Below are positions 1 through 52,814 of a stretch of 52,814 nucleotides of DNA, one piece after another; position 1 is the first letter of the stretch, and each line of letters starts with the position of its first letter. The stretch spans positions 1 to 52,814 of the forward strand of contig DATLUM010000111.1 in NCBI GenBank assembly GCA_035533095.1. Reading direction: 5' to 3'. The position numbers and the translations under genes are program-made. The notes under the pieces are model-generated. The model made no database searches and was not told the DNA's origin. It saw only the letters and a list, made by a program, of their open reading frames with translations. Source of the DNA: Acidimicrobiales bacterium. Its GTDB lineage: Bacteria > Actinomycetota > Acidimicrobiia > Acidimicrobiales > Palsa-688.

Positions 1-33
1 CCACCGTCCCACCGCTCTGGGAGACTTCCCTGA

Positions 34-1332
34 GTGGGCACGACCGCGGGGCCGCCGGCGCGCGAAGCGAGCATCCTCCACGTCGACATGGATGCGTTCT
101 ACGCGTCGGTCGAGGCCCTGGACGATCCGACCCTCGCCGGCCGCCCCCTCATCGTCGGCGGCGCCGGCGCGAGGGGAGTGGTCGCGTCCTGCAGCTACGA
201 GGCGCGTGCCTATGGCATCCACTCCGCGATGCCCTCCTCGAGGGCCCGCCGCCTGTGCCCGCAGGCCGTATTCGTGTCGGGCCGATACGACCGCTACTCC
301 GAGGTCAGCCGGCAGATACACCACATCTTCGAGTCCTACACCCCTCTCGTCGAAGGCATCTCGCTCGACGAAGCGTTCCTTGATGTCACCGGGGCGATCC
401 GGCTGTTCGGGCCGGCGGACACCATCGCCCACTCGATCAGGGATCGCATCAGGGAAGAGCTGGGCCTCGGCTGCTCGGTAGGGGTGGCACCCGTGAAGTT
501 CCTCGCCAAGCTTGCGTCCGAAGCCGCGAAGCCAGCCGCAAGCCTCAAGGGAGTCGTCCCGGGCAAGGGGGTCTTTGTCATCGAACCCGGCGAGGAGCTG
601 GCGTTCTTGCACCCCCTCCCGATTGAGGCCCTTTGGGGCGTCGGCCCTGCGACGGCAGCGCGCTTGAGGCGTCTCGGAGTGACGAAGGTCGGCGACCTGG
701 CGGCCCTTCCAGCCGACACCGTCACCTCATCGGTGGGGAGGGCCCACGGCCAGCATCTGTACCTTCTGGCGCACGGGATCGACGACCGCCGGGTTGTGCC
801 GGACCGGGACGTCAAGTCGATCAGCCACGAGGAGACCTACGCGGTGGACCGCGACGATCGCGACGGGCTGCACTCCGAGATCGTCCGGATGGCCGACGCC
901 GTGGCTGCACGCATGCGCAAGGCTGGCCTGTCCGGCAGGACGGTGAGCATCAAGGTGCGCTACGGCGACTTCCGCACGATCACCCGCTCCCGCACCAGCC
1001 GCGAACCCCTCTTCGACGGTCAGGCTGTAGCCACGCTTGCCGGGGAACTTCTCGAATCGCTCGACCTCGGTGACGGCATCCGCCTCCTCGGTGTCGGCGT
1101 ATCCAGTCTCGCCGGAGACGGCAGCGCCAATCCCGCCGGCGGCCAGCTCTCACTCGACCTCGACGGAGCCGATGACCCCGGCAGACCGTCGTGGCGCGGG
1201 GCGACCGAAGCGGTCGACGCGGTCCGCGAGCGATTCGGAGCGGCAGCGGTAGGGCCGGCCACCCTCGTCGGTCCGGGGGGGATCCGGGTGAAGCGCCAAG
1301 GTGACACGCAGTGGGGACCCGGCAGCGGCTGA
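34..1332 (+). CDS. dinB: DNA polymerase IV (Y-family translesion polymerase)
   Basis: This is a Y-family DNA polymerase that copies past damaged bases. The palm motif DMDAFYASVE places the first metal-binding aspartate at D18, and SLDEAF supplies D112 and E113. A helix-hairpin-helix segment starts near W201 (WGVGPATAARLRRLGV), and the C-terminal part is the little-finger domain. QLSLDL at about residue 371 resembles a beta-clamp-binding motif, which family knowledge places near the DinB C-terminus. At 432 residues it is slightly longer than usual because of a Gly/Pro-rich tail. GTG at 34 is the first usable start in frame; only 33 bases precede it, so promoter and SOS-box content cannot be judged. 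The next gene is in the same direction, 183 bp downstream. Confidence 0.95.
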   Translation: MGTTAGPPAREASILHVDMDAFYASVEALDDPTLAGRPLIVGGAGARGVVASCSYEARAYGIHSAMPSSRARRLCPQAVFVSGRYDRYSEVSRQIHHIFESYTPLVEGISLDEAFLDVTGAIRLFGPADTIAHSIRDRIREELGLGCSVGVAPVKFLAKLASEAAKPAASLKGVVPGKGVFVIEPGEELAFLHPLPIEALWGVGPATAARLRRLGVTKVGDLAALPADTVTSSVGRAHGQHLYLLAHGIDDRRVVPDRDVKSISHEETYAVDRDDRDGLHSEIVRMADAVAARMRKAGLSGRTVSIKVRYGDFRTITRSRTSREPLFDGQAVATLAGELLESLDLGDGIRLLGVGVSSLAGDGSANPAGGQLSLDLDGADDPGRPSWRGATEAVDAVRERFGAAAVGPATLVGPGGIRVKRQGDTQWGPGSG

Positions 1333-1515
1333 ACCCAGCAACCGCGCCGCCCCACGACCTCCGGCTCCGCCGCGCCCGCAGCTCGTGCCGCACCGCCCGA
1401 CCACAGCGCACCCGGCGAACATCGCCGACCGGACACACGCAGCGGCCCGACGCCGGAACCCCTCGCCGTTGCTGTAGTTTGCGGACGGCGCGAAAATTGC
1501 CCACGGAGGGTCAAG

Positions 1516-1890
1516 GTGCCGCTGAACGAGCACGAAGAGCGCATTCTGCACGAGATCGAGCAGCGGTTCTACGCCCACGACCCCGAATCGGCCCGGCGGA
1601 TCGAATCCACCACGCTTGACGCGTATCTTGCGCGCAACTCCCGGTGGGCGGCGGCCGGCTTCGTCGTAGGCCTGATCATCCTGCTGGCCGCCTTCGCGTC
1701 CAACTGGATCGTCGGCGTGTTCGGCTTCGTGGTGATGCTCGCGAGCGCGGTGATGCTCATCCAGAACCTACGCAAGATCGGCCGCCGAGGGATCCAGGAG
1801 CTGCGCCAGTCGATCGGTTCGAGGTCGTTGCCCGACGCCATCGAGGACGCGACCCGCCGCCTCCGCCGGCGCCTGGGCCGCGAGGACTGA
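1516..1890 (+). CDS. DUF3040 small membrane protein
   Basis: This is a 124-residue protein of the actinobacterial DUF3040 type. It begins MPLNEHEERIL, the typical N-terminus of the family, followed by a short amphipathic region (EIEQRF). Two hydrophobic segments lie at about residues 44-60 and 64-82, then a basic C-terminal tail rich in Arg. The molecular function of the family is not known to me. The GTG start at 1516 is supported by a strong ribosome binding site, GGAGGG, ending about 5 bases upstream. It stands alone between dinB and the convergent transglutaminase gene, whose stop lies 6 bp away. The 183-bp gap before it holds no other gene that I can support. Confidence 0.85.
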   Translation: MPLNEHEERILHEIEQRFYAHDPESARRIESTTLDAYLARNSRWAAAGFVVGLIILLAAFASNWIVGVFGFVVMLASAVMLIQNLRKIGRRGIQELRQSIGSRSLPDAIEDATRRLRRRLGRED

Positions 1891-1896
1891 CGCTCC

Positions 1897-4272
1897 TTAC
1901 GCCCTACCTGGCGTCGGGGTGAACCACCACAGCAACAACCGCCTCGCCGACGCCTTGCGGTAGAGGCGCTGGCGCAGCTCGGCCGCGACCAGCGCGGCCT
2001 CCGACGGGGCGCCGTCGGGCAGCGAAGGGGCGAACACAGCCTCGGTGGCCATCCCGGCGAGCCGTCGCACACCGCTTGCCACCCACGGCGAGGGCTCGCC
2101 GAACACGGACTGCAACGACCTCGCGGCGCGCCCCGCGAACTCCGCGTCCGTGTCACCCGGATGGCGGTTGATCCCCCACCAGGCGAGCACTTCGGCGGTG
2201 TCGCGCCAGTACGACAGCACGACGGAGGCGGGGTCGCCCCTGCGGCGCCTCCGCCTCAGTCCCCAGCGCGCGCGGCGCACACCGACGTTGAGGGCGACCC
2301 ATCCGCCGATGAGCAGCAAGATCACGACGGCAACCGTCAAACCGCTCGCCCCCGACGAGGGCGTCACGACAATGTCCCCGCCGCTCTTCGCCGAGTTGGC
2401 TGAGGGCACGGTCGTCGGGACGGGCTGCGATTGGGTCGTCGGCGATCCCTTAGGTGCCAGTGGCGAAAGGTCATTCGGGCCCGGCGTGGCACCAGCTTGT
2501 CCGGATGAACCCGTTGCATAAGTTGCAGCGTTTGGATTGCTGAAGCTCTTGGTCGGCTCGAAGGGCAGCCAGCCGTACTTCGGTCCGAAGTAGATCTCCG
2601 GCCATGTGTGCGCGTCAGCATCGAGTACCTGGAAGACCCCGTTGACGTCGTTGCCAGGGGTGAAGCCGACGGCGAGCCGTGTGGGCAGGCCGGCGGCACG
2701 CGCGAGTACGGCGAACGCACCGGCGAACTGCTGGCAGTATCCGGTCCTAGTGCCGAAGAGGAACGTGGTCAGCGCGTCGATCCCGAACCCGTCGGTCGGT
2801 GGGTCGAGGCTGTACGTAAAAGACGGACCGAGGAAGAAGTCCTGCAACGCGATCGCCTTTTCGTATTCGGTCTGTTTGCCCGCCGTGAGCTCTCGTGCCA
2901 GGGAGAGCACCGATGCCGGCACCGACGCCGGCAGTTGCAGGTATCGCTCGATGTTGGGATCGAGCTTCAAGGACGGCGCCGCGCGCAGCCGGGCCGGGTC
3001 GAGTGTGGAAAGGAACTGGTAGGAGGTGACCGAGTAGTCGAGACCGTCTGAGGTCTTGTGGGACGTGATCAAACTCGACGACGCAGGGTCGTAGTCGACT
3101 CCGCGGACTCCGTTCACCGAGAGAGGGGTGAAGGCCGCGGGGAGCCACACCGACTCGAGGTTCTGTATGTGGAACCTCTCGGTGACGGTCCGCGTGCCCG
3201 GCGGCTCGGCGGCTACTCCAGGTAGACGGCCGGAGAAACCCTTGTAGGAGTTGGTCGACACCCACGTCTGCCCGGTGAATGTATCGAGGGACGTGAGCCT
3301 CCAGTACGACCCGACGGGGCTTTGAACCGTGAAGACACCCACATCGGAGAAGTTCACCAGGCGGGTGTGAAGGTCGACGATCGGGTTGGCGACCTCGCGC
3401 GGGCCGCCGCCGATACCTCCGGCGCGCCATCCGAGGACTCCGACGCCGTCCGCACCGTGGACCGAAGGAGCCACGAGCACCACGGTGAGGATCGCGGCGG
3501 CGCCGACGGTCGCGCCCGCGGGGAGCGCCCACGCGACGGCACCCGAACGGACGCCTCCCAGCCAGTTGCGTCCCAGCCCGACCGATGCCCGGTGGACCAG
3601 CGCGAACAAGAGGAGCGCGACACCCTCAATCGAGATGAACCACTGCCTCCCCGCGCCGGAGCCGAGGGCGCAGAATGCCACGAACATGGCGAAGCCCGGT
3701 GCGGCACCGAGCATCGCCGACCGCCGGCGGAACGCGAGCCCGTCGGCCAGCACCGCGGCCACGCCGGCGATGAGAGCGGACGCCAGAACGAAACCCGTCG
3801 TCGGCTGGACCGGCACCACGACGCTCGACACCGCGCGTTGCGCGTGATCGAGCGCTGTTCCCGCCGCCGAGATGGTCCGGCCCGTCGGTACGCCGTAAGT
3901 GGTGTATGCGCCCAGCACGGTCCACGACACGACGAGCGCGCCGGCCACGACGCAGGCGACCGTGCTGGCAACCGCCGGCCACCGGAACCTACGTGCGGCC
4001 CACGCGACGAGGTGCACGCAGAGCGAGGTGGCGAGGACCGGCCCCGCCCAGTGGCCGTTGGTGAACACCCGGTTCAGACCGAACACTGACGCGACCGTCA
4101 GGGCCGCGAGGGCTGCGGTCGCAGCACCGTCCGCCCCGGCTGCCGGCTCACCGTCGGGGGCCCCTCGGTCGAGTCGACCCGGCCTCCACGGTGCTGCAGC
4201 CGCCCCGCGTGGCGTGCCCCCGGAACGGGGGTCGCCACGATCGGTCGCGGCGGGGGGTTTGACCGTCAGCAA
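1897..4272 (-). CDS. TgpA-type membrane transglutaminase-like protein
   Basis: This 791-residue protein has a cluster of hydrophobic segments in residues 50-270, then an extracytoplasmic transglutaminase-like domain, another membrane segment near 650-670, and a cytoplasmic C-terminal region of the DUF4129 kind. The transglutaminase core shows the catalytic cysteine in TGYCQQFAGAF (C513) and the histidine in DAHTWPEIYF (H555), followed by GWLPFEPT. It is the third gene of a moxR-DUF58-tgpA operon, a gene order common in actinobacteria and proteobacteria. The physiological substrate is not known. The TTG at 4272 overlaps the end of the DUF58 gene by 7 bp and is preceded by GAGCGGG; this start is likely but not certain. 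A Pro/Ser/Thr-rich linker lies between the enzyme domain and the last membrane segment. Confidence 0.85.
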   Translation of the reverse strand: MLTVKPPAATDRGDPRSGGTPRGAAAAPWRPGRLDRGAPDGEPAAGADGAATAALAALTVASVFGLNRVFTNGHWAGPVLATSLCVHLVAWAARRFRWPAVASTVACVVAGALVVSWTVLGAYTTYGVPTGRTISAAGTALDHAQRAVSSVVVPVQPTTGFVLASALIAGVAAVLADGLAFRRRSAMLGAAPGFAMFVAFCALGSGAGRQWFISIEGVALLLFALVHRASVGLGRNWLGGVRSGAVAWALPAGATVGAAAILTVVLVAPSVHGADGVGVLGWRAGGIGGGPREVANPIVDLHTRLVNFSDVGVFTVQSPVGSYWRLTSLDTFTGQTWVSTNSYKGFSGRLPGVAAEPPGTRTVTERFHIQNLESVWLPAAFTPLSVNGVRGVDYDPASSSLITSHKTSDGLDYSVTSYQFLSTLDPARLRAAPSLKLDPNIERYLQLPASVPASVLSLARELTAGKQTEYEKAIALQDFFLGPSFTYSLDPPTDGFGIDALTTFLFGTRTGYCQQFAGAFAVLARAAGLPTRLAVGFTPGNDVNGVFQVLDADAHTWPEIYFGPKYGWLPFEPTKSFSNPNAATYATGSSGQAGATPGPNDLSPLAPKGSPTTQSQPVPTTVPSANSAKSGGDIVVTPSSGASGLTVAVVILLLIGGWVALNVGVRRARWGLRRRRRRGDPASVVLSYWRDTAEVLAWWGINRHPGDTDAEFAGRAARSLQSVFGEPSPWVASGVRRLAGMATEAVFAPSLPDGAPSEAALVAAELRQRLYRKASARRLLLWWFTPTPGRA

Positions 4273-5483
4273 GACCCGCTCACCACTGTCTTGGCTTCAC
4301 GCCCGGTCAACGCATCGACCAACGATCCTCCTGCCGGCACGCGCACCACCCTGCTGTGCCTGCCTGACGCCGACTGGACCGAGGTGAACACGTCACCCGC
4401 GTTCGTCAGTCCGCCGCCGCGACGTTCGATCACGACGATCAATGACTCCGAACCCCCGGCGGAGCGGGCCGCGGCGCTGAGGTCGGCTGCGGGGGCTGCG
4501 TCGGTGGTCACCACCACGACGGGGCCGCGGGTCCAGGCGGCGCGAATCTCGGCGGCCAATGACCCCCCCGACGTCGGGGACGCGATGGCGAGCGTGTCGA
4601 GAACGGTCCCTTCGTAGCCGGGTCCCCTCCCGCCGCGCGCTTCCTGCCCGCCCGCAACGACCACCCGCACCTGCATCCCGCCCCTCAACCCCGACACCGC
4701 GAGGCTGGCAGCAGCCGAGAGGGTCTCCTCGAAACTCTGACGGTCGTGCACCGACTGACGAGCGTCGACGACGACGGTGGTCCTGCCGAGCCAGAGGTTC
4801 TGCGGTTGGCGGATCATCAGCTCGTCGGTGCGGGCCGTGGATATCCAGTGCACCTGCCGGAGATCATCGCCTATCTGGTACTCGCGCAGCGCGTAGAACT
4901 CGTCGCCGCCGCGCCCGAGCAGTGGCGCCGCAGCACGCTGATCCCTCTCGCTGTCGGAGGGGATCGAGCTGCGGGGAAGCAGATCGACACGCGGGTGGAC
5001 CGTCAACGACGCGGCCGGTGCCGCTACACGCACCACCTTGGCAAGACCGAAGGGATCGCACAGTTCGATCTCCAACGGACGGAATTCGAGCATGCCCCGC
5101 CGGCGCGCGGGCAGACGGTATTGCGCGGATCTCGGTTCGCCGCTCTCGAGGGGCGCTACAGCGAACGTGGCGGCGATGCGCCCGTCGGAGAAGGAATCGC
5201 GCACTGTGATGAGGGGAGAGCGGCGCGAGTCGTAGTTGCGGACGGAGATGAATACGCGTGCCTCACCTCCGGCGGGAACGCGTGACGGCCTGATGGAACG
5301 CGAAGCGCGCACGTCCCAGGACTTGGTGCCCACCCACGCCCTGGCGGACAGCACGAGGATGAGCGCTGCGGCGCTGAAGGGGTAGAGCTCGACGAGGCCG
5401 ACCAGGTAGCCGGCGGTCGCGGCTGCGGCGGCCATGCCGAGCAGAGCCCAACCCTTGCGGGTCAAAGCGCTGCCGATTCGCAT
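4266..5483 (-). CDS. DUF58 domain protein
   Basis: This 405-residue protein has two hydrophobic segments in its first ~60 residues and a C-terminal DUF58 domain. The typical DUF58 signature is seen as GGDEFYALREYQIGDDLRQVHW, here in two parts: GDEFYALREYQ and GDDLRQVHWISTA. A von Willebrand-A-like fold follows (TVVVDARQS). Such proteins are encoded beside MoxR ATPases and are thought to act as their partners or adaptors; the precise role is not established. The ATG at 5483 forms a TGATG overlap with the moxR stop, so a longer reading that starts at 5606 inside moxR is rejected. It is the middle gene of the moxR operon and overlaps the tgpA start. Confidence 0.88.
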   Translation of the reverse strand: MRIGSALTRKGWALLGMAAAAATAGYLVGLVELYPFSAAALILVLSARAWVGTKSWDVRASRSIRPSRVPAGGEARVFISVRNYDSRRSPLITVRDSFSDGRIAATFAVAPLESGEPRSAQYRLPARRRGMLEFRPLEIELCDPFGLAKVVRVAAPAASLTVHPRVDLLPRSSIPSDSERDQRAAAPLLGRGGDEFYALREYQIGDDLRQVHWISTARTDELMIRQPQNLWLGRTTVVVDARQSVHDRQSFEETLSAAASLAVSGLRGGMQVRVVVAGGQEARGGRGPGYEGTVLDTLAIASPTSGGSLAAEIRAAWTRGPVVVVTTDAAPAADLSAAARSAGGSESLIVVIERRGGGLTNAGDVFTSVQSASGRHSRVVRVPAGGSLVDALTGREAKTVVSGSC

Positions 5484-6469
5484 CAGGTTCCTGGCCGGCC
5501 GGACGGGACTGGGACCATGCGCAACACGTCGGCGACGACCTCGGCCATCTCGACGCCCGAGACGACCGCTTCGGCCGAGAGCACCATCCTGTGCTCGACG
5601 GCGCACCCGAAGATGGCCTTGATGTCGTCGGGGATCACGTACTCGCGTCCGACGGACGCGGCGAGGGTTCGCGAGGCGCGCTGGAGGGCGAGCACGGCTC
5701 TGGGTGACATGCCGAGCGCGAGTGCGGGGTGGGTGCGCGTCGCGGTGGCGAGGTCCACCATGTAGCCCTTGAGCGCGCCGGCGACGTGCGTTCGCTCGGC
5801 CATCGCGATCATGTCGGGGATGGTGCCGGAGGGTGCGACGACGGGCAGGTCGCCGAGTGATCCTTCGTCGTGCGCGTGCACGTCGAGCATGGCCATCTCG
5901 GCGCCGCGGTCGGGATAACCCATCTTGACCCGGAGCAGGAACCGGTCGAGCTGGCTCTCCGGGAGGGGGTAGGTGCCTTCGTATTCGACGGGGTTCTGCG
6001 TGGCGATGACGAGAAACGGGTGGGGCAGCGGATGGCTGACGTTGTCGATGGTGACCTGCCGCTCCTGCATCGCTTCGAGGAGGGCGGCCTGCGTCTTCGG
6101 GGAGGCGCGGTTGATCTCGTCGGCAAGGAGCACGTTCGCGAAGACAGCGCCCGGACGGAAGGAGAAAGACTTCGCGTCGCGGTCGTAGATGCTCGCTCCA
6201 GTGACGTCGGAGGGCAGCAGGTCAGGGGTGAACTGGATGCGCCGGCCCTCCAGATCGAAGGAACGCGCGATCGCCTTCGCCAGGGTCGTCTTCCCGACGC
6301 CGGGGACGTCCTCGAGCAGGAGATGGCCTTCGGAGAACAGGCACACCAACGCGAGCCGGGTCGGCTCCTCCTTGCCCTGAATCACCTTCGCGATGTTCGA
6401 GAGGATCGCTTCGAAGGTGTCCGCGAAGGCGCCGACGGTCTCAGCTGTAACCGCCGGTTGTCTCGCCAT
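5483..6469 (-). CDS. MoxR-family AAA+ ATPase
   Basis: This is a AAA+ chaperone-like ATPase of the MoxR family, 328 residues. Walker A is GVGKTT at residues 57-62 and Walker B is LLADE ending at residues 117-118, followed by INRASPKTQAALLEAMQE, which is diagnostic of MoxR. Sensor motif ATQNP and a C-terminal helical lid follow. Family knowledge suggests roles in maturation of metal- or cofactor-containing or surface protein complexes together with DUF58/VWA partners; the target here is unknown. It is the promoter-proximal gene of the leftward moxR-DUF58-tgpA operon, and it diverges from the ROK kinase gene across only 51 bp, so the two promoters are probably interlocked. Confidence 0.93.
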   Translation of the reverse strand: MARQPAVTAETVGAFADTFEAILSNIAKVIQGKEEPTRLALVCLFSEGHLLLEDVPGVGKTTLAKAIARSFDLEGRRIQFTPDLLPSDVTGASIYDRDAKSFSFRPGAVFANVLLADEINRASPKTQAALLEAMQERQVTIDNVSHPLPHPFLVIATQNPVEYEGTYPLPESQLDRFLLRVKMGYPDRGAEMAMLDVHAHDEGSLGDLPVVAPSGTIPDMIAMAERTHVAGALKGYMVDLATATRTHPALALGMSPRAVLALQRASRTLAASVGREYVIPDDIKAIFGCAVEHRMVLSAEAVVSGVEMAEVVADVLRMVPVPSGRPGT

Positions 6470-6520
6470 TGGCGCCTCCGAGAAGGGAACTCGCCGGTAG
6501 CGTACCCTGCCTGGATATCT

Positions 6521-7408
6521 ATGTCGGGCTCGCTATCGGTGCGTGAGGGGAACGTCGTCGCGCTCGATATCGGCGGGACGAAGATGGCGGTTGGGGTGGT
6601 GTCCGGGTCGGGCAAAGTGCTCTGGAATGCCCGGTCGCCGACCCCGCCTGGCGGGGACGCGGGTGGGGTGTGGGACACGCTCGCGTCACTGCTGGAGTCG
6701 GTACCGGGCGCCTTCGCGCCTGTTGCCTGCGGTGTCGGCAGCGGGGGCCCGATGTCGCCTGGCGGGGAGCAGGTCTCGCCGTTGAACATCCCCGGTTGGC
6801 GCGACTTCCCACTCCGCCGGCGGGTGGCCGAGCTGACCGGCCTTCCCACCTGGGTGGACAACGACGCGAAGGCTCTCGCGCTCGCGGAAGGATGGATCGG
6901 TGGGGCCGCCGGCGAACGGGACTTCATCGCGATGGTCGTCTCGACAGGGATCGGCGGGGGAATCGTGCTCGACGGGCGCCTGCTCGACGGGGCGACAGGA
7001 AATGCCGGGCACATAGGGCACGTAGTCGTCGAGCCGGACGGCAGGCGCTGCGAGTGCGGAGGGCGAGGTTGCCTCGAAGCAGAGGCGTCCGGCACCGCCA
7101 TCGCCGCGGTCACGGGCCGGCCTCCCAGCCAAGCCCCGACGGAAGTGGTGGACCGAACCGGGCGCCTTGTGGGCCGAGGCGTGGCGTGCGTCGCCAATCT
7201 TCTCGATCTTCGGCTTGCGATCGTGTCGGGGTCGGTGGCCCTCGGTTTTGGTGAGCCGTTCTTCGAAGCCGCTCAACGAGAGATCGACGCGCGGGCCCGC
7301 ATCGCGTTTTCACGCGGGTGCCTGATCGTCCCGAGCAAACTCGGAACCGAGGGGCCGCTCATCGGTGCAGCAGCGGTGGCGTGGCGAAGCCTGGAGGGAG
7401 AAGGGTGA
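6521..7408 (+). CDS. ROK-family sugar kinase (glucokinase-like)
   Basis: This 295-residue protein is a ROK-family kinase, likely phosphorylating glucose or a related sugar with ATP or polyphosphate. The N-terminal phosphate-binding motif ALDIGGTKMAVG is present, and the catalytic aspartate lies in VDNDAKALALAEGW. STGIGGGIV, the conserved glycine-rich loop, follows, and CECGGRGCLE provides the CxCGxxGCxE zinc-binding signature. There is no N-terminal helix-turn-helix, so it is an enzyme and not a ROK repressor. I chose ATG 6521; a GTG at 6539 is also possible, and the longer open frame to the left only shadows moxR. The next small gene starts in a GTGA overlap, implying co-translation. Substrate specificity cannot be read from sequence. 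Confidence 0.9.
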   Translation: MSGSLSVREGNVVALDIGGTKMAVGVVSGSGKVLWNARSPTPPGGDAGGVWDTLASLLESVPGAFAPVACGVGSGGPMSPGGEQVSPLNIPGWRDFPLRRRVAELTGLPTWVDNDAKALALAEGWIGGAAGERDFIAMVVSTGIGGGIVLDGRLLDGATGNAGHIGHVVVEPDGRRCECGGRGCLEAEASGTAIAAVTGRPPSQAPTEVVDRTGRLVGRGVACVANLLDLRLAIVSGSVALGFGEPFFEAAQREIDARARIAFSRGCLIVPSKLGTEGPLIGAAAVAWRSLEGEG

Positions 7409-7638
7409 TTACGGCTAGCGCGTTGCTTGCGGTACTGCGTCGACCGACGCTGTGGAAGGCCGCCGCGCGGTTGATCCCCCCGAGATGGTGGAGGAGGTGG
7501 CCGCCGCTGCCACTGCCGCCGGCGGGATACGCGAGATTCCGGACCGAGACCATGTACGGGCGCGGCGGAAACCTCGAACCAGACGATTTGATCGCCTACC
7601 TGGAATGGTGCCGGTCGATGGGGCGCGGAGCGAGGTAA
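7405..7638 (+). CDS. Small conserved-looking protein of unknown function
   Basis: This is a 77-residue protein that I cannot assign to a function. It begins at GTG 7405, which overlaps the kinase stop codon as GTGA, with GGAGGG about 7 bases upstream, so translation coupling is likely. The sequence is basic and Trp/Pro-rich in its first half (PPRWWRRWPPLPLPP) and ends with a region that looks like a conserved motif (YARFRTETMYG and a short acidic helix, LEPDDLIAYLEWC). No membrane segment or metal motif is evident. Its position between a sugar kinase and an HNH endonuclease gives no firm hint. Confidence 0.7.
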   Translation: MITASALLAVLRRPTLWKAAARLIPPRWWRRWPPLPLPPAGYARFRTETMYGRGGNLEPDDLIAYLEWCRSMGRGAR

Positions 7639-7709
7639 CGTCTCGCCGTGCGCAGCTTGCTGACCGCTCCCTACCGGATACCTTCAGCTATATAGGACTG
7701 GGCGAGGCG

Positions 7710-8225
7710 ATGACACAGTCACTTGTGCTCAACGCCTCCTACGAACCCTTGTGCGTCGTGTCCAGCAGGCGGGCATTGATTCTGATCCTCGACGAGAAGG
7801 CGGAGCTGCTGCACACCACCGATCGCCTGTTCCGGGCAGCGCAGGTGGCGTTCTCCGAGCCGTCCGTGGTCCGGTTGTGGCACTACGTGAAGGTCCCCTA
7901 CCAGGCTCGGATCTCCCTGAACCGCCGCGCCGTCTTCGCTCGGGACGACCACAGGTGCCAGTACTGCGGGGCATCGGCCGAGAACATCGACCACGTGATC
8001 CCCAAGAGTCGTGGCGGCAGTCACTCGTGGGACAACGTCGTTGCCTCCTGCCGCCCGTGCAACTCCCGCAAGAGGGACCGGTCTCCGGAGGAAAGCGGGA
8101 TGCGCCTGCACCGCGTCCCCACCGCTCCCCGCCAGCGCACCTGGATACTCGTGGCTTCCGGCGCTATCCGCTCCGATTGGGAGCCTTACCTGGTGACCCG
8201 GCCGGCGGCGAGCCTTTCCGCCTGA
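7710..8225 (+). CDS. HNH endonuclease-family protein
   Basis: This 171-residue protein has a classical HNH module. CQYCG and CRPCN supply the four zinc cysteines, and ENIDHVIPKSRGG contains the catalytic histidine region, with W-D-N-V downstream. The N-terminus (MTQSLVLNASYEPLCVVS) is typical of a stand-alone actinobacterial HNH family found in core chromosomal positions, so it is probably a housekeeping nuclease and not part of a restriction or homing system. The ATG at 7710 follows GGGCGAGG; an AT-rich TATATAGG patch about 20 bases upstream could be a -10 region. The open frame extends left of the ATG but without a start of comparable quality. It is followed after 7 bp by the ligase-like gene. 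Confidence 0.9.
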   Translation: MTQSLVLNASYEPLCVVSSRRALILILDEKAELLHTTDRLFRAAQVAFSEPSVVRLWHYVKVPYQARISLNRRAVFARDDHRCQYCGASAENIDHVIPKSRGGSHSWDNVVASCRPCNSRKRDRSPEESGMRLHRVPTAPRQRTWILVASGAIRSDWEPYLVTRPAASLSA

Positions 8226-8232
8226 GCAGCCG

Positions 8233-8913
8233 GTGCCCTGGGAGGTCGGACGCGAACGGGGTCTCGCCGCGGAGCTTCACCGGAGCTCCGCCGAACTCGC
8301 GTCGGCGCCCGGTCCGCATCGAAGCGTGCGCCTGATGGAGGCTGTCGTCCCGGCGCTCGTCCTCGGCAGCGCTCAGCCGGAGTCGCACGTCGATGCTGCC
8401 GCTGCCCGCGCTGGGGGGGTCGACGTCGTCCGCCGGCGCAGCGGTGGCGGAGCCGTCTACGTGAGCGCCGCCTCGGTCCTCTGGGTCGACTTCGTCATAC
8501 CGGCCGAAGACCCGTTGTGGGACCCGGACGTCGGCAGGGCCGCCTGGTGGGTCGGGGACGCGTGGGTGCGCGCCCTCAGCCGAGTGGGTGTCGACGGCGC
8601 GGTGGTGTGGAAAGCCGGCATGCGTAGAAGCGAGTGGTCGGACCGCATCTGCTTCGCCGGGACGGGACCGGGCGAGGTCCTCGTCGGCGGGGCCAAGGTC
8701 GTAGGGGTCTCCCAGCGGCGGACGCGCGCAGCAGCGTTGTTCCAGACCGCAGCCGTCGTGAAGTGGGCGCCCGACGAGCTTCTCGGGATCCTCTCGCTCC
8801 CCCCTCGGGACCGTGAGCGGGCGCGCACGGACCTGGCCGTCGCGGTTGCGGGTGTCGGCGAGGCTGCCGGCGCCCGTCTCTTCGAAGCGCTGGTCGCCTC
8901 GCTACCCGCCTGA
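8233..8913 (+). CDS. Lipoate-protein ligase A-like protein (BPL/LPL catalytic domain)
   Basis: This 226-residue protein matches the biotin/lipoate ligase fold. VVRRRSGGGAVYV corresponds to the RRxSGGGAV nucleotide/lipoyl-adenylate loop, and VGGAKVVGVSQRR contains the invariant lysine (K155), followed by the AALFQ strand that corresponds to LHHGT in LplA. It is therefore likely to attach lipoate or octanoate to acyl carrier domains, or to be a catalytic relative of unknown substrate. It lacks the C-terminal accessory domain of E. coli LplA and is shorter. GTG at 8233 follows the HNH stop by 7 bp. A compact hairpin just after its stop and the mraZ promoter mark the end of this operon. Confidence 0.8.
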   Translation: MPWEVGRERGLAAELHRSSAELASAPGPHRSVRLMEAVVPALVLGSAQPESHVDAAAARAGGVDVVRRRSGGGAVYVSAASVLWVDFVIPAEDPLWDPDVGRAAWWVGDAWVRALSRVGVDGAVVWKAGMRRSEWSDRICFAGTGPGEVLVGGAKVVGVSQRRTRAAALFQTAAVVKWAPDELLGILSLPPRDRERARTDLAVAVAGVGEAAGARLFEALVASLPA

Positions 8914-8927
8914 AGCCAGGGAAGGAG

Positions 8928-8941
8928 CCGCGAAAACGCGG
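8928..8941 (+). terminator. Short hairpin after the ligase gene
   Basis: A 5-bp GC stem with an AAAA loop (CCGCG, loop, CGCGG) lies 14 bp after the ligase stop codon and about 30 bp before the mraZ promoter. It has no run of T after it, so it would be a weak or factor-assisted terminator at most. Confidence 0.4.
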
Positions 8942-8969
8942 AAATAGCTCAGCGCGGCCGTAGAAATGG

Positions 8970-8998
8970 TTGACAGTGGGGGGTTAGAACCATAAAGT
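8970..8998 (+). promoter_or_regulatory. mraZ/dcw cluster promoter
   Basis: A perfect -35 hexamer TTGACA (8970-8975) is separated by 17 bp from TAAAGT (8993-8998), a good -10 element. The start of transcription would be near 9005, leaving a leader of about 90 nt before mraZ. The downstream dcw genes are closely packed, so this promoter probably drives much of the cluster, with an additional promoter likely before ftsZ. Confidence 0.75.
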
Positions 8999-9023
8999 GG
9001 CGATAGGTGGCGCGAAGGGGAGG
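8994..9023 (+). promoter_or_regulatory. MraZ operator: three 10-bp direct repeats
   Basis: Three decamers follow each other without a gap: AAAGTGGCGA (8994-9003), TAGGTGGCGC (9004-9013) and GAAGGGGAGG (9014-9023). The shared core is purine-rich GTGG/GGGG at the same place in each unit. MraZ is known to bind direct repeats of this kind, spaced by one helical turn, upstream of its own gene. Here the repeats overlap the -10 element and the expected transcription start, which fits autorepression by MraZ. Confidence 0.75.
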
Positions 9024-9096
9024 GCCCTAAGGCCATGCACGGCCAAAGCGGCAGATGACCAACCAGCAGAGGTAGCAGTGATCGGAGAAGTGGCCT

Positions 9097-9540
9097 GTGG
9101 CTATGCGCTTCGTGGGGAGGTACGAGCACTCCCTCGACGTGAAGGGGAGGATCATCCTTCCGGCGCGCTTTCGGGCCAGCTTCGACACTCTCGCCTTCGT
9201 CTCGAAGCACAACGAGCGCTGCCTCGCCGTGTGGACCCCGGAAGCGTTCGAGAGGAAGCTCGACGAGATGGAGGAGCTGCTGGACCGTACCCCCCACGAC
9301 CGGCAAATGGTGCGGGCCTGGGCGTCGGGTTCGGCGGAGGTGGAGCTGGACAGGCAGGGCAGGCTTCAGATCCCTGCGTACCTCAGGGAGTACGCCCGGT
9401 TGGAAAGCGCGGTGCTCGTGCACGGCGCGATCACCCATGTCGAGCTGTGGGATCCCTCGGAGTGGGAGGTCCGAGGCAGCCCAGGGGACGAAGAGTTGGC
9501 GGAACCGAGCACCCGCACGATTCCAGAAGAAGGAGCCTGA
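9097..9540 (+). CDS. mraZ: MraZ, transcriptional regulator of the dcw cluster
   Basis: MraZ is a 147-residue DNA-binding protein with two SpoVT/AbrB-like repeats that assembles as a ring and controls its own operon. The first repeat is FVGRYEHSLDVKGRIILPARFR and the second is around VELDRQGRLQIPAYLREYA, each containing the conserved DxxGR motif. GTG 9097 is preferred over ATG 9103 because GGAGAAG lies 6 bases before the GTG. The C-terminal tail is acidic and probably disordered. It is the first gene of the cluster, behind a promoter overlapped by three operator repeats, and is followed after 155 bp by rsmH. In that gap I see only a small GGGCTG/CAGCCC hairpin (9581-9601). Confidence 0.95.
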   Translation: MAMRFVGRYEHSLDVKGRIILPARFRASFDTLAFVSKHNERCLAVWTPEAFERKLDEMEELLDRTPHDRQMVRAWASGSAEVELDRQGRLQIPAYLREYARLESAVLVHGAITHVELWDPSEWEVRGSPGDEELAEPSTRTIPEEGA

Positions 9541-9695
9541 GAGCACACGACGCGAGGTCTTTTTCCCACACGAATTCCTTGGGCTGGAGCATGCGCAGCC
9601 CTTCGACCGGCAGGGTGGAAGTCCCCTTCTCCGCCCGCTTCCACTTCGCACGATCGGGGAGAAATCCCGACGGCAGGCTGGTCGAGGGGCTGCGG

Positions 9696-10673
9696 ATGGT
9701 CCGGCGTGAACCGGCTGTGAGCACATTCGTTCACTCGCCGGTGATGGTGAGAGAGGTCGTCGACCTGCTCGCGCCGTGCCCGCCTGGTGAGGTTCTCGAC
9801 GCGACGGTCGGAGGCGCCGGCCATGCCAGAGCGCTTCTCGAGGCGGCGCCGCACCTGCGGGTGATCGGCCTCGACCAGGACCCGCAAGCTGTCTCAGCTG
9901 CCAGCGCCGTGCTCGAGCCCTACGAGAAGCGCGCTCGGGTCGTCCGGGCGCGCTTCGACCGGCTCGACGCTGTCCTCGACCGGCTAGGAGTGGGGGAGAT
10001 CTCCGGGGCGCTGTTCGATCTCGGAGTGAGCTCCCCCCAACTCGATCGCCCGGAGCGTGGGTTCACCTACAGGGCTGATGCGCCTCTCGACATGCGCATG
10101 GACCGCGATCGGCCCATGAGCGCCGCAGACGTGGTCAACGGCTGGCCCGAAGCCTCTCTCGTCACACTGTTCCGCGAGAACGGCGAACCCCGTTTCGCCC
10201 GCCGCATCGCCAAGGCGATCGTCGCTGCCCGTCCGCTCGCAACGACCTCGCAGCTCGCGGAGACGATCCGTGATGCCATCCCGGCGGCGGCCCGCCGAAC
10301 CGGAGGCCACCCGGCGCGGCGGGTGTTCCAGGCCATCAGGATCACGGTCAACGAGGAGCTAGAGGTGCTGCCTCTGGCTCTGGACGCTGCGTTGTCGAGG
10401 CTCGCGCCGGGAGGTCGTTGTGTGGTGCTCGCATACCACTCGGGTGAGGACAGGATCGTGAAGGAGCACTTCCGCCTCGCGTCCACCGGCGGATGTGTCT
10501 GCCCACCGGGCCTGCCGTGCGTATGCGGGGCGCAGCCGACCGTGCGGCTTCTCACGCGGGGCGCCCGCAAGCCCTCGGCCGAGGAGATAGCCGCCAACCC
10601 GCGTTCGCAGAGCGCGCGACTGCGCGCCGTCGAACGCCTTCAATCGCCCCTCGCCGCTGGAGGCCGGGAATGA
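9696..10673 (+). CDS. rsmH: 16S rRNA m4C1402 N4-methyltransferase
   Basis: RsmH (MraW) methylates N4 of C1402 in 16S rRNA with S-adenosylmethionine. The 325-residue protein has the SAM loop DATVGGAGHA near its start, GLDQDPQA after it, and the family motifs LFDLGVSSPQLD, GFTYRADAPLDMRM and LAYHSGEDRIVK. A Cys-rich stretch (CVCPPGLPCVC) occurs before the C-terminus, as is common in this family. ATG 9696 is chosen because GAGGGG lies 6 bases upstream; GTG 9717 is an alternative. Longer in-frame readings leftwards run through mraZ in another frame and are not credible. The stop overlaps the ftsL start as ATGA. Confidence 0.95.
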   Translation: MVRREPAVSTFVHSPVMVREVVDLLAPCPPGEVLDATVGGAGHARALLEAAPHLRVIGLDQDPQAVSAASAVLEPYEKRARVVRARFDRLDAVLDRLGVGEISGALFDLGVSSPQLDRPERGFTYRADAPLDMRMDRDRPMSAADVVNGWPEASLVTLFRENGEPRFARRIAKAIVAARPLATTSQLAETIRDAIPAAARRTGGHPARRVFQAIRITVNEELEVLPLALDAALSRLAPGGRCVVLAYHSGEDRIVKEHFRLASTGGCVCPPGLPCVCGAQPTVRLLTRGARKPSAEEIAANPRSQSARLRAVERLQSPLAAGGRE

Positions 10674-11272
10674 ACGAGCCGGTATCCGCTGCACGCCGGG
10701 CGCGGCTAGCACCCGCGCCCGGTGCCATCCGGACGTCGTCTCGTCCGTCTGCCGCACGCGCCGCGGCCGCGGCGCGACTCGCCGGTTCGCAGCCGGCCCG
10801 GCAGTGGCCGTTCGATCCTCGCAGGGTCGGTGAGGGTATTCGCCACCTGCGCGTCGTCCAGCCGCGCCAGCTCACCGTGGCCGAGCGTCGCCGGCGCACG
10901 CGACGGCTGCTCGAGGCGGGAGTCGGCCTCGCGGTCGTCGTCGTATTCGGCCTCGTCTACCTGCATGTCGTGCTGGCCCAGCGGCAGTTCGCCATCGACC
11001 GCACGGCAGCACAGGTCCAGCAAGAGCAGGCCCGTTACCAGAGCTTGCGACTGGAGGTCGCGCAGCTCGGGTCGCCGCAGAACGTCATCGCCACGGCCGA
11101 AGGCCAGCTCGGAATGGTGCAGCCGGCATCGGTCACCTACCTGACGCCCGCCCACGAGACCGCCACACCGGCGAGCACGGCGAGCGCGGCGAATGCGGCG
11201 GGGACGGGATCGGCGCCGGCCGGCGACGCCGACTGGCCCCAGATCAAGTCCCAGCTGGCAGGCAGCCCATGA
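10670..11272 (+). CDS. ftsL: FtsL-like septum protein
   Basis: This 200-residue single-pass membrane protein has the FtsL/FtsB layout: a long basic cytoplasmic N-terminus (about 80 residues, Arg/Ala-rich), one membrane helix (GVGLAVVVVFGLVYLHVVLA) and a periplasmic coiled coil (QFAIDRTAAQVQQEQARYQS). The coil ends with a short LGMVQPASVTYL motif typical of FtsL. It would join the FtsQ-FtsB-FtsL complex that activates FtsW-FtsI. Sequence conservation is low in this family, so the assignment rests on layout and on its position between rsmH and ftsI. It starts in an ATGA overlap with rsmH and ends in an ATGA overlap with ftsI. A low-complexity Ala/Thr-rich C-terminal tail is present. Confidence 0.82.
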   Translation: MNEPVSAARRARLAPAPGAIRTSSRPSAARAAAAARLAGSQPARQWPFDPRRVGEGIRHLRVVQPRQLTVAERRRRTRRLLEAGVGLAVVVVFGLVYLHVVLAQRQFAIDRTAAQVQQEQARYQSLRLEVAQLGSPQNVIATAEGQLGMVQPASVTYLTPAHETATPASTASAANAAGTGSAPAGDADWPQIKSQLAGSP

Positions 11273-13449
11273 CCGCGCGGCCCCCAGCCGGGGGCCGCGC
11301 GGTGCAGGCCGGCGGCAGCGCGCGACGTCACGCGTCCACTGCGCGGAGAGGCAACCCCGGGGACGGAAAGGCGAAGCGGCGCGGTCGCGCGCATGGTAGG
11401 CCTCGCCCAGGTCTCGATGCTGTCGGTCGCTTCCGGGCGTTCGTGATCCTCGTGGGTATCACTGTCGCGTTTGTTGCAATCGGCGCCAAGTTGGTGGTCA
11501 TACAGGGTGTCGACTCCGCCAGGTACGCGGCGGTCGGCGCGTCGGAGTGGAAGACCACGGTGACCCTGCCCGCCGAGCGTGGTGCGATCCTCGACCGCAA
11601 CGGCAACGAGCTTGCCATGTCCGTCCCGCAGACGACCATCTACGCCGACCCTCATCAGGTCAACGATCCACGCGCGGAAGCGGCAGCCCTTGCTCCCATC
11701 CTCGGGATCAGCGAATCCACCCTCGACGACGACCTCACCCGTGACAGCAGCTTCGTCTACCTGGCGCACACCGTTCCCGACGCCACGGCGGCGGCCGTTT
11801 CCAAGCTGGATCTGGCCGGCATCTACAGCCTGAAGGAGCCGAAGCGCTTCTATCCCGCCGGACAGCTTGCGGCGCCGCTGCTCGGCAAGGTCGGTACCGA
11901 CGGTGCCGGCCTCGGCGGGCTCGAGTACGAGTACAACAGCCTCCTTACCGGCAAGCCCGGCAAGTCCGTGGAGCAGATCGACCCGCAGGGTCGCCAGATC
12001 GCGGGAGGCCTCGAGCAATACCAGGCGCCCATGGCCGGCCAGGACCTCGTCCTCAGCATCGACGAGCCGCTCCAGTACGAAGCGGAGCAGGCCCTGGCCC
12101 AGGCCGTCGTCGCCGCGCGGGCGAAGGGCGGGATCGCCCTTCTCATGGACACCAAGACCGGCGAGATCCTGGCCGACGCGCAGCTGACCATGCCCTCCCC
12201 CGGAAGTAAGCAACCGCCCGCAGTGCCGGTCAGCATCCCGGCGCCGCCCGACGCGGGAGCATCCGCTTCGAGCGGACCTCAACCACAGCCCGTCGAGTCT
12301 CCCTCGGCCAGCGCATTCACCCGGGTCTACGAACCGGGTTCGGTCAACAAGCTGATCACCATCTCCGCGGCTCTGCAGACGGGGGTGATCGTTCCTTCCG
12401 ACGTCTTCGCGATCCCCAACACCTACGCCGTCGCCGGCACCACCTTCCACGACGCGGAGAACCACCCGACCGAGCATTGGACCGTCACCGACATCCTCGC
12501 CAACTCCTCGAACATCGGGACGATCCAGATCGCGCAGAAACTCGGCAAGTCCAATCTTCTGCACTACGTCCACAGTTACGGCCTGGGCTCTTCGACGGAC
12601 ATTCACTTCCCGGGAGAGTCGTCGGGACTCCTGCCCACCTACTGGTCCGGCACTTCGATCGCCGACGTTCCCATCGGGCAGGGAATCGCGGTCACGGCCA
12701 CCCAGATGATCGCCGCGTACAACACCGTCGCCAACGGCGGCGTGTACGTCGCGCCTCGTCTGGTGGACGCGACGATCGACGCCGAAGGCAAGGAGCACCG
12801 CATGGCGCCGCAGCCGACACACCGGGTCGTGTCGACCACCGTTGCCAACGAGATGCGGACCATGCTCGACGAGGTGGTCAGGGTGGGGACCGGCACGGCC
12901 GCCAACCTCGACCCCTACACCGTTGCAGGAAAGACCGGAACGGGGCTCGTGCCCTCCCCGACCGGAGGTTACGAGGCAGGTCACTATGTGGCGAGCTTCG
13001 CCGGTTTCGTACCCGCCGAAGACCCGCAGATCACCGGCATGGTCGTCATAGACGACACCCCTGACTACGGAGCGGCCGCCTCTGCTCCCACCTTCGCCAC
13101 CATCGCCCGCGACGCGCTTCACGAGTTGGGCATACAGCCGATGCCGAAGCTGCCGCCGGCGCCCGGAGTCCCGTTGGCGACAAGCACATCGGCAACCGGC
13201 GCAGGTGAGATCGCGGGAGCCCCGCTACCCGGTCTGGCGACGCCGCCGAGCGTAACTGGCCCGGCCTCGTCCACGACATCGACCACGGTTTCTCCGGGCA
13301 ACGGTTCGGCTGCGACGACGTCGACGACCCAGCCCGGCTCGCCCGGGACCACCTCACCGCCGACGACAGCGGCTCGCCCGCCCTCGACCACCACAGCTGC
13401 CCCGCCGACCACGTCCCAGCAGTCACGATCCAGCCCGAGCACCGGCTGA
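11269..13449 (+). CDS. ftsI: Septal peptidoglycan transpeptidase (class B PBP, FtsI/PBP3)
   Basis: This 726-residue class B penicillin-binding protein cross-links septal peptidoglycan with FtsW. A basic cytoplasmic N-terminus is followed by one membrane helix (FVILVGITVAFVAIGAKLVV) and the dimerisation-domain motif ERGAILDRNGNELA. The transpeptidase motifs are complete: SVNK (S358 nucleophile, K361), SSN (413-415) and KTG (555-557). Two unusual features are visible. About 45 residues of Pro/Ser/Ala-rich low complexity sit just before the active-site serine (roughly 307-351). A Thr/Ser/Pro-rich tail of about 70 residues ends the protein. No PASTA domains are seen. It overlaps ftsL by 4 bp and precedes murE by 7 bp. 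Confidence 0.94.
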   Translation: MTARPPAGGRAVQAGGSARRHASTARRGNPGDGKAKRRGRAHGRPRPGLDAVGRFRAFVILVGITVAFVAIGAKLVVIQGVDSARYAAVGASEWKTTVTLPAERGAILDRNGNELAMSVPQTTIYADPHQVNDPRAEAAALAPILGISESTLDDDLTRDSSFVYLAHTVPDATAAAVSKLDLAGIYSLKEPKRFYPAGQLAAPLLGKVGTDGAGLGGLEYEYNSLLTGKPGKSVEQIDPQGRQIAGGLEQYQAPMAGQDLVLSIDEPLQYEAEQALAQAVVAARAKGGIALLMDTKTGEILADAQLTMPSPGSKQPPAVPVSIPAPPDAGASASSGPQPQPVESPSASAFTRVYEPGSVNKLITISAALQTGVIVPSDVFAIPNTYAVAGTTFHDAENHPTEHWTVTDILANSSNIGTIQIAQKLGKSNLLHYVHSYGLGSSTDIHFPGESSGLLPTYWSGTSIADVPIGQGIAVTATQMIAAYNTVANGGVYVAPRLVDATIDAEGKEHRMAPQPTHRVVSTTVANEMRTMLDEVVRVGTGTAANLDPYTVAGKTGTGLVPSPTGGYEAGHYVASFAGFVPAEDPQITGMVVIDDTPDYGAAASAPTFATIARDALHELGIQPMPKLPPAPGVPLATSTSATGAGEIAGAPLPGLATPPSVTGPASSTTSTTVSPGNGSAATTSTTQPGSPGTTSPPTTAARPPSTTTAAPPTTSQQSRSSPSTG

Positions 13450-13456
13450 GCAAGCG

Positions 13457-14896
13457 ATGCGGCTCGACGGGTTGGTTGCGGAGGCGGGCCTGGCGGCACT
13501 GGATCTGATCGTCGAGATCAGTGGGGATCCCTCGACCGAGGTTCTGTCGCTCACCATGGACTCCCGCGGTGTCACCGCGGGAGCGATGTTCGCGTGTGTC
13601 CCGGGTCACACCATGGACGGCCACGAGTTCGCGGGTGAGGCCGTCGCGGCGGGAGCCGCCGCGCTGCTGTGCGAAAGGCGCCTGGAGGTAGGCGTGCCGC
13701 AGGTCGTCGTGACCTCGGTCCGGCGGTCTTTGGGGCCGGTCGCCGACGCGATCTTCGGCCATCCCTCGAGGCAGCTGACCGTGGTCGGGGTCACGGGGAC
13801 CAACGGCAAGACCACCACGTGCGCCCTCCTGTCCTCGGTGTTCGATACGAACGGGTGGCCCAGCACTACCATCGGTACGCTCACCCAGCAGCGCACCACC
13901 CCCGAAGCACCGGAGCTGCAAGCTCTTCTGGCTGGTTGGCGGGACCGCGGGGGCCGAGCGATCGCCATGGAAGTCTCCTCCCACGCCCTCGATCAGCACC
14001 GCACCGACGCGCTGAGCTTCGCAGCAGGAGTGTTCACCAACCTGACACCCGAGCACCTCGACTATCACGAAACCATGGACCAGTACTTCGAGGCGAAAGC
14101 ACGGCTCTTCGAGCCGGGCAGTGTCCGCCTGGCGGTGGTTAACACCGGCGACGCATGGGGTTCCCGGCTCGCGGAGCAGGTGCGCTCCAGTGGCCTGCCG
14201 GTGGCCGAGTTCTCGCTCTCCGACGCGAGCGACCTCGAGCTACGGCCCGGTGGCAGCACCTTCGTCTGGGAAGGGCACCGGCTCGTGGTCAATCTGGGCG
14301 GGCGGTTCAACGTGGAGAACGCCCTTGCGGCGGCTACGTGCGCCCGGTCGTTGGGGATCGAGACCGACGCCATAGCGGCCGGCCTGGCTTCGCTTTCAGG
14401 GGTGCAGGGTCGCTTCCAGGTGGTCGACGCCGGCCAACCGTTCTCCGTGATCGTGGACTACGCCCACACTCCGGACGGGCTCAGCAAGGCGCTGATGGCG
14501 GCCAGAGAACTCGGGTCCGGAAAGCTGATCGTCGTCTTCGGGGCGGGCGGGGACCGGGATCACGAGAAGCGGCCGTTGATGGGGGCGGCAGCCTCCCGGC
14601 TCGCGGACCTGGCCGTGATCACCTCCGACAATCCCCGTTCGGAGGACCCGATGTCGATCATCGATCAGATCCTCACCGGAGCCGAGGGCAACGCCAACGT
14701 CGTCACCGAGCCTGACCGCGCAGCTGCCATCGCGACTGCACTGGCGAACGCGTCGGGCGGCGACGTCGTGCTGATCGCCGGTAAGGGGCACGAGCGAGGG
14801 CAGGACATCGGCGGCCGCGTGGTGCCCTTCGACGACGTCGAGGTGGCCAATGCCGCCATCGCACGGATACTCGCTTCGAGGCGACCCGGCGAATGA
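13457..14896 (+). CDS. murE: UDP-MurNAc-tripeptide synthetase
   Basis: MurE adds the third amino acid to UDP-MurNAc-L-Ala-D-Glu in the cytoplasm, using ATP. The 479-residue protein has the P-loop GTNGKTTT at residues 114-121, the carbamylated-lysine region after EVSSHALDQHR, and DNPR at 391-394 followed by SEDP. DNPR is the known signature for meso-diaminopimelate specificity, so this organism should have DAP-type peptidoglycan. The C-terminal domain ends with AGKGHERGQ. Its stop overlaps the mraY start as ATGA, leaving no room for murF, which normally stands between these two genes. Confidence 0.96.
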   Translation: MRLDGLVAEAGLAALDLIVEISGDPSTEVLSLTMDSRGVTAGAMFACVPGHTMDGHEFAGEAVAAGAAALLCERRLEVGVPQVVVTSVRRSLGPVADAIFGHPSRQLTVVGVTGTNGKTTTCALLSSVFDTNGWPSTTIGTLTQQRTTPEAPELQALLAGWRDRGGRAIAMEVSSHALDQHRTDALSFAAGVFTNLTPEHLDYHETMDQYFEAKARLFEPGSVRLAVVNTGDAWGSRLAEQVRSSGLPVAEFSLSDASDLELRPGGSTFVWEGHRLVVNLGGRFNVENALAAATCARSLGIETDAIAAGLASLSGVQGRFQVVDAGQPFSVIVDYAHTPDGLSKALMAARELGSGKLIVVFGAGGDRDHEKRPLMGAAASRLADLAVITSDNPRSEDPMSIIDQILTGAEGNANVVTEPDRAAAIATALANASGGDVVLIAGKGHERGQDIGGRVVPFDDVEVANAAIARILASRRPGE

Positions 14897-15921
14897 TCGA
14901 TCTGCTGCTCGCCGGAGGCATCGCGCTCGCGGTCGCCATGCTCGGGACACCCCTGCTGATCAGCTGGCTGCGCAAACGCGGCATCGGCCAGCAGATCCGC
15001 GAGGACGGCCCCGAAAGGCACCTGACGAAAGCCGGCACGCCGACCATGGGCGGCGTCGCCCTCATCGGTTCGGCCGTACTCGGATACCTCGTCTCGCACA
15101 TCGAGACCACCTTCACCACCCGCGGCATCGTGGCGACCGTCACCGTGTGCGCGGCGGCCGGGATCGGCCTCATCGACGACTGGATCAAAGTGCACCGGCA
15201 GCGCAGTCTCGGTCTCAACAAGAGGGCCAAGGCGGGCGGTCAGTTCGTGGTGGCGCTCGCATTCGCGATCGTCTGCGTGACCTGGTTGAAGGTCGACACC
15301 CATCTGTCGTTCACCCGGTACAACTCACTCGGGATCGACCTCGGGAAGGTCGGCTGGGTGATCTTCGCGGTGCTCGTGATCGTCGGCTTCAGCAACGCGG
15401 TCAACCTCACCGACGGTCTCGACGGTCTGGCCGCCGGGTCGTCGACGTTCACGTTCGCCGCCTTCACGGTGATCGGCTTCTACCAGCTGAAGCACTTCGA
15501 TCTCTACAGGAACCCGGCTTCGCTCGACGAAGCCGCGCTCGCCACGGCGATGATCGGAGGCTGTGCGGGCTTCCTGTGGTTCAACGCGGCTCCCGCCCGC
15601 ATCTTCATGGGGGACACCGGCTCGCTCGGAATCGGCACGGCTGTCGCGACGCTTGCTCTGTTGGAGAACGTGGATCTCCTGTTGCCGATCGTCGGTGGAC
15701 TCTTCGTGCTCGAGACCCTCTCGGTGATCGTACAGGTCGGGAGCTTCCGTCTCTTCGGCCGCCGCGTGTTCCGGATGGCGCCGATACACCACCATTTCGA
15801 ACTCGTCGGATGGCCCGAGACGACCGTGATCGTCCGCTTCTGGATACTCGCAGGCCTGTTCACAGCGCTGTCGCTCGGAGCGTTCTACGCGGACTTCCTG
15901 TCCAAGGGGGGAACCGGATGA
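14893..15921 (+). CDS. mraY: Phospho-MurNAc-pentapeptide translocase
   Basis: MraY transfers phospho-MurNAc-pentapeptide to undecaprenyl phosphate in the cytoplasmic membrane, making lipid I. The 342-residue protein is polytopic (about ten hydrophobic segments). It shows the conserved cytoplasmic motifs GTPTMGG, LIDDW (catalytic Asp pair), NLTDGLDGLA, FMGDTGSLG and APIHHHFEL. All are intact, so it should be active. Both ends overlap neighbours: ATGA with murE and ATGA with murD. An unusually long open frame crosses mraY in another register and joins murD in frame, but it carries no matching protein motifs. Confidence 0.97.
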   Translation: MIDLLLAGGIALAVAMLGTPLLISWLRKRGIGQQIREDGPERHLTKAGTPTMGGVALIGSAVLGYLVSHIETTFTTRGIVATVTVCAAAGIGLIDDWIKVHRQRSLGLNKRAKAGGQFVVALAFAIVCVTWLKVDTHLSFTRYNSLGIDLGKVGWVIFAVLVIVGFSNAVNLTDGLDGLAAGSSTFTFAAFTVIGFYQLKHFDLYRNPASLDEAALATAMIGGCAGFLWFNAAPARIFMGDTGSLGIGTAVATLALLENVDLLLPIVGGLFVLETLSVIVQVGSFRLFGRRVFRMAPIHHHFELVGWPETTVIVRFWILAGLFTALSLGAFYADFLSKGGTG

Positions 15922-17264
15922 CGGGGCGCGTGGTGGTCGTGGGTTTCGGGGTCACGGGAAGGGCGGTGGCGCGTTGCCTTCTGGCGCGCGGCGACGAGGT
16001 CACCGTCTTCGACGACTCCCCTTCGACGGATCTCGTCGCGGCCGCGGCCGCGCTCGGCGTCTCGGTGGAAGCGACCCCGCCCGCCTCGGATCTCACGGGT
16101 CGCATCTCAGGAAGCAAGCTGCTGGTCCCCAGCCCCGGCGTCCCGGCGTCGCATCCGGTCTACGAGGCGGCGGATGCGGCCGGTGTACCTGTGCGCTCGG
16201 AGATAGAGCTGGCGTGGGAGATTCGTCCCGCCGGCGGCCCGGAGCTCGTCGCGATCACCGGCACCAATGGGAAGACGACCGTGACCACCCTGGTGGCCGC
16301 CATGCTGCAGGCGTCCGGCAGGTCGGCGATCGCTGCGGGCAACATCGGCGTCCCTCTGGTCGAGGCCGTCAACTCCGGCACGGACGTCTGCGTGGCCGAG
16401 GTGTCGTCCTTCCAGCTTCAGTTCATCGAGGCGTTCCGGCCGCACGTGAGTTGCTGGCTGAACCTCTCACCCGATCACCTCGACTGGCACCCGACGATGG
16501 GCCACTACGCAGCCGCCAAGGCGCGCATCTGGCAGAACCAGGGCCCCGGCGACACAGCGGTGATCAACGCCGACGACCCTCTCGTGTCGGCTGCCGCTTC
16601 CTCGATCCCCGAGGGTGTCGGCGTCGTCGAGTTCTCGATCGCGAAAGCGGAGGCTGGTTACGGCTTCGACGGCGACGTCTTGCGCGGGCCGGACGGTGAC
16701 CCGATCGTCGCGGCGAAGGAACTGCCGCGTGCCCTTCCTCACGATGTCGCGAACGCGCTGGCGGCCGCAGCGGTCGCAATGGCAGCCGGCGCGTCGACCG
16801 AGGGTTGCCGCTCGGCGTTGAGAGGAGCACCCCTTCTGCCGCATCGGGTCGCGCTCGTCGGCTCCGGTGGGGGAGTCGACTGGTACGACGATTCGAAGGC
16901 AACCACTCCGGCGTCGGTCGTCGCCGCGGTCGCCGGCTTCCAGTCCGTGGTTCTCATCGCCGGCGGACGCAACAAGGGGATCGACCTCAGCGTGCTGGGT
17001 TCCACGGTCCCTCCCGTTAGGGCCGTGGTCGCGATCGGAGAAGCAGCGGGCGAGGTGATCGAGGCGTTCCGTGACCTGGTCCCCGTGCAGAGCGCCGGCA
17101 CGATGGAGGAAGCGGTCTCCGCCGCGGCCCGGTTGTCCCGGCCGGGTGACTCGATCCTGCTGTCGCCGGGCTGCGCCAGCTTCGATTGGTACACGTCCTA
17201 CGCGGCGCGCGGTGACCATTTCGCTTCGCTTGTGAAGTCGATGTTGTCGAAGGGGGAATCATGA
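15918..17264 (+). CDS. murD: UDP-MurNAc-L-alanine:D-glutamate ligase
   Basis: MurD adds D-glutamate to UDP-MurNAc-L-Ala. The 448-residue protein has an N-terminal Rossmann-like UDP-binding domain (VVVVGFGVTGRAVA), the central ATPase P-loop ITGTNGKTT, the motifs EVSSFQLQ and NLSPDHLDWH, and a C-terminal domain with DDSKATTPASV and LLSPGCASFD. ATG 15918 overlaps the mraY stop as ATGA; this is much better supported than starts further left in the same frame, which lie inside murE and mraY. Its stop overlaps the ftsW start as ATGA, so mraY, murD and ftsW are probably translationally coupled. Confidence 0.96.
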   Translation: MTGRVVVVGFGVTGRAVARCLLARGDEVTVFDDSPSTDLVAAAAALGVSVEATPPASDLTGRISGSKLLVPSPGVPASHPVYEAADAAGVPVRSEIELAWEIRPAGGPELVAITGTNGKTTVTTLVAAMLQASGRSAIAAGNIGVPLVEAVNSGTDVCVAEVSSFQLQFIEAFRPHVSCWLNLSPDHLDWHPTMGHYAAAKARIWQNQGPGDTAVINADDPLVSAAASSIPEGVGVVEFSIAKAEAGYGFDGDVLRGPDGDPIVAAKELPRALPHDVANALAAAAVAMAAGASTEGCRSALRGAPLLPHRVALVGSGGGVDWYDDSKATTPASVVAAVAGFQSVVLIAGGRNKGIDLSVLGSTVPPVRAVVAIGEAAGEVIEAFRDLVPVQSAGTMEEAVSAAARLSRPGDSILLSPGCASFDWYTSYAARGDHFASLVKSMLSKGES

Positions 17265-18484
17265 TCCGTACCGATCAACTCACGCGAGGTCGCCCCGCGC
17301 GGAATGGCGGGGCACGCGCCACGGTCTCACGGCCCGCGCCGGCTCGTGCTCGCGAACGCGGCTCTGCGTCGACGCAAACCCGTGCACCGTCTCGGGTTCC
17401 GTCCCAAGGCGGGACCTTCATCCTGCTCGTCTCTTTGCTGGCCGTCCTCTGCCTTACCGGCGTGGTCATGGTCCTGTCCGCCTCGTCGATCCTCAGCCTC
17501 CACCAGTACGGGTCGCCGTGGCACTTCTTCCTCCGCGAGATCATGTGGCTGACGGTCGGCATCGCCGGGTTCGCCGTCGCCGTCCGGGTCGATCACCAGG
17601 CTTGGCGGCGCCTGGCGCCGGGAGCGATGTACGTGTCGATCGGCTTGCTCTTCGCCGTCCTAGTGCCGGGTATCGGCGTCCGGGCGTCGGGCGCGGCCCG
17701 CTGGCTCGGTACGTCGTCTTTGCAGATACAGCCCTCCGAGATGGCAAAGCTGGCACTGGTCGTGTTCGCTGCGGACATCCTGGACCGGCGGTCACGCAAG
17801 GGCGACTGGAAGTACCAGGCGGTGCCGGTGCTGGCGGTTCTCGGCTTGCTCGTGCTTCTCGTCATGGCCCAGCCCGACATGGGGACGACCATGGTGCTCG
17901 TATGCATTGTGCTCGCCATGCTGTTCACCGCCGGCGTGCCGGCCGCCGTCATGGCAGCGCTCATGGGTTTCATCGCCTCCTGCGGTCTCCTGCTCGCGGT
18001 GGCGGCACCGTACAGGTGGCGCCGGATGACATCGTTCATCAACCCCTTCAAGGACGCTTCGAACACCGGGTACCAGTCGGTGCAGGGTCTCCTGGCTCTC
18101 AGCCACGGGCACGTCCTCGGGGACGGCCTAGGGTCGAGCATCGCAAGTTACGGCTACCTGCCCAACGCGCAGACCGACTTCATTTTCGCCGTTCTGGGCG
18201 AGGAGACGGGCCTGTTGGGCGGCCTGGTCCTCAGCGGCCTGTTCGTGCTGCTCGGTGTCGTCGGGGTGAGGCTGGCGTGCAACGCCCGCACCCGTTACGC
18301 AGCTCTCCTGGCAGCGGGGATCACCGCGTGGATCGTCGGGCAGGCCGTGATCAACATCGGCGCGGTGGTCGGGCTCCTGCCGGTGACCGGCGTGCCGTTG
18401 CCGTTCGTCTCCTTCGGCGGATCCTCGCTCGTGATCAACCTCTTCGCCATGGGAGTGCTCGCCAACATCGCAAGGCCACGGTGA
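17261..18484 (+). CDS. ftsW: Septal peptidoglycan glycosyltransferase (SEDS family)
   Basis: FtsW is the SEDS-family polymerase that makes septal glycan strands from lipid II, in partnership with FtsI. The 407-residue protein has an Arg-rich cytoplasmic N-terminus of about 50 residues and about ten membrane segments. Family motifs are clear: GAARWLG, QIQPSEMAKLA, YLPNAQTDFIFAVLGEE (containing the conserved catalytic-region aspartate) and GLLPVTGVPLPFVSFGGSS. The start overlaps the murD stop as ATGA, and the end overlaps murG as GTGA. Position in the dcw cluster identifies it as FtsW and not RodA. Confidence 0.95.
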   Translation: MIRTDQLTRGRPARNGGARATVSRPAPARARERGSASTQTRAPSRVPSQGGTFILLVSLLAVLCLTGVVMVLSASSILSLHQYGSPWHFFLREIMWLTVGIAGFAVAVRVDHQAWRRLAPGAMYVSIGLLFAVLVPGIGVRASGAARWLGTSSLQIQPSEMAKLALVVFAADILDRRSRKGDWKYQAVPVLAVLGLLVLLVMAQPDMGTTMVLVCIVLAMLFTAGVPAAVMAALMGFIASCGLLLAVAAPYRWRRMTSFINPFKDASNTGYQSVQGLLALSHGHVLGDGLGSSIASYGYLPNAQTDFIFAVLGEETGLLGGLVLSGLFVLLGVVGVRLACNARTRYAALLAAGITAWIVGQAVINIGAVVGLLPVTGVPLPFVSFGGSSLVINLFAMGVLANIARPR

Positions 18485-19608
18485 CCGAGCGGCCACCTCG
18501 CGTCTGGGCGGTTATCGCGGGAGGCGGAACCGGTGGCCACACTGTTCCTGCCCTGGCAATCGGGCGGGCGCTCGTGGAGCGCGGCCACCCCCGGGAGAGC
18601 ATTCACTTCGTGGGGTCGGCCAGGGGAATCGAGCGCCGGATGGTACCAGCGGCTGATTTTTCGATAACCCTGCTTCCCGGGAGGGGAATAGCCAGGCGGC
18701 TGACGCTCGACAACGTGGGCGCGGTCGCCGGTCTGGCATGGGCCTTCTTCCGCGCGGTCGGCTTGCTGCTCCGACTGCGACCCGCCGTCGTGGTCACTGT
18801 CGGCGGATACGCCAGCGTGGCGTGCGCTGCCGCGGCGGCCCTGTTGCGCATCCCCCTGGTCGTCGCCGAGCAGAACGCGGCCCCGGGCCTCGCGAACCGC
18901 CTAGCAGGCCGGGTGGCGCGCGCGTGTGCCGTGTCGTTCCCGGGCACACCGCTGCCTCGCCCGGTCGTGACCGGGAACCCGGTCCGTCAGGAGATCGTCT
19001 CGGTTGACCGATCCGCACAAGAGCGCGCTCGGTCGAAGACGGAGCTGGGCATACCTCCTGAACGCACCCTCGTAGCCGTTGCCGGCGGATCGCTCGGTGC
19101 CAGGCGCATCAACGACGCCACCCTCGGCCTCGCCTCGCTCTGGTGTGACCGGACCGACGTCGCGATCCGTCACGTGGTGGGAGAGCGCGACTACGAGTCG
19201 GCAGCCGCGAGGACGCCGGTGCTCGAGCCGGGAACCCTCGTCTACCAGTTGGTCAGTTTCGAGGACAGGATGGACCTTCTTCTGAGCGCAGCCGATGTGA
19301 CGGTGCAACGCGCCGGCGCAAGTACCGTCGCCGAGCTGTCGGTGGCAGGTGTGCCGTCGGTGCTGGTCCCCCTTCCCGGCGCGCCCGGGGACCACCAGAC
19401 CCTCAACGCGCTCAGCCTTGCGCAGGCGGGTGCCGCCGTGATCGTGCCGGACGCCGAGCTCGACGCCGGGAGGCTCGCCTCTGAGCTCGACCGTCTCATC
19501 TCCGACCCGGCGATCCTCGAGTCGATGGCGACCGCGGCGAAGGCCCTCGGCCGCCCCGACGCAGCGTCCGCGGTCGCCGCGCTCGCGGAAGAGCACGCCC
19601 GTGGCTGA
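18481..19608 (+). CDS. murG: Lipid I GlcNAc transferase
   Basis: MurG transfers GlcNAc to lipid I to form lipid II on the inner face of the membrane. The 375-residue GT-B protein has the N-terminal glycine-rich loop AGGGTGGHTVPALAI, VGGYASV, the AEQNAAPGLANR motif, TGNPVR, and the C-terminal donor site QRAGASTVAELSVAGVPSVLVP with the PGAPGDHQ loop. GTG 18481 overlaps the ftsW stop as GTGA. The longer upstream reading passes through ftsW in another frame and is rejected. The end overlaps murC by 8 bp. Confidence 0.96.
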   Translation: MTERPPRVWAVIAGGGTGGHTVPALAIGRALVERGHPRESIHFVGSARGIERRMVPAADFSITLLPGRGIARRLTLDNVGAVAGLAWAFFRAVGLLLRLRPAVVVTVGGYASVACAAAAALLRIPLVVAEQNAAPGLANRLAGRVARACAVSFPGTPLPRPVVTGNPVRQEIVSVDRSAQERARSKTELGIPPERTLVAVAGGSLGARRINDATLGLASLWCDRTDVAIRHVVGERDYESAAARTPVLEPGTLVYQLVSFEDRMDLLLSAADVTVQRAGASTVAELSVAGVPSVLVPLPGAPGDHQTLNALSLAQAGAAVIVPDAELDAGRLASELDRLISDPAILESMATAAKALGRPDAASAVAALAEEHARG

Positions 19609-21013
19609 CCAGCGGGGGATCCCGGACCTCGCGAGGCCGGTTCGGATCCACGTCGTGGGAGCGGCCGGCGCCGGGATGAGCGCCATAGCGACCGTTCTGG
19701 CGGCCATGGGTCACCGCGTCACCGGCAGCGACGCCGCCGGCGGCGCCGCGGTCCAGCGCTTGAAGGACATCGGTGTCGATGTCCACGTCGGGCACGACCC
19801 GGCGTTGGTGGAGGGCGCCGAGATCGTCGCCGTCTCCACCGCCGTGCCCGACGGGGACCCGGAGGTGCAAGCGGCACGTGCGAAAGGCGTGCGGGTGGTC
19901 CGCAGGTCAGAGATCCTGGCGGCCATCTGCCGGCAGAAGCGGACGATCGGCGTCTCCGGCACCCACGGCAAGACCACGACCTCGTCCATGCTTGCGGTGC
20001 TGCTGCGCCACGCCGGGTTCCGCCCGTCGATGGTGATCGGCGGGGACGTAGCCGGCGTGGGCCCTGGCGCGGTCTGGGAACCCGACGGGGAATGGATGGT
20101 CGTGGAGGCCGACGAGAGCGACGGTACGTTCCTGGAGCTCGGGTGCGAGGCGGTCGTGGTCACCAGCGTGAGCGCGGACCACCTGGACCACTACGGCACC
20201 CGCCAGGAGATCGACGCCGCCTTCCGGCGTTACGTCTCCGAAGCACCCGGACCCGCGGTCATCTGCGCCGACGACCCGGGAGCATCCGCGTTGGTGCCCC
20301 ACGTCACTCCAAAGGAGCGCGTACGTACCTACGGGCAGTCGCGCGACGCCCGTGTCCGGGTGAGCAACGTCTCGCTTCAGCGGTTCGGGAGTGAGTTCGA
20401 CCTGCACGACGACGGTCGACCGAGAGGCCGTTTCGTCGTGGCCGCGCCCGGCTTGCACAACGTTCTCAACGCGTCCGGCGCGATCGCAGCTGCGGTCTCG
20501 ATAGGAAGTGGCTGGGAGGCCGCGCGGGACGGGATCGCGGCGTTCGAGGGAGTCGGTCGCCGATTCGAGTTGAGAGGGGAATCCCGCGGCGTCACCTTCG
20601 TCGACGACTACGCGCACAATCCCGAGAAGGTGACCGCCGCACTGGCAGCGGCGCGCGCCGGTCGATGGCAGCGCGTCGTGGCGGTCTTCCAGCCCCACCG
20701 TTTCACGCGAACGCAAGCCTTGTGGCGCGAGTTCGGACCTGCTCTCGCCGGAGCGGACATCCTCGTCGTCACCGATGTCTACGGCGCGGGGGAGGACGCG
20801 ATCCCCGGAGTGAACGGCGAGCTGGTCGCCCGAGCAGTGAGGGACACCTCTCCAAGCTCGGACATCCGGTACGTCCCCACGCTCGAGGGCGCCGCCCGCC
20901 TCCTCGCCGAGCTGCTCCGCCCGGGCGATCTGTGTCTCACGATGGGCGCCGGGGACGTCACGAAGCTCCCCGGGCTCGTGATGGGACTGCGCGAGGGAGA
21001 CCCCGATGCCTGA
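19601..21013 (+). CDS. murC: UDP-MurNAc:L-alanine ligase
   Basis: MurC adds the first L-alanine to UDP-MurNAc. The 470-residue protein has the UDP-binding loop VVGAAGAGMSAIA, the ATP loop GVSGTHGKTTTSSM, the motifs VEADESDGTFL and SADHLDHYG, and the C-terminal signature VDDYAHNPEKV and FQPHRFTRT. All catalytic motifs are intact. It begins with GTG inside the last codons of murG (8-bp overlap) and ends with an 8-bp overlap with murB, so the three genes are tightly packed. No ddl lies next to it. Confidence 0.96.
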   Translation: MADQRGIPDLARPVRIHVVGAAGAGMSAIATVLAAMGHRVTGSDAAGGAAVQRLKDIGVDVHVGHDPALVEGAEIVAVSTAVPDGDPEVQAARAKGVRVVRRSEILAAICRQKRTIGVSGTHGKTTTSSMLAVLLRHAGFRPSMVIGGDVAGVGPGAVWEPDGEWMVVEADESDGTFLELGCEAVVVTSVSADHLDHYGTRQEIDAAFRRYVSEAPGPAVICADDPGASALVPHVTPKERVRTYGQSRDARVRVSNVSLQRFGSEFDLHDDGRPRGRFVVAAPGLHNVLNASGAIAAAVSIGSGWEAARDGIAAFEGVGRRFELRGESRGVTFVDDYAHNPEKVTAALAAARAGRWQRVVAVFQPHRFTRTQALWREFGPALAGADILVVTDVYGAGEDAIPGVNGELVARAVRDTSPSSDIRYVPTLEGAARLLAELLRPGDLCLTMGAGDVTKLPGLVMGLREGDPDA

Positions 21014-21986
21014 ATTCCCGGCACCGGCGGCCGGCGCGGACCGGTCCGCGGTCGAGGTCGCCGCGAAGCACCTCGCTCCTCTCGGGGAGCAGGTGCAGCG
21101 AAACGGCCCGTTAGGCGTTCTCACGACATACCGCGTCGGTGGTGCCGCAGCGCTCCTGGTGACCGCCCGCGACGTGAGCGACCTCGCTGCGGTCGCCTCG
21201 GCGTCGAGAGCGTCCGGCTTGCCGGTGCTGACCGTCGGCAAAGGGTCGAACCTGCTCGTCTCCGACGCCGGATTCCCCGGGATAGCGCTGATCCTCGAAC
21301 CAGACGCGTTCTCGGGCATCGAGATCCACGGGACCACCGTGCGGGCCGGCGCCGCGGTAGCTCTGCCCGTTCTCGCCCGCCAAAGCGTTGAAGCGGGGCT
21401 CACCGGCATGGAGTGGGCGGTCGGGGTTCCCGGATCGGTCGGAGGCGCGGTGCGGATGAACGCCGGCGGCCACGGATCCGACATCGCGCACCACCTCATC
21501 CGCGCAACCGTCTTCGACCTCCGCAAACAGGACGGGGCGTCGCAGTGGCGCATCGCCGACTTGGACTACTCGTACCGCCACTCGGCGGTGACCCCCCAGC
21601 ACGTCGTGATCGAAGCGAGCTTCGGTCTGGCGAACGGCGACCCCGGCGCCGGCAAGGAGACCATCCGCGAAATCGTCCGTTGGAGGCGCGACCATCAACC
21701 GGGTGGGCAGAACGCCGGTTCGGTGTTCACCAACCCGCCCGGCAGCTCTGCAGGCGCGCTGATCGACTCGGCGGGCCTCAAGGGACGCCGATGGAGGAGC
21801 GCGGAAGTGTCGACCAAGCACGCCAACTTCATCCAAGCCGACCAGGGCGGCTCCGCTGACGACGTGAGGGAGCTGATCCTTCTGGTGCGCAGGGAGGTCG
21901 AGCGGCGCCACGGGATCTCCCTCCAGCCGGAGGTCAGGATGATCGGCTTCGAAATGGATCAACCTCGAGTGGAGGATCAGGCTTGA
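21006..21986 (+). CDS. murB: UDP-N-acetylenolpyruvoylglucosamine reductase
   Basis: MurB reduces UDP-GlcNAc-enolpyruvate to UDP-MurNAc with NADPH and FAD. The 326-residue protein has the FAD-binding PCMH motifs LTVGKGSNLLV and GVPGSVGGAVRMNAG, and the active-site serine in NAGSVFTNPPG. The C-terminal substrate domain contains LIDSAGLKG and STKHANFI. It looks like a type II MurB, without the extra loop of E. coli MurB, on the basis of length. It sits between murC and ftsQ, overlapping both, the latter as TTGA. Confidence 0.95.
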   Translation: MPEFPAPAAGADRSAVEVAAKHLAPLGEQVQRNGPLGVLTTYRVGGAAALLVTARDVSDLAAVASASRASGLPVLTVGKGSNLLVSDAGFPGIALILEPDAFSGIEIHGTTVRAGAAVALPVLARQSVEAGLTGMEWAVGVPGSVGGAVRMNAGGHGSDIAHHLIRATVFDLRKQDGASQWRIADLDYSYRHSAVTPQHVVIEASFGLANGDPGAGKETIREIVRWRRDHQPGGQNAGSVFTNPPGSSAGALIDSAGLKGRRWRSAEVSTKHANFIQADQGGSADDVRELILLVRREVERRHGISLQPEVRMIGFEMDQPRVEDQA

Positions 21987-22957
21987 GCACGACGCTCGAG
22001 AGTGGGAAACGGCCCCGCATGGACCCGCGGATCGCCCGGCGCCGCCTCGAGGTCCGCAGGGAGGAAGGGCGGAGGCGTCTGCGGATCCTCGTCACCTGCT
22101 CCGTGGCGGCGGTCATCGTGTGCCTGCTCGTCGGGTCGTTGTGGACACCGATATTCAAGGTCCGCCACGTTCGTGTGAACCTCGGCCCCGCACCCACGGG
22201 GCCCGCCGTACCCGCGACGGTGTCGCTGAACGCGCAGCAGGTGATAGCGGCAGCCGGCCTGGCGAAGCGGCGTCTCATGATCGACGTCGACGGTGCAGCG
22301 GTGGCGCGCCGGCTCGACGGGGTCCCCGTCCTCGGTGACGCTCGCGTGTCGATCGATTGGCCCGGGACGGTCCGTGTCAGCGTTGTCGAGCGCCGGCCGG
22401 TCGCCACGGCCGCCGCTCCAGCGCAGCAGGGGAGCCCGCCGCGGTGGGCCCTCGTGGACGCGACCGGCCGCGTGCTGTCAGTGACCTCCACGCCTGTGGC
22501 GGGACTGCCGGTGATATACGGCTCCGGTGCGCTACCCGGACCCGGCGGCTGGTTCCAGGGCAGCGCGGGCCCGTCGGCTCCTTTGTCCACCGCTGCTGCT
22601 CCGGGCGCCAGATCCCCGGTGTCAGCGGCGCTCGTCGACATGAACGCGCGGTCGGACAGCACTGACGTCCCCGAAGGCATCGCCGCCGCCCTCGCGCTCG
22701 CCGCGGCGCTGCCGGCGGACATCCGCGGCGAGGTGCAGTCGATCACGCTCGACCCCAAGGCACCCGCTGTCCTGACCCTCGCCGTCCTGCCGGCGAAGGT
22801 GGCGTCTGGTTGGATCAGCGTCCACCTGGGCGACGGTTCTCAGCTCGCCGCCAAGCTGACCGCCTTGGACACCCTGCTCACCCAGGCGAATTTGTCCGGG
22901 GTGACCTCCATCGACCTGTCGGTTCCTGACCGTCCGGCAGCCTTGACGGCGCGATGA
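21983..22957 (+). CDS. ftsQ: Cell division protein FtsQ (DivIB)
   Basis: This 324-residue bitopic membrane protein has an Arg-rich cytoplasmic N-terminus (to about residue 34), one membrane helix (VTCSVAAVIVCLLVGSLW) and a periplasmic POTRA-like region (FKVRHVRVNLG through VERRP). The position between murB and ftsZ fits FtsQ, which scaffolds the FtsQLB complex. Conserved VxRRxP-like sequence appears as VVERRPVATA. A Gly/Pro/Ser-rich insert of about 50 residues breaks the periplasmic domain, which is longer than usual. The TTG start overlaps the murB stop as TTGA; no better start lies nearby. It is the last gene before the ftsZ promoter region. Confidence 0.88.
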   Translation: MSTTLESGKRPRMDPRIARRRLEVRREEGRRRLRILVTCSVAAVIVCLLVGSLWTPIFKVRHVRVNLGPAPTGPAVPATVSLNAQQVIAAAGLAKRRLMIDVDGAAVARRLDGVPVLGDARVSIDWPGTVRVSVVERRPVATAAAPAQQGSPPRWALVDATGRVLSVTSTPVAGLPVIYGSGALPGPGGWFQGSAGPSAPLSTAAAPGARSPVSAALVDMNARSDSTDVPEGIAAALALAAALPADIRGEVQSITLDPKAPAVLTLAVLPAKVASGWISVHLGDGSQLAAKLTALDTLLTQANLSGVTSIDLSVPDRPAALTAR

Positions 22958-23153
22958 AGCCCGGGGTAGCCTCTCAACCCACGCCGGAGGTTGACATAAC
23001 TCTCTAGTAGAAGTCAAGACTTTGCGAGGGATTCAATGCTCGAGCATCCGCGACGGCGAACTCGCGGCGTGACACGCTTTTGACCACAGCACTCGTTTCG
23101 ATCGATAAAGAGCACCGGGTTCCCGGTGCGTTGCAGTGCCCGGGAGGGTTCTC
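22958..23153 (+). promoter_or_regulatory. ftsZ upstream region with palindrome
   Basis: This 196-bp gap in an otherwise overlapping cluster must hold the ftsZ-specific signals. TTGACA at 22991-22996 is a perfect -35 hexamer, but I see no good -10 at the right distance. AAGTC and GACTT at 23011-23022 form a small inverted repeat. A second candidate, TTGACC (23080-23085), has only a weak -10 (GATAAA, 18 bp away). A perfect 8-bp inverted repeat with a 2-bp centre, GCACCGGGTTCCCGGTGC (23112-23129), lies just before the ribosome binding site GGGAGGG. Confidence 0.55.
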
Positions 23154-24236
23154 ATGGCCGGTGCCGCCCAGAACTACATCGCCGTCATAAAGGTCGTCGG
23201 GATCGGCGGCGGCGGCGTCAACGCGGTCAACCGCATGATCGATGCCGGGCTGAAGGGTGTCGAGTTCATCGCGGTGAACACCGACGCCCAGGCACTGCTC
23301 ATGAGCGACGCGGACGTCAAGCTCGACATCGGCCGCCAACTGACTCGCGGCCTCGGCGCGGGCAGCGACCCCGAGGTCGGCCGGGCGGCCGCAGAGGAGC
23401 ACCGTGAGGAGATAGAGGAAGTCCTCAAAGGTGCCGACATGGTCTTCATCACCGCCGGCAAAGGCGGCGGGACGGGCACCGGCGGCGCACCGGTGGTCGC
23501 GGAGATCGCCAAGTCGCTGGGCGCGTTGACGATCGGAGTCGTGACCCGCCCCTTCGGCTTCGAAGGGAGGCGCCGGTCGCTGCAGGCGGAGTCCGGCATC
23601 CAGCGCCTGAAGGAGAAGGTGGACACCCTGATCGTGATCCCCAACGATCGCCTCCTCACGGTGTCCAACGACAAGACGTCGATGGTCAACGCCTTCAAGA
23701 TGGCGGACGAGGTGCTGCTCCAAGGTGTCCAGGGGATCACCGATCTCATCACCACGCCCGGTTTGATCAACACGGACTTCGCCGACGTCAAGATGATCAT
23801 GAACAACGCGGGCAGCGCGATCATGGGCATCGGCACTGCCTCTGGCGACGGCCGCGCGGTCACCGCGGCGAAGCTTGCGATCACCTCACCGCTGCTCGAG
23901 GCTTCCATCGAAGGCGCGCGCGGGATCCTTCTCAACATTGCCGGCGGCAGCGACCTCGGCCTGTTCGAGGTCAACGAGGCTGCCGAGATCATCCACGGGG
24001 TCGCGCACCCCGACGCCAACATCATCTTCGGCCAGGTGATCGACGACTCGATGGGTGACGAGGTCAGGGTCACGGTCATCGCCGCCGGCTTCGACAGGTG
24101 GGAGGACGCCTCGACGCGGGATCGATCCGGCTCGAGCGGCGGTATAGGCCTTGCTGAGACGGAACGCGAGCTACGCGACGAAGACGAGATGGGGCTCGTC
24201 GGAGATGAGTTCGACGTCCCTGACTTCCTGAAGTAG
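23154..24236 (+). CDS. ftsZ: Cell division GTPase FtsZ
   Basis: FtsZ is the tubulin-like GTPase that forms the Z ring. The 360-residue protein has the GTP-binding region [13 protein letters not shown], the tubulin signature [13 protein letters not shown], the synergy loop [11 protein letters not shown], and the C-terminal peptide [10 protein letters not shown], which binds SepF and FtsW in actinobacteria. ATG 23154 is preferred because GGGAGGG (23142-23148) lies just upstream; a GTG at 23136 would overlap that site. The C-terminal linker is short (about 30 residues). The cluster has no ftsA, as expected in this phylum, so SepF is the likely membrane anchor. Confidence 0.98.
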
Positions 24237-24238
24237 CG

Positions 24239-24922
24239 GTGGCAGCCGGGGTGTACATGCACCCGGCCGACTGGGAGCTGGCCGGCGGAATCAGGGTGCG
24301 CAGCACCAGCTGCGCGCAGGGGGATATGGCCGGCGCCGGCTCGACCGTCGAACGCCGGAGGCGCGCCGCCGTCGACGAGACGTGGACGCTCCTTCGCCAG
24401 GTCCACGGCCCGCGAGTCGTCGTGGTCGACCATCCGGGAGCTGCGAGCGGAGAGCCGGCGGATGCAGCGGTCACGACCAAGCCCGGTGCCGCGCTGGCCG
24501 TGCTGACTGCGGATTGCGCGCCGGTCGGCCTCGGCAGCCCAGAAGGCGTGCTCGGCGTGGTGCACGCGGGATGGAAGGGACTGCGGGCGGGGGTGGTCGA
24601 GTCCGCGGTCACCACCATGCGCCGGCTGGGCGCCACCCGGATAGAAGCGGTGCTCGGGCCGTGCATCCGCCCCTGCTGCTACAGCTTCGGGGAGGACGAC
24701 CTCCAGGACATGGCGGGCCGGTACGGTCAGGGCGTTCGCTCCTGCGACAGGCACGGAACGCCGGCGTTGGACCTTCCCGCCGCGGTGAAGGTTGCGCTTC
24801 ACAACGCCGGCGCGACGTTGGTGGGCGAGTCGAAGTCGTGCACCGGCTGCTCCGGGAGCTACTGGTCGTGGCGGACCGGTTCGACACAGCGGCGCCAGGC
24901 GACGGTCGTTTGGCGCCCGTGA
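24239..24922 (+). CDS. pgeF: PgeF/YfiH-family purine nucleoside processing protein (laccase fold)
   Basis: This 227-residue protein belongs to the DUF152/YfiH family, called polyphenol oxidase or laccase-domain protein. In E. coli the family member PgeF edits peptidoglycan precursors, and others cleave purine nucleosides. Metal-site motifs are present: RQVHGPRV, LTADCAPV, GVVHAGWKG and GPCIRPCCYSFG. The order ftsZ-pgeF-yggS-sepF is standard in Gram-positive bacteria. GTG 24239 lies only 2 bp after the ftsZ stop, and the end overlaps yggS as GTGA. Confidence 0.9.
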   Translation: MAAGVYMHPADWELAGGIRVRSTSCAQGDMAGAGSTVERRRRAAVDETWTLLRQVHGPRVVVVDHPGAASGEPADAAVTTKPGAALAVLTADCAPVGLGSPEGVLGVVHAGWKGLRAGVVESAVTTMRRLGATRIEAVLGPCIRPCCYSFGEDDLQDMAGRYGQGVRSCDRHGTPALDLPAAVKVALHNAGATLVGESKSCTGCSGSYWSWRTGSTQRRQATVVWRP

Positions 24923-25638
24923 GGGAGCAGGCGGTTCTCTTGGACAAGCCGACGGACCCGGAGACGCCAGGAGCGTTCGACCCCCAGTCGGTGAGCGGAC
25001 GCCTCGCCGAGGTCCGCGAACGCATCCGCGCGCGTGGAGCCGACCCTGACGAGATCCGGATCGTCGCTGTTACCAAGGGATTCGGGTCTGACGCGGTCGG
25101 GGCGGCGGTCGCAGCAGGCGCGCCCGACGTCGGCGAGAACTACGGCCAGGAGCTGCTGGCGAAGGCCGGCGCCGCGCCGCCGGGTGCTCGCTGGCACTTT
25201 CTCGGCAAGGTCCAGCGGAACAAGGTGCGCCGCCTCGCGCCCGTGGTGAGCGTGTGGCACGGCGTCGACCGGCCCGCTGCCGCCGACGCCATCGCATCAG
25301 CCTCCCCCGGTGCGACCGTGTTCGTTGAAGTCAACGTCGCCGGTGCCGCAGGCAGGCCAGGCTGCAGCCCCGGCGAACTGGACGGGCTGGTCGAGCACTG
25401 CCGCGGCCTTCCGCTCGACACGGCAGGCCTGATGACTGTGGCGCCGGCCGGCGACGCCGAGGCGGCGCGCCAGTGCTTCCGGTGGCTGGCGGGCGAAGCC
25501 CGCCGTCTGGGTCTTCGGGAGCTGTCGATGGGTATGAGCGACGACTTCGAGGTGGCCGTCGACGAAGGCGCCACCACCCTGCGGCTGGGCAGGGTTCTTT
25601 TCGGTCCGCGCCCTGGCCGGGTGGCGGTGCAACGATAG
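24919..25638 (+). CDS. yggS: YggS/PROSC-family PLP homeostasis protein
   Basis: This 239-residue protein binds pyridoxal 5-phosphate and helps keep vitamin B6 and amino acid pools in balance; it has no clear catalytic activity in studied bacteria. The PLP lysine is in AVTKGFG (K53). GENYGQELLAK, WHFLGKVQRNKVR and LSMGMSDDFEVA are family motifs, and the phosphate-binding end appears as LRLGRVLFGPR. It is a single-domain alanine-racemase-like barrel. GTG 24919 overlaps the pgeF stop as GTGA. Longer upstream readings run through pgeF in another frame. Confidence 0.93.
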   Translation: MREQAVLLDKPTDPETPGAFDPQSVSGRLAEVRERIRARGADPDEIRIVAVTKGFGSDAVGAAVAAGAPDVGENYGQELLAKAGAAPPGARWHFLGKVQRNKVRRLAPVVSVWHGVDRPAAADAIASASPGATVFVEVNVAGAAGRPGCSPGELDGLVEHCRGLPLDTAGLMTVAPAGDAEAARQCFRWLAGEARRLGLRELSMGMSDDFEVAVDEGATTLRLGRVLFGPRPGRVAVQR

Positions 25639-25641
25639 GCT
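25636..25641 (+). promoter_or_regulatory. Possible -10 element for sepF
   Basis: TAGGCT, a good actinobacterial -10 sequence, overlaps the yggS stop codon and lies 22 bp before the sepF ATG, with GGGAGG in between as ribosome binding site. No convincing -35 is visible. This would allow sepF to be transcribed independently of ftsZ. Confidence 0.35.
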
Positions 25642-25663
25642 TCGGGTTTACTGGGAGGCACTC

Positions 25664-26179
25664 ATGGCATCAGGGATCATGCGCAAGGCGATGGTGTACC
25701 TGGGACTCACTGACGACGAGTACGAGGATTACGAACCATATGAGGACCAGCCGCCGGCTGTCAGCCAGCCGCGCCGTTACTCGGAACCGATGGAGAGCGG
25801 ATCGGTCTCGGCCGTCCGCCCCGTCCGCGAGATGCCAGAGCCCGGCAACGGCGTGACCATAACCCCGCGTTCCGCCGTTGTCCGCCCCATCACACCGATG
25901 CACGGGGCGAAGGTCCACGTGGTGGCTCCATCCCGATTCGCCGACGCCCAGGAGATAGGCGATCGTTTCAAGAACGGTCAGCCCGTGATAGTGAACCTGC
26001 AATCCAACGATCGCGAACTGTCCCGGCGGATGATCGATTTCTGCAGCGGCGTGACGTACGCGCTGTCGGGAAGCATGGACAAGGTGGCGGACCAGGTGTT
26101 CCTCCTCACGCCGTCCAACGTCGAGGTCTCAGCGGAGGAGAAGCGCCGCCTCCAAGAGCGCGGCCTCTACAAGTCCTGA
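25664..26179 (+). CDS. sepF: SepF, FtsZ membrane anchor
   Basis: SepF binds the FtsZ C-terminal peptide and tethers the Z ring to the membrane. The 171-residue protein begins with an N-terminal membrane-binding stretch (IMRKAMVYLGL), followed by an acidic Tyr/Glu/Pro-rich linker (DDEYEDYEPYED). The conserved C-terminal core contains VVAPSRFADAQEIGDRF, VIVNLQ, RRMIDFCSGVTYAL and FLLTPSNVEVS. The ribosome binding site GGGAGG precedes ATG 25664. With ftsA absent, this is the expected essential anchor. It is followed after 12 bp by yggT. Confidence 0.96.
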   Translation: MASGIMRKAMVYLGLTDDEYEDYEPYEDQPPAVSQPRRYSEPMESGSVSAVRPVREMPEPGNGVTITPRSAVVRPITPMHGAKVHVVAPSRFADAQEIGDRFKNGQPVIVNLQSNDRELSRRMIDFCSGVTYALSGSMDKVADQVFLLTPSNVEVSAEEKRRLQERGLYKS

Positions 26180-26191
26180 CACGGCTCGCGC

Positions 26192-26464
26192 GTGCTGAGC
26201 TTTCGCGGTGGCAACATCCTCTACGACCTCGGGCAGCTCTACGTCCTGATCCTGTTCGCCCGGGCGATACTGAGCTGGTTTCCCTACAGCCACAACTCAC
26301 CACTGAACCCGGTCCGCAAGATCGTCTTCGTGCTGACAGAACCTGTCCTGGCGCCGTTCCGCCGGATCATCCCGCCGGTGGGCATGTTCGACTTGTCCTT
26401 CCTGGTCGCGTTCATCGTCGTCGAGCTGATTGTCCAGAACGTCTTCGCCAGGCTCCCGATCTGA
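26192..26464 (+). CDS. YggT-family membrane protein
   Basis: This 90-residue integral membrane protein belongs to the YggT family (pfam-type two-helix repeat). The N-terminal helix is LYVLILFARAILSWF, then PYSHNSPLNPVRKIVFVLTEPVLAPFRRIIPP, the conserved loop with the family NP and EP residues (shown here in two parts: NPVRKIVFVLTEP and VLAPFRRIIPP), then a second helix in LSFLVAFIVVELIVQNVF. Family function is unsettled; links to osmotic tolerance and division have been proposed. It lies between sepF and divIVA, the usual place in actinobacteria and firmicutes. Start GTG 26192 follows the sepF stop by 12 bp. Confidence 0.9.
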   Translation: MLSFRGGNILYDLGQLYVLILFARAILSWFPYSHNSPLNPVRKIVFVLTEPVLAPFRRIIPPVGMFDLSFLVAFIVVELIVQNVFARLPI

Positions 26465-26538
26465 ACTTGGGCGTCCCGCTGATCCGCAGGACCCCGCTCA
26501 GCGGACCCCCGGTCCGTACGGGTCCGGTGCCGCCGAAG

Positions 26539-26544
26539 TACAGT
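26539..26544 (+). promoter_or_regulatory. Possible -10 element giving a leaderless divIVA mRNA
   Basis: TACAGT ends 7 bases before the A of the divIVA ATG. No Shine-Dalgarno sequence is present in the preceding bases (TTGATCGC). A start of transcription 7-8 bases after the -10 element would fall on the ATG itself, giving a leaderless transcript, a common arrangement in actinobacteria. No clear -35 is seen. Confidence 0.4.
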
Positions 26545-26551
26545 TGATCGC

Positions 26552-27382
26552 ATGGAGGTTTCGCCGAAGACCCTGCGTGAAGTCGAGTTCCGGGAGAAGA
26601 TGCGGGGCTACCACCCCGAGGATGTCGACCATTTCCTCGAGCAGGTGGCGGCTGGCCTGGAGGTGATGCAGGACCGCTTGCGCCAAGCCGTGGAGCGCGC
26701 CCAGCGAGCCGAGGCGGCAGCGTCGGAGGCTGGTGGGAGCGATGAGACACTGAGAAAGACCCTCGTGCTGGCGCAGCGGACCGCCGACATGGCTGTCCAG
26801 GAGGCGCGCGAGCAGGCGGCGCGGATCCTGGCAGGAGCCGAGCAGCAGGCTCAGGCGATGCTGGCCGACGCCGAGGAGCGGGGCCGCCGGGCGCACGAGG
26901 ACGCCGTCAACGAAGTCCGCGCCGAGCTCGGCAGGTTGGAGGCCGCGCGCGAGCAGTCGCAGCAGGAGGTGGAAGCGCTCGAGCACTGGCTGGAAGAGCA
27001 CAAGACCCACCTGCAGGCGTCTCTCTCCGAGGCGCTCGCGTCCGTCGAGAAGGTCGGCGTGCTCTGGCCGGCTCCCACCACGCGGCCGATCGACAACGGT
27101 TTGCTCAACCGCGCACCCGCCGCCCAGGAAGGTCATGGCGGTGGCCCGGACACGGCCGTCTGGAGTCCATCCGATGAGGAGTACGAAGGCGAAGAGGAGC
27201 TGGAGGCTCCCGGCACCAACGGGCCGTCGTTCGCCCCGCCACTCCAGGCGGGCGTGGTGGACGTGCGGCCCGCAAATGAGGCGAGCGCGGGGCCCGACGA
27301 CCAGGCGATGGACGACTTCTTCCAGGATGTGGATCCACTCGCCGACGACCGCCGCGGCGGTCGGCTTCGCCGGCGTCGCTAG
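26552..27382 (+). CDS. divIVA: DivIVA/Wag31 polar scaffold protein
   Basis: DivIVA (Wag31) is a coiled-coil protein that marks cell poles and septa and directs wall growth in actinobacteria. The 276-residue protein has the N-terminal membrane-binding lipid-interaction motif TLREVEFREKMRGYHPEDVDHFLEQV, seen here as REVEFREKMRGYHPEDVD then HFLEQVAAGLE. A long heptad coiled coil extends to about residue 168 (AREQAARILAGAEQQAQ, LEAAREQSQQEVEALEH). The acidic C-terminal region (DEEYEGEEELE) probably is disordered, and the last residues are basic (GGRLRRRR). It is separated by 87 bp from yggT and probably has its own promoter. Confidence 0.93.
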   Translation: MEVSPKTLREVEFREKMRGYHPEDVDHFLEQVAAGLEVMQDRLRQAVERAQRAEAAASEAGGSDETLRKTLVLAQRTADMAVQEAREQAARILAGAEQQAQAMLADAEERGRRAHEDAVNEVRAELGRLEAAREQSQQEVEALEHWLEEHKTHLQASLSEALASVEKVGVLWPAPTTRPIDNGLLNRAPAAQEGHGGGPDTAVWSPSDEEYEGEEELEAPGTNGPSFAPPLQAGVVDVRPANEASAGPDDQAMDDFFQDVDPLADDRRGGRLRRRR

Positions 27383-27476
27383 CACGTCCGGGCGAGTTGG
27401 TGGGGCACTCCGGGAACCAGTGGCGCGCGGCAACTAGGGTGCTTCACGCTTCGTCTCCGTTCGGGAAGGTGATCCT

Positions 27477-28604
27477 GTGTTGCTGCTGGTGACGGTCGGG
27501 CTGGTGCTCGCCGGCTTGATACTGCTGATCGTCGGGTTCGTCCAGGACTCCCTCACCCTCATCTACCTGTCGATCGCGTGCGCGGCGATCGCGGGGCTCG
27601 CGCTGATCGTCTTCAGCCGTCTCAGCCGCCGGCGTGCGGTCACGTTGGCAGCCGAAGGTGTACCGGCCGCCTCGGGACCGCCTTCACCGAGCCTGGTGCC
27701 GGCCGCCTCTGCTCCGGCGCGCGCGAGGGGCACCGGGGCGGTCGCGCCGCCCGCTCCTCGGCCGGACCCATCGGGCTTCGGTTCGGCCGTCGCAGAACCG
27801 ACAGAGCCGTTCGCCGCCCGGTACGCCGCCGGGCCCGACGAGGAGAGTTTCGACCCGGGGGAGCCGACCGCGCCCCAACCCGCGCGGCCGGTGATCCAAA
27901 AGCCGGCGATGGCAACCACCCGGATGGACCCCGTCCGCGAACCGGCACCGGTCGCGGCGAAAGACGCTGCTGAGGACGACGACTGGGGCGACGATGACTG
28001 GGGCGACGAGGTCGTGTTCCCCATCGAGGACTACGACGAGCTGAGGGTCGCCGAGATCGTCCCGTTGCTGCCCGAGCTCGACTCCGACGAGCTCGAAGAG
28101 GTGCGCGATCGGGAGGCCTCTGGCAAGGCCCGCGGGGGCATCCTTGCGAGGATCGACGAGCTGCTCGGCGTCGCGCCATCCGCTTCCGTGACGAGAGCTA
28201 CCGCGCCCGGCAGGTCCGCGGCGCGCAAGGCCGCTCCGGCCAAGAAGGCGGCGGCCACCACGAAGAAGGCGCCGGCCGAAGCGGTCGGTCGGGCGGCCCC
28301 GGCGAAGGCGGCGGGCGAAGCGGCCGCGGCGAAGGCACCGGTCAAGGCGGCCAAGGCACCGGCCAAGGCCGTCAAGGAGGCCGGCGCGACGACTAAGGCC
28401 GTTGCGAAGAAGACAGCTGCCAAAGCTGCTCCTGCACCCGCCCCGGCCAAGAAGGCGGCGCCGGCGAAGAAGGCCGCGAAGGAAGCCGCACCCGCAGCCA
28501 GCCCCACGGCCAAGAAGGTCGCGGCGGCCAAGAAGGGTGCTGCGGCCAAGAGCGCAGCGCCAGTCGCGAAGAGCGCCCGGAAGCGCACCCCGCCTCCCGC
28601 CTGA
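27477..28604 (+). CDS. Two-helix membrane protein with lysine-rich, histone-H1-like tail
   Basis: I do not recognise a named family. The 375-residue protein starts with two membrane helices (about residues 2-21 and 29-46), followed by SRLSRRR, which by the positive-inside rule puts the C-terminal part in the cytoplasm. Residues 50-150 are Pro/Ala-rich. A short acidic segment (DDDWGDDDWGDE) precedes a predicted helical domain (YDELRVAEIVPLLPELDSDE then LEEVRDREASGKARGGI) that looks conserved. From about residue 245 the chain is Lys/Ala/Pro repeats (APAKKAA, TTKKAP, KKTAAKAA) like eukaryotic H1 or actinobacterial HupS tails. Such tails bind nucleic acid, so a membrane-to-nucleoid tether is a reasonable inference. 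GTG 27477 has GGAAGG about 9 bases upstream. It follows divIVA by 94 bp. Confidence 0.8.
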   Translation: MLLLVTVGLVLAGLILLIVGFVQDSLTLIYLSIACAAIAGLALIVFSRLSRRRAVTLAAEGVPAASGPPSPSLVPAASAPARARGTGAVAPPAPRPDPSGFGSAVAEPTEPFAARYAAGPDEESFDPGEPTAPQPARPVIQKPAMATTRMDPVREPAPVAAKDAAEDDDWGDDDWGDEVVFPIEDYDELRVAEIVPLLPELDSDELEEVRDREASGKARGGILARIDELLGVAPSASVTRATAPGRSAARKAAPAKKAAATTKKAPAEAVGRAAPAKAAGEAAAAKAPVKAAKAPAKAVKEAGATTKAVAKKTAAKAAPAPAPAKKAAPAKKAAKEAAPAASPTAKKVAAAKKGAAAKSAAPVAKSARKRTPPPA

Positions 28605-28610
28605 CGGCGG
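28597..28610 (+). terminator. Hairpin across the stop codon, between convergent genes
   Basis: CCGCC and GGCGG form a 5-bp stem with loop TGAC that contains the stop codon of the lysine-rich membrane protein. The converging short-chain dehydrogenase gene ends 21 bp away. It has no T run, and being symmetric it could act on either strand. Confidence 0.35.
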
Positions 28611-28630
28611 ACCGGGGGCGCCAGATTCCC

Positions 28631-29524
28631 TCAGTCAGCCGGCGTTTGCAGAGGGAACTTCACTCCGGTCAGTTCTTCGGACACCTCCCAGAGACGTCGT
28701 GCGGCGTCCGCGTCGCGAGCTGCTCGGGAACGCCCGACGAGCTTGGGCGAGCCACGTTGCTCCATGAATCCGCCCGGACCGACGTAGCTGTTGCCCGGGA
28801 TGTCAGCGACTGCCGCGTACAACGTCGGCAGGGCGCCGCCCTGGTCGTCCTGTGCGAAAAGGCGGTTGCCGATGGCCATGAAGAAATCCATCGAGCGCCG
28901 TCCGCTGTGCGACTGGAGGTTGGTGGCGGCGTATCCGGGGTGGGCCGCCACCGCCGTGACGTTGGATCCCGCGGCGGCCAAGCGTCGCTGTAGATCGGCG
29001 GTGAACAGCAGGTTCGCGAGCTTGGATTGCCCATAGGCACGCCACGCCCGGTAGCGCTTGCGCTCCCAGTTGAGGTCGTCGAAATCGACCTTCGCGAAGT
29101 GGTGAACGTAGGAGGAGATGGTCACCACACGGCTCGTGATGCGATCGAGCAGCAGGTTGGTCAGCGCGAAATGCCCGAGGTGGTTCGTGCCGAGCTGCAT
29201 CTCGAAACCGTCGACGGTGCGGGCCAGTGGCGGCACCATTACCCCGGCGTTGTTGATGAGGATGTCCACGTCGCCGTTCCATTCCACCGCGAACCGGCGC
29301 ACGGACTCGAGGCTGGCGAGATCGAGGCTGCGGACCTCGGTGTCGCCCTGCATCGTCTCTGCCGCCTCTCGACCTTTGTCGAGGTTGCGGACCGCGAGGA
29401 CGACACGGGCTCCCCTCGACGCCAGGGCACGTGCCGCGGCTCGACCGATACCGCTGTTGGAGCCCGTGACGATGACGGTACGGCTCTTCATATCGGGAAG
29501 GTCTGAGGCGGTGAATGTCGGCAT
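28631..29524 (-). CDS. Short-chain dehydrogenase/reductase
   Basis: This 297-residue enzyme is a classical/extended SDR oxidoreductase, similar in layout to the retinol dehydrogenase/WW-domain oxidoreductase-like group. The NAD(P) loop is TGSNSGIGRAAA, NNAGVM is present, the catalytic serine is in VTISSYVHH, and the YGQSK motif supplies Tyr and Lys. LAVRNLDKG after beta-2, with Arg, suggests NADP(H) preference. The substrate is unknown. ATG 29524 is chosen since GAGGAG lies about 9 bases upstream, and residues further upstream in the open frame look unrelated. It lies 14 bp downstream of ileS on the same strand and may be cotranscribed. Confidence 0.9.
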   Translation of the reverse strand: MPTFTASDLPDMKSRTVIVTGSNSGIGRAAARALASRGARVVLAVRNLDKGREAAETMQGDTEVRSLDLASLESVRRFAVEWNGDVDILINNAGVMVPPLARTVDGFEMQLGTNHLGHFALTNLLLDRITSRVVTISSYVHHFAKVDFDDLNWERKRYRAWRAYGQSKLANLLFTADLQRRLAAAGSNVTAVAAHPGYAATNLQSHSGRRSMDFFMAIGNRLFAQDDQGGALPTLYAAVADIPGNSYVGPGGFMEQRGSPKLVGRSRAARDADAARRLWEVSEELTGVKFPLQTPAD

Positions 29525-29538
29525 CGGTAGGTCTCCTC

Positions 29539-32500
29539 TCAGACGCGCTTCACGCTCACTGCGGCGGGGGTCCCGTCGGCTAGCTCGTGGTGCGCCCAGC
29601 CCTCGCCCGGCTCCTCCGCGAACCGGATCTCGCGAGCCAGCACCTGCTCGGCGATCCAATCCCGGTGTGCATCGATCGCTGCACCCACCTCCGGTGGGCC
29701 GGAGACGTCCAGCAGTATCCGGTCGGCGACGTTGAGACCCTGGTCGCGCCGCATCTGCTGGACGACGCGGACGAGGTCGCGCGCACGCCCCTCGACCGCC
29801 AGCTCGTCGGTGATGGCAATGTCGAGCACCACGACTCCACCGTTCTCGGGCAGCGCCCTCGTCGTCGCCTCGTCAGCGGGCTGCACCCTCATATCGAATT
29901 CGCCCGACTCGAGGATCGACTCGCCCACCCGAGCCCGCCCGTCGGCCAGGACCTCCCAATCACCCCGTCGCGCGGCTGCTGCGGCGGCCTGGGTGGCGGG
30001 CCCCAGACGGGGGGCGGCCACCTGGAACACGATGCCGAGCGTCCGGGTAGCGAGCCCCTCGACCGAGCCGGTGAACACCACCTCCTTGACGTTCACCTCG
30101 TCGGCGATGAGATCCGAGAACTTCTCCAGCCTCCCGACGTCGTCGCCGGCGACCGCGAGCCGGGACAGCGGCAGGCGCGCACGGAGCCCGTTCGCCTTGC
30201 GCACCGAGTGGGCCGCGGAGCACACCTCCCGCACGAGGTCCATGTCGGCGACCAGCTCGTCGTCGGCAGGCAGCGACGTCGCGTCCGGCCAGTCCTGCAG
30301 GTGCACCGACTCGCCGCCGGTGAGGCCCTGCCACACCGCCTCGGACACCATCGGCATCAGCGGGGCGGTGACCCTGCACAGCACCTCGAGCACGGTGCCG
30401 AGGGTGTCAAAGGCGTCCTGGGCCGACTGCTCCTCGATGCTGGTGCCCCAGAAGCGGTCGCGGCTGCGACGGATGTACCAGTTGGTGAGAGCGTCGAGGA
30501 AGCCTTCCACCGCAGCACATGCGTCGGACAGCTCGTACGAATCGAGCGCGTCCGTCACCGAACCGACCAGGGCGCGCAGCTTGGCAAGGATGTAGCGATC
30601 CAGCGTTCCCGGAGCGTCAACACGACCGACCCTGGCCACCCTCCCGTCCGCGTTCGCGTAGAGAGTGAAGAAGTACCAGGCGTTCCAAAGCGGCAGCAGC
30701 GCGGAGCGGACCGCGTCTGTGATCCCCTTCTCGTCGGCGATCAGGTTGCCGCCGCGAAGCACGGAGGAGGACATCAAGAACCAGCGCATCGCGTCGGCGC
30801 CGTGTCGTTCGAACATCGCCTCCGGATCGGGATAGTTGCGAAGCCGCTTCGACATCTTCTGCCCGTCGTCACCTAGCACGACCCCGTGGGTGAGGCACCC
30901 CTTGAACGCGGGCCGGTCGAACAGCGCTACTGCGAGGACGTGAAGCGTGTAGAACCACCCGCGGGTCTGGCCTATGTACTCGACGATGAAGTCGCCAGGA
31001 AAGTGCTCGTCGAACCACTCGCGGTTCTCGAACGGGTAGTGCACCTGGGCGAAGGGCATCGACCCCGACTCGAACCAGCAGTCGAGGACGTCGGTGACGC
31101 GTCGCATCGTCGACCGGCCCGTGGGGTCGTCAGGATTGGGCCTCGTCAATCCGTCTATGCGCGGCCGGTGAAGGTCCGTGGGGCGCACGCCGAAGTCTCG
31201 CTCGAGCTCGTCCAGGCTCCCGTATACGTCGATCCGCGGGTATTCGGGGTCGTCGCTCTTCCACACCGGAATCGGCGAGCCCCAGAAACGGTTGCGCGAG
31301 ATCGACCAGTCACGGGCGTTGGCGAGCCATTTGCCAAACGACCCTTCCTTGACGTGCTCGGGCACCCAGTCGATCTGCTGGTTGCATTCGAGGAGCCGGT
31401 CCTTGATGGCGGTGACGTTGACGAACCAGGAGCTGACCGCCCGGTAGACGAGCGGCGTGTCGGTTCTCCAACAGTGTGGGTAGGCGTGCACGTAGGAGTC
31501 CTGGCGGATGAGCGAACCGGCGGAGCGAAGCGCGCGGATGACCGGCTGGTTGGCCTCGAAGACCTGCATGCCGGCGAAGTCCGGAACCTCCTCGGTGAAA
31601 CGGGTGCGATCGTCGACCGGGCAGATGACCGGTATGCCCGCCGCCGCGCAGACCAACTGGTCGTCCTCGCCGAACCCCGGGGCCAGGTGGACGACTCCCG
31701 TTCCTTCGTCGGTGGTCACGAAGTCGGCACCGAGCACGACGAAGGAGTTCTCGGTCGAGGCGAAGTAAGGGAAGAGCGGCCGGTACTTGCGCCCCACGAG
31801 GGCCGAGCCCGCGAGCACTCCCGTGCGCGTCGCACCGGCGAGGTCTTTCTCATACTTCGCAGCGGCATCTTCACCCAGGGCAAAGACCCGGCCGTCGCGC
31901 TCGTAGACCGCGTACTGGACCGCGGGCCCGACCGCCAGGGCGAGGTTGGAGGGCAGCGTCCAGGGAGTGGTCGTCCACACCCAAAGGTCCATCTCACCGG
32001 CCGCGGGCTCCTCGGCCTCCAGCGTGAACGCCACGGTCACGGCCGGGTCCTGCCTGTCGCGGTAGGCGTCGTCCTGTCTCGTCTCGGAGTTGGACAGCGG
32101 CGTTTCGCACTCCCAGCAGTACGGGAGCACCCGGTAGTCCTCGTAGAGGAGATCCTTCTCCCACAGCTGCTTGAAGGCCCACATGACGCTCTCCATGTAG
32201 GGGAGGTCCATGGTCTTGTAGTCGTTGTCGAAATCGACCCAGCGCGCCTGGCGGGTGACGTACTTGCGCCACTCCTGCGTGTAGCGCAGCACCGACGACT
32301 TGCAGTAGCTGTTGAACCGCGCGACTCCGTACTCTGTGATGGGTCCCCGGCCGGACACCCCGAGCTCCTTTTCCGCCTCGGTTTCGGCGGGAAGCCCGTG
32401 GCAATCCCAGCCGAAACGCCGCTCTACTCTCTGGCCGCGCATGGTCCGGTAGCGCGGGACGGCGTCTTTGACGTAGCCCGTCAGGAGGTGGCCGTAGTGG

Positions 32501-32682
32501 GGGAGCCCGTTGGCGAAAGGGGGCCCGTCGTAGAAGACGAACTCGTCCGCGCTGGAACGGGCCTCGACTGACCGGCGGAAGGTATCCGCTTTTTCCCAGC
32601 CCGCGAGGATCTCCTCCTCGATCCGAGGGAACCGCGGGGACACTGGCACATCTGGGTACGGTCTGTCGGATCCCTCAGGCAT
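29539..32682 (-). CDS. ileS: Isoleucyl-tRNA synthetase
   Basis: IleRS charges tRNA-Ile and edits valine. The 1047-residue protein has the class I signature as PHYGH (HYGH at residues 62-65) and KMSKR at 609-613. The CP1 editing domain lies between. Length and the GLPHYGHLLTG form point to the eukaryote-like IleRS type found in actinobacteria, which is known for low sensitivity to mupirocin. The C-terminal region is an anticodon-binding domain with a further tail and no obvious zinc-finger cysteines of the E. coli kind. It diverges from the DksA-like gene by 131 bp. No T-box (no TGGNACCGCG-like sequence) is found upstream. Confidence 0.97.
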   Translation of the reverse strand: MPEGSDRPYPDVPVSPRFPRIEEEILAGWEKADTFRRSVEARSSADEFVFYDGPPFANGLPHYGHLLTGYVKDAVPRYRTMRGQRVERRFGWDCHGLPAETEAEKELGVSGRGPITEYGVARFNSYCKSSVLRYTQEWRKYVTRQARWVDFDNDYKTMDLPYMESVMWAFKQLWEKDLLYEDYRVLPYCWECETPLSNSETRQDDAYRDRQDPAVTVAFTLEAEEPAAGEMDLWVWTTTPWTLPSNLALAVGPAVQYAVYERDGRVFALGEDAAAKYEKDLAGATRTGVLAGSALVGRKYRPLFPYFASTENSFVVLGADFVTTDEGTGVVHLAPGFGEDDQLVCAAAGIPVICPVDDRTRFTEEVPDFAGMQVFEANQPVIRALRSAGSLIRQDSYVHAYPHCWRTDTPLVYRAVSSWFVNVTAIKDRLLECNQQIDWVPEHVKEGSFGKWLANARDWSISRNRFWGSPIPVWKSDDPEYPRIDVYGSLDELERDFGVRPTDLHRPRIDGLTRPNPDDPTGRSTMRRVTDVLDCWFESGSMPFAQVHYPFENREWFDEHFPGDFIVEYIGQTRGWFYTLHVLAVALFDRPAFKGCLTHGVVLGDDGQKMSKRLRNYPDPEAMFERHGADAMRWFLMSSSVLRGGNLIADEKGITDAVRSALLPLWNAWYFFTLYANADGRVARVGRVDAPGTLDRYILAKLRALVGSVTDALDSYELSDACAAVEGFLDALTNWYIRRSRDRFWGTSIEEQSAQDAFDTLGTVLEVLCRVTAPLMPMVSEAVWQGLTGGESVHLQDWPDATSLPADDELVADMDLVREVCSAAHSVRKANGLRARLPLSRLAVAGDDVGRLEKFSDLIADEVNVKEVVFTGSVEGLATRTLGIVFQVAAPRLGPATQAAAAAARRGDWEVLADGRARVGESILESGEFDMRVQPADEATTRALPENGGVVVLDIAITDELAVEGRARDLVRVVQQMRRDQGLNVADRILLDVSGPPEVGAAIDAHRDWIAEQVLAREIRFAEEPGEGWAHHELADGTPAAVSVKRV

Positions 32683-32688
32683 CCCACC

Positions 32689-32694
32689 ACGATA
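32689..32694 (-). promoter_or_regulatory. Possible -10 element giving a leaderless ileS mRNA
   Basis: On the minus strand TATCGT is followed by GGTGGG and then the ATG of ileS, leaving 6 bases between the hexamer and the start codon. That spacing fits a transcript beginning at or within a base or two of the ATG. No clear -35 is seen, and GGTGGG is too close to act as a normal ribosome binding site. Confidence 0.35.
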
Positions 32695-32813
32695 CGGTGG
32701 AACAAGAAGGCGGTTATGAGTGTTTCGCTGCGAGCAACGTGCGGGCGCGGCCGTGGTAGGGTGCCGCGCCCCTCGGGTACGACGCCGGCGCTACGAGCGA
32801 GGTCGCAGGCCAG

Positions 32814-33869
32814 ATGACAGCGAAAAAGGCAACGACTCCAAAGTCCAACAAGACCGTCTCCCGGGTCCTGGCCAGGGCCAAGGCGGCGGTCAAGGGCAGG
32901 TCTACCGCCCGGGTTGCTTCGACCCGTGCGGCGTCCGCCAAGCAGGCACCTCCCGTTAAGTCGGCTCGGGCCGGCAAGACGGCGGCGGCCAAATCGGCAC
33001 CCGCCAAGAAGACAGCACCCGCCAAGAAGACAGCACCCGCCAAGAAGACAGCACCCGCCAAGAAGACAGCACCCGCCAAGAAGACGGCAGGCACAAAGAA
33101 GGCCGCGCCGGCCAAGAAGGCAGCAGCACCCAAGAAAGCACCAACGGCGAACAAGACAGCACCAGCGAAGAAGAAAGTGCCAGCGAACAAGACACCACCA
33201 GCCAAAACGACCGCTGCCAAGACGCCGGCACCGACCAAGGCGCCAGCGCCTGTCAGGAGCGCCGCAGCGACCAAGGGCGCACCGGCGAAGAAGGCTGCTC
33301 CCGCGAAGAAACCCGAACCAGTGAAGGCTGCCGCCAAGACTGCGCCGGCGCAGAAGGCCGAACCTGCGAATGCCGCACCGCAAGCGAAGGCTGCGCCCCC
33401 AGCCAAGGCCGGTCAGGTCACCAAGCCGGCCCAACCCTCGAAGGCTTCGACCCCGAAGCCGGCTCCCCCGCCCCCTCCGCCGAAGCCGACGCGCGAGCGC
33501 CTCGCGTTCTTCGAGCGGCAGCGGCAACTGCTCCTCGAGGAGCGCGACAACTACATCAGCCAAGCTGAAGTACTCAAGGCACAAGCCGACTCGCTCGCCT
33601 TGGAGCACGAGCCGGGTGACGTCCAGTTCGACGAGGAGGGAGGCGAGGGGGGCACCTCCAACGTCGACCGGGAGATGGACCTCGTCCTGTCCGCCCAGGC
33701 GCGTTCGGCGGCTGCTGAGATCGACCGCGCCCTGACGAAGATCGACGCCGGTACCTACGGCATATGCGAGCAGTGCGGAAGGCAGATTCCTGACGCCAGG
33801 CTGCAGGCGCTTCCTTACGCGGCTCTATGCGTGTCTTGCAAGAGCGGCGGGCTGTCCGCCCGCCGGTAA
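32814..33869 (+). CDS. DksA/TraR-type zinc-finger protein with long lysine-rich N-terminus
   Basis: The last ~125 of 351 residues form a DksA/TraR-like protein: a coiled coil (RERLAFFERQRQLLLEE) and a C4 zinc finger with C318, C321, C339 and C342 (CEQCGRQIPD, LCVSC). DksA-like proteins bind RNA polymerase through the secondary channel; this version lacks the DxxDxA tip that I would look for in DksA itself. Residues 1 to about 225 are Lys/Ala/Pro low complexity, with five tandem APAKKT units. This looks like a nucleic-acid-binding tail as in HupS or histone H1. The family is often encoded next to lspA in this group, as here, where lspA overlaps the 3-prime end by 43 bp. Confidence 0.87.
   Translation: MTAKKATTPKSNKTVSRVLARAKAAVKGRSTARVASTRAASAKQAPPVKSARAGKTAAAKSAPAKKTAPAKKTAPAKKTAPAKKTAPAKKTAGTKKAAPAKKAAAPKKAPTANKTAPAKKKVPANKTPPAKTTAAKTPAPTKAPAPVRSAAATKGAPAKKAAPAKKPEPVKAAAKTAPAQKAEPANAAPQAKAAPPAKAGQVTKPAQPSKASTPKPAPPPPPPKPTRERLAFFERQRQLLLEERDNYISQAEVLKAQADSLALEHEPGDVQFDEEGGEGGTSNVDREMDLVLSAQARSAAAEIDRALTKIDAGTYGICEQCGRQIPDARLQALPYAALCVSCKSGGLSARR
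32997..33086 (+). repeat. Five tandem 18-bp repeats within the lysine-rich region
   Basis: Five consecutive copies of GCACCCGCCAAGAAGACA occur from 32997 to 33086, identical except for the last base of the fifth copy. They encode APAKKT repeats. Near-perfect nucleotide identity implies recent expansion or ongoing slippage, so copy number may vary between strains. There are no spacers, so this is not a CRISPR array. Confidence 0.95.
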
Positions 33870-34426
33870 CCGTTCCGGCTGCGGTTGCGGGCAGCGGCCG
33901 GCGGTTGTTGGCCGTCCCGGTTCTCGCCGCGATAGTCGTCACGGCGGACCAGGTATCCAAGACGTGGGCTCTGCACCACACCCTTGGGGGTCGCCACGTG
34001 TTGTGGACCCTGTGGTTCGATCTCACGTTCAACAGCGGCGCGGCCTTCGGCATCGGGCACGGCGTAACGCCCCTCGTCGAGGCTGCGGTGCTCGTGGTGG
34101 TCGTCGGGTTCCTTCTGCTCGGCCACCGGGCGGCGCGGTCGGCTTCCTGGCCGATGATCGCATCCCTGGGTCTGGTCACGGGCGGGGCCGTCGGCAACCT
34201 GGCCGACCGCTTCTTCCGTCACATCCCCGGCCGTCCGGGATCGGTCATCGACTTCATCGCCGCCGCCCGCGTGGGCCAGCACGATTGGTGGCCGGTGTTC
34301 AACGTGGCCGACTCGTGCATCGTCGTCGGCGTGATAGTCCTGTTGCTCTCGATCCGCCGGCGCCCACAAGCCGGCCGGCCGGGACCTGACGATCCGGCCG
34401 AGGAACACGCGAGCACTGATGGATGA
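33827..34426 (+). CDS. lspA: Lipoprotein signal peptidase (signal peptidase II)
   Basis: LspA cleaves the signal peptide of prolipoproteins in the membrane. The 199-residue protein has about four membrane helices and the family motifs: ADQVSKTWAL near the N-terminus, FNSGAAFG, GGAVGNLADRF and FNVADSCIVVG. The two catalytic aspartates are D127 (with N124) and D162. ATG 33827 lies inside the last 43 bp of the zinc-finger gene; no strong ribosome binding site was seen, so coupling to that gene is likely and a later start (a TTG near residue 27) cannot be excluded. It overlaps rluD by 8 bp. A lipoprotein gene follows two genes downstream. Confidence 0.94.
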   Translation: MRVLQERRAVRPPVTVPAAVAGSGRRLLAVPVLAAIVVTADQVSKTWALHHTLGGRHVLWTLWFDLTFNSGAAFGIGHGVTPLVEAAVLVVVVGFLLLGHRAARSASWPMIASLGLVTGGAVGNLADRFFRHIPGRPGSVIDFIAAARVGQHDWWPVFNVADSCIVVGVIVLLLSIRRRPQAGRPGPDDPAEEHASTDG

Positions 34427-35369
34427 GGTGTTCGACGTCCCCGCGGCGCTCGAGGGGGAGCGACTCGACAGGGCGCTCGCCCTCCTGACGGGCCTCACCC
34501 GCAAGGAAGTCGACGACATCGTCGCCGCCGGCCGGGTTCAACTCGGCTCCGCTCCGGCCTCGTCGCGCAGCCGCCGGATTCACGCCGGCGAACACATTCG
34601 CGTCACCGGAGGGACCGAGCGGCAGACGCCCGCGGCGCCGGGCGGTGAGGAGGGGGTGCCGTTCGAGGTGGTGTGGAGCGATTCGGAGCTTGTGGTTGTC
34701 GACAAGCCGGCGGGTGTCGTGGTGCACCCGGGATCCGGAAACCGCAGCGCGACCCTGGTGAACGGCCTCCTCGACCGCTTCCCGGACATGGCAGGCGCGT
34801 TCTCCGAACCGGAGGCAGCGCAGCGACCTGGAGTCGTGCACCGTCTCGACAAGGGGACATCGGGGCTTCTCGTGTTCGCCCGCACCCCTGCCGCGCTCGA
34901 ATCGCTGCAGCACCAGATGGCCTCCCGGTCCGCCCGCCGCGAATACCTGGCTCTCGTGGCGGGGGACCTCGAGTCCGATCGTGGTTTGATCGATGCGCCG
35001 ATCGGCCGGTCGGCCCGCGACCCTGTCCGCATGCAGGTGCAGGCCGGCGGCAGGCGGGCGCGCACGAGCTACGAGGTCGTGGAGCGCTTCGGAAACCCCG
35101 CGTCGTGCTGCCTGGTTCGGTGCCGGCTGGAGACGGGCAGGACCCACCAGATCCGCGTCCATTTCGCTTCCATCGGGCATCCGGTGGTAGGCGACGACCG
35201 TTACGGCACCCGCCGGCTCGGGAGCAGGGAACCGCTGAAGCTTGGAAGGCAGTTCCTGCATGCGACGATGCTGTCGTTTGACCATCCGTCGACCGGTGAG
35301 CGCTTGAGCTTCGAGTCGCCGCTCCCCGCGGATCTCGCCGCGGTGCTGGACGAGTTGCGGGGTTGCTGA
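34419..35369 (+). CDS. rluD: RluD-like ribosomal large subunit pseudouridine synthase
   Basis: This 316-residue enzyme is a RluA/RluD-family pseudouridine synthase that modifies 23S rRNA. An N-terminal S4 domain (GERLDRALALLTGLTRKEVDD, in which RLDRALA and SRKxV-like elements are visible) is followed by the catalytic domain. The catalytic aspartate is in HRLDKGTSGLLV (D144). LVVVDKPAGVVVHPG and TGRTHQIRVHF are also conserved. It is coupled to lspA (8-bp overlap), the same order as in many bacteria. Exact target positions (1911/1915/1917 in E. coli) cannot be proved from sequence. Confidence 0.92.
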   Translation: MDEVFDVPAALEGERLDRALALLTGLTRKEVDDIVAAGRVQLGSAPASSRSRRIHAGEHIRVTGGTERQTPAAPGGEEGVPFEVVWSDSELVVVDKPAGVVVHPGSGNRSATLVNGLLDRFPDMAGAFSEPEAAQRPGVVHRLDKGTSGLLVFARTPAALESLQHQMASRSARREYLALVAGDLESDRGLIDAPIGRSARDPVRMQVQAGGRRARTSYEVVERFGNPASCCLVRCRLETGRTHQIRVHFASIGHPVVGDDRYGTRRLGSREPLKLGRQFLHATMLSFDHPSTGERLSFESPLPADLAAVLDELRGC

Positions 35370-35375
35370 GTCGGC

Positions 35376-36554
35376 GTGCGCAGATCAACCCCGCTTCGGG
35401 CCGCGGTGCCGGCGTTGCTGATCGCTTGCGTCTTTCTCGTCTCGGCATGCGGCTCCGGCACAGGTTCATCAGGGGCGGCCGGTACGACGACGACCACCAC
35501 CCTCGCTGCGCCTACAGCGACCGTGCGATTCGGGTACATAGGAACCTTGAGCGGCCCCACCGGTTACCTGGGCACCGCTATTCAAGATGGCGAGAAGTTG
35601 GCCATCAGCCAGTTCGACGCGGTCAACCCGCCCGTGGGAGTCGCACTGGACAGCGTCGACACGGCCGGCGGTGCGAACCGGGCGCGCAGCGGTGCGCTGC
35701 GGTTGGTCTCCGACAGGGTCGTCGCTGTGATCGGCCCGACATCCGGCGCAGCGGCCAGTGCAGCGGACCCGGTCTTCGAGCTGGCGGGAATTCCGAGCAT
35801 CACGGTTTCGGCGGCCGAGGTGTCGTTGGCTCAGCACCGGTGGAGGTTCTTCCACCGGCTGGTCCCCGACGATTCCGCCCAGGGCCGGGCGGACGGCGGC
35901 TACCTCGTGAATTCCCTCCACGCCGCAACCGTGGCCGTGATCGACGATTCGACGGGCCCGTCGCGTGAACTGTCGGTATCGACCGCGCAGGCCGTCACCT
36001 CCGCGGGGGCGAGGGTGGTCTACACCGGTCACCTCGACGGGCGGAGCACCGACCTGGTGTCTCTCGCGAACGGCGTTCTGGCAGTGTCACCCAACGCTGT
36101 CTTCTTCGCCGGCTCGCCGTCCGATGCAGCGCGGGTGATCAGCCGTCTCCGCGCCGGTGGCTACACCGGTAAGTTCATGCTCGGTGGGTCCGACGGCACC
36201 AGGCTGGTCGCAGACGCCGGCGTATCCGCTGAAGGGTCTTACGTGGCGTGCGCCTGCGCGAGCACAGCCGAGAACGGCGGCGCGCAGGCCTTCAACGCCG
36301 CTTTTCTCGCCCAGTTCGGGACCAGCCCGGGCCCCTACGCCGCCGAGGCCTACGACGCGACCAATGCGATCCTGCAAGCGATCCAATCGGGACGGTTGTC
36401 CCCGGCGGCGATCAACCACTTCCTCGCCTCGATCGACTACGCCGGCATAACCCGCACCGTGAAGTTCCAGCCGGACGGCAACTGGGCCGGTGACAACGTG
36501 TACGTGTACAGGGTCCAATCAGGCCAACTGGCCGAGGTGAGCCCTGCGGGATGA
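35376..36554 (+). CDS. Branched-chain-amino-acid-type ABC solute-binding lipoprotein
   Basis: This 392-residue protein is a type I periplasmic-binding protein of the LivJ/LivK (Leu/Ile/Val) kind. The signal sequence ends in the lipobox VSAC (cysteine about residue 25), followed by a Gly/Ser/Thr-rich linker, so it is a membrane-anchored lipoprotein. Domain 1 begins RFGYIGTLSGPTG, and AVIGPTSGAAA, EAYDATNAIL and FQPDGNW are typical. The ligand is unknown. It stands alone: no permease or ATPase genes lie next to it, which suggests an orphan or a sensor partner. Start GTG 35376 is 6 bp after the rluD stop. It converges with cbiC after 3 bp. Confidence 0.88.
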   Translation: MRRSTPLRAAVPALLIACVFLVSACGSGTGSSGAAGTTTTTTLAAPTATVRFGYIGTLSGPTGYLGTAIQDGEKLAISQFDAVNPPVGVALDSVDTAGGANRARSGALRLVSDRVVAVIGPTSGAAASAADPVFELAGIPSITVSAAEVSLAQHRWRFFHRLVPDDSAQGRADGGYLVNSLHAATVAVIDDSTGPSRELSVSTAQAVTSAGARVVYTGHLDGRSTDLVSLANGVLAVSPNAVFFAGSPSDAARVISRLRAGGYTGKFMLGGSDGTRLVADAGVSAEGSYVACACASTAENGGAQAFNAAFLAQFGTSPGPYAAEAYDATNAILQAIQSGRLSPAAINHFLASIDYAGITRTVKFQPDGNWAGDNVYVYRVQSGQLAEVSPAG

Positions 36555-36557
36555 GGA

Positions 36558-37166
36558 CTATCGCTGAGCCAGCCGCCAGGCCGCGTTCAGCACGGCGGCG
36601 GCCGCAGCGCTCCCGCCGCGCCGGCCCGTGTTGGTGACCGACACCGGCCGCAGGGGCGACGCCCAAAGGGCCTGCTTGGCCTCCGCCGCTCCCACGTATC
36701 CCACAGGGAGTCCGATCACCGCCGCGGGGTCGACGGTGCCGGATTCGTGCAGCTCGAGCATCCTGGCGAGCGCGGTGGGGGCGTTCCCGAACACCCAGAT
36801 CGCACCGTGCAGGTTCTCCCGAGCGCCGGCATCCACGGCGGCCGCCGAACGGGTCAGCCCGCCGACGGCCACAGCTGCGTCGAGGTAGCACCGCACGCAG
36901 CGGGAGGCAGCGACCGACGGTACGCCAGCGGCGACCATGTTGGCGTCGCACACGACGTTCGCCCCCGAACGCAGCGCTTCCACGAGCGCGTCGACGGCAG
37001 AGTCACCGACCAGCGCGGTGGCCGCAAACGACTCGTCGGCGGTCGCGTGGACCATCCGCTTCACCAGATCGCGCGCGCCCGCAGGCCAACGCGAGAAGTC
37101 GATCTCCGACTCCATGATCTGGTACGAGCGCGCCTCGATCGGGTGCACGCGCTGCTGGGCGTTCAA
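36558..37166 (-). CDS. cbiC: Cobalt-precorrin-8 (precorrin-8X) methylmutase
   Basis: CbiC/CobH moves the C11 methyl group to C12 to give hydrogenobyrinic or cobyrinic acid. The 202-residue protein has the family motif RMVHATADES, where the histidine is the active-site residue, plus DANMVAAGVP, FGNAPTAL and IGLPVGYVGAAEAK. TTG 37166 overlaps the ferredoxin stop as TTGA; a GTG at 37148 is an alternative. The longer upstream reading in this frame runs through the ferredoxin and cbiGH genes. It is the last gene of the leftward cobalamin operon and converges with the solute-binding protein gene. Confidence 0.93.
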   Translation of the reverse strand: MNAQQRVHPIEARSYQIMESEIDFSRWPAGARDLVKRMVHATADESFAATALVGDSAVDALVEALRSGANVVCDANMVAAGVPSVAASRCVRCYLDAAVAVGGLTRSAAAVDAGARENLHGAIWVFGNAPTALARMLELHESGTVDPAAVIGLPVGYVGAAEAKQALWASPLRPVSVTNTGRRGGSAAAAAVLNAAWRLAQR

Positions 37167-37362
37167 GCGGCTGCCCCGCCGGCGCGGACAACCATCTCGA
37201 CCGGGTGGATCGCAGCGGCGGGGCACACTTCTACGCACTCGAGGCAGTCGATGCACGCGGAAGGGTCGACACGCGGCCGGAGGGGCGACCTCGCCAGAGC
37301 GTTCGTGGGGCACGTCACCACGCACGCGCCGCAAGCGGTGCAGTTCGGGGATACGGCCACGG

Positions 37363-37366
<4 letters not shown>
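37163..37366 (-). CDS. 2[4Fe-4S] ferredoxin in the cobalamin operon
   Basis: This 67-residue protein carries two 4Fe-4S motifs: CTACGACVVTCP and CIDCLECVEVCP, both complete. It starts ATG 37366 in an ATGA overlap with cbiGH and ends in a TTGA overlap with cbiC, so it is firmly built into the corrin operon. Ferredoxins in such a place might supply electrons for corrin reductions; the partner is not known, and the operon lacks a precorrin-6A reductase gene. The short size and central position argue against a stray open frame. Confidence 0.9.
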
Positions 37367-39092
<1,726 letters not shown>

Positions 39093-39096
<4 letters not shown>

Positions 39097-40304
39097 GGGT
39101 TCCCCCAGCAGACGAACACCGGGTTCTCCGCTTGAAGGCGGAGAGGGCCGCCGTCACCGGCGCGGACACCGCGCCCCACCGACACCTGGACGAGGTTGCC
39201 GAGCCTGTCGCCTGCATACGCCGCTCGCTCGAGGGTCGCGTAGCTCGCGACGACCGTGCCGCCGGGCCTCGTACGGCGGAGCACCTCGTCGAGGACAGCG
39301 GTCCCGCCGCCACCCACGAAAGCGCGGTCGGGGTCGGGCAGTCCGCCGAGCGCAGCGGGGGCTGCTCCTTCCACGACGGTGGCCGCCGTCGCTTCGAGGT
39401 TGCGCCTGGCCCGCGCGGCGTCGTCGGGGTTGCGCTCGACCGCGTAGACCCGCAGACCCGGCGCCAGGCTGCAGCACTCCGCCGACACCGAGCCGGAACC
39501 GGCTCCGACGTCCCAAAGCACACCCGCTGCCGGCAGGCACAGCTTGCCGAGCGCCACCGCGCGCACCTCGGACTTGGTGATCATCCCGGCACGGTGGTCG
39601 AACGACGTTTCCGGCAGGCCCCAACCGATACCGGGCCCGCCAGGACCGGACCGTGCCTCAGGGGCGACGCACACCACCACCGACAAGCCGTCGAAGCAAC
39701 CGTTCGCCAGACCCGCGACGTCGCCCTCCCAAACCTTCTCTTCGTGCTGGCCGAGATGGCTCGTCACGAGAACGGTCCGTGGGCCGCAGCCGGACTCGAG
39801 CAGCGCGCGCCCGAGTTGTTGAGGAGGATCGGCGGGGGAGGTCATGACCGCAACCTTCGCGTTCCGCAACACCGCCTCGGCCGCCCTGGAAATGCCGGCG
39901 TCGCGGCCGTGCGCTGACACGACGACGGCGTCGTCCCAGTTGGTCCCTGCCCGCGCGAACGCCAACGACACCGACGACGGTGCCGGATAGACCCTCAACC
40001 GGTCACCGAACCGCGCCGCGGCGAGCCGCGCGAGACCGAAGAACCCGGGGTCGCCCGATACAACGATGCACACCTGCTGGCCCGCATCCAGGAAGGCACC
40101 GGCGCGATCAAGCGCCTCACCCGGCGAAGTGGGCATCACCTCAGGGCGCCCCCCAACGACGTCCGGTAGCTGCTCGAGGTGCCGAGCATCACCGAGCACC
40201 ACGGTTGCGTGCCTTATCGCTTCCCCCGCCGCGCGACCGAACCATTCGCCGCCGTGCAGGCCGACCATGCACACGGATCCGCCCAACCCGCGCGAGTCAG
40301 GCAC
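39093..40304 (-). CDS. Precorrin-6Y C5,15-methyltransferase (CbiE-CbiT fusion, CobL)
   Basis: This 403-residue fusion adds methyl groups at C5 and C15 and decarboxylates the C12 acetate side chain. The N-terminal half is a tetrapyrrole methylase (VSGDPGFFGLA, VYPAPSSVSLAFAR). The C-terminal half is CbiT, a Rossmann methyltransferase with WDVGAGSGSVSAEC and PDPDRAFVGGGG, the expected motifs. Both parts look intact. GTG 40304 overlaps the cbiD stop by 8 bp. Fused CbiET is usual in actinobacteria. Confidence 0.94.
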
Positions 40305-41406
40305 GAGCCAGGACCTCTTCGCCCTCGAAATCGACCATGATCACGTCCATCTTCAACGCGCCGTTGGCGTAAGTCGCGCACGCGTTCGCGGCCCGCTCGC
40401 AGAGCAGTCGCAACGGTTCCAGGAACCCGGCTGCCATGCACGCCTCCGCGAAATGCCTCGCCGTGGCCGTCTCCGTTGCAGCGCGGACCACCGCGGCCGG
40501 AGCGCCCGCCTCGCGTGCGACCTCAGCGAGAAGCTCACCGTCGACCTTCGACCTCCGGTAGTGGGTCATGAGAACACCGCTCGCGAGCTTTGCGATCTTG
40601 CCGGCCATGCCCACGAACACCACGTTCGACATTCCTGCGCCGGCCGCGCGCCGGAGCGCGATCCCGGTGAAGTCACCCACCTCCACGAAGCACACCACGG
40701 GCAGTTCGGGCATCATCCGCTGCGCCGCCGTGTCCGTGCGCCCGCCGGTGGACAAAACGATCGTGTCTCTGCCCTGCGCGGCTGCCACGTCCACCTGCTG
40801 GACCACGCTCGCGCGCCACGCAGCCGTCGAAAACGGCCGCACTATCCCGGTAGTACCCAGTATCGAGATACCGCCGGCGATGCCGAGCCTGGCATTGGAG
40901 GTCTTCGCTGCCATCGCTTCGCCGCCCGGTACCGACACGGTCAGATGGACCGGTCTGGAGGTGACCTCCGCGACCGCCGAGCGGATCACCCGTTGCGGCA
41001 CCGCGTTGATCGCCGGTGCGCCCACTGGAAGCCCGAGCCCCGGCAAGGTGATGGTTCCGACACCGGAACCGGCGGCCAGCTCGACCGTGCCTTCGGGTTC
41101 ATCGCCCTCCAACCAGCGTGCCTCGACCGTGACGTGCGCCCCGTTTGTCACGTCGGGATCGTCGCCGGCGTCCTTCACGACCGCGGCGCGCGACGGGCGG
41201 GACTCGTCGACGTCGGCGACGTCGAACGCGACGCGCGCGCCGCCGGGGAGGGCGACCTCGACGCGCGCCGGTGTTGCACCCTCCAGCAGTCCTGTGACCG
41301 CTGCCTTCGCCGCCGCCGATGCGCACGTCCCGGTAGTCCATCCGGTCCGCAAGCCCTTGGCCTTTGCAACCTCGGGGGCGAGAGGCGGTTCGTGGGGGAC
41401 CGTCAC
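40297..41406 (-). CDS. cbiD: Cobalt-precorrin-5B C1-methyltransferase
   Basis: CbiD methylates C1 of the corrin ring and is a marker of the anaerobic, cobalt-early route. The 369-residue protein starts with the classic GLRTGWTTGTCASAAAKAA motif and shows GIGTITLPGLGLPVG-like and NAVPQRVI elements, then GISILGTTGIVRPFS. GTG 41406 overlaps the cbiF stop as GTGA, and further in-frame residues upstream come from shadow translation of cbiF. No counterpart exists in the aerobic pathway, so with CbiX and CbiG it fixes the pathway type. Confidence 0.95.
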   Translation of the reverse strand: MTVPHEPPLAPEVAKAKGLRTGWTTGTCASAAAKAAVTGLLEGATPARVEVALPGGARVAFDVADVDESRPSRAAVVKDAGDDPDVTNGAHVTVEARWLEGDEPEGTVELAAGSGVGTITLPGLGLPVGAPAINAVPQRVIRSAVAEVTSRPVHLTVSVPGGEAMAAKTSNARLGIAGGISILGTTGIVRPFSTAAWRASVVQQVDVAAAQGRDTIVLSTGGRTDTAAQRMMPELPVVCFVEVGDFTGIALRRAAGAGMSNVVFVGMAGKIAKLASGVLMTHYRRSKVDGELLAEVAREAGAPAAVVRAATETATARHFAEACMAAGFLEPLRLLCERAANACATYANGALKMDVIMVDFEGEEVLARA

Positions 41407-42212
41407 CGTCTTCTCGCGGATGGGCGTCCCGTGGTCGAGCCGGCGCCCGAGCGAAGCCGGTATGCGGTGGTGTGGGAAGGCGCGTACAGATGCGAGCGGC
41501 GGGCCACTGGCATGTCGGCCAGCGCCTCGCCGACCAGGACGAGCACCGTCATGGTCTCGCCGGACGCGCGCAGCTCGTCGCTCAAACGACCGACTGTCGT
41601 GCGGATCACCCGTTCGTCCGGCCAGGTCGCCCGGATGACGATCGCCGCCGGCGTGTCCGGCGAGTAGCCGCTTCCCTGTGACAGCAGCTCGCTTTGCAGC
41701 TCCTCGGGTCGCGCCGCCGAGAGGAACACCGCCATGGTCGCCCCGTGCGCGGCGAACTGCGCGACGCCCTCGCCGGCGGGCATCGACGACTTCGTCTTGC
41801 CGGCCAGCCGCGTCAACACCACGCTCTGCGAGACACCCGGCTGCGTGAGCTCGCGCCCGAGCACCGCTGACGCGGCGGCCACGGAGGTCACGCCGGGAAC
41901 GATCTCCCACGACCGCGAACTCGCGAGGCACCAGTCGATCTGCTCTCCGATCGCCCCGTAGATGCTGGGGTCGCCGGAGTGGAGCCGGACGATCGGCGTC
42001 TCCTCGGCATGGTTCTCGTACACGGCGATGACGTCCTCGAGGGTCATCGTCGCCGAGTCGTGGATCTCGATACCGGACGGGCAGTGCTCGAGCAACGCTT
42101 CGGGCACCAGCGACGACGCCCACACGACCACCTCCGCGCCGGCCAATCGTCTCGCCCCGCGGACCGTGATGAGATCCACAGCCCCGGGGCCCGCGCCGAC
42201 GAAGGAGATCAT
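41403..42212 (-). CDS. cbiF: Cobalt-precorrin-4 C11-methyltransferase
   Basis: CbiF/CobM uses SAM to methylate C11. The 269-residue protein has the family motifs FVGAGPGAVDLITVRG, VVWASSLVPE, RLHSGDPSIYGAIGEQ and EIVPGVTSVAAASA, and TRLAGKTKSSMP, which is specific for this enzyme. The ATG at 42212 overlaps the cbiL stop as ATGA, and the stop overlaps the cbiD start as GTGA. A short Ser/Arg-rich C-terminal extension is present. All motifs are intact. Confidence 0.95.
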   Translation of the reverse strand: MISFVGAGPGAVDLITVRGARRLAGAEVVVWASSLVPEALLEHCPSGIEIHDSATMTLEDVIAVYENHAEETPIVRLHSGDPSIYGAIGEQIDWCLASSRSWEIVPGVTSVAAASAVLGRELTQPGVSQSVVLTRLAGKTKSSMPAGEGVAQFAAHGATMAVFLSAARPEELQSELLSQGSGYSPDTPAAIVIRATWPDERVIRTTVGRLSDELRASGETMTVLVLVGEALADMPVARRSHLYAPSHTTAYRLRSGAGSTTGRPSARRR

Positions 42213-43081
42213 TCTCCGTCCTCGATTCGCGCAGGCACGATCACTGTTGCAAGGTACGAGGCGGGCCCGCCGGCCAGCGCCGCGAGCGATCCGACCCGTT
42301 CGCCGGGCATCCCCAGGAGTTCCCCGGCGACGGCTCGATCGGCGCGACCGTGGCCGTCGGCCTCCGCCGCCAGGTCCGGCAAGCGCCTCCCGCCCTTGTA
42401 GACCACCAGCGTCGACGTCGTGTCCGCGAGATCCCCGGAGATGTCGTCACCATCGAGAGCTGTGCGGATCGACACCCGTGTCCGCTCGTCGGCGATCACC
42501 GTCCCGGTGCGCGCGGCGAGCGCCTGGAACGCCATGATTCCCGGAACCTGGGTCACGACGGTCGAAGGTCGCCGGCGTTTGACGCGCGCTGCGACCGACG
42601 AGAAGGTCGAATAGGTGAGCGGATCGCCGAGCGTGATCCACGCGACCTCCTCGCCGCGTTCGAGGTGCGCGACGACTGCGCGGGCCGCGGAATCGAGCGA
42701 CCGGTTCCTCGCGGTTCTGCTCGGCGCCATGGCGAACACGACCCGTTCGACCGGGACCTCCGGCGCAGCCTGGCGCACGACGGCCTCGGCACGCCCGACC
42801 GCGTCGACTGCGGCGGTCGGTGCGAGCACGCGATCGGCGCGGCGCAGCGCGGCCAGCGCCCTCACGGTCAGCAGATCGGGTTCGCCGGGCCCCACTCCGA
42901 CGCCGACCAGCCGTCCGGGAACAGGTCGCTCGGGCGCGACGGCTTCGCCGCCGGCGGGGTGGGCGAGGGACGCCTCGATCGCCTCGCGCACGATTTCCGC
43001 CTCCGATCTTCCCGTCGTCGCCGCCCGCGACGACAGGGCTGCCTTCAGCCGGTCGGGGAGGTAGAGGCTGCTCTTGCGCAC
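42209..43081 (-). CDS. cbiL: RHH domain fused to precorrin-2 C20-methyltransferase (CbiL/CobI)
   Basis: The 290-residue protein has two parts. Residues 1-43 (MRKSSLYLPDRLKAALSSRA and then TGRSEAEIVREAIEASLA) match a ribbon-helix-helix DNA-binding domain of the CopG/Arc/MetJ fold. From about residue 57 (RLVGVGVGPGEPDLLTVRAL) it is a SAM methyltransferase of the CbiL/CobI type, with GDPLTYSTFSSVA and QVPGIMAFQALAARTG, which methylates C20. GTG 43081 lies 9 bases after the cbiA stop; the ribosome binding site is poor, and an inverted repeat lies directly upstream. The enzyme part looks complete. I infer that the protein may sense the pathway and regulate its own operon, but this is unproved. Confidence 0.9.
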   Translation of the reverse strand: MRKSSLYLPDRLKAALSSRAATTGRSEAEIVREAIEASLAHPAGGEAVAPERPVPGRLVGVGVGPGEPDLLTVRALAALRRADRVLAPTAAVDAVGRAEAVVRQAAPEVPVERVVFAMAPSRTARNRSLDSAARAVVAHLERGEEVAWITLGDPLTYSTFSSVAARVKRRRPSTVVTQVPGIMAFQALAARTGTVIADERTRVSIRTALDGDDISGDLADTTSTLVVYKGGRRLPDLAAEADGHGRADRAVAGELLGMPGERVGSLAALAGGPASYLATVIVPARIEDGE

Positions 43082-43085
43082 GCCC

Positions 43086-43122
43086 GTACCCTATGCCAAA
43101 CGTAGGGTACGACGTAGGGCAC
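43086..43122 (-). promoter_or_regulatory. Inverted and direct repeat cluster upstream of the RHH-CbiL start
   Basis: GTACCCTA (43086-43093) and TAGGGTAC (43103-43110) form a perfect 8-bp inverted repeat with a 9-bp spacer. The second half-site is repeated as TAGGGCAC (43115-43122), giving a direct repeat with a 12-bp period (ACGTAGGGTACG then ACGTAGGGCACA). The cluster begins 4 bp from the cbiL GTG and overlaps the last codons and the stop of cbiA. It could be the operator of the RHH domain, or an RNA hairpin that controls cbiL translation. Confidence 0.55.
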
Positions 43123-44449
43123 ATCTTCGGGAGAAAGACTCGACGGCGCGCGGGTCGCCCCCGGGGTGATGGTGCACGTAGGTCGCGAGGAGCGACGGGG
43201 TGGCCCAACCTTCGAGTCGGGTTCCCCACCGGCTCGAAAGCTCGAGCGCGTCACCGGGTGGGTCGACGGTCGAGTAGTGGAACTCGTGCCCCCGGAAGCG
43301 GGTCCGCGGCGGGCCGATCGGGGACTCGGCTCGGGTGACGGCTTCGCGGTATCCGAGCGTCAGCCTCGACGTCAACGACGCCGCCCCCGCCACCACCCCC
43401 GCCATCCGATGACCGTTCAACTCCTCAGCCAGAAGCAGGAGCCCGCCGCACTCGGCCCACAGCGGCAGGCCCGAGTCGACGCGGCGGCGGAGGTCGGCGA
43501 GGAGGCGGTGGTTGGCCGACAGCTCGCCGGCGTGCACCTCGGGAAACCCACCGCCGATCAACGCGCCGTCGACACCCTCCGGCAACGTCTCGTCCTGGAG
43601 CGGGTCGAAGGGCACGACCTCCGCGCCGGCCGCTTCCAGCGCGTCGAGAGTGTCGGTGTAGGTGAAGCTGAACGCCCTGCCGCCGGCGACTGCCACCCGG
43701 AAGCGCGGTCCGCCGGCCGGCAGCGCGACAGGAGCGGTGTTCACGGTTGCCGCTCCCTGCGCCATCCGTACGATGGCGGCGAGATCGACGTGTTCGCTCA
43801 CGATGGCGGCAAGCGCGCGGATCGACTCATCGACTTCTGCGCGGTGCTCGACCACCGGTACCAGACCCAGGTGGCGGTCACGCCAGGTGAGGCGGTCGTC
43901 GCGCGGCAGCGCGCCGAGGACCGGTATGCCCAGAGGCTCGAGCGCCTCGCGCAGCAGCGTCGCATGCCCCTCCGAACCGACCTGGTTGAGGATCACGCCG
44001 CCCACGGTCACCGTCGGATCGAAGCTCGCGTACCCGTGCACCATGGCCGCTATTGAGCCGGACATGGCCGATGCGTCCACGACCAGAACGATGGGCGCTC
44101 CCAGCAGTCGCGCCACGTCCGCGGTCGACGACGGGGTGCCGTCGCTCGAACCGTCGAACATCCCCATGACGCCCTCCACGACCAGAACACCGGCGCCGTC
44201 GCCGGCGCGCGCCGCGAGCGGCAAGATGCTCTCCTCGCCGCACAGCCACGGATCGAGGTTGCGCGGCGGCCTGCCGCAGGCGACGGCGTGGTAGCCGGGG
44301 TCGATGAAATCCGGTCCGACCTTCGCGCCGGCGGGTCGCTCGCCGGCGGCGCGCAGTGCTGCCAGCAGGCCGGTCGCGACTGTCGTCTTGCCGGCGCCCG
44401 AATGCGTCCCGGCGATCACGAGTCGGGGACCGAGCGACGGGCTGGGCAT
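43091..44449 (-). CDS. cbiA: Cobyrinic acid a,c-diamide synthase
   Basis: CbiA/CobB amidates the a and c side chains of cobyrinic acid with glutamine and ATP. The 452-residue protein has an N-terminal P-loop GTHSGAGKTTVATGLL, KVGPDFIDPGYH, EGVMGMFDG, and a C-terminal class I glutamine amidotransferase domain with the nucleophile in WAECGGLLLLAEE (Cys), followed by the C-terminal histidine region FRGHEFHYST. ATG 44449 is selected because residues upstream in the same frame are unlike the family. It is the first gene of the leftward operon and is divergent from cbiX across 72 bp; no cobalamin riboswitch fits there. Confidence 0.94.
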   Translation of the reverse strand: MPSPSLGPRLVIAGTHSGAGKTTVATGLLAALRAAGERPAGAKVGPDFIDPGYHAVACGRPPRNLDPWLCGEESILPLAARAGDGAGVLVVEGVMGMFDGSSDGTPSSTADVARLLGAPIVLVVDASAMSGSIAAMVHGYASFDPTVTVGGVILNQVGSEGHATLLREALEPLGIPVLGALPRDDRLTWRDRHLGLVPVVEHRAEVDESIRALAAIVSEHVDLAAIVRMAQGAATVNTAPVALPAGGPRFRVAVAGGRAFSFTYTDTLDALEAAGAEVVPFDPLQDETLPEGVDGALIGGGFPEVHAGELSANHRLLADLRRRVDSGLPLWAECGGLLLLAEELNGHRMAGVVAGAASLTSRLTLGYREAVTRAESPIGPPRTRFRGHEFHYSTVDPPGDALELSSRWGTRLEGWATPSLLATYVHHHPGGDPRAVESFSRRCALRRTLRLA

Positions 44450-44521
44450 GGATCCGATGGTGCCAGCCCGCCGGACCGGACGGCGAGCCCGGTGGAAGGG
44501 CGAGCTAGTTTGGGCTGTGAG

Positions 44522-45463
44522 ATGGCGAGCCGGTACGGGATATCGATAGGTCGCCTTGCACGCCCGGCACACGGCCCGGCTGGAGCGGCGGAAGGGCTGC
44601 TCCTGGTCGGGCACGGATCGCGCTGCGTGGTGAGCGAGGAGGAGACCCACGCTCTCGCGGACCTCGTCGCGGCCGACCTCCCGGATCTGGCGGTCGAGGT
44701 CGGGTTCCTCGAGATGACCGATCCGAGCGCCGGCTCAGCCCTCGACCGCCTGGTGGCGCGGGGCTGCACGACCGTCACGGTGCTTCCCCTGGCGCTGCTG
44801 GCGGCCGGCCACGCGAAGAGCGACGCGCCTGCCGTGGTCGTCTCGGGCCGTACCCGGCATCCGGAGGTCGACATCCGCTTCGGCGCCCCTTTGGGCGTGG
44901 CTCGCGAACCAGTCGAGTTGCTGGGGAAGGCGGTGGTCGCTTTCGGTGGCGCCGGCCTGCCCCTGCTCGTGTGCGCCCGTGGCAGTTCGGACCCCGACGC
45001 CAACTCCGATGCCCACAAGGCGTCGCGGTTGATCGCGGAGTGGACGGGCAGCCCCTTCGTCCACGTCGGTTTCAGCGGCATCACCGGTCCTTCGGTCCCG
45101 GAGGCCGCCTCGGTCTTCGGGCGCCTCGGCCACCCCCGGGTGGCGGTTGCGTGGTGGTTCCTCTGCCACGGCAAGCTCATAGAGCGCGGCCGCGAGGAGC
45201 TCCGTGGGGTCATGGATGCGGCCGGCTTCGAGTGCGTCGACGCCGGCTACATCGGGCCGGACCCGGCCCTGGTGCCCTTGATCCTGGAGCGCTACCGCCA
45301 CGCGGGTCCGGCCGGCGCCGGCGGCGCCGGCGGCGGATCGGTATCGGCTGAGGCGGCCAGGTGCGACCTGTGCGCATACCGCGCCCCGTGGCCGGGCAAG
45401 GAGGAGAGGGTCGGCCAACCCGTCGGGGTGGGCCACTCGCACCTGGCCGCGCATCACCACTGA
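44522..45463 (+). CDS. cbiX: Sirohydrochlorin cobaltochelatase
   Basis: CbiX inserts Co2+ into sirohydrochlorin, the first committed step of the anaerobic pathway. The 313-residue protein is the long two-repeat form. The N-terminal repeat keeps both metal-binding histidines: LLVGHGSR (H31) and AAGHAKSDAP (H97). In the second repeat the HGS element has changed to CARGSSD. A C-terminal CDLCAYRAPWPGKEERVG segment (CxxC) and a His-rich end (GHSHLAAHHH) probably help handle metal. ATG 44522 is the start that fits the family; the upstream reading shadows cbiA. It is transcribed divergently from the corrin operon. Confidence 0.93.
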   Translation: MASRYGISIGRLARPAHGPAGAAEGLLLVGHGSRCVVSEEETHALADLVAADLPDLAVEVGFLEMTDPSAGSALDRLVARGCTTVTVLPLALLAAGHAKSDAPAVVVSGRTRHPEVDIRFGAPLGVAREPVELLGKAVVAFGGAGLPLLVCARGSSDPDANSDAHKASRLIAEWTGSPFVHVGFSGITGPSVPEAASVFGRLGHPRVAVAWWFLCHGKLIERGREELRGVMDAAGFECVDAGYIGPDPALVPLILERYRHAGPAGAGGAGGGSVSAEAARCDLCAYRAPWPGKEERVGQPVGVGHSHLAAHHH

Positions 45464-45491
45464 GCAGGCCGCCGGGCGCCCGAGGAGCCAG

Positions 45492-45576
45492 TGGGTAGCT
45501 TTACTGTTCCTACAGGATAGAAAAGCTACCCAGTAAAGAGGTTCTGCGAACCTCTTTACGCCCGTGAAGACCGGGC
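45492..45576. other. AT-rich block of three tandem hairpins between convergent genes
   Basis: Hairpin 1 has perfect 11-bp arms TGGGTAGCTTT (45492-45502) and AAAGCTACCCA (45522-45532) around 19 bases that contain a smaller CTGT/ACAG pair. Hairpin 2 follows at once with perfect 12-bp arms GTAAAGAGGTTC (45533-45544) and GAACCTCTTTAC (45548-45559) and a TGC loop. Hairpin 3 is GCCCG/CGGGC (45560-45576). CTTTACTG in hairpin 1 can also pair with CAGTAAAG at 45531-45538, so alternative folds are possible. The first 68 bases are 44% GC, far below the surroundings. It may be a bidirectional terminator for cbiX and the Rrf2 gene, or an RNA. The remaining bases of the 163-bp gap show nothing else. Confidence 0.7.
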
Positions 45577-45626
45577 CCGCCGTTGTCGCCGCCGCCGGCG
45601 CCTGGCGCGCCGGCGCTTGCGCGCTG

Positions 45627-46076
45627 CTAGATGCTGAGCGCTGAAGCCGGCTCGACGTCCCCTGACGTGCGGGCGGCCATGTCGGCGAGGGTGAACGACT
45701 CCAGGTGCTTGCGCATGTGCTCGCCCACCTCGGCCCACACCGCGAGCAGCACGCACTGGCCCTCGTGGTCGCACGCGCCGTTCTGGTGCGGTTCCCCGAA
45801 GTCCCCGGCCACGATCGGCCCCTCGACGGCGCTCACGATCTGGCTCAAGGTGATGTCGGCGGGGGAGCGGGCGAGGATGTAGCCGCCTCCGACGCCCCGC
45901 TTCGACCGCACCAGGCCGGCGCCTTTGAGGGCCAGCAGGATCTGCTCGAGGTACGGCTGGGGGAGCCCGGTGCGCTCCGCGATGTCGCGGACCGACGTGG
46001 GCTGTGTCTGGCCGGCGTGAAGCGCCAGCGACAGCAGGGCCCGGCTCGCGTAGTCGCCCCGGGTGGAAACCTTCAC
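45627..46076 (-). CDS. Rrf2-family transcriptional regulator
   Basis: This 149-residue protein is an Rrf2-type winged-helix regulator. The N-terminus (KVSTRGDYASRALLSLALH) is characteristic, SVRDIAERTGLPQPYLEQIL is the helix-turn-helix, and VRSKRGVGGGYILAR is the wing. Members such as IscR, NsrR and RsrR sense with Fe-S clusters through three cysteines spaced C-x5-C-x5-C. Here C102 and C108 match the first two, but the third position is W114. It could bind a cluster with another ligand, or use the cysteines as a redox pair. GTG 46076 is chosen; TACGAT lies 6 bases upstream and may give a leaderless mRNA. It converges with cbiX. Confidence 0.88.
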   Translation of the reverse strand: MKVSTRGDYASRALLSLALHAGQTQPTSVRDIAERTGLPQPYLEQILLALKGAGLVRSKRGVGGGYILARSPADITLSQIVSAVEGPIVAGDFGEPHQNGACDHEGQCVLLAVWAEVGEHMRKHLESFTLADMAARTSGDVEPASALSI

Positions 46077-46203
46077 CCCCTCATCGTACCTACGGTCGGG
46101 CGTGGGGCTGGGGTCCCCCATGCTCCGGAAGGGGGCCGGGCGCCGGCCGGGCCGGGCAGCACGGTCGGGCGCCGGGCCGGACAACGGAGACCCACCCTCG
46201 CCC

Positions 46204-46209
46204 TAGGGT
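46204..46209 (+). promoter_or_regulatory. Possible -10 element giving a leaderless mRNA for the phosphodiesterase gene
   Basis: TAGGGT is followed by 7 bases (GTCACCG) and the ATG at 46217. No ribosome binding site is seen between them, so transcription starting near the ATG is plausible. No clear -35 is visible upstream. Confidence 0.4.
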
Positions 46210-46216
46210 GTCACCG

Positions 46217-47353
46217 ATGAGCCCGCCGCGTCCCGTCCTGCCCGACTACCGCGGCGCCAACCTCACGGGCCTCATAGCCGCCCTGAGCGCACCCGCCGGC
46301 GAGCGCCCGCTGTGGCTGCCCGCTCCGGTCGCCGACGCCGAGCAGGTGGTGCTGCTGGTTGTCGACGGCCTCGGGTGGCTGCAGCTGAAGGAGCGGGCCC
46401 ACCTGGCGCCGTGCCTGTCGTCGATGGCCGGGGGCGAGATCACGTCGGTGGTCCCTTCCACGACCGCCACTGCCCTTACTTGCATCACCGTGGGGGTGCC
46501 GCCGGCGGAGCACGGGGTGGTGGGCTACAAGGTCGCCGTCGAGGGACCGTCGGGGCCCGAGGTCATGAACGTCCTGCGCTGGAGGACCCCCTCGGGTGAC
46601 GCGAAGCCGTTCGTCGACCCGGAAGATTTCCAGCCGCTGCAGCCGTTCGGCGGAAGGCCGATACCGGTGGTCAGCAAGGCCGAGTTCACTGGGACCGGGT
46701 TCACGGTGGCCCATCAGCGCGGCGCACCGGTGGCCGGCTGGGTCGTCGCGTCGAGCCTTGCAGTGGAGGTTCGCCGCCTGGTGGCCGCCGGCGCCCCGCT
46801 CGTCTACGCCTACTACGAGGGGGTCGACAAGGTCGCCCACTTCCACGGTTTCGGCGAGCACTACGACGCCGAGCTCGAAGCCGTGGACGCCATGGTCGCA
46901 GGGCTTCTGGACACCCTCCCCGCCGGCGTGGCCCTCGCGGTCACGGCGGACCACGGTCAGGTCGACGTCGGCGACCGGGTGCGGGTTCTCGACGAGGAAC
47001 TGCTCGCCCGGACCGCCATGGTCAGCGGCGAAGCCCGGTTCCGCTGGCTGCACGCCGCCGGCGGGGGCGACGCACGGATCAAGGAGCTCGCCTCCATGGC
47101 CTCCGATTGCTACGGCGACCAGGCTTGGGTGGCGACGATCGACGAGGTGGAGGGCGACGGTTGGTTGGGCGGCGCTTTCACCGACACCGTCAGGTCCAGG
47201 TTGGGCGACGTGGTCGTGGTTCCCTATGCCCCCGTCGGTTACCTGGCGCCCACCGAGACGGGTGAGCCGGTGCTGCGCTGCCGGCACGGATCTCTGACTC
47301 CTGAGGAGATGTTTGTTCCCCTGGTGGCCCGGCGGGGCAGACTGGGTAGGTGA
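46217..47353 (+). CDS. Alkaline-phosphatase-superfamily phosphodiesterase/nucleotide pyrophosphatase-like enzyme
   Basis: This 378-residue protein is a type I phosphodiesterase/nucleotide pyrophosphatase-like member of the alkaline phosphatase superfamily. VVDGLGW provides the first metal Asp, PSTTATALT the nucleophilic Thr, YYEGVDKVAHFHG a further metal Asp and His, TADHGQVDV the Asp-His pair, and RHGSLTPEEM the last His. No signal peptide is obvious, so it probably works in the cytoplasm. Its substrate is unknown. ATG 46217 is preferred; the open frame to the left lies in the Rrf2 gene. It ends at the start of bpa (GTGATG). Confidence 0.9.
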   Translation: MSPPRPVLPDYRGANLTGLIAALSAPAGERPLWLPAPVADAEQVVLLVVDGLGWLQLKERAHLAPCLSSMAGGEITSVVPSTTATALTCITVGVPPAEHGVVGYKVAVEGPSGPEVMNVLRWRTPSGDAKPFVDPEDFQPLQPFGGRPIPVVSKAEFTGTGFTVAHQRGAPVAGWVVASSLAVEVRRLVAAGAPLVYAYYEGVDKVAHFHGFGEHYDAELEAVDAMVAGLLDTLPAGVALAVTADHGQVDVGDRVRVLDEELLARTAMVSGEARFRWLHAAGGGDARIKELASMASDCYGDQAWVATIDEVEGDGWLGGAFTDTVRSRLGDVVVVPYAPVGYLAPTETGEPVLRCRHGSLTPEEMFVPLVARRGRLGR

Positions 47354-47877
47354 TGCCCGACAACCCCGGTGACAACCCCGGTGACAACCCCGGTGACAAC
47401 CCCGGCGACAACCCCGAACCCGAACAGGTCCTGCTGATCCCCAACGGTGACGAGCTTCCGGACGGGGAGCCCGACCGCGAGTCGGTCGAGCACCCCGCGA
47501 AGGTGATGCGGATCGGCTCGATGATCAAGCAGCTGCTCGAGGAGGTCCGCCAGGCCCCGCTCGACGAAAGGAGCCGCTCGAGGCTCCGCGAGATCTACGA
47601 CACCTCTGTGACCGAGCTTGCCGACGGTCTCTCTCCTGACCTGCGCGATGAGCTGGAGCGGATGGCTTCACCCTTCGGCCCTGACGAGATACCGAGCGAG
47701 TCGGAGCTGAGGGTCGCCCAGGCTCAGCTGGTCGGCTGGCTCGAGGGCCTCTTCCACGGGATCCAGGCGACCCTTTTCGCCCAGCAGATGGCGGCCAGGG
47801 CCCAGCTGGAGCAGATGCGCCAGCGCAGCCTCCCCGCGCGCTCCGACGAGCGGCCGGCGGGCGGCACCTACCTCTAG
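47353..47877 (+). CDS. bpa: Bacterial proteasome activator
   Basis: Bpa (PafE) forms a ring that opens the 20S proteasome without ATP. The 174-residue protein has the highly conserved helical core (HPAKVMRIGSMIKQLLEEV, LSPDLRDELERM, AQAQLVGWLEGLFHGIQATL) and ends in GGTYL, close to the GQYL-type C-terminus that docks in the proteasome alpha ring. The N-terminal tail contains four NPGD repeats from 12-bp DNA repeats. The start is ATG 47353; an in-frame GTG at 47350 is also possible. Its presence implies that this organism has a 20S proteasome, although no proteasome subunit genes are in the window. Confidence 0.93.
   Translation: MPDNPGDNPGDNPGDNPGDNPEPEQVLLIPNGDELPDGEPDRESVEHPAKVMRIGSMIKQLLEEVRQAPLDERSRSRLREIYDTSVTELADGLSPDLRDELERMASPFGPDEIPSESELRVAQAQLVGWLEGLFHGIQATLFAQQMAARAQLEQMRQRSLPARSDERPAGGTYL
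47359..47418 (+). repeat. Five tandem 12-bp repeats at the start of bpa
   Basis: The unit GACAACCCCGGT occurs three times exactly from 47359 and twice with changes in the last bases (to 47418). It encodes repeated DNPG in the disordered N-terminal tail. The repeat is probably subject to slippage. Confidence 0.95.
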
Positions 47878-47956
47878 CCCTTCCGGCCGCCCTCTAGCCC
47901 TGCCGGCCGCGGTCGCGCGTCCGCGCTACCCTGGCAGGGAAATCACAGCGCTGTAG

Positions 47957-47991
47957 TTCTCCACAGGGTCATCCACACTCCCTGTGGACAT
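47957..47991. promoter_or_regulatory. Three DnaA-box-like sequences and a palindrome upstream of dnaE
   Basis: TTCTCCACA (47957-47965), TCATCCACA (47969-47977) and TGTGGACAT (47983-47991, read as ATGTCCACA on the other strand) each differ by one base from the DnaA box TTATCCACA or TTGTCCACA. TCCACAGGG (47960-47968) and CCCTGTGGA (47980-47988) form a perfect 9-bp inverted repeat. They lie 56-90 bp before the dnaE start, so they may be a control site for DnaA or another regulator. Confidence 0.5.
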
Positions 47992-48028
47992 CCTCTCGGC
48001 GCTGCGACGAGGCGTCGGGAGTCGTGGG

Positions 48029-48037
48029 AAGGAGGTG
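48029..48037 (+). promoter_or_regulatory. Strong ribosome binding site that sets the dnaE start
   Basis: AAGGAGGTG is a full match to the anti-Shine-Dalgarno sequence and lies 9 bases before GTG 48047. It argues against the upstream in-frame GTG at 47984, which has no such site. Confidence 0.8.
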
Positions 48038-48046
48038 GGGGGACAA

Positions 48047-51000
48047 GTGGGGGCGTCGTTTACCCACCTGCACCAGCACACCGAGTTCTCGATGCTCGAC
48101 GGTGCCGCGCGGGTGCCCGACGTCATCGCGCGGGCCGTGAGCGACGGCCAGCCGGCGATCGGCATCACCGACCACGGCAACATGTACGGGGTCCTCGACT
48201 TCTACAAGGCGGCTCGCGAGGCGGGCATCAAGCCCATCATCGGGACCGAGGCCTACATGGCCGGCGAGTCCCGGTTCGAGCGCCCGGTGCGCAGAGGGCG
48301 AGTCGACGACACGGGTGGTGACGCCGGCGAAGGAGAGAAGCTCTACTACCACCTGACGCTCCTCGCCGAGAGCGACCAGGGCTACAAGAACCTGATGAAG
48401 CTCTCCTCCGAGGCGTATCTCGATGGTTACTACTACAAACCAAAATGCGACTGGGAGCTGCTCGAGCGATACCACGAGGGCATCGTCGCGACCACTGGAT
48501 GCCTCGGCGGTGTGGTGCTGCAGGCCATCCTCAACGGCAACACGCAGAAAGCCACGGCGCTCGCGTCGCGCCTCCAGGACATCTTCGGTCGGGAGTCGCT
48601 CTTCGTCGAGTTGCAGGATCACGGTCTCCCCGAGCAACACCGCACCAATCCCGAACTGATACGACTCGCGCAGAGGATCAATGCCCCTCTGCTGGCCACC
48701 AACGACAGCCACTACGTCTCGCGCTCCGACGCCGAAGCTCACGACGCCCTGCTGTGCGTCCAGACCGGCTCGGTCAAGGACGACCCCAAGCGATTCAAGT
48801 TCCACGGCGACGAGCACTACCTCAAGACCGCCGCGGAGATGCGGCACCTGTTCCGGGACTATCCCGAAGCGTGCGACAACACCCTTTGGATCGCGGAGCG
48901 TGCGAACGTCGAGATCGAGTTCGGCAAGCCGAAGCTGCCGTCTTTTCCCAGACCCGAGGGCTTCGCCGACGCCGACTCGTACCTTCGCCATCTGACCCAC
49001 GAGGGCGCAGCGCAGCGTTACGGCACGCCGCTGCCCGACGCCGTCGTGGAGCGCCTCGACTACGAGCTCGGTGTCATCTCGAGCATGGGCTTCTCCGACT
49101 ACTTCCTCGTCGTGTGGGACCTCATCCGCCACGCACGCGACAGCGGTATCCGTGTAGGCCCGGGCCGGGGGAGCGCGGCCGGTTGCTGCGTCGCTTACTG
49201 CCTGCGGATCGTCGACCTCGACCCGATCCACTACGACCTGCTCTTCGAGCGGTTCCTCAACCCGGGCCGCAAGCAGATGCCCGACATCGACATGGACTTC
49301 GACGAGCGTTACCGCTCCGAGATGATCCGTTATGCCACCGAGCGCTACGGCTGGGATCGTGTCGCGCAGATCGTCACGTTCTCGACCATCAAGGCCCGCG
49401 CGGCGGTGCGCGACGCCGCCCGTGTACTCGGTTACCCGTACGGGCTGGGCGACAAGATCGCCAAGCTGATGCCGCCGCTGGTGATGGGTCGCGACACCCC
49501 GCTGTGGGCGTGCTTCGACGAGAACCCGAAGTACATCGACGGCTACAAGCAGGCAGCGGAGCTCCGCGAGTTGTGCGAGGTGGATCCCGACGCGGCGAAG
49601 GTCGTCGGGGTCGCACGCGGGCTCGAAGGAATGCGCCGGCAGGACGGTATCCACGCGGCGGCGGTCGTCATCTCCGGCGACCCGCTGACGGACCACCTCC
49701 CGATCCAGCGCAAGCCGGACCCGGGAGGTCGGCCCGAGGACGCGCCGATCGTCACCCAGTACGAAATGCACGGCGTCGAGGAGCTCGGTCTTTTGAAGAT
49801 GGACTTCCTCGGGCTGCGGAACCTCTCCGTGATCGACCGGACCCTCGTCCTCATCGAGGAGACGACCGGTGACGTCGTCGACATCGACAACGTCTCCCTC
49901 GACGACCCCGCCGTCTACGAGATGCTGCAGCGGGCCGAGTCGATCGGAATCTTCCAGCTCGAGGGCGGGCCGATGCGGGCGCTGATGCGGTCGCTCGTGC
50001 CTGACTCCTTTGACGACATCGCCGCGCTCAACGCCCTCTACCGGCCGGGGCCGATGGCGGCGAACATGCACTACGACTACGCCGACCGCAAGAACGGGCG
50101 CAAGCCGATCACGTACCTCCACCCCGACCTCGAGGAGGTGCTGGCCGACACGCAGGGGCTCATGATCTTCCAGGAGTCCATGATGCGCGTGGCCCAGAAG
50201 ATCGCCGGCTACTCGCTCGAAGAAGCCGACAACCTGCGCAAGGCCGCCGGCAAGAAGATCCGCGAGGTCATGGCGAAGGAACGGGAGAAGTTCATCGCCG
50301 GCTGTGAGCGGACCGGTTACGGCGCGGAGATCGGCGAGAAGCTGTTCGACATCATCGAGCCGTTCGCCGACTACGCCTTCAACAAGTCGCACGCGTACGG
50401 CTACGCCCTCGTGGGCTATCAGACAGCCTGGCTCAAGGCGCACTACCCGGCCCAGTACCTCGCAGCGCTCCTTACCTCCGTCAAAGATGACAAAGACAAG
50501 ACCGGTGTGTACCTCGTCGAGTGCCGGACGCAAGGGATCGAGGTGCTCGTACCCGACGTCAACGTTTCGGCTTCGGACTTCTCAGCGGCTCGTTCAGTCG
50601 AAGGCGCCGGCGAGCGTTGGGTGATCCCGTTCGGGCTGTCCGCGGTCCGCAACGTCGGTGAGGGTCTCGTCGACAAGATCATCGCCGAGCGCGAGAAGGA
50701 AGGTCCGTTCAAGGACTTCTACGACTTCTGCAACCGCGTCGACCCGATGGTGCTCAACAAGCGGACCGTCGAGTCGCTCATCAAAGGTGGCGCGTTCGAC
50801 TCGCTCGGCCACCCCCGCCAGGGTCTCTGCATGGTCTTCGAGCAGATCGTCGACCGGACCCTGGCTCGCCGGCGGGAGGAGGACCAGGGGGTGATGAGCC
50901 TCTTCGGTGATCCTGGCGGAGGCGGTGACGCGGTGTTCGACGACGCCAGGGTGCCCATTCCCGACCAGGAGTTCGACAAGCACACCCGCCTGGCGTTCGA

Positions 51001-51598
51001 GAAGGAGATGCTCGGCCTGTACCTCAGCGACCACCCGCTGAAGGGCGCGGAGGCGGCCATGGCCCGCCACGTCGAGGTGTCGATCTCGGAGCTTCGCGAG
51101 CAGCCCAAGGACGGGCAGGTGGCGTGGGTCGGCGGCGTCGTCACCGGCCTCGCTCGCAAGTACACCAAGCGCGGGGACCTGATGGCGACGTTCTTGCTCG
51201 AGGACCTGCAGTCCTCGATCGAGGTCTGGGTGTTCCCGAAGGTCATGATGGAGGTCGGGCACCTCCTGGCCGACGACGCCGTCGTGTGCGTCCGGGGCCG
51301 GATGGACATGAGGGAGGAGCAGCCCAAGCTCGTGTGCATGGAGGCAAAGCGCCCCGAGCTGAAGCTCGACGGCACGATCGAGCCGCTCCACGTCGAGCTG
51401 CCGCTCCACGCGCTGACCGACGAGAGGGTCGAATCGCTCAAAAGGCTTTTAAGCGAGCATCCCGGGCCCTCGCCGGTGCTGCTCCACGTCGGGGCCAAGT
51501 GCATCCGCCTGGCCTCTCACTTCAGCGTCGACACCACCAGGGGGCTCCTCGCCGAGCTGAGGGTGCTCTTCGGGCCTTCCTGCTTCCGTCTCGGCTGA
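48047..51598 (+). CDS. dnaE: DNA polymerase III alpha subunit
   Basis: DnaE is the replicative DNA polymerase. The 1183-residue protein has an N-terminal PHP domain (FTHLHQHTEFSMLDGA, GITDHGNM), the palm motif PDIDMDFDE with D413 and D415 as catalytic aspartates, the fingers region (GREVMAKEREKF-like KKIREVMAKEREKF, FADYAFNKSHAYGYA), and a C-terminal OB fold (AWVGGVVTGLARKYTKRG). It is the DnaE1-type replicase, not the ImuA-linked error-prone DnaE2, because it is longer and stands without imuA/imuB. The GTG at 48047 has an excellent ribosome binding site. A hairpin follows the stop. Confidence 0.97.
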   Translation: MGASFTHLHQHTEFSMLDGAARVPDVIARAVSDGQPAIGITDHGNMYGVLDFYKAAREAGIKPIIGTEAYMAGESRFERPVRRGRVDDTGGDAGEGEKLYYHLTLLAESDQGYKNLMKLSSEAYLDGYYYKPKCDWELLERYHEGIVATTGCLGGVVLQAILNGNTQKATALASRLQDIFGRESLFVELQDHGLPEQHRTNPELIRLAQRINAPLLATNDSHYVSRSDAEAHDALLCVQTGSVKDDPKRFKFHGDEHYLKTAAEMRHLFRDYPEACDNTLWIAERANVEIEFGKPKLPSFPRPEGFADADSYLRHLTHEGAAQRYGTPLPDAVVERLDYELGVISSMGFSDYFLVVWDLIRHARDSGIRVGPGRGSAAGCCVAYCLRIVDLDPIHYDLLFERFLNPGRKQMPDIDMDFDERYRSEMIRYATERYGWDRVAQIVTFSTIKARAAVRDAARVLGYPYGLGDKIAKLMPPLVMGRDTPLWACFDENPKYIDGYKQAAELRELCEVDPDAAKVVGVARGLEGMRRQDGIHAAAVVISGDPLTDHLPIQRKPDPGGRPEDAPIVTQYEMHGVEELGLLKMDFLGLRNLSVIDRTLVLIEETTGDVVDIDNVSLDDPAVYEMLQRAESIGIFQLEGGPMRALMRSLVPDSFDDIAALNALYRPGPMAANMHYDYADRKNGRKPITYLHPDLEEVLADTQGLMIFQESMMRVAQKIAGYSLEEADNLRKAAGKKIREVMAKEREKFIAGCERTGYGAEIGEKLFDIIEPFADYAFNKSHAYGYALVGYQTAWLKAHYPAQYLAALLTSVKDDKDKTGVYLVECRTQGIEVLVPDVNVSASDFSAARSVEGAGERWVIPFGLSAVRNVGEGLVDKIIAEREKEGPFKDFYDFCNRVDPMVLNKRTVESLIKGGAFDSLGHPRQGLCMVFEQIVDRTLARRREEDQGVMSLFGDPGGGGDAVFDDARVPIPDQEFDKHTRLAFEKEMLGLYLSDHPLKGAEAAMARHVEVSISELREQPKDGQVAWVGGVVTGLARKYTKRGDLMATFLLEDLQSSIEVWVFPKVMMEVGHLLADDAVVCVRGRMDMREEQPKLVCMEAKRPELKLDGTIEPLHVELPLHALTDERVESLKRLLSEHPGPSPVLLHVGAKCIRLASHFSVDTTRGLLAELRVLFGPSCFRLG

Positions 51599-51604
51599 AG
51601 AAAA

Positions 51605-51620
51605 CCGCCTCCCGAGGCGG
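51605..51620 (+). terminator. Transcription terminator of dnaE
   Basis: CCGCCT (51605-51610) and AGGCGG (51615-51620) make a perfect 6-bp stem with the loop CCCG, starting 6 bases after the dnaE stop. It is followed by GTGCTTTGG, with a short T run. A second hairpin CACCCG/CGGGTG (51667-51684) lies in the leader of the next gene. Confidence 0.65.
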
Positions 51621-51723
51621 GTGCTTTGGATCAGAAGTCTCTGGGGGGCCTAAAATGGCTGTTCAGCACCCGCCCCCTCGGGTGGGCGCCCAGCCGAGAT
51701 GTGGTGAGGAGAGTTACCGGGGA

Positions 51724-52395
51724 ATGACGCTCGCTGTCGAAACGAAGGACTGCACCGCACTTGCGGACGCCGAGTTGGCGGAGATGGCGGACATCGTGAC
51801 CGACGGGCCCGCAGGGTTCGATATCGGTCTGCTGTCCAAGCAGCCCGAAGCGTGGGTGCTCATCACCCAGGTTCACGACGCCGACAAACTGGTCGGCTTC
51901 TCGTTCTGCACCCTCGAGCGCATCGGTGGCACCCCGTGCCTGCTGTGGGGGCTGGCTTCGGTCAAGCGCAACTCCAAGCGGGACCAGGTCCTCAAGGCGA
52001 TCATCACCGCCCAGTTCCGCCGCGCCGTGCTCGCCTTTCCTGACGAGGACGTCCTGATCGGCACCCGCATGATCGACCCCGGTGCTTTCGCCGCGTTCAA
52101 GGGCCTCGAGGACATCTGCCCCCGGCCCGGCCACAAGCCCACCGGAGAGGAGCGGGCGTGGAGCCGGCGCCTCGCCAAGCGTTTCGGGGCGGAGAACCGC
52201 ATCGACGACCGCACCTTCATCGTCACCGGCGACGGCGACTGCTGCGGCGTGTTCGACTTCTCGCCGGCCAAGGCCGACACGGTCAAGGCCGACGTGGTGA
52301 CGTTCTTCGAGCCTCTCGACGGCGAGCGCCGCGATGTGCTCATCGCCTTCGGGTGGGCCATGGCGGAGGACCTCGCCAACAAGTACTCCCCCTGA
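51724..52395 (+). CDS. Conserved-looking protein of unknown function, possibly acyltransferase-like
   Basis: I do not recognise a named family. The 223-residue protein is soluble, with an alpha/beta pattern that recalls a GNAT-like acyltransferase: a strand pair at WVLITQVHDADKLVGFSFC, then LLWGLASVKRNSKRDQVLKA, where an acyl-CoA loop might be expected. GTRMIDPGAFAAFKGLEDI and GEERAWSRRLAKRFG look like conserved motifs. There are no membrane segments. The acidic C-terminus ends NKYSP. ATG 51724 has GAGGAGAG about 10 bases upstream; the same frame extends left through dnaE without a family match. It is separated from dnaE by a terminator, so it has its own promoter, and a hairpin spans its stop codon. 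Confidence 0.8.
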   Translation: MTLAVETKDCTALADAELAEMADIVTDGPAGFDIGLLSKQPEAWVLITQVHDADKLVGFSFCTLERIGGTPCLLWGLASVKRNSKRDQVLKAIITAQFRRAVLAFPDEDVLIGTRMIDPGAFAAFKGLEDICPRPGHKPTGEERAWSRRLAKRFGAENRIDDRTFIVTGDGDCCGVFDFSPAKADTVKADVVTFFEPLDGERRDVLIAFGWAMAEDLANKYSP

Positions 52396-52421
52396 TCTCC
52401 GGCTTCGTAGATCGAGGGGAG
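52386..52421 (+). terminator. Hairpin across the stop codon of the preceding gene
   Basis: CTCCCC (52386-52391) pairs with GGGGAG (52416-52421) and GATCT (52394-52398) with AGATC (52409-52413), with a 2 by 2 internal loop and a 10-base hairpin loop. The TGA stop of the preceding gene lies in the stem. Its right arm also belongs to the outer stem of the leftward structured element, so the two folds compete. Confidence 0.55.
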
Positions 52422-52509
52422 GGTGTCCGCAAGGCTCAGCTGTTCGGTGCGGCCAGTGCTTCGCACGGACAACGACACCGCCCAGCTGATCCTTACGCCC
52501 CCCTCCCTC
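52414..52509 (-). ncRNA. Structured element A (minus strand), partner of element B
   Basis: Read on the minus strand, this ~96-nt element folds as stacked stems. P1 is GAGGGAGGG (52509-52501) with CCCTCCCCTC (52423-52414), one base bulged. P2 is TCAGCTG (52489-52483) with CAGCTGA (52442-52436). P3 is CGGTG (52480-52476) with CACCG (52449-52445). P4 is GTGC-GAA-GCAC (52466-52456), flanked by CC and GG. The TCGTTGT between P3 and P4 is unpaired and identical to that in element B. I know of no family with this shape. Whether it is transcribed, or acts as DNA, is unknown. Confidence 0.5.
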
Positions 52510-52567
52510 TAACTATCAGCAGCGGGTCCGGCCCCGTCCTTGCGTGGCGAGGAGACAGAGAGTCGAA

Positions 52568-52650
52568 GGAGACCGGGAGGAGCGGCGGAGCGATGTCGTT
52601 GTCCCTGCGAAGCAGGGGCCGCATCGGGACGCCGAGCCTCCCGGGACTCC
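52568..52650 (+). ncRNA. Structured element B (plus strand), partner of element A
   Basis: This ~83-nt element matches element A in inverted orientation (about 45 of 60 bases over the core arms 52581-52640 and 52490-52431) and folds the same way. P1 is GGAG (52568-52571) with CTCC (52647-52650) plus CCGGGAGG (52573-52580) with CCTCCCGG (52637-52644). P2 is CGGC with GCCG, P3 is CGATG (52591-52595) with CATCG (52622-52626), and P4 is CCCTGC-GAA-GCAGGG (52603-52617). P2, P3 and P4 differ from element A by compensating changes, which supports selection for structure. Confidence 0.5.
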
Positions 52651-52679
52651 TCTTAAGGCTCGCCTTGCCGACACGCCGG

Positions 52680-52814
52680 CTAGGGGCGGGGGAGGATCGC
52701 CTCCACCACCTTGTGGCAGCGCCCGTCGATGGGCGGGGTCAGCGAAACGACCAGCCGGTCGCCCTTCGACCCGCCCATCCTCGTCATCCCGGCGCGGTCC
52801 ATCAGCCGGGCGAC
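52680..52814 (-). CDS. C-terminal fragment of a leftward gene
   Basis: A minus-strand frame enters the window from the right and ends at the TAG at 52680-52682. It encodes 44 residues, ending with LTPPIDGRCHKVVEAILPRP, with MDRAGMTRMGGSKGDRLVVS before. Codon use is typical of the window (G/C at third positions), and there is no stop within the visible part. I do not recognise the family from this fragment. It converges with the unknown gene ending at 52395; the 284 bp between them hold the terminator and the paired structured elements. Confidence 0.6.
   Translation of the reverse strand, partial: VARLMDRAGMTRMGGSKGDRLVVSLTPPIDGRCHKVVEAILPRP

Follow-up and report, generated by a model that had tools for sequence, protein, structure and literature searches.

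A pair of inverted bulged hairpins in an Acidimicrobiales genome belongs to a dispersed, previously unlisted hairpin family at gene ends

Palindromic repeats lying past gene ends are common and are usually defined by sequence tags, and the best known of them are tied to RAYT transposases. The subterminal hairpins of IS200/IS605 elements and the targets of RAYT proteins are hairpins with a bulged T. Passages of PMC3733652 describe REP elements as 20 to 40 bp long, one end carrying the tag GTAG or CGTC; for families of the CGTC type, the same passages give an unpaired CGTC at one end, a stem of 8 to 9 bp, a loop of 4 to 5 bases, and no dedicated transposase. Terminators are a second point of comparison, and passages of PMC8355165 argue for hairpin terminators without a U-tract.

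The hairpins described here behave like REP elements, their nearest published counterpart, in being intergenic, lying downstream of coding regions, and forming inverted dimers, but they are about 100 nt long, have a conserved bulged apical core and covarying stems, and are locked in orientation to the gene. Compared with the CGTC type, they form many more pairs (30 to 42 per fold in 12 elements, with 20-nt flanks) and have loops mostly of 3 bases. They share the bulged-T hairpin with IS200/IS605 elements and RAYT targets, but no Y1 transposase was found in the carriers. Like intrinsic terminators, they lie a few tens of nucleotides past a stop codon; they differ in having no T-run longer than 3, conserved bulges near the apex, and the large number of pairs per fold.

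The window analyzed is a 52,814-nt stretch of an Acidimicrobiales genome (GCA_035533095.1, contig DATLUM010000111.1). An initial annotation had proposed two structured elements, here A and B, in inverted orientation with their 5′ sides facing, between two convergent genes; both the arrangement and the convergence are real (Table 1). The edges of the model matches lie 33 nt (A) and 37 nt (B) from the gene stops. No Pfam family matched at E ≤ 0.01 in the 223-aa ORF that lies between dnaE and A.

Table 1. Features of the A/B locus in the window
Feature	Coordinates	Strand	Basis or remark
Element A, hairpin P1-P2-P3-bulges-P4-GAA loop	52415..52510	minus	fold and z-score; model match 52428-52497
Element B, hairpin	52567..52651	plus	fold and z-score; model match 52574-52643
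Core of A: P3 CGGTG, bulge T, CG, bulge TT, P4, GAA, CG, P3′	52445..52480	minus	sequence reading and column conservation, 22 copies
Core of B: P3 CGATG, bulge T, CG, bulge TT, P4, GAA, CG, P3′	52591..52626	plus	sequence reading and column conservation, 22 copies
Spacer separating the divergent hairpins A and B	52511..52566		no sigma-70-like promoter found (weak test)
223-aa ORF, ends directly before A	51724..52395	plus	start codon is a choice within a longer frame
3′ end of gene running off the contig, stop just past B	52680..52814	minus	frame stops at 52680-52682

The match of about 45 in 60 positions reported between the reverse complement of 52431-52490 and 52581-52640 is exact (45/60); in-register 70-mers of A and B are identical at 52 positions, and a repeat search returned a single inverted pair, with 91-nt arms that are 70% complementary, which is A/B. 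Set against dinucleotide shuffles, the minus strand of A folds with a z of −6.03 and the plus strand of B with −6.11, values that 0 of 200 shuffles reached for either element. Folding is strong on the opposite strands, too (z of −5.12 and −5.57), as is to be expected of palindromes. Strong GC-rich hairpins are common in the window, so folding energy alone is not evidence. Paired changes between the copies had been claimed as well, and 6 of the 27 shared pairs are indeed altered on both sides and still standard, a count reached in 6 of 500 shuffles. The stem sequences named at that time for P2, P3, and P4 of both elements are correct. Two details have to be revised. TCGTTGT, taken for one single strand, resolves in the folds into a bulged T, a CG paired with CG, a TT bulge, and a GT that opens P4. 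The outer stem P1 had been called unrelated between A and B; the two align ungapped to 17 bases either side of P3, the reach of the comparison, and 8 of the 12 pairs there are unchanged, so their relatedness takes in P2 and the inner portion of P1.

A and B belong to a dispersed family. A model built from A and B only (R1) found copies D and E, which adjoin a sortase gene and dnaB, respectively, in G014, a genome of another genus in the same taxonomic family (E values of 2.2e-5 and 0.003). In G000, the genome that contains the window, a short sequence pattern led to copy C, which lies past polA; by eye, a direct repeat of about 18 bp adjoins this copy (L005, about 1410-1490). A second model, R2, built from C, D, and E only, recovers B at an E value of 1.7e-12 (78.8 bits) and A at 1.4e-8 (60.5 bits), although its independence is partial because R1 had served to align those three copies. 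The third model, R3, was built from 12 copies and scores A at 68.8 and B at 81.9 bits. Among 32 genomes of the taxonomic family, R3 matched six at E ≤ 0.1 (4 matches in G000, 13 in G014, 3 in G020, and 1 each in G009, G010, and G019). Homologues in related genomes therefore exist, with 22 aligned copies accepted from 4 of the 32.

Further out, in a scan of 395 genomes of the class, the matches listed at E ≤ 0.001 come from G000 and G014; each listed genome had 13 candidates scored, and scans this large are insensitive. An exact-core scan of one genome for each of 84,980 species gave 6 matches, none folding as the core, where about 7 were estimated by chance; its pattern covers the 7-bp P4 form only, and records near the window's genome were possibly left out. 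The same scan of viral contigs gave 0 matches. The distribution of the family looks patchy and narrow, and with few copies per genome most gene ends are without the element. The absence of a named family suggested earlier is borne out in Rfam 15: in 50000-52814, searched at E ≤ 5, the best matches over A/B are two microRNA models at E values of 1.2 and 4.7, scoring 19.7 and 18.6 bits against gathering scores of 100 and 88, and 12 other loci gave 0 matches at E ≤ 1. Among the literature matches listed, with most subscription journals outside the scope of the search, we found no account of this bulged gene-end hairpin family.

Candidates were accepted on the visible core as well as on score. Folding covered a minority of 25 pattern matches and some of the weak BLAST matches; one of those 25 (C90:36340) proved to be a copy when R3 recovered it as L074. 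MAFFT alignments of diverged copies put the core in the wrong place, so model-based alignments were used. Dropped by eye were the pattern matches L001, L004, and L006-L008, the BLAST matches L012 and L013, and L059 and L060 in G000. An R1 scan of 99 relatives matched 8 at E ≤ 0.1, of which G018, G019, G044, G058, G091, and G092 were rejected by eye, as was the G019 match from the R3 scan (L078, 25.7 bits). Re-scored with R3 as a noise control, rejected loci reach 27.9 bits (L051, in G092), 26.4 (L077), and 25.7 (L078). Locus L051 has no TCGTT core, yet it scores 31.6 bits with R2 and may be a far relative. Of the 22 accepted rows, 20 score at least 32.2 bits; the minus copy of L081 (26.8) and L085 (26.1) fall within the noise and so rest on the visible core, not score. 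Dropping both leaves the overall picture unchanged. In G010, L077 was rejected at first; when two related hairpins emerged beyond recA of that genome, it was retained as a possible variant.

Of the aligned rows, 21 come from the genome scans of G000, G014, G020, and G009; the remaining one is the L082 minus copy, absent from the list of scan matches. Twenty-one rows have a genome-wide E value of at most 0.1, with L080, L083, L085, and L081 minus between 0.001 and 0.1. Twelve of the rows had built R3, and an alignment fitted to the structure is biased towards it. Over 26 pairs and 552 cells, 90.4% of cells are standard pairs, against a shuffled mean of 58.5%; 163 cells are double-changed, against 58.6 in shuffles; 22 of the 26 pairs have at least one double change, against 18.6 (1 of 500 shuffles as high); and the covariation score is 0.686, against 0.169. 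When pair partners are slid by 1 to 3 columns, only 27.3 to 44.6% remain paired. By the evidence of these 22 rows, the fold is kept while the letters change, which bears out the selection on a folded strand that was initially proposed from A and B.

The shared core consists of a helix, a pyrimidine bulge, a CG step, a UU bulge, and a second helix with a conserved U·G wobble, usually capped by a GNA triloop. The bulge is a pyrimidine in 20 of 22 rows, UU is kept in 21, and a G-C pair in all 22. The step pair is C-G in 20 rows and U-A in 2, both of which have C instead of U in the bulge. Helix P4 begins K-U-C: its first pair is U-A in 12 rows and G-C in 10, and its next is U·G in 19, U-A in 2, and something else in 1. 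Loops, as printed, are GNA in 17 of 22, GNNA in 2, and other in 3. Because GNA loops closed by C-G occur in RNA and are also stable in DNA, the loop fits either type of molecule. The element as a whole is about 100 nt long (fold-based medians of 107 and 118 nt), and identity among copies is 0.64 in the core and 0.35 to 0.37 in the outer stems.

In G010, the possible variant subfamily has a bulged U, a helix of 3 to 4 bp ending in CG, a bulged UU, and then GC-GAA-GC (L104:2907-2968, minus; L104:3095-3142, plus; L077:1501-1551, minus; two of the copies form an inverted pair). Scores of 28.4 and 20.9 bits place these variants near the noise, and they were judged on the visible core.

The position of the elements is tied to genes. 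With each element assigned to the nearest stop codon within 100 nt, and with one of two rows that are apparently versions of a single gatB locus (L061 and L079) dropped to leave 21 loci, 19 lie within that distance, at 4 to 69 nt past the stop (median, 27 nt), and 18 of the 19 point opposite to the gene ending there (binomial two-sided P = 7.6e-5). Without L085, the count is 17 of 18. The sole same-direction case is L064, after an epimerase gene. The two loci with no stop codon within reach are the minus copy of L081, near the start of grpE, and the plus copy of L082, which is 128 nt from crgA and points against it. A first orientation count had given 14 of 16 with five unplaced, and the recount to 18 of 19 was made with that count known: six loci were re-read for overlooked short genes, which led to new assignments for L066, L074, L075, and L076 and to none for L064 and L082 plus, so that 4 of the 18 opposite-pointing elements were assigned only on re-reading.

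Host genes with Pfam support are polA, sortase, dnaB, gatB, carboxyltransferase, acyl-CoA dehydrogenase, metH, groEL, dnaK, thiolase, CrgA, RelA/SpoT, HIT, and IF-1 (infA) genes; recA and a Nudix gene were named from their sequences, and the 55-aa ORF at L074 has no Pfam match. The presence of CrgA, an actinobacterial marker, next to one G014 copy is in keeping with an actinobacterial host. In G020, L061 and L079/L062 are on two contigs that seemingly carry the same gatB-end element, with a 5′ side that differs in one of them; that version is followed by an ORF that we take to be transposase-like.

Given the gene-fixed direction, the nearness to the stop codon, and the compensated fold, a job at gene ends is indicated; the elements are probably functional components of those ends and not chance repeats. 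We give an even chance to the reading in which A and B are copies of a lineage-restricted family of bulged hairpins, placed past stops and nearly always gene-opposed, that would act in the 3′ UTR in a REP/BIME-like manner. The existence of the family, its covarying fold, its conserved core, and its orientation bias are apparent from the sequences compared. We imagine that the hairpin would mark and protect the upstream transcript at its 3′ end and, where two form an inverted pair, would also stop antisense read-through from the convergent neighbor; the core would be recognized by a protein or by RNA polymerase and not via a U-tract.

The folded form may be the mRNA strand, an antisense RNA, or single-stranded DNA, and the alignment and the folds point both ways. 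The orientation suits the mRNA strand, whereas the conserved U·G and the energies suit the opposite strand: the mRNA-sense strand has a C·A mismatch where the other has U·G in 19 of 22 copies and is less stable in 10 of 12 elements (totals of −679.6 versus −752.8 kcal/mol), which favors the antisense strand of the gene. Away from the U·G pair, the excess of GT over AC cells is too slight to choose a strand, at 9 versus 7 among 12 rows and 24 versus 12 among 22 rows (P = 0.065 for the latter). A two-way role, with end protection and an antisense stop, would reconcile the orientation with the strand evidence.

The strand that keeps U·G is also the one expected of small or antisense RNAs that would be transcribed divergently from the spacer of paired elements, whose 5′ sides face each other. 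We regard such RNAs as very improbable, given that 0 promoter-like sites turned up when 52380-52700 was scanned for sigma-70 (a weak test, with shuffles also at 0.0), that many copies are without a convincing partner, and that the spacers of six pairs, from 43 to 106 nt, have no common sequence by eye. The new small-RNA class suggested earlier gains no support from that weak test, and the fixed orientation links each element to the gene before it. By score, inverted pairs with facing 5′ sides are A/B and L082 of G014 (37.8 and 36 bits), the latter also between convergent genes. One member of the L081 pair (43.8 and 26.8 bits) is in the noise, as by score are the partners of L065, L056, and L074 (20.7, 20.6, and 18.5 bits). 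The first two of these keep UU followed by U-U-C-C/G-G-G-A, with the U/CG part absent; membership of the L074 partner in the family is doubtful. A second strong hairpin at L074:1640-1689 (plus) has TCGTTGT in its loop and no bulged core and is possibly a decayed relative.

It is also conceivable, if improbable, that these are ordinary GC-rich 3′-end hairpins, that is, U-less terminators that share an apex by descent and have no dedicated factor. No U-tract was found: within 12 bases past the foot, on either strand, the longest T-run is 3 in all 22 copies, 5 T in 8 occurs on the gene-sense side in 2, and a terminator scan of 52380-52700 gave 0 terminator-like sites (shuffles, 0.2). Hairpin termination without a U-tract, as argued in passages of PMC8355165, would accommodate this. 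Strong hairpins do follow recA in several relatives. When 110 nt past recA was folded at 17 ends, G014 had a z of −5.1, and a z of −2 or lower occurred in 7 of the 16 others and was absent in 9, against 0 of 17 coding controls, so the position often holds some 3′-end hairpin in relatives that have no copy of the element there. Against common descent of plain terminators, the core is invariant or compensated, while the outer stems share little, and the other recA ends are without the core. Across 20 recA loci (19 with at least 120 nt past the stop), R3 found the element at the recA end in G014 only. The recA end of G000 has an unrelated hairpin, though the RecA proteins of the two genomes are 93% identical. 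Beyond recA in G010 are the two variant hairpins, with a bulged U, a 4-bp helix replacing the CG step, and then UU.

The difference at recA, the sole orthologous site compared, would also fit a non-autonomous mobile palindrome (REP/MITE-like), in which a single-stranded hairpin is recognized by a recombinase or transposase and inserted in fixed orientation at gene ends. The neighbor genes found for the four carriers do not overlap, inverted pairs occur, and single-stranded DNA forms very stable C-GNA-G loops. The opening pair of P4 differs between genomes, too: G-C in 4/4 rows of G000 and 3/3 of G020 and U-A in 11/14 of G014 (Fisher P = 0.002, gatB duplicate dropped). We consider this palindrome unlikely all the same. 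Copies within a genome are no more alike than copies between genomes (identity of 0.453 versus 0.467), none of the 22 are near-identical except the gatB duplicate, and dead copies should lose pairing, whereas these stems are kept through double changes. Y1_Tnp (PF01797), the only enzyme class searched, had 0 matches in G000, G014, G020, G009, and G010, all draft genomes, in which absence is not absolute; it is present in 8 of the 32 genomes of the taxonomic family.

A RAYT-type transposase gene had been named as a sign of a REP origin, and its absence from the carriers, together with GTAG near the hairpin foot in 0 of 22 copies (feet estimated from folds), speaks against a tagged REP/RAYT origin; CGTC is near the foot in 2 or 1 of 22, depending on the fold limits. 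The earlier likening of A/B to a REP/BIME inverted pair therefore stands for behavior (intergenic, just past stops, in inverted pairs) and finds no support for RAYT-linked membership, given the missing Y1_Tnp and GTAG and the size. With no Rfam match, no GTAG, no T-run above 3, and no Y1 transposase, the hairpins are neither tagged REP/RAYT elements nor classic terminators.

Returning to hairpins that act at gene ends, we tentatively consider a stronger form, in which they are a new class of structured 3′-end element with one fixed direction, whose U / CG / UU double-bulge apex would be read by a putative factor to define transcript ends or block antisense entry in one uncultured, actinobacterial-like family. 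On this view, the factor would have co-evolved with the clade-specific choice of G-C or U-A as the opening pair of P4. The family is defined by its bulged apex and covarying stems, with no known transposase and with orientation locked to the preceding gene. It offers a testable way into how GC-rich bacteria form 3′ ends without U-tracts, and its covariance model covers a group absent from Rfam 15.

Two minor observations concern host genes. The dnaB ORF of G014 (L056:3-1466) has an intein-like start before the helicase domain, and the Pfam scan names the helicase part only. In G001, G002, G005, G007, G020, G023, and G031, the RecA match breaks near residue 202 or 249; the first RecA parts lie in open frames of about 485 to 830 aa, and in G020 the two parts are on different contigs. 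Judged from the coordinates, this looks like inteins at two different RecA positions within one bacterial family.
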